A stretch of DNA of 19,792 nucleotides, from the NCBI GenBank assembly GCA_024227975.1, contig JAAETV010000804.1, forward strand, positions 1 through 19,792, given 5' to 3'. Below, piece by piece: positions 1 to 19,792 of this stretch; position 1 is the first letter of the stretch, and every line of letters begins with the position of its first letter. This DNA comes from Actinomycetes bacterium (lineage in GTDB: Bacteria > Actinomycetota > Acidimicrobiia > Acidimicrobiales > SZUA-35). The translations under genes were made by a program, and so were the position numbers. The notes beneath the pieces are model-generated. The model searched no databases. It saw only the letters and a program-made list of their open reading frames with translations, and was not told the DNA's origin.

Positions 1-1557
1 CAGGTCGTCGAGAAGTTGCTCGATGAGGTCGCGGGGGGAGCCCGTGATCTCGACCACTGAGTCGATGTCGTAGTCTTCGAGGTGGCGCTTGTACATCGAG
101 AGGACGCTGATGACCTCGACCGTCGACCCGTCGGCCAGGGTCACCTCACCCTCGTAGTCGAGGCTGGGATCGAGGCCCTTCTCGTCGAGTCGATCACCTA
201 CGTCTTCCCGGTTGAGGGCCCGGATCGTTCCCGAGGCAGCGTCGAAGATCACCCGGTCACCATTTTGCTCGTGCTGATCCTGGGTCATCCCGTGCAGGGC
301 GAAGCTTGGTCCCTCAGGATCGAGATCTGAGCTGTACTCCGCGAAGACTTCGTCGGCTCGCAACCTCTGCAATGTGTCGAGGCGGACCAGGAGCGGCATG
401 TCGGTGAAATGCTTGAGGAAGTCGTGATCGATGGCGTCGCGATCGATCAGGCCTTTGGCCAGGCCCAACATCAGGGCTGTGTCGGAGAGGCCGGCCCGAA
501 CTGGGATCCAGTAGTCGGCCTTGGACGACTGGGCGCTGTACTCGGGCACGATAGCAACGACCTTGCCCCCCCGTTCCAGGGATTCCTGGAACCAGTGGCT
601 GTCCGGCATCTTGTTTTCGACGAGGTTCTTGCCAACCATGACCAGCAACCGGCTGTGCCGCATGTCGTTCATTTCGACTTCGGACGTTTGCAGGCCGTGC
701 ACGAAGGGGAATCCCGGCGCCTGGTCACCACGCCACGTGTACTCTGACCAGTCGCGGGCTGCCACCGCTTCGGACTCGTCGACACCCCTGACCGACGCGT
801 CGAGGAGGCCCAGGGTGTTGGCGAATCGGAACAGGCTGAACTTGCCGGCAACACCGTGGAGGGGGAGCGAAGACCCGATCTTCAGTGTCCTGACACCCGA
901 CTCCTCCCAGTATTCGAGCATCTCGGGCTCGTAGCCATCGGCGTCGATGAGTCGGCGACGACCCTCCTCGCCACTGTAGGTCTCGGCGATGGCCTGGAGT
1001 CCACGGGCCGTGTAGGCGTTGATCTCGTCCCAGTCGGACCGGACGAACTCGTCATCCCCCCGAGTGCTGAACCGGTACTGATCGCGCAAAGCCGGATCAT
1101 CTGACAATGAAGGGAAGCCGTCGTCGGCCCACTCCTTCCAACCCTGACGGATCATGGGGTACTTGGCCCGGTAGGGGCCATACACCCGCTGATGCAGGGT
1201 GTAGCCCTTGGGGCAGCCCCGGGGATTCCAGTGGGCCGTTGACTTGTTGCCCTGGGGGTCGCCGTACAAGCCGCCATCGTAATTCTGCTCGATGCGCTTC
1301 ACGACGCCGTTCTGAGTGAAGGCCCTCAAGCGGCACATGTGGGTGTCGTTGGGGGCACAGATGAAGGTGAACGAATCGTCGTAGGCGTACTGGTCGCGCA
1401 GGATCTGCTCCCAATCGCGGTCGGGATACTCAACCAGTGGATTCTCGATCCCAGCTTGCGCGGAGAAGAGACTCAATGGACCTTCAACGAATGCGGCCGC
1501 GCTAACCAGGGCGCCACTCGACAGTTGTAGGAAACGCCTGCGATCTATGGGATGCAC
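1..1557 (-). CDS. Exported molybdopterin oxidoreductase alpha subunit, NarG/NxrA-like (type II DMSO reductase family), 3' end outside window
   Basis: About 519 N-terminal residues; the family is usually about 1,100 or more, so less than half is present. The N-terminus has a Tat signal (DRRRFLQL followed by an alanine-rich stretch), so the enzyme should act outside the membrane. The first iron-sulfur motif reads C67-x3-D71-x3-C75-x39-C115 (CAPNDTHMC, later NPRGC). Asp takes the place of the second Cys, as I recall for Nitrospira-type NxrA. Later segments fit the family: WRGDQAPGF (D278, candidate Mo ligand), VGKNLVENKMPDSHWF and DYWIPVRAG. I chose GTG at 1557 because GAGAGGG lies five bases upstream; an in-frame ATG at 1578 is the alternative. 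The frame is open throughout. Substrate direction (nitrate reduction, nitrite oxidation or another oxyanion) cannot be told from this part. An iron-sulfur beta subunit would be expected beyond the window edge. Confidence 0.8.
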   Translation of the reverse strand, partial: MHPIDRRRFLQLSSGALVSAAAFVEGPLSLFSAQAGIENPLVEYPDRDWEQILRDQYAYDDSFTFICAPNDTHMCRLRAFTQNGVVKRIEQNYDGGLYGDPQGNKSTAHWNPRGCPKGYTLHQRVYGPYRAKYPMIRQGWKEWADDGFPSLSDDPALRDQYRFSTRGDDEFVRSDWDEINAYTARGLQAIAETYSGEEGRRRLIDADGYEPEMLEYWEESGVRTLKIGSSLPLHGVAGKFSLFRFANTLGLLDASVRGVDESEAVAARDWSEYTWRGDQAPGFPFVHGLQTSEVEMNDMRHSRLLVMVGKNLVENKMPDSHWFQESLERGGKVVAIVPEYSAQSSKADYWIPVRAGLSDTALMLGLAKGLIDRDAIDHDFLKHFTDMPLLVRLDTLQRLRADEVFAEYSSDLDPEGPSFALHGMTQDQHEQNGDRVIFDAASGTIRALNREDVGDRLDEKGLDPSLDYEGEVTLADGSTVEVISVLSMYKRHLEDYDIDSVVEITGSPRDLIEQLLDDL

Positions 1558-1562
1558 CGTGG

Positions 1563-1569
1563 CCCTCTC
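1563..1569 (-). promoter_or_regulatory. Ribosome binding site deciding the start of the NxrA-like gene
   Basis: On the minus strand the bases read GAGAGGG, five bases before GTG at 1557. The in-frame ATG at 1578 has only a weak purine run upstream, so the GTG, which gives a compact Tat n-region, is preferred. Confidence 0.6.
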
Positions 1570-1791
1570 ATCATGCATGTGTTGGCTGCCAGGCTCACTG
1601 AGCCGAGTACTTGTCACTAGGGACTTTGGTCACATTGCGACCGGCGCCCGGTCCCGGCCCAGCAACGCTGGCGCCACACTAGGGGATTGAGGGCCCTTGA
1701 GCATCAATCCGCTCAGGCTTTGATCGAGAATGGGGTGGAGGTGGGTCACAAACCGCAGCCGAGATGCGATCCTTGAGGCATCGCTGCTGTC

Positions 1792-1821
1792 GACCCCGAC
1801 CCCGACCCCGTCCCCGACCCT
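1792..1821 (+). repeat. Hexanucleotide tandem repeat (GACCCC-type, five units)
   Basis: Units read GACCCC, GACCCC, GACCCC, GTCCCC, GACCCT. In the helD frame this encodes a D-P repeat; in the other two frames it encodes T-P and R-P. It lies where the start of helD is missing, so slippage or a base-calling error here could explain the lost N-terminus. Confidence 0.8.
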
Positions 1822-1950
1822 GTCGGCTCTGATCATCACCGGCCCGCCGCCGACCAAGACAAGGGCCTGCGGGCCGAACGTCGGGCGCTCGATCGGATCC
1901 GGAGGGCCCAGGCAGCCCACATCGCCCGCGCCGTTGCCCAAGCAGAGCGG

Positions 1951-3573
1951 TTGGCATCGGAGGCGGCCGAGATGACCGAGGATGGCATCCGCGATCTGTA
2001 CGACGAGGATGCCGAGGCCGACGCCGCTGTTGCCGCCGCCCTGGTCCGCCAGACCGCCGATCGAGCCATGCACGCCATCCGCCGCGTCAGCGAGCTCCGG
2101 GCGGCCGGCAGTGCCCTGGCCTTCGGCCACATCACCTCGGGGGATGGATGCCTCTATATTGGTCGCCTCACGGTCATGGATGGTGACGAGCCACTACTCG
2201 TAGATTGGCGGGCCCGGGCTGCCGTGCCCTTTTACCAGGCGACACCACTGGAGCCGATGGGTGTCGACTGGCGCCGCAACTTCACCTATGGCGACGAGTC
2301 AGCAGGTACCTCCGCTGACCTGATCAGCTACTCCGATGAGTTGTTCGACGCGGACGCCGCCGCCGAGGAGATCGGGCTCAGGGGCGAAGCCGCACTGCTG
2401 GCCTCGATTACGGCGCCGACACAGGAACAGATGAGGTCGGTCGTTGCCACCATCCAGGCCGAACAGGATGCCGTCGTCCGAGCCAACGGTGATCGGCCGC
2501 TGATGGTGCAGGGTGGCCCGGGTACGGGCAAGACCGTGGTGGCGCTGCATCGGGCTGCCTACCTCCTCTACGCCCAACGGGAGGCGCTGTCGGACTCCGG
2601 AGTGCTCATCATCGGGCCGTCGTCGGAGTTCCTCATCTACATCGCTGGCGTCCTACCGTCTTTGGGGGAGACCGGTGTGGTGTCGGTGACGGCTCCTGAG
2701 CTCTACCCGGGGGTGCGACGGGGGGCGACCGAAGAAGCCGATGTGGCGGCCATCAAGGGACGGCTCGACATGGCGGCATTGCTGGCCAACGCCATCGTCG
2801 ATCGCCAGCGACGCCCCACGACTGACCTTGGTACCTGGTACGGGGCTCGACGGGTAACGTTGGAGGCGGCCAAGATCCAGGAGCTCTTCGACCTCTCCCG
2901 TCGTCACCCGACGCACAATGACGGGGCCGACTGGTTTCGTTTCGAGCTGATCGAGGCGCTCACGGCCGCGGTCTACGATCCGTCGTTCCATGATCGAGAT
3001 GAAGCCCGCAACCACTTCCGGCGCTCGGAGGCCGTTGCGGAATTCCATCTACGCCACTGGCCAACGTTGACGCCGGAGCAGGCTCTCAATGATCTGTTTG
3101 GTTCGGCCGCTCTGTTGCGCTCGGCGGCGAGGGGAACGACGCTCTGCGCCGATGAGCTGGCCCTTCTGGGTCGACCGCGACGGCCATTCATCGAGGTGGA
3201 TGACATCCACTGGTCGAACGCTGACATTCCACTCCTCGACGAGTTGCTGGCCCTGGTTGGGATTTCCCTGGCCGGTCGTGACGATGATGAACGGGCCCAG
3301 GAACGGGATGAGGCGGACGATTTCGAGGTGGCGGCGGAGATCGACCGGCGACAGGCCGAGATCGAATCCGAGCAGGACGGCAGTGACGTCGAGGGTGACC
3401 TGGCGGCCCTCGATCAACTGGCCGCAGCGGGTGGGCCCTTCGATGCCTCAGTATTGGACGACCGATTCGATCCGCCGGAAGACGTAGAGCGGGCCAAGCC
3501 CGAGTACTTCATCGAGTTGGTCGAGGAACCTGGTGACGGCTGGCCCGGGACCGGATCGGGGATGGGGAGTTGA
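1951..3573 (+). CDS. helD: HelD-like UvrD-superfamily helicase, N-terminal part (frame broken at 3' end)
   Basis: HelD/HelR proteins are ATP-driven motors that clear or recycle stalled RNA polymerase; actinobacterial members can confer rifamycin tolerance. An N-terminal coiled coil is followed by the family's YIGRLTV...LLVDWRARAAVPFYQAT block (about 69-97) and the Walker A loop GGPGTGKT (188-195). Counting is from TTG at 1951, the first usual start codon; homologous-looking sequence continues upstream, so this start is probably not native. After about residue 430 the protein becomes very acidic (DDDERAQERDEADDF and onward), matching the place where HelD proteins carry the insertion that reaches into the RNA polymerase main channel. 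The frame ends at TGA 3571-3573 before Walker B, so this product alone cannot be an ATPase. The rest of the protein follows in another frame. Confidence 0.8.
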   Translation: MASEAAEMTEDGIRDLYDEDAEADAAVAAALVRQTADRAMHAIRRVSELRAAGSALAFGHITSGDGCLYIGRLTVMDGDEPLLVDWRARAAVPFYQATPLEPMGVDWRRNFTYGDESAGTSADLISYSDELFDADAAAEEIGLRGEAALLASITAPTQEQMRSVVATIQAEQDAVVRANGDRPLMVQGGPGTGKTVVALHRAAYLLYAQREALSDSGVLIIGPSSEFLIYIAGVLPSLGETGVVSVTAPELYPGVRRGATEEADVAAIKGRLDMAALLANAIVDRQRRPTTDLGTWYGARRVTLEAAKIQELFDLSRRHPTHNDGADWFRFELIEALTAAVYDPSFHDRDEARNHFRRSEAVAEFHLRHWPTLTPEQALNDLFGSAALLRSAARGTTLCADELALLGRPRRPFIEVDDIHWSNADIPLLDELLALVGISLAGRDDDERAQERDEADDFEVAAEIDRRQAEIESEQDGSDVEGDLAALDQLAAAGGPFDASVLDDRFDPPEDVERAKPEYFIELVEEPGDGWPGTGSGMGS

Positions 3574-4418
3574 GTGACTTCTCCGACCGCCTGGTCGAGC
3601 CGACCGATGACTACGGGGCGGACCCCTTCGCCGCCAGCGAACAAGTGCAGGGCGAACAGCGCTATGTCACTGATGATGGCAGCGGCCAGCTACTGCTCGA
3701 CGCCGAGGGCAATCCCGTGTCCGAGTTGGACCTCGATCGACCGGATGAGATCGCTCAGAGGGGGGCATCGGTCCGCCAGCTCGCCGTGGATGAGCGGGTA
3801 TGGCAGTTCGGGCACGTGATCGTGGATGAGGCTCAGGACCTGACTCCGATGCAGTGGCGGATGGTCGTCCGGCGATCCCAATCGGGGGCGGTGACCATGC
3901 TCGGCGATCTGGCCCAGCGCTCGATTGGGCCTCCCGGTGGTTGGGAGGACCATCTCCCTCCAGAGTTGAGCGACTTCGAGCAGCGCAATCTGACCACCAA
4001 CTACCGATCACCAGCGGAGATCAATGAGGTGGCCTCAGCCCTGCTAGCAAGACTGGTACCGGGTCTGCCACCATCACGAGCGGTCCGCCATTCGGGCCAC
4101 CAGCCAAGGATCGTGACCGTGACGAACCTGTCCCGCGAGCTGGAGGATGTCGTCTCCGGAATCATCGAGGAGAGTGGCCACCCGCCTACCATCATCGGTT
4201 TCGATCTCCCATCGTTGCCGTCAGGGCGTCTACTGTCGCCGGTCCGGGCCAAGGGGCTCGAGTTCGATGAGGTGGTGGTCGTCGAGCCGGCCCGCTTCCT
4301 CGACGAGAGGAACGGCCTGAGCCTCCTCTACGTGGCTCTGACCAGGGCGACAGTACGCCTGACGATCGTCAACGAGCGGCCAGTGCCAGATGTGCTGAGT
4401 GCAGCATTGGATCGTTAG
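3570..4418 (+). CDS. helD: HelD-like helicase, C-terminal part (second half of split gene)
   Basis: This frame carries the remaining helicase motifs: Walker B VDEAQD (85-90), GDLAQRS (112-118), NYRSPAE (144-150), KGLEFDEV (228-235) and LYVALTRAT (253-261), as in the UvrD_C_2 region of HelD. TTG at 3570 overlaps the TGA of the first part (TTGA). GGGGAG directly abuts the TTG, which is too close for normal initiation. This frame also stays open upstream of 3570, reading A-R-D-R-I-G-D-G-E-L-S-D-F, a plausible continuation of the acidic insertion. A single missing base around 3540-3560 would restore one protein of about 850 residues. Either the gene is decaying, the assembly has an error, or two polypeptides reassemble. 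The stop lies 16 bp from the convergent PrpD-like gene. Confidence 0.75.
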   Translation: MSDFSDRLVEPTDDYGADPFAASEQVQGEQRYVTDDGSGQLLLDAEGNPVSELDLDRPDEIAQRGASVRQLAVDERVWQFGHVIVDEAQDLTPMQWRMVVRRSQSGAVTMLGDLAQRSIGPPGGWEDHLPPELSDFEQRNLTTNYRSPAEINEVASALLARLVPGLPPSRAVRHSGHQPRIVTVTNLSRELEDVVSGIIEESGHPPTIIGFDLPSLPSGRLLSPVRAKGLEFDEVVVVEPARFLDERNGLSLLYVALTRATVRLTIVNERPVPDVLSAALDR

Positions 4419-4434
4419 GCGAGAACGTTGCTCA

Positions 4435-5814
4435 TCATCGCAACATCGATACCAGGCTGCTCAGATCGGTGGTATCCAGGCCACGTACGGCGGCGATCAG
4501 GTCCGGAGCGCGTTCAGGCCCGACCAGGCGGCTGAATTTCTGATCGAGCTCGGCCGTTGTCAGCGGCGAGTGCACCGAGCCCTTCTGGCCGATGACCGTT
4601 CGCTCCAGCACTGAGCCGTCATCGAGGGTGATCCGGACGCGTCCCCCCATCTTCCAGGCGTAGGTCTCGTCGAACTCGGGGGCCGCCGTCACCGACACCA
4701 CCTTGGCCTGCAGATCGCCGAACGCCGGGTCAGCCAGATTCGTGGGGTCATAGGTTGCGGGATCGGACGGGTCGGCCAGCAGTGCGGCGGCGATGTTGAA
4801 CTGGGCCGAGTACTGGGCGGCCATGACAGAGACGGTCCCGTCCATGTCGTTCTGGGTGGCCGCCTTCGTTGGTCCCTCGGCCTCGATCCTGACGATGCGC
4901 CCGGGGATGATGCCGTGGATTGCTCGGAGCTCGGCTGCGGCCTGGATCATCGGATGGATGTCACTACAGGCGGCGTATGGCTTGACCGTGATCTCATCGA
5001 GCATCCACCGCTGGCCCAGCCGCTCGGTGAGCAGATGGATCTGGGGGTCATCGGTGAAGACCCGACAGAAGCCGTAGGTTCCGGCCAGACCGTCCATTGC
5101 CCCTTCGAGACCGTTCGCTACCAGGATCGCCGCTGTCACCCCACCCTCGGCGGCCCGAGCGGCATGGATCCTCTTGGCCATACCCCCCGACGACACGAAT
5201 TCCATGGTCCCGCTGGCCAGGGTGGCGGCGATTCCGAAGGCATGGTTCAGCTGCTCTGCTTCGAAGCCGAGCAACCGACTGGCAGCCGCCGCTGAGCCGA
5301 ACACACCCGACATCGATGTCGGATGGAAGCCGCCGAGCATGTGTGACGCTGGACCGACGGCGATCCCTGCCCGTCCCATCGCCTCGTAGCCGATGACGAT
5401 GGCCTCGAGGAGGGCGCGACTGGTTGCCCCCACCTGTTCGGCCATCGCCAAGGCCGCAGGTACGACGACTGCGCCCGGATGGCTGATCGCTTCCTCGTGG
5501 ACATCGTCGAGCTCGAAGGCATGAGCGGCGGCTCCATTGGCGAAGGCGGCCATGGCCGCAGTCGTGCCTCGATTGGTCCCTATGACGGTGCACGGCCCGT
5601 CACCCCCGGTGTCCAGGCCATGGCGGTGAGCAGCCTTCGTCCACGGCTGTCCGCCGCCGAACAGGATGCATCCAACGGTATCGAGGAGGGCGTTCTCGGC
5701 TTGTCGGAGGAGGTGAGGGTTGGTGGACTCGATCCGACCGGACAGACCGGTCAGGAACAAGGCCAGCTCGGCCGAAGCTGGGCCCGATGCTGGCCAATCG
5801 AGGGACCCGCTCAT
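4435..5814 (-). CDS. MmgE/PrpD family protein (2-methylcitrate dehydratase-like)
   Basis: 459 residues, normal for the family, which includes 2-methylcitrate dehydratase, cis-aconitate decarboxylase and lyases of unknown substrate. Typical blocks are visible: DTVGCILFGG near the N-terminus, FANGAAAHAFELDDVHEEAISHP, GFHPTSMSGVFGSAAAASRLL, and VKPYAACSDIHPMI, the counterpart of the family's KPY..C...H motif. ATG at 5814 lies 10 bp after the stop of the upstream aminotransferase. A longer frame reaching 5931 would overlap that gene and adds no family-like sequence, so it was not used. No propionate genes (prpC, prpB) are nearby, so a true methylcitrate role is not supported. Pairing with the aminotransferase suggests a shared, unidentified amino- or oxo-acid pathway. 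Confidence 0.88.
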   Translation of the reverse strand: MSGSLDWPASGPASAELALFLTGLSGRIESTNPHLLRQAENALLDTVGCILFGGGQPWTKAAHRHGLDTGGDGPCTVIGTNRGTTAAMAAFANGAAAHAFELDDVHEEAISHPGAVVVPAALAMAEQVGATSRALLEAIVIGYEAMGRAGIAVGPASHMLGGFHPTSMSGVFGSAAAASRLLGFEAEQLNHAFGIAATLASGTMEFVSSGGMAKRIHAARAAEGGVTAAILVANGLEGAMDGLAGTYGFCRVFTDDPQIHLLTERLGQRWMLDEITVKPYAACSDIHPMIQAAAELRAIHGIIPGRIVRIEAEGPTKAATQNDMDGTVSVMAAQYSAQFNIAAALLADPSDPATYDPTNLADPAFGDLQAKVVSVTAAPEFDETYAWKMGGRVRITLDDGSVLERTVIGQKGSVHSPLTTAELDQKFSRLVGPERAPDLIAAVRGLDTTDLSSLVSMLR

Positions 5815-5824
5815 GCCGCCCCGT

Positions 5825-6937
5825 TCACGGGAGGTCACCCAGCGCGTCGATGAGACGATCCATGTGATGTTTGAAGCTTGCGTCGCATCGGAGAAAGGAC
5901 TGGTCGAGGCCGCGGAACGACACCGAGCCATCCTTCACAATCACCCCCCGTTCGAGAAGCCCATCGAAGACCCGGGTCGAGCCGATGTCGGGGTCGAGGA
6001 TCTCGATGAGGAAGAAGTTCGAGCGACTGTCGGGGACCATACGAAACCGGTCAAGCTCCTCGAAGCGGTCCCGCACGTACGACCGGCTCTCGACGATGGT
6101 GCTGACGGTGCGATCGAGATGATCATGGTCGTCGAGGGCGGCGACGGCACCGATGATCTGCAGTTGCCCCATGTTCCACGTCGTCTTGATGGCCAGGAGA
6201 GCGTCGATGATCGGTCGGGGGGCAACGCCGAAACCAATCCGGAGCCCGGCCAAGCCGAATGCCTTCGAAAAGGTTCGCAGCACTGCGACGTGTTCGTAGT
6301 CATGTGCCAGGTGGACGTACCCGGGTGTTTGGGAGTAGTGCACATAAGCCTCGTCCAGTACGACCACGGCCTGGGGTGCGGCTTCGATGATCCTGCGCAC
6401 GTCGGCCTCGGTCATCCACGTTCCTGAGGGGCTGTGTGGGTTGGTGATGAACACGATGCGGGTGTCAGCGTCGATGGCCTCGACATAGGCGTCGACATCC
6501 ACCGCCATCGTGGTGCGATTCGTGGCCTGGCTGGCCAGCACCGGTACCCGTCCTTCGGCTTCGGCGAAGAGATGGTAGAGAGGGAAGCACGGCCCGGGCA
6601 TCAAGATCTTGCCCCCAGGCTCGCAGAAGGCACGGATTATCAGGGAGATGATCTCGGTCTCGCCAGCCCCGCAGATCACCTCCGTCGGTTGATAGCCGTA
6701 GGTATCGGCGATCTTCTCCCTCAATGGATCAGCTGTCCACGATGGATAGAGGTGGAGCCGCTCGAGGGTGTCAGCCACAGCTTGGCGAGCCAGGGGGGAG
6801 GGGCCGTGCGGGTTCTCGGCCGACCCGAGCTTGGCGATCTCGGTCGAGGTGATGCCATACCGGGTTGCGACATAGTCGACGGGCAGGCCGGGTACATAGT
6901 ACTCAGGGTCCCGCAAGCCGGCGTGGGCGTAGTGCAC
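5825..6937 (-). CDS. HisC-like PLP-dependent aminotransferase (fold type I)
   Basis: 370 residues from GTG 6937, matching the length of histidinol-phosphate aminotransferases. GAGAGG lies four bases upstream of this GTG. The open frame continues to 7177, but those 80 residues are basic and unlike the family. Visible features: SAENPHGPSP (39-48) in place of the usual NENPxGPSP; NPHSPSG (166-172) with the PLP-contacting Asn; DEAY (195-198); and FSKAFGLAGLRIG with Schiff-base Lys225 and Arg233. The reaction is transfer of an amino group between an amino acid or amino phosphate and an oxo acid. No his biosynthetic gene is nearby and the partner is a PrpD-like protein, so this is more likely a paralogue with another substrate than the housekeeping hisC. 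Confidence 0.85.
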   Translation of the reverse strand: MHYAHAGLRDPEYYVPGLPVDYVATRYGITSTEIAKLGSAENPHGPSPLARQAVADTLERLHLYPSWTADPLREKIADTYGYQPTEVICGAGETEIISLIIRAFCEPGGKILMPGPCFPLYHLFAEAEGRVPVLASQATNRTTMAVDVDAYVEAIDADTRIVFITNPHSPSGTWMTEADVRRIIEAAPQAVVVLDEAYVHYSQTPGYVHLAHDYEHVAVLRTFSKAFGLAGLRIGFGVAPRPIIDALLAIKTTWNMGQLQIIGAVAALDDHDHLDRTVSTIVESRSYVRDRFEELDRFRMVPDSRSNFFLIEILDPDIGSTRVFDGLLERGVIVKDGSVSFRGLDQSFLRCDASFKHHMDRLIDALGDLP

Positions 6938-7219
6938 GAAGCCTCTCAATCGGTGTCGAAGTCGATGAAAGCAAGGTCGAAGGGAGGCTAGCCCTGATGC
7001 TGTCAGTATCTCTTGGCGGGCCGGTGATGCTCGGCTCAGCCCGTAGTCAGGAAGAGGATCTCGGCGGTGGCTGGTGGCAACGCTGGCCAACAGGGCCCGC
7101 CCCCCGTAGGCTGAGCGTTCTTGGGCGCTTCGCCCGCAGCGTGATCGATCGGAGAGAGATCCTGGGGTACTGCGCACACGGCTCCGTTGCCAATGGAATG
7201 CTTCTCGTCTGGCTGGCGA
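6938..7219. other. Divergent intergenic region, HisC-like gene / SDR
   Basis: About 280 bp between divergent genes, expected to hold both promoters. I see two short perfect palindromes (GGCTAGCC near 6987 and GATCGATC near 7143) but no convincing operator, tRNA or small gene. Open frames crossing it on both strands lack family-like sequence. Confidence 0.4.
6942..6947 (-). promoter_or_regulatory. Ribosome binding site of the HisC-like gene
   Basis: The minus strand reads GAGAGG, four bases before GTG 6937. It decides the GTG start against the longer open frame that begins at 7177. Confidence 0.55.
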
Positions 7220-7945
7220 ATGGCTGAACGAGCAGCGCTAGTGACCGGCGCTTCTGGCGGCATCGGTGGGGCGATCGCGGCCGCCCTTGCCCGCGATGGC
7301 TGTCAGGTGACGATCACGGGCCGGAACGAGCAGCGGCTCGACGAGCTGGCCCGAGAGCTCGACCCGCCTGGTGGCCAGGTCACCGTTGTCGCCGCCGACG
7401 TCAGAGACGAGGGTGATATCGACCGCATCCTCGAGGCCCACGGCAAGGCCTATGGCCGCCTCGACGTCCTGGTGAACAGCGCAGGGGGCGGCATCATGGC
7501 GCCCCTCGATAGTCTCAAGACCCGCCACATCGATCTCCAGCTGGAGCTGAACCTGCGGTCGGTCATCCTGGCCTTCAAGGCCAGCCTTCCCTTGCTCCGA
7601 GCCGCGGTCGCCACCGCCGGGTACGCGAATGTCGTGAATATCTCCTCGGCTGCCGGTCTCTATGGTCAAGCCGGGTTGAGCGTCTACAGCGCGGCCAAGA
7701 AGGGACTCGTCGGATTCACCGAAGCGGCGAATGCCGAGTTCGGTGATGAAGGAATCCGCTCCACAGTATTCCTGCCCGGCCTTGTCGACACCCCTTTGGC
7801 TGAGGCCTATAGCACACCGCCTGAGCAGATGATCCGCGTTGAAGACCTCGCTGAAGCCATTCGTTTGCTACTGCGACTGTCGCCACGGTGTCTTATCCCC
7901 GAGATCAGCTTCTTGCCACCGGCCGGCCAGTTCGGCGACCAGTAG
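7220..7945 (+). CDS. Short-chain dehydrogenase/reductase (classical SDR)
   Basis: 241 residues, the usual size for a classical SDR. The nucleotide-binding motif is TGASGGIG (9-16), the NSAGGG motif is at 86-91, and the catalytic set is N111, S143, Y156 and K160 (YSAAK). It should reduce a ketone or oxidise an alcohol with NAD(P)H; GRN after the second strand (34-36) hints at NADPH but is not proof. ATG 7220 was chosen because the conserved strand starts five residues later; ATG 7193 would add nine residues. The stop is only 4 bp before the kinase gene, so the two are almost certainly co-transcribed. In the context of the kinase and ACAD11-like genes, a role as the 4-oxoacyl-CoA reductase (LvaD-like) is an attractive inference. 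Confidence 0.88.
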   Translation: MAERAALVTGASGGIGGAIAAALARDGCQVTITGRNEQRLDELARELDPPGGQVTVVAADVRDEGDIDRILEAHGKAYGRLDVLVNSAGGGIMAPLDSLKTRHIDLQLELNLRSVILAFKASLPLLRAAVATAGYANVVNISSAAGLYGQAGLSVYSAAKKGLVGFTEAANAEFGDEGIRSTVFLPGLVDTPLAEAYSTPPEQMIRVEDLAEAIRLLLRLSPRCLIPEISFLPPAGQFGDQ

Positions 7946-7949
7946 GGCG

Positions 7950-9362
7950 ATGACTGAGACGGCGGATAGCGCCGAGCTGATCGAGCCGCTGGCCCGTTGC
8001 CTCGATGCCGCAACCGATTGGACACCGGTCACGATCGAAGATCTCGTCCGGCTGTCCGGAGGAGCCTCACGCGACACCTGGTCATTCGACGCGGTCGAAG
8101 CGTCCGGGGCCCGACATCCGCTGATCGTCCAGCGAACCCGATCGCTCGTGGTTGACGCCTGGGTCGAGACCGAAACCGAGGCCTGCCTCATCGAAGCAGC
8201 CCAAGCGGCTGGCGTGCCCGTCCCCGATCTCATCACCTGGTCGGCAGATCCCACATTGCTCGGCCTGCCGTTTCTCATCCTGGAGCGGGTCGAGGGAGAG
8301 ACTATCCCGCAGCGGATCCTGCGCAGCGATCAGTTCGACAAGGCACGCGAGGTTCTCGCCAACGACTACGGAGCAGCGCTTGGGCGGATACAGCAGATCC
8401 CAGTCGATCAAGTACGGGGGCTGAAGGACCAGGACCCGCTCACCCACTTCGCCGAGGTGTTGGCTGACGACGGCGAACCTCACCCGGTGCTCGATTTTGG
8501 CCTTCGATGGCTCACCGCTAATCGGCCTCCATCACTCGGGCGAGTTGTCGTTCACGGCGACTTCCGCAACGGGAACGGCATCGTCGGAGATGATGGCCTT
8601 CAGGCCATCATCGACTGGGAGCTAGCCCACTTCGGCGACCCCATGGAGGATCTCGGCTGGTTCTGCATCCGGGCGTGGCGGTTCGGGGCCCAGCTGCCAG
8701 TGGGGGGGTTCGGCCACTATGAACAGATCATCGCCGGGTACGAATCGGTCACCGGTCGGTCAGTCGACCGTGATGTACTCCGCTGGTGGCGAGTAATGGG
8801 TACCGTGCGGTGGGCCGCCATCTGTCTGATGCAGGGTACGACCCACTGGATGGGCCATCGCCGTTCCGTCGAGTTGGCGGTCACCGGTCGGCGGGCGGCC
8901 GAGGCCGAGTTCGATCTGATGCTCCTCCTGGGGACGCCATCGGACTCCTCGACCCCTCCTGGTTCCGTCGCCGCGATACAGCCCGGCTCGATGGGCACCC
9001 CCCATGACCGGCCGGATGTGCTCGAGCTGGTTGAGACAGTCAGGCAGTTCTTGGGCGAAGATGTCATGGGGGCGGTCGACGGTCAGTTGTCCTTCCATGT
9101 CCGAGTGGCGATGAATGCCTTGGCCATTGCCGAGCGTGAGTTGCGCCTCGGACCGGCCCACGCTGCGGCTCAGGCGGTCCGGCTGGCCAAGTTCGGTTGT
9201 ACCAACGATGCCGAGCTCGGTGCCCGCATCCGATCGGGCCAGCTCGATGATCGAGCCGACGAGGTGGCGGTCGCACTACAAGAGTTGGTCTGGGACAAGA
9301 TCAGCGTGATGAACCCGAAGTACACAAACCCCTACACACCGGCGGATGCCCGCGAGTACTGA
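7950..9362 (+). CDS. APH-family phosphotransferase fused to C-terminal DUF6285-like domain (LvaA/ACAD10-11 kinase type)
   Basis: 470 residues. Residues 1 to about 340 are an aminoglycoside-phosphotransferase/ACAD10-type kinase: LSGGASRDTW (35-44, nucleotide loop), VIVQRTR-like lysine-strand region, VVHGDFRNGN (200-209, catalytic loop with D204) and IIDWELAHFGD (220-230, metal-binding D222). A Pro/Ser/Gly-rich linker follows. From about 355 there is a second domain, RPDVLELVETVRQFL...FHVRVAMNALAIAEREL...NPKYTNPY, which I recognise as the small DUF6285 domain often encoded separately beside such kinases. ATG 7950 follows the SDR stop by 4 bp. Known relatives phosphorylate 4-hydroxyacyl-CoAs (P. 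putida LvaA; mammalian ACAD10/11 kinase domains), and LvaA needs the small protein LvaB. Equating DUF6285 with LvaB is my inference. Confidence 0.85.
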   Translation: MTETADSAELIEPLARCLDAATDWTPVTIEDLVRLSGGASRDTWSFDAVEASGARHPLIVQRTRSLVVDAWVETETEACLIEAAQAAGVPVPDLITWSADPTLLGLPFLILERVEGETIPQRILRSDQFDKAREVLANDYGAALGRIQQIPVDQVRGLKDQDPLTHFAEVLADDGEPHPVLDFGLRWLTANRPPSLGRVVVHGDFRNGNGIVGDDGLQAIIDWELAHFGDPMEDLGWFCIRAWRFGAQLPVGGFGHYEQIIAGYESVTGRSVDRDVLRWWRVMGTVRWAAICLMQGTTHWMGHRRSVELAVTGRRAAEAEFDLMLLLGTPSDSSTPPGSVAAIQPGSMGTPHDRPDVLELVETVRQFLGEDVMGAVDGQLSFHVRVAMNALAIAERELRLGPAHAAAQAVRLAKFGCTNDAELGARIRSGQLDDRADEVAVALQELVWDKISVMNPKYTNPYTPADAREY

Positions 9363-9363
9363 G

Positions 9364-9378
9364 CCGGGCCGGGCCGGG
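9364..9378 (+). repeat. CCGGG pentamer, three tandem copies
   Basis: Three exact CCGGG units start two bases after the kinase stop, in the 65-bp gap before the acyl-CoA dehydrogenase. The gap shows no good ribosome binding site before GTG 9428. The repeat could form GC-rich structure in the intercistronic RNA, but it may be only GC-biased low complexity. Confidence 0.6.
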
Positions 9379-9427
9379 TCGGCCGTGGATGGGGTCTGGG
9401 TTCGGTCGGTTCCATACACTGGTCGCC

Positions 9428-10654
9428 GTGGACTTTGCCTTGGACGAGCGTACGCAGGAATTGAGCGAGGAGCTGTGGCCGTTCATGCACGAGCATGTGT
9501 TCCCGGCCGAGCGGGTGCTCGAAAACCAGGTCGAAGGAGTCGATAAGCCCTTCGCCTTCGAGCCTCCGATCAAGGATGAGCTCAAGGCCGAAGCTCGGTC
9601 CCGAGGACTGTGGAACCTGTTCCTGCCCGACAACGAGAACGGTGCCGGTCTCACCAACCTGCAGTATGCACCGCTGGCCGAGATCACCGGCTGGAGCCCG
9701 GGACTGGCCCCCGAGGCCCTGAACTGCTCGGCCCCCGACACCGGCAACATGGAGCTGCTCAACCTCTTCGGCTCTCCTGGGCAGAAGGACCAGTGGCTTG
9801 TCGGCCTCCTCAACGGTGAGATCCGGTCGTGCTTCTCCATGACTGAACCGGCCGTCGCCTCCTCCGACGCATCGAACATCGAGACGACCATCGTGCGCGA
9901 TGGTGACCACTATGTGATCAATGGCCGGAAGTGGTGGACGAGCTCGGCCCTTCGAGATCGCTGCCAGCTCATCATCGTGATGGGGGTCACCAACCCCGAT
10001 GCCGACCGCCATCGTCGCCAGAGCATGATCCTCGTTCCCAAAGACACGCCGGGCGTGGAAATCGTCCGTTCGACCAGCGTCTTCGGCTACGAGCACCCAA
10101 CCGGGGGCGGGCACGCCGAGATCGTCTACAACGACGTTCGGGTTCCAGCCGAGAACATCCTCGGTGATGAAGGTGGCGGGTTCGCCGTCGCCCAGGCTCG
10201 GCTCGGTCCGGGCCGGATCCACCACTGCATGCGATTGCTGGGCCAGTCCGAGCGAGCGCTCGATCTCATGTGCCGACGGGTTCATGAGCGGGTGGCGTTC
10301 GGAAAGCCGCTGGCCGAGCAGGGGGTGGTTCAAGAGTGGATCGCCGAGAGCCGGATCGAGATCGAGCAGGCCCGATTGCTCGTGCTCAAGACGGCGTGGC
10401 TCATGGACACCGTCGGCAACTCCGGGGCCCGTACCGAGATTGCGGCGATCAAGGTGGCTGTGCCCAATGTGGCGGCCGCCGTGATCGATCGAGCTATCCA
10501 GGCGTTCGGCGCCGCCGGGGTGAGCGAGGACTTCCCACTAGCTCACTTCTGGACCGACGCTCGCTATCTCCGGATCGGCGACGGACCCGACGAGGTGCAC
10601 AAGCGAAGCGTCGCCCGCCGAGAGCTCCGTAGCCGCCAACCGGCAATTGCCTAG
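9428..10654 (+). CDS. Acyl-CoA dehydrogenase, ACAD11/LvaC-like
   Basis: 408 residues. Sequence blocks follow the ACAD domain of ACAD10/11 closely: SMTEPAVASSDASNIE (137-152), INGRKWWTSS (164-173), SMILVPKDTPGVEIVR (199-214), ARLGPGRIHHCMR (257-269), FGKPL (291-295), EWIAESRIEIE (303-313) and GDGPDEVH (384-391), the segment that holds the catalytic carboxylate in many ACADs. FAD-dependent acyl-CoA oxidation is the family reaction. LvaC and ACAD11 instead, or also, remove phosphate from 4-phosphoacyl-CoA and rehydrate it to 3-hydroxyacyl-CoA. GTG 9428 gives VDFALDERTQEL, the usual family N-terminus; ATG 9389 would add 13 residues. Third gene of the SDR-kinase-ACAD unit. Confidence 0.88.
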   Translation: MDFALDERTQELSEELWPFMHEHVFPAERVLENQVEGVDKPFAFEPPIKDELKAEARSRGLWNLFLPDNENGAGLTNLQYAPLAEITGWSPGLAPEALNCSAPDTGNMELLNLFGSPGQKDQWLVGLLNGEIRSCFSMTEPAVASSDASNIETTIVRDGDHYVINGRKWWTSSALRDRCQLIIVMGVTNPDADRHRRQSMILVPKDTPGVEIVRSTSVFGYEHPTGGGHAEIVYNDVRVPAENILGDEGGGFAVAQARLGPGRIHHCMRLLGQSERALDLMCRRVHERVAFGKPLAEQGVVQEWIAESRIEIEQARLLVLKTAWLMDTVGNSGARTEIAAIKVAVPNVAAAVIDRAIQAFGAAGVSEDFPLAHFWTDARYLRIGDGPDEVHKRSVARRELRSRQPAIA

Positions 10655-10662
10655 ATGGAGGG

Positions 10663-10687
10663 CAATCCTGACGGGGGTGCAGGATGG
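10663..10687. terminator. Possible bidirectional hairpin between convergent genes
   Basis: CAATCCTG (10663-10670) can pair with CAGGATGG (10680-10687) with one mismatch around a nine-base loop. It sits in the 46-bp gap between two convergent stop codons, where a shared terminator is expected. There is no T-tract on either side, so this is tentative. Confidence 0.3.
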
Positions 10688-10700
10688 TTCCCGCCGCCGA

Positions 10701-12131
10701 TCAGCCGTCGGGAAGTAGGTAGCGGACGACGTCGGCCGCGGTGTAGGACTCAGCCTCCGGGGCCAGGAACTGGGCCACGTGGACCACATCATCACCAGAC
10801 GTGATGAGCGCCCTCTCCGGAGTGCCATCAACCAACAACTGACCGAGGCCGACGTTGGCCAATAGGGAGCCGCAGAGGCATTTCCGACCGACGGTTTCTT
10901 CGATCGAACCGCCCTTGCCGATGTACACCTCCACCGGTTCCGCCGGGCACCGCCAACCAATTCCCCCCTCGTCGTTTCGATAGGCCGAGCGGAGATACCC
11001 CAACTTGCATGGTTCCCGCTCCCGCTCGGCGTAGACGTCCGGATCGGACAGTGTTCGATCCAGTTGCACGACTTTGAACGGGAAGCCTGACGGTGAGGCT
11101 AGGGGATCGGTAGACACCTTGACCTCGCCGCGTCGGCTCAGGTTGACTACCTGCTTCTTGAAACCGGGATCGAACCCCGATTCCTCACAGTAGGCAAAGG
11201 CCGTTCCAACCTGGACCCCGGCCGCTCCCCGGTCCAAAGCCTGGCGAATACCTTCGGGGCTGGCGTGGCCTCCGGCGAGCCAGAACGGGAGGCCCAGATC
11301 TGCAATGACGCCGAGATCGGGGACATCCCGATCTCCGTAGATCGGCTCTCCTCCTTCGTCCAGCCGGAGCTTGCCCCGAGGTGGGGCATTGTGGCCCCCG
11401 GCCGTTGGTGCCTCGACGATGAAGCCGTCGGGTGGCACCTCGATCTTGGTGGCCAGCATGACGGCCAGAACGTGGGAGGAGACGATGGCAAGAAATGCCG
11501 GTCGATCCAGCGTCGGAGGAGGGCCCTCGAACGATCCGGCCGGATCGAACCTGGAGCGGAAATCGTCACCTTCCTTGGCGCCCTTCACATCGAGGCGCAG
11601 TTCGACCGGGTTCCCCTGGGCCAATTGGTCGAGCACAGCAGGGATCGTCTTGGGGATACCGGCCCCCATCAACACATAGTCGACCCCAGCCAGCATCGCC
11701 CCGTAGAGCGAAGGCAGAGTGGGGGCCTGGACCTTTTCGAGATAGTTGATCCCGACCGGGCCGGTATGACCTTCCTTGGCCAGGTAGACCTCGACGAAGT
11801 TGGCCGCAATGATGAGCTCTTCCACATTCCGCGACGGATTGTCTCGCTTCATCGAGGACAGTTTGAACCGTTCGTCGGCCTGCTTACCCCCGGCAATGAA
11901 ATATCGATCCAGGATTCGCTCCGCCGCGCCGGGCAAGGGCAATGCCTCAAGTGCTCGTCTGATATCCCCGTCGGGATCCCCAAGTTGCAATCGACGAACC
12001 ATGACAACGTCGAGGGCAACCCCGGAGACGACCCCGAGGTGTCCCAGTCGGGCCACGGCACGAGCCAATCGCCAATCGGACACGGCTACTCCCATGCCAC
12101 CCTGGATGAGCACGGGTACGTCTCGGTCCAT
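10701..12131 (-). CDS. Nitronate monooxygenase / 2-nitropropane dioxygenase-like FMN protein, long form with Cys-containing C-terminal region
   Basis: 476 residues, longer than the 310-350 of ordinary nitronate monooxygenases. The N-terminus IQGGMGVAVSDWRLARAVA (9-27) is the first strand and phosphate region of the FMN TIM barrel; AGVDYVLMGAGIP (148-160), EAPTAGGHNAPPRG (240-253) and GAAGVQVGTAFA (302-313) are the other barrel landmarks. The added C-terminal region holds C375, C395 (RCPAEPV), C418 and C420 (RKCLCGSLLANVG), a possible metal or iron-sulfur site. From memory, similar long proteins occur in cyanobacteria and polyunsaturated fatty acid/polyketide settings (PfaD-like). Oxidation of nitronates or enoyl reduction are both possible. 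ATG 12131 is the natural start. It is transcribed away from the RIC-heme unit. Confidence 0.82.
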   Translation of the reverse strand: MDRDVPVLIQGGMGVAVSDWRLARAVARLGHLGVVSGVALDVVMVRRLQLGDPDGDIRRALEALPLPGAAERILDRYFIAGGKQADERFKLSSMKRDNPSRNVEELIIAANFVEVYLAKEGHTGPVGINYLEKVQAPTLPSLYGAMLAGVDYVLMGAGIPKTIPAVLDQLAQGNPVELRLDVKGAKEGDDFRSRFDPAGSFEGPPPTLDRPAFLAIVSSHVLAVMLATKIEVPPDGFIVEAPTAGGHNAPPRGKLRLDEGGEPIYGDRDVPDLGVIADLGLPFWLAGGHASPEGIRQALDRGAAGVQVGTAFAYCEESGFDPGFKKQVVNLSRRGEVKVSTDPLASPSGFPFKVVQLDRTLSDPDVYAEREREPCKLGYLRSAYRNDEGGIGWRCPAEPVEVYIGKGGSIEETVGRKCLCGSLLANVGLGQLLVDGTPERALITSGDDVVHVAQFLAPEAESYTAADVVRYLLPDG

Positions 12132-12175
12132 GCAGCCAGCCTACGGGCTTGGTTCCCGGGGGCCCCGTCATCTGA

Positions 12176-12205
12176 TCGACCTTTTATTGGGGGAGAAAAG
12201 GTCGA
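12176..12205. promoter_or_regulatory. Perfect 10-bp inverted repeat, candidate operator
   Basis: TCGACCTTTT (12176-12185) and AAAAGGTCGA (12196-12205) are exact reverse complements separated by ATTGGGGGAG. The repeat is 45 bp upstream of both start codons, almost midway between the divergent nitronate-monooxygenase-like and RIC genes. It does not match the FNR/DNR consensus (TTGAT-N4-ATCAA). It could bind a dimeric regulator serving both promoters. Confidence 0.6.
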
Positions 12206-12215
12206 AAGTCACTTT
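12205..12215. promoter_or_regulatory. Second short palindrome AAAGT-C-ACTTT
   Basis: An 11-bp perfect dyad touches the right arm of the larger inverted repeat, sharing base 12205. Two adjacent dyads in a 119-bp divergent promoter region suggest a compound regulatory site, but this one alone is short enough to be chance. Confidence 0.4.
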
Positions 12216-12250
12216 GGGTCCTGGCCCCCAGGCGCCTAGGGTCGCCCTTG

Positions 12251-12964
12251 ATGAGCACCATCGAGGCTACGACCGCGCTCTCCGACGTCGTCACCCGACG
12301 CCCGGATTCAGCTGCCGTTCTGGAAGCATTCGGCCTGGACTACTGCTGTGGGGGCGCCCGCAGCCTGGCTGAGGCCTGTGACACGGCGGAAATCGACATC
12401 GAGGATGTCCTGGCCCGACTGGGTCAGGAGGCTCCGGTTGAGGCACCGGCCGACTGGGCCTCACTTGGACCCGCTGAGCTCGTTGACGAGCTGGAGCGAA
12501 CACATCACACCTACCTCGGCCATGCCCTGGCCCGCATCTCGGACCTGCTCACCAAGGTGGTCGATGTCCACGCCGAGAGTCATCCCGAGTTGCACGACAT
12601 CGAGGCCACCTATAGCGAGTTGCGAAACGATCTCGAGCCCCACCTGTTGAAAGAGGAGCAGATCCTCTTTCCCATGATCCGGGAGCTGTACGCGACCACA
12701 GACGTCCCGACCTTCCACTGTGGGACACTGCGCAACCCCATCAGTGTCATGTGTTTCGAGCACGACAGAGCCGGTGAGCTGCTGACCCAGCTGCGAGCCC
12801 AGACGTCCACCTACACGCCCCCTAGCGACGGTTGTGCGAGCTACCAGGCCCTCTTCGCCGCCATGGCCGAGCTCGAGGCCGACACCCATCTGCACATCCA
12901 CAAGGAAAACAACGTGCTGTTCCCGGCCGTGATCGCCGAGGAGCTTCACCGGGCGTCGTCGTGA
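12251..12964 (+). CDS. RIC-family di-iron protein for iron-sulfur cluster repair (ScdA/YtfE/DnrN)
   Basis: 237 residues. The N-terminal ScdA domain carries FGLDYCCGG (28-35) with the paired C32/C33. The hemerythrin-like four-helix region provides di-iron ligands: H85 or H86, EPHLLKEE (H131, E135), FEHDRAG (H171) and THLHIHKEN (H215, E219). RIC proteins restore iron-sulfur clusters damaged by nitric oxide or oxidants, probably by releasing iron. ATG 12251 follows an in-frame TTG at 12248; AGGG lies about 10 bases upstream. The stop overlaps the hemN start by four bases (GTGA), so translation of the two should be coupled. This links iron repair to an oxygen-sensitive radical-SAM enzyme and, two genes on, to iron insertion into porphyrin. 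Confidence 0.9.
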   Translation: MSTIEATTALSDVVTRRPDSAAVLEAFGLDYCCGGARSLAEACDTAEIDIEDVLARLGQEAPVEAPADWASLGPAELVDELERTHHTYLGHALARISDLLTKVVDVHAESHPELHDIEATYSELRNDLEPHLLKEEQILFPMIRELYATTDVPTFHCGTLRNPISVMCFEHDRAGELLTQLRAQTSTYTPPSDGCASYQALFAAMAELEADTHLHIHKENNVLFPAVIAEELHRASS

Positions 12965-14373
12965 CGCCCCCAGTGCCGATCACCTCCGACGCGACCGGCA
13001 CCACAGTCGAGCTTCTGGCCCGCTACGACCGGCCGGGGCCTCGCTATACCTCGTATCCAACTGCGGTCGAATTCCACGATGGATTTGGCCCGGTCGACCA
13101 TGGCTCGCGGCTAGCTGAAGCGGCCACGCGGCCAGATGACCCTCTGTCGCTGTACGTACACATCCCCTTCTGCCAGCATCGCTGCACGTTCTGCGCTTGC
13201 CATGTGATCGTTACCGCTGACAAGAGCCTGAGTGACGCCTATCTCACCCGCCTCGTGGCCGAAGCCCGCTCCACCGCGGCAAAGCTCGGGGACCGGCGCG
13301 TTCTTCAGCAGTACCACTGGGGTGGTGGTACTCCCACCTTCTATTCGCCGGCGACGCTGGTGGAGCTCCACCGCCAACTGCTCTCGGAGTTCGAGTTGGC
13401 CCCCGGAGCCGAGGTCGCGCTGGAGGTCGATCCTCGAATCACGACCGAGGAGCACCTGGCAACGCTACGGGAGCTGGGCTTCAACCGTCTCTCCATGGGG
13501 GTGCAGGACTCCGACGAGGGTGTGCAGGACCTCATCGGCCGCCACCAGACCTGGGAGCAGACGGCCAGCCTCCACACCGCAGCCCGCCGTCATGGCTATT
13601 CCTCGATCAACATCGATCTCATCTACGGCCTGCCTGGCCAGGACGAGCAGTCGTTCGCCCAGTCGTTGGAGCTTGTCGTCGGGCTCCGGCCCGACCGCAT
13701 CGCGGTGTACTCGTTCGCCCTGGTGCCATGGATGCGCCCCCACCAGAAGCGGATCGATACCGGGTTGCTGCCTGATCGCGATCTGAAGTTCGGGTTGCTC
13801 TCACTCGCCATATCCCGCCTCACTGACGCTGGCTACCACCAGATCGGTATGGACCATTTCGCCCTGCCCGACGATGAGCTGGCCACCGCATACGCCCAAC
13901 GCACGATGTCACGCAACTTCATGGGCTATACCACGAAGCGGGGGACTGAGATCGTCGGTCTTGGCACCTCGGCCATCAGCGATATCGGCGCCGCATACGC
14001 CCAGAACCACCGTCGTCTGGCCTCGTACTATGAGGCCGTGGACGCCGGCCAGCTGCCGGTGGAACGAGGCATCGCTCTCGATGCCGAGGATCGCCTTCGT
14101 CGCTTCGTTATCACCGAGCTCATGTGCAATGGCCGAGTCTTGGCTCGCGAGGTTACTGAGCGCTTCGGGGTCGACCTGGCCGAGCACTTCGCCCCCGAGC
14201 TCGCCGAGCTCGATCGGCCCGACGGCCTGGTCGAGGCTGGCTTCGTGCGAATCGAGGCCAGCGGAATCGAGGCCACGGCCACCGGTCGGCTGTTCATCCG
14301 CAATGTGGCCATGGTGTTCGACGCCCGCCTCAGCATCGGCCCCGACGACCAGGTGTTCTCCCGGACGGTCTGA
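12961..14373 (+). CDS. hemN: Oxygen-independent coproporphyrinogen III oxidase (radical SAM)
   Basis: 470 residues, normal for HemN. The signature ARYDRPGPRYTSYPTA (20-35) distinguishes true HemN from HemW-type proteins. The radical-SAM cluster motif is C71-x3-C75-x2-C78-x-C80 (CQHRCTFCAC), preceded by SLYVHIPF. The WGGGTPTF motif, GVQDSDEGVQDLIGRHQ, and IYGLPGQ follow. The enzyme decarboxylates two propionates of coproporphyrinogen III to give protoporphyrinogen IX without oxygen, in the cytoplasm. GTG 12961 overlaps the RIC stop; GTG 12973 is a second option. The gene ends 4 bp before hemH. Confidence 0.93.
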   Translation: MTPPVPITSDATGTTVELLARYDRPGPRYTSYPTAVEFHDGFGPVDHGSRLAEAATRPDDPLSLYVHIPFCQHRCTFCACHVIVTADKSLSDAYLTRLVAEARSTAAKLGDRRVLQQYHWGGGTPTFYSPATLVELHRQLLSEFELAPGAEVALEVDPRITTEEHLATLRELGFNRLSMGVQDSDEGVQDLIGRHQTWEQTASLHTAARRHGYSSINIDLIYGLPGQDEQSFAQSLELVVGLRPDRIAVYSFALVPWMRPHQKRIDTGLLPDRDLKFGLLSLAISRLTDAGYHQIGMDHFALPDDELATAYAQRTMSRNFMGYTTKRGTEIVGLGTSAISDIGAAYAQNHRRLASYYEAVDAGQLPVERGIALDAEDRLRRFVITELMCNGRVLAREVTERFGVDLAEHFAPELAELDRPDGLVEAGFVRIEASGIEATATGRLFIRNVAMVFDARLSIGPDDQVFSRTV

Positions 14374-14377
14374 CCCA

Positions 14378-15346
14378 GTGGCACCGATCGGCGTTGTCGT
14401 CGCCCAACTCGGAGGACCAGAGCGTCTGGCTGACGTCGAGGGGTTCATCCGCTCGATCTTCGCTGACCCCCGCCTGGTCCCTCTCCCCGGCGGGCCGAAG
14501 ACACGGTCGGCTCTCAGTGCTCTGGTCGGCCGGGTCCGTGCCCGGCGCGTCCGCTCCCGCTACGAGGCAATTGGGGGTGGTTCGCCGATCGTGACAACCA
14601 CCCAGCATCAGGCCGACGCCCTGGCGGTGGAACTCGATGCCCGTGGTCATGATGTCGTCGTGGCCGTTGCCCATCGTCACAGCACTCCCGACACCAGCAG
14701 CGCCGTCGAGGTGTTGTTGAGGGAGGGTGTCGACCACATCATCCTGCTTCCCCTCTTCCCCCAGTACTCGGGTACGACGACCGGATCCTCCGAGGCCGAG
14801 CTGGTCCGCCTACTGTCCGAGCGACGGGCAGACGTATCACTGGATGTGATCCGATCGTGGTGCGAGCATCCCAGCTACCTCGATCAGCAAGCCCAGCTGG
14901 TCGATGACATGCTCGCTTCCATGCCCGCCCAGGACCCCAGCCAGGCCCTTGTCGTGTTCTCGGCCCACGGCCTGCCCCAGCGGATCGTTGACCGGGGCGA
15001 CCCCTATCTCGAAGAGGTCGAGGCCACGGTGGCCGGGGTCATGAAGCGGCTCGAACGGTCCGTCGACCATGTGCTGGCCTTCCAGTCGCGGGCGGGACCG
15101 GTCAAGTGGCTGGGCCCCGATGTGCGGGACGTGGTCGCCGAGGCGGCTGCCAGCGGTCGGACCTGGCTCGGCGTCGTGCCGATCTCGTTCGTCTCGGACC
15201 ACCTGGAGACCCTTCACGAGCTCGACATTGAGCTGAAGGCCCATGCGGAGGTTGCCGGTATCTACCAGTTTCATCGCTGCAAGTGCCTCGACGTAGGCTC
15301 CGGCGTCGGCCCGATGCTTGCTGACATCGTTGAGGAGTACCTGTGA
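14378..15346 (+). CDS. hemH: Ferrochelatase
   Basis: 322 residues, typical of single-domain ferrochelatases. Landmarks: VVVAQLGGPE at the N-terminus, YEAIGGGSPI (62-71), LLPLFPQYSGTT (123-134), the catalytic SAHGLP with H197, FQSRAGPVKWLGP (235-247), and the acidic SDHLETLHELD with E277. It inserts ferrous iron into protoporphyrin or coproporphyrin. C162 and the C301-x-C303 pair near the C-terminus recall the [2Fe-2S] ligands of some actinobacterial ferrochelatases, but a fourth cysteine is missing. GTG 14378 lies 4 bp after the hemN stop. The stop overlaps the hemY start (GTGA). Confidence 0.93.
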   Translation: MAPIGVVVAQLGGPERLADVEGFIRSIFADPRLVPLPGGPKTRSALSALVGRVRARRVRSRYEAIGGGSPIVTTTQHQADALAVELDARGHDVVVAVAHRHSTPDTSSAVEVLLREGVDHIILLPLFPQYSGTTTGSSEAELVRLLSERRADVSLDVIRSWCEHPSYLDQQAQLVDDMLASMPAQDPSQALVVFSAHGLPQRIVDRGDPYLEEVEATVAGVMKRLERSVDHVLAFQSRAGPVKWLGPDVRDVVAEAAASGRTWLGVVPISFVSDHLETLHELDIELKAHAEVAGIYQFHRCKCLDVGSGVGPMLADIVEEYL

Positions 15347-16725
15347 CCGAACCCAGAGACGTCATCATCGTGGGAGGTGGGCTCGGTGGGCTGCTCGTTG
15401 GTTGTGAAGTGGTCCGCCGGGGCGGCCGTCCCCTCGTGCTAGAGGCAGGTCCGACGGGGGGAGGAGTGGCCGCCACGGTGAGAGAGGACGGCTACCTCCT
15501 CGAACCGGCGGCCGGATCGCTCCTATTGCCCCATCCCCAGCTGACACCCATCCTCGAATCGGCCGGAGCTACCGTCGTGCCGGCTCAACCGGAAGCACGG
15601 CGTCGCTATGTGTTCGATCGGGGCACCCTGTTCGAGCTCGAGGGGCCGAGTGCCCTCGCCACCCGACTCGTCTCCGGCCGAGGCAAGCTCCGGCTGCTGG
15701 CCGAGCCGTTGGTGCGGTCTCGCACCGGAGGTTTAGACGAATCTCTCCGGGACTTCCTCGAACGCCGACTCGGTCCCGAGGTCGGGCGCCTCGGTGCCAC
15801 CCTCATGGCCCATGGTGTCTTTGCTGGTGATCCCGATCAGTTGTCGGCACGGGCTGCCTTCCCTGCCTTCGTCGCCCTCGAGGACCAAGCCGGGAGCTTG
15901 GTGCGGGGTGGCATCGCCAGGGCCCGGGCCCGCCCCAAGGGCACCCCCCGACCCCGGGTGCATGTTGCCCCAAACGGGATGGCCGCCCTCGCCGCCGAAC
16001 TGGCCGCCCACCTGGACGACGGCTTCCGATCCGACTGGCCCGTGAAAGGGGTCGAGCCCGACGGAGAGGATTGGCTCGTGAGCGGCCCAAGCGACGAGCG
16101 AGCTCCTGCGGTCGTGATCGCCCTCGCTCCAGGGGCCGCCGCCCCACTCGTACCTGAACCGCTGGCCACACTGTTGGCTGAGGCCAGCACCGCTCCGGTC
16201 GCCGTTGTGGGACTGGGAGGGCGATCAGCCGACGTGCCGGTGCTGGCCGGGTTCGGGGCCCTCACTGGCCCCGATGCCGACGCCCGGGTGCTAGGGCTGC
16301 TCTTCGAGTCGTCATACGCCCCGGGGCGGGCCCCGGAGCGCCATCGCCTAGTCAAGGCCATCTACGGGGGCCGCGCCGATCCATCAGTACTGACCCTCAC
16401 CGATGAGGAACTGGTCGAATTGGCGGTCGAGGAGGCCAGCCGGATACTCGGGGTTGGCGTTCAGCCCTCGTGGACAAGCGTTGTCCGGCACACTCCCGGG
16501 ATTCCACAATACGAGGTTGGCCATCCGAGGTGGATCGACCGTCTTGATGCTGCCACCGCCGACATGACGGGACTCCACCTGGCCGGCTGGGGCTATCGCG
16601 GTATCGGGGTGTCAGCGCTGGCCAAGCACGCAGCAGAGCTGGCCGAGAAGATATTGGCCAAGCCAATGGTGGAGCCGCTTCCGTGGCCGCGCCCCAGCGC
16701 GGCAGTAGAGGGCCGGGACCAATAA
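15343..16725 (+). CDS. hemY: Protoporphyrinogen/coproporphyrinogen oxidase, HemY (HemG2/CgoX) type
   Basis: 460 residues, normal for this FAD enzyme. The dinucleotide-binding motif is VIIVGGGLGGL (7-17), with E34 placed to bind the FAD ribose. LLEPAAGSLLL is the family's substrate-loop region, and the C-terminal HLAGWGYRGIGVSAL is the FAD-capping motif. It removes six electrons from a porphyrinogen to make the porphyrin used by HemH. GTG 15343 overlaps the hemH stop by four bases, giving coupled translation. It is an oxygen-using enzyme type located beside oxygen-independent HemN. Whether it acts on protoporphyrinogen or coproporphyrinogen cannot be read from sequence alone; HemN next door favours the former. 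Confidence 0.9.
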   Translation: MTEPRDVIIVGGGLGGLLVGCEVVRRGGRPLVLEAGPTGGGVAATVREDGYLLEPAAGSLLLPHPQLTPILESAGATVVPAQPEARRRYVFDRGTLFELEGPSALATRLVSGRGKLRLLAEPLVRSRTGGLDESLRDFLERRLGPEVGRLGATLMAHGVFAGDPDQLSARAAFPAFVALEDQAGSLVRGGIARARARPKGTPRPRVHVAPNGMAALAAELAAHLDDGFRSDWPVKGVEPDGEDWLVSGPSDERAPAVVIALAPGAAAPLVPEPLATLLAEASTAPVAVVGLGGRSADVPVLAGFGALTGPDADARVLGLLFESSYAPGRAPERHRLVKAIYGGRADPSVLTLTDEELVELAVEEASRILGVGVQPSWTSVVRHTPGIPQYEVGHPRWIDRLDAATADMTGLHLAGWGYRGIGVSALAKHAAELAEKILAKPMVEPLPWPRPSAAVEGRDQ

Positions 16726-16744
16726 GCGAGCAAAGGATGATCCA

Positions 16745-18436
16745 GTGAGCACGGAGCAATGGGACGCAATTATCATCGGCTCGGGTCCGGGTGGGCTCAC
16801 GACGGCTGCCTGCCTGGGCTCTGCCGGCAAACGGGTGTTGGTGCTGGAGCGCCACGACGTTGCCGGTGGCAACGCCCAGGTGTTTCGCCGACACCATGGG
16901 GACGACTGGTACGAGTTCGACGTCGGTGTGCACTATGTCGGTGAGTGCAGCCCAGGCGGCCTGTTCACCAGCATCTTCGACAGCCTCGGTGTCGGTGAGC
17001 GCATGCAGTTTCGTGAGCTCGATCCGGACGGCTTCGACACGCTCAGCTTCCCCGATTTCACCATCCGTGTACCCGCCAACTGGGATGAGTACGAGCGGCG
17101 CATTGTCGAGCAGTTTCCGAACGAGAGAGCGGGAATCCATCGCTGCATGACCGTGCTGCGGACGGTGGCCGAAGAGAGCCGGATGGTCTTCGGCGAGGAC
17201 CGGCCCACCCACGACGAATGGGCCATGCGGCTGTTGTCCGATCTGTTCGAGGAGAGCGAGCTGTCACAGGAGGTGTGTGCTGTAATCGACCATTGGTCCG
17301 GACTCTACGCCGGGAGCCCGGGGCAAACGGCGGTTGCCATGCACGCCGGCATCATCAGCCACTACATGAAGGGTGCCTTCTACCCTCAGGGGGGTGGCCA
17401 GATGATCCCAGCTCGGTTGATCCAGGTCATCGAAGCCTGTGGGGGAGAGGTGCGAACCCTGTCACCAGTCGACCGAATCGTCATTGAGTCTGGTCGAGCG
17501 ACAGGGGTGCGACTGGAGAGCGGTGAGGAGTTGAATGCGCCCTTGATCGTCAGCAACGCTGACTACCGGCGCACCATCAACCACATGGTTGGAGCCGAGC
17601 ATGTAGCCCCCGGAACGTCGCGCTGGGCAGAAGAAGCGATGATGACCCTCGGGTTGGTATGCGTGTACGTGGCCGTCGACAAGGTGCTGGAAGGCCCCAA
17701 CACCAACTACTTCGTCTTCCCCGACTACCGCACTGACGAGATGTACGAGGCCCTCGACGAGGGTCGGATGCCGTCAGGCGACAAGCCGTTTGCCTACATC
17801 GCCATCGCCTCCCGCAAGGACCCTGGCAACGCCGAGTTGTGTCCGCCCGGCCACACCAATTTCCAGATCATGACCCTGGCCCCCCGGGGCAATGATTATT
17901 GGGGGGTCGAGGAGGGTCCAGCCGATGGTGGCAGTTATCGGCGGAGCGATACCTATCGCCAACGCAAGCAGGAGCTGACCGAGCACTTGCTGGACGCGGC
18001 CGAGAAGGTGCTCGGTCCTTTGCGGGACAACATCGTGCACATCGAGATGGCGACGACGCTCACCCATGAGCGATACACCCATAGCACCGGAGGTACCAGC
18101 TACGGCTATCTGCACTCTCCAGAGCAGTCAGGGGAGAACCGCCCCCACTACCGCACCGAGATCGATGGCTTGTGGGTGGTGGGGGCCAACACTGTCGGGG
18201 GACACGGCATGGCTGGCGCCATGAGCGGAGGCGTCTTCTGCGCCAGTGACATCCTCGCCCGGCCCCTCATCGTCGAGATCTACACGGGCCAGCAGTTGGT
18301 CGATGCGGCGAGGATCCCTCCAGACCCCGAAGACTTCGATCCTCTCGAGTACTGCCGGGGCGAGAAGCTACGGGCAAAGCGCTCGGCCCGGGTGGAGTCA
18401 TTGCGCCAGCGGCGCCGCGAAGGTGATTCCACCTGA
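16745..18436 (+). CDS. FAD-dependent oxidoreductase of the phytoene desaturase / CrtISO / RetSat type
   Basis: 563 residues. The FAD motif is DAIIIGSGPGGLTTAACL (7-24), followed by LERHDVAGGNAQVF and YEFDVGVHYVGE, which matches the carotenoid-isomerase/retinol-saturase pattern. GALY-type middle segments and the C-terminal GLWVVGANTVGGHGMAGAMSGG (FAD capping) are present. The last 40 or so residues are highly charged (KLRAKRSARVESLRQRRR). GTG 16745 has AAAGGATG upstream, and the gene is 19 bp from hemY, so it may be the last gene of the heme unit. No other carotenoid genes are in the window, so a carotenoid substrate is not supported; a polyene or isoprenoid redox or isomerase role is the most that can be said. 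Confidence 0.82.
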   Translation: MSTEQWDAIIIGSGPGGLTTAACLGSAGKRVLVLERHDVAGGNAQVFRRHHGDDWYEFDVGVHYVGECSPGGLFTSIFDSLGVGERMQFRELDPDGFDTLSFPDFTIRVPANWDEYERRIVEQFPNERAGIHRCMTVLRTVAEESRMVFGEDRPTHDEWAMRLLSDLFEESELSQEVCAVIDHWSGLYAGSPGQTAVAMHAGIISHYMKGAFYPQGGGQMIPARLIQVIEACGGEVRTLSPVDRIVIESGRATGVRLESGEELNAPLIVSNADYRRTINHMVGAEHVAPGTSRWAEEAMMTLGLVCVYVAVDKVLEGPNTNYFVFPDYRTDEMYEALDEGRMPSGDKPFAYIAIASRKDPGNAELCPPGHTNFQIMTLAPRGNDYWGVEEGPADGGSYRRSDTYRQRKQELTEHLLDAAEKVLGPLRDNIVHIEMATTLTHERYTHSTGGTSYGYLHSPEQSGENRPHYRTEIDGLWVVGANTVGGHGMAGAMSGGVFCASDILARPLIVEIYTGQQLVDAARIPPDPEDFDPLEYCRGEKLRAKRSARVESLRQRRREGDST

Positions 18437-18445
18437 AGCAGTCCG

Positions 18446-18467
18446 GGTCAGCTATGGGGTGCTGATC
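18446..18467. terminator. Possible hairpin between convergent genes
   Basis: GGTCAGC (18446-18452) pairs with GCTGATC (18461-18467) through one G-T wobble around an eight-base loop. It lies in the 75-bp convergent gap. A wider dyad, TCGACAC (18472-18478) with GTGTCGA (18504-18510), is also present but has a 25-base loop. Neither has a T-tract. Confidence 0.3.
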
Positions 18468-18511
18468 ACCATCGACACTGGGATGGGTCAGGGGGGACAA
18501 CGGGTGTCGAA

Positions 18512-19495
18512 TCAGCGCGACTCGGCCAGCTCCTGCAGAGCCCGGCCTACGTAGACCGATGCCATCCACTTGCGGTACCGGGAACCGAGATCGGCGTTGT
18601 CCTGAGGTCTGACGATCTTGGCCGCTGCCTGGGCTGCCTCATCAATGATGCCCGGGCTCAGCTCCTCGCCCTCCAGGAGCCTTTCGGCCTCGGTCGCCCT
18701 CAGTGGGGCCGGGGCGATGGCGCCAATCACGATGCGGGGATCATGAGCCGCACCCGATCCATCGACACCCAATGATGCGGCCACCCCCAGGATCGGGAAG
18801 TCGATCGATCCACGTCGCCTGAGCTTGTGGTAGGTGGCCTGGCGGCCGGTCGCCGGGGGGATGCTCAGCTCGACGATGATCTCACTGGACTCCTTGGTGA
18901 GGTATTCGATGCCGTCGTCGTTCCAGAGGTCGGCTACCGGGATGGTCCGCTCGCCCTGGCTGCTGGCCAAGCGAACCGAGGCGTCGAGGGCTATGGCCAC
19001 CGGAACCAGGTCCGACGAGCAGATGGCCCAGCACCGGTCACCCCGGGGAGCCACCCAGCAGGTATCACCACCGTCCTTCAGGCACGGGCCGCTGGCCTCG
19101 CGCCACAGCTCCGGCATGTCGAAGTAGTTGCACCTCGTGTCGAGGCAGAGGTTTCCCCCAACCGTTGCCATGTTGCGGATCTGGGGTGACGCCACCGCTC
19201 CGGCGGCAGTGGCCAGGGCGGAGGGAGCCTGTGATGATCTCTCGAGCTCGGCCAGCGGCGTGGCCGCACCGATGACTACGGTGCCGTCGTCGCCGACCCG
19301 GATTCCCGTGAGGGCGTCGATGGCGCTCAGCGACACGATCGTGCCCGCTGCGATCTGTCGGCGTTTCATGGCCGGGAGCAGGTCGGTGCCACCGCCGAGC
19401 ACGACCGCGGTCGGGCCGATCTCGTCGAGCAGTCGGGTTGCGTCGCCCACGGTCTCGGGCCGCAAGTAGTCGAATGAGGGCAGTGACAATGTCAT
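18512..19495 (-). CDS. FAD subunit of xanthine-oxidase-family molybdenum enzyme, 4-hydroxybenzoyl-CoA reductase beta (HcrB)-like
   Basis: 327 residues. The FAD-binding molybdopterin-dehydrogenase domain is seen in VVLGGGTDLLPAMKRR (31-46), IGAATPLAELE (75-85), SPQIRNMATVGGNL (103-116) and ICSSDLVPVAIALDA. Between TVGGNL and ICSSD is a Cys-rich insertion: C117, C122, C138, C146, C155, C159. This is the insertion that carries the extra [4Fe-4S] cluster in 4-hydroxybenzoyl-CoA reductase. C122, C138, C146 and C155 fall at the same numbers I recall for the Thauera ligands. Ordinary xanthine or CO dehydrogenase medium subunits lack it. The start is the last of five ATGs in a tandem repeat; it has no Shine-Dalgarno sequence, so translation probably depends on coupling. 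Function is likely removal of a phenolic hydroxyl or a related aromatic acyl-CoA reaction. Confidence 0.85.
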   Translation of the reverse strand: MTLSLPSFDYLRPETVGDATRLLDEIGPTAVVLGGGTDLLPAMKRRQIAAGTIVSLSAIDALTGIRVGDDGTVVIGAATPLAELERSSQAPSALATAAGAVASPQIRNMATVGGNLCLDTRCNYFDMPELWREASGPCLKDGGDTCWVAPRGDRCWAICSSDLVPVAIALDASVRLASSQGERTIPVADLWNDDGIEYLTKESSEIIVELSIPPATGRQATYHKLRRRGSIDFPILGVAASLGVDGSGAAHDPRIVIGAIAPAPLRATEAERLLEGEELSPGIIDEAAQAAAKIVRPQDNADLGSRYRKWMASVYVGRALQELAESR

Positions 19496-19559
19496 GGAGA
19501 ACCTGTCATGGAGAACCTGTCATGGAGAACCTGTCATGGAGAACCTGTCATGGAGGACC
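19490..19559 (-). repeat. 14-bp tandem repeat (five copies) carrying overlapping stop/start codons
   Basis: On the minus strand the unit is GGTTCTCCATGACA; the first copy differs at one base (GGTCCTCCATGACA). Copy one includes the end of the large-subunit gene (GGT CCT CCA TGA) and an ATG overlapping that stop. ATGs at 19551, 19537, 19523 and 19509 each read MTGSP and stop at a TGA that overlaps the next ATG. The fifth ATG (19495) starts the FAD subunit. The array therefore keeps coupling intact whatever its copy number. Confidence 0.95.
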
Positions 19560-19792
19560 GAATCCTTCTGGTGGCTCGACCGGCCACGGGGTACCGAAAT
19601 CGAACTCGGGCAGATCGGTGGGGCCGACCCGACCCGGCCCACCGCGGGCGGCGTTTCGCATGGCGGCCACGATCTTGTCGGGAGTAATCGGTACTTCGTC
19701 GATCCGTATGCCGAGGGCGTCGTGGATGGCGTTGGCTACCGCCGGAATCACCGGCAGGAGGGGACCTTGGCCTACCTCTTTGGCCCCGAACG
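19548..19792 (-). CDS. C-terminus of xanthine-oxidase-family molybdenum-binding subunit (HcrA/XdhA-like), 5' end outside window
   Basis: About 81 residues remain. They read FGAKEVGQGPLLPVIPAVAN and then AIHDALGIRIDEVPITPDKI, the standard end of the molybdopterin-binding large subunit, in which the Glu of GAKEVGQGP is the conserved catalytic base. A 20-residue or so tail rich in Pro and Gly follows (LPEFDFGTPWPVEPPEGFGPP). The TGA overlaps the first ATG of the 14-bp repeat array. Order large subunit then FAD subunit; a small [2Fe-2S] subunit would be expected nearby outside the window. Confidence 0.85.
   Translation of the reverse strand, partial: FGAKEVGQGPLLPVIPAVANAIHDALGIRIDEVPITPDKIVAAMRNAARGGPGRVGPTDLPEFDFGTPWPVEPPEGFGPP

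Follow-up and report, generated by a model that had tools for sequence, protein, structure and literature searches.

We found that the junction between two subunit genes in an Acidimicrobiia genome is repeated in tandem, and that comparable arrays recur at gene junctions across the class. On the minus strand of the window (the whole 19,792-nt stretch of DNA analysed here), positions 19559-19490 consist of five head-to-tail 14-bp units, each of which contains an ATGA. We refer to such an array as a ladder and to each of its ATGAs as a rung. The ladders found at gene junctions show a bias towards unit lengths of 3n+2 bp, and copy number differs between species. We consider it probable that they represent tandemly expanded translational-coupling junctions, in which slippage duplicates a 4-nt gene overlap and units of 3n+2 bp keep the stop/start relay intact.

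The junction of the large and FAD subunit genes

The features of the junction, in the direction of transcription, are as follows.

19548..19792, minus strand: 3' end of the large (molybdopterin-binding) subunit gene, as assigned by its place, cut by the window edge (translation)
19563..19567, minus strand: AAGGA, Shine-Dalgarno (SD)-like, in the PEGF codons, 11 nt 5' of the first ATG (sequence)
19490..19559, minus strand: array of five 14-bp units, GGT(C/T)CTCCATGACA (sequence, TRF, translation)
19534..19551, minus strand: minicistron 1, MTGSP (translation)
19520..19537, minus strand: minicistron 2, MTGSP (translation)
19506..19523, minus strand: minicistron 3, MTGSP (translation)
19492..19509, minus strand: minicistron 4, MTGSP, with its TGA inside the FAD-gene ATGA (translation)
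19502..19505, minus strand: CAGG, weakly SD-like, 6 nt 5' of the FAD-subunit ATG (sequence)
18512..19495, minus strand: gene for the FAD-binding subunit of a molybdopterin dehydrogenase-family enzyme, 327 aa (PF00941, PF03450)

Copy 1 of the array is GGTCCTCCATGACA and copies 2-5 are GGTTCTCCATGACA, a difference of one base. The TRF score of the array was 133, and that of the runner-up repeat in the window was 53. The large subunit ends in ...VEPPEGFGPP, and its TGA falls in the first ATGA. The minicistron ATGs are located at 19551, 19537, 19523 and 19509; each reads ATG ACA GGT TCT CCA TGA (MTGSP), the TGA sitting within the following ATGA, and the fifth ATGA supplies the ATG of the FAD subunit at 19495. 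An earlier note on this DNA had claimed five tandem stop/start copies, four MTGSP minicistrons between the two subunit genes and a single base separating the repeated unit from the end of the large-subunit gene. Sequence, TRF and translation bore out the first two claims, and the comparison of copy 1 with the unit agreed with the third. A strain with 99% identity, P0002, is represented by a 2459-bp contig.

From the stop of the large subunit to the start of the FAD subunit, the distance is 52 nt. The arrangement typical of -4 nt overlaps, in which the upstream stop and the next start share one ATGA, is found at the window junction, as is every element of a strictly defined ladder (at least four ATGAs at 3n+2 spacing, a gene stop in the first rung and a gene start at the last). 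Since a stop and a start are present in every copy, whole-unit changes leave the large and FAD proteins unaffected, and copy number in the window array does not switch a frame on or off in the manner of a phase-variable simple repeat.

The gene upstream of the array is regarded as that of the large subunit from its position before the FAD subunit and from the earlier note; in close relatives, a PPEGF-type C-terminus likewise precedes the FAD gene. The best NCBIfam model for the FAD subunit was 4-hydroxybenzoyl-CoA reductase beta, at 250.9 bits, under the cut-off of 404.55, and the assignment that the protein supports is to the wider FAD-subunit family. Within the family of the closest relative, one genome out of 39, that relative's own (G001), had the FAD gene at E <= 1e-70, and the enzyme is therefore patchily distributed.

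Two further overlaps were observed on the plus strand of the window. At 1951-4418, a helicase-like protein (by reading) is apparently split into two ORFs (540 and 282 aa) with four bases, TTGA, in common at 3570-3573, which could be a natural split or a frameshift. At 15343-15346, ferrochelatase-like and protoporphyrinogen-oxidase-like ORFs (by reading) share a 4-nt GTGA overlap, present as a single copy without a ladder.

To place the array in context, the same junction was collected from relatives. Scanning genome contigs gave 19 loci. Among 395 genomes of the class, 24 contained the FAD gene at a threshold of E <= 1e-90, and several of these loci had already appeared in the first scan. After removal of duplicates, 29 loci had enough upstream sequence; L017 and L018 were too short upstream. 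Aligned across these relatives, as the earlier note had suggested, the junction has five rungs in the window, three diverged rungs in L001 and no ladder in the 28 others, so that extra in-chain ATGAs outside the window were confined to L001. This locus is the closest relative, with 76% protein identity, and its ladder occupies the same position (ATGACGAGGTTCGCC ATGAGGGGTGCCCC ATGACC). Its first spacer approximates the window unit with one inserted base and one substitution, and its first ATG encodes MTRFAMRGAP, with a stop in the third ATGA. The ladder may predate the split of the window and L001 lineages and have re-expanded in that of the window, or ladders may have originated twice at one place.

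A script called a -4 or -1 overlap in 24 of the 28 ladder-free relatives; at L005, L016, L019 and L034 it chose another upstream stop, and L005 nonetheless shows an ATGA overlap. The absence of a ladder from 28 of 29 relatives supports the proposal of the earlier note that the unit was copied from the junction itself. The genome of the closest relative, G001, contains two more 14-bp ladders (L059 and L069), before kynureninase-like and thiolase genes, and neither array contains an upstream gene stop by the composition check.

Ladders across the Acidimicrobiia

Of 395 Acidimicrobiia genomes, 45 contained four ATGAs at exact 14-bp spacing. Matches to the reversed control pattern were present in 26 of them all (count from the scan table), so abundance is no argument and proves little. 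Tandem repeats of 14-bp spacing are common in general, which we counted against our best explanation. In a phylum sample, four of 208 genomes matched, one being G001 again.

We assembled a test set of 53 distinct 14-bp arrays, all outside a flag for heptamer repeats; the class contributed 49, the phylum sample three and the window one. The class arrays were taken from among the matches listed, for part of which the place was fetched, with most heptamer arrays left out. The flag removed six heptamer arrays but missed a seventh, L092, which is among the 49. The palindromic arrays L082 and L089 were counted on both strands, and at least one 15-bp place is without a locus. The 14-bp arrays came from all 395 genomes and those of 11, 13, 15, 16 and 17 bp from 188 of these; per-array rates are therefore comparable, and abundances are not.

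In 37 of the 53 14-bp arrays, stops and starts formed a complete chain linking an upstream with a downstream ORF; the other 16 failed. Other 3n+2 units behaved similarly (3/4 at 11 bp, 7/8 at 17 bp), against 1/4 at 13 bp, 2/26 at 15 bp and 1/5 at 16 bp. The chain test is lenient, because it admitted every 70-codon open frame and allowed starts at TTG or GTG; the chosen upstream frame had a negative coding score in 10 of the 37 passers, two of which (L056 and L081) were confirmed by Pfam.

A stricter test was applied to class arrays only, in which a gene had to span 100 codons or more and show the codon composition typical of this GC-rich DNA. Among arrays with 3n+2 units (11, 14 and 17 bp), 30 of 61 had a gene start at the last rung, against one of 35 among those with other units (13, 15 and 16 bp; p = 8e-7), and a gene stop fell in the first rung in 19/61 against 2/35 (p = 0.004). 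Both occurred together in 12/61 against 1/35 (p = 0.03), and in 22/61 against 1/35 (p = 1e-4) when the upstream stop was allowed up to 40 nt before the array. Isolated ATGAs in the loci, a count that includes some overlapping loci, coincided with a gene stop in 16 of 988 cases and with a gene start in 161 of 988. The comparison set consists mainly of 15-bp arrays (26/35), many of which are probably in-frame coding repeats, which leaves nine arrays of 13 and 16 bp as the basis of the frame rule against those lengths. No 14-bp array had a gene start at its first rung or a gene stop at its last; the first half of this result is automatic for 3n+2 units and was left unused. As junction arrays are mostly of 3n+2 units, the frame-preserving relay claimed in the earlier note is supported.

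Pfam families were assigned to 38 of the 40 proteins flanking 20 ladders, which were chosen among chain-test passers rather than at random. The following pairs, all from Pfam, are named by our reading of the families; L089 and L105 come from further Pfam scans beyond these 20 ladders.

L049: obg-proB
L050: ftsW-murG
L056: tmk-holB (DNA polymerase III delta')
L070: molybdopterin-binding subunit-XdhC
L071: cmk-acyltransferase
L072: lysC-asd
L076: alanine racemase-hydrolase
L080: ABC ATPase-protein without assignment
L081: methylmalonyl-CoA mutase-B12-binding domain
L089: def-fmt
L105: gatA-gatB, with 17-bp units

Some ladder pairs are partners in a complex or pathway, and others are not. At L049, L055, L064, L067 and L089, among others, the upstream stop lies in an NTGA shortly before the regular array begins, the distance being spanned by an irregular minicistron.

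Several related repeats were observed alongside these ladders. Locus L208 (G206 C332) is a 14-bp ladder of six successive GTGA units followed by an ATGA, before a 286-codon ORF; ladders are therefore not restricted to ATG, and ATGA patterns undercount them. Seven-base tandem repeats containing ATGA (ATGACCG, ATGAGCC, ATGAGCA and others; L090-L096) occur in a number of Acidimicrobiia genomes, and one of the six heptamer arrays that were fetched and flagged passed the chain test. Two contigs of G206 (C132 and C174; L216 and L217) terminate within arrays of one 14-bp unit, and ladders can therefore break assembly; copy numbers at such places may be lower bounds.

Origin of the ladders and competing readings

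The unit sequence varies between loci, and several units are like the end of the upstream gene or the start of the downstream gene. At L048, L056 and L074, the first-unit spacer is a repeat of the upstream gene's last ten bases. The units thus look like local duplications and not like a mobile family. Copy number also differs between related genomes. Loci L107 and L108 precede the same penicillin-binding protein gene, in two genomes that are 95% identical over the downstream 1.5 kb, and have one and five units of 17 bp; the difference of 68 bp is exactly four units. Loci L073 and L206 (83-86% identical) have six and three units of 14 bp, with a length difference of 57 bp, which is not a whole number of units, and one L206 rung reads ACGA. 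The copy-number change anticipated in the earlier note was thus seen as interspecies differences at two other ladders of the class.

We propose the following model of a tandemly expanded coupling junction. The ancestor would have had a single 4-nt ATGA overlap between the large and FAD subunit genes, and slipped-strand duplication of a 14-bp piece across this overlap would have generated the five ATGA rungs. The ATG of each rung reads into the TGA of the next because 14 is 3n+2. A ribosome finishing the large subunit would terminate and reinitiate through four 5-codon minicistrons until it reached the FAD start, with no untranslated gap. Were the rungs not present, the same 52 nt would form a gap at which, according to one set of reporter assays, coupling would be all but abolished: at a stop-start spacing of +38 nt, coupling was reduced by 80-90% or abolished for three gene pairs of E. 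coli (PMC10666635). The matter is disputed: that paper also cites reporter work in which coupling was found over distances of 73 nt and upwards, and a gap of 52 nt might therefore be bridged even with no rungs in it. The relay would make copy-number change survivable, since whole-unit changes would leave both proteins and the chain intact, and every added rung should alter, and probably lower, the ratio of downstream to upstream protein. The arrangement of the sequence, its recurrence at gene junctions, the 3n+2 bias and the interspecies differences in copy number are observed; slippage, ribosome traffic over the rungs, the loss of ribosomes at each rung and any dosage effect are inferred.

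A neutral reading, to which we give slightly less than an even chance, is that the ladders are slippage debris: only harmless junction repeats survive, and the relay, a by-product of the overlap, has no bearing on dosage. This would account for locus-specific units that resemble the flanking genes, and so arose locally, as well as for copy number that varies between related genomes, and the 3n+2 bias could be purely permissive. We counted broken rungs in 11 array-rich genomes, using a scan that allowed up to two mismatches. Breakage affected 16 of 166 rungs that stand at the head of a repeat unit, against 36.7 (sd 4.7) when rungs were simulated to drift like spacers under the same filter, in a crude simulation that assumes a star phylogeny and with some counted units being array edges. 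This low breakage is a hint that selection may have kept the relay working, as is the persistence of a diverged ladder in L001, and both speak against debris. The neutral reading regains ground from the finding that rungs are kept equally in junction arrays (2/42 broken) and unplaced arrays (6/100; p = 1), a group that includes true junction arrays missed by the criterion, such as L055 and L064. The four identical window units look recent, which we counted against long-term function at this locus.

We are doubtful, without dismissing it, that copy number is a selected stepwise dial on the ratio of downstream to upstream protein. Such adaptive tuning would fit the several pairs that are partners in a complex or pathway, namely gatA-gatB, def-fmt, lysC-asd and methylmalonyl-CoA mutase-B12, and the unequal copy numbers of orthologous ladders, but no partnership is evident in cmk-acyltransferase, alanine racemase-hydrolase, obg-proB or methionine synthase-hydrolase.

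The array might instead recruit ribosomes directly. The earlier note had stated that none of the ATGs has a Shine-Dalgarno sequence, which is partly right: the first ATG is preceded by AAGGA, whilst ATGs 2-5 have a weak CAGG 6 nt upstream, with weak anti-SD pairing of -3.7 kcal/mol. In five aligned relatives with a single overlap, GARGG stands at the AAGGA position, ahead of the FAD gene's own start, and the insertion has therefore displaced the FAD start from the ancestral SD. That ancestral site now stands before minicistron 1, away from the FAD start. An SD aids coupling at overlaps but is not essential for it (PMC6728339).

The idea that de novo initiation takes place at the FAD start, each CAGG making the array a multi-site landing pad and coupling irrelevant, appears unlikely. 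It draws on the CAGG ahead of rungs 2-5, on the stronger SD matches of L001 rungs 2 and 3 (-6.8 and -7.9 kcal/mol) and on a junction RNA that was less stably folded than 200 of 200 shuffles (z +2.4). The window SD match is weak, the 3n+2 spacing would be unnecessary for such a pad, and in 52 arrays the SD match of the ladder units was not above that of shuffled spacers (p = 0.92). For the latter reason, we dropped the notion that each unit is a complete ribosome-binding module, and RNA structure as a functional element was rejected as the junction folds more weakly than its shuffles. The earlier note had held that a promoter for the FAD gene within the array would make coupling irrelevant; when 18400-19792 was scanned for sigma-70-type sites, nothing resembling a promoter or a terminator was found, within the array or around it.

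It is very unlikely that an assembly artefact multiplied one 14-bp copy. The source is probably a metagenome assembly, which would allow such an error, but the independent genome of L001 has a diverged ladder at the same position, arrays occur on long contigs (G262 C1, 1.6 Mb; G422 C9, 0.7 Mb; G551 C1, at least 9.2 Mb), and spacers differ among copies in 19 of 25 arrays, unlike a simple expansion error. Least probable of all is that the MTGSP peptide or the DNA repeat is itself the product, acting as a signalling peptide or as an array for protein binding, as four identical ORFs might suggest: unit and peptide differ in 24 other arrays, L001 would make MTRFAMRGAP, and by eye no common motif beyond ATGA was noticed.

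Known systems and significance

The mycobacterial interspersed repetitive units (MIRU) measure 46-101 bp, and MIRU-VNTR loci consist of tandem copies in variable number. We regard MIRU as the closest precedent for an expanded coupling junction, the likeness being a repeat-borne ORF that overlaps its neighbour gene by 4 nt, as is found in the window. The two differ in that MIRU is a mobile, dispersed family, whereas the unit sequences of the class ladders differ from locus to locus, and in unit length, which is 14 bp in the window and 11-17 bp across the class ladders. The short ORF of MIRU lies in a 4-nt overlap with the gene at its insertion site, at little expression cost (Supply et al. 1997, cited in PMC12548453).

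At -4 overlaps, one ribosome terminates and restarts, and such overlaps are enriched between the subunits of complexes (Huber et al. 2019 PMC6728339; Huber et al. 2023 PMC10666635). The ATGA is common to these pairs and to the ladders; in those papers it is described for one junction between two genes, whereas the ladders add two to eight rungs as a chain of minicistrons. In the bicistronic designs treated in PMC12548453, a short ORF just delivers the ribosome to the next start, as the ladder minicistrons would, but there is one short upstream ORF in the designs as set out there, whereas the ladder is serial and lies between two genes. The constant-length, variable-sequence repeats of Bacillus (PMC8161180) resemble the ladders in having a fixed unit length and a locus-specific sequence. 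Their units measure 52 or 20-21 nt, and the available part of PMC8161180 draws no link to stop/start junctions. Tandem ATGA ladders were not described in the titles and abstract openings that made up the literature searched, a scope in which subscription journals were mostly not included.

We speculate, tentatively, that the Acidimicrobiia possess evolvable translational dials throughout the genome, in the form of ladders of 4-6-codon minicistrons that arise by slippage at 4-nt overlaps and whose copy number grades the output ratio of adjacent genes whilst the proteins stay unmutated. If this reading were true, it would extend to the essential pairs gatA-gatB, def-fmt and ftsW-murG. The ladders also bear on the disputed question of how ribosomes pass between cistrons, by scanning or by a strictly local restart, as they offer a natural, countable series. 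Where minicistrons alone span the 52 nt, local restart predicts that each rung matters and that output drops with copy number, whereas long-range scanning predicts little effect of copy number. That ladders turn up repeatedly at pairs of housekeeping genes, for the most part with 3n+2 units, points to a stop/start relay as a limit on the insertions tolerated at coupled junctions, and a ladder may also provide these bacteria with a mutable, frame-safe route to altered subunit ratios.
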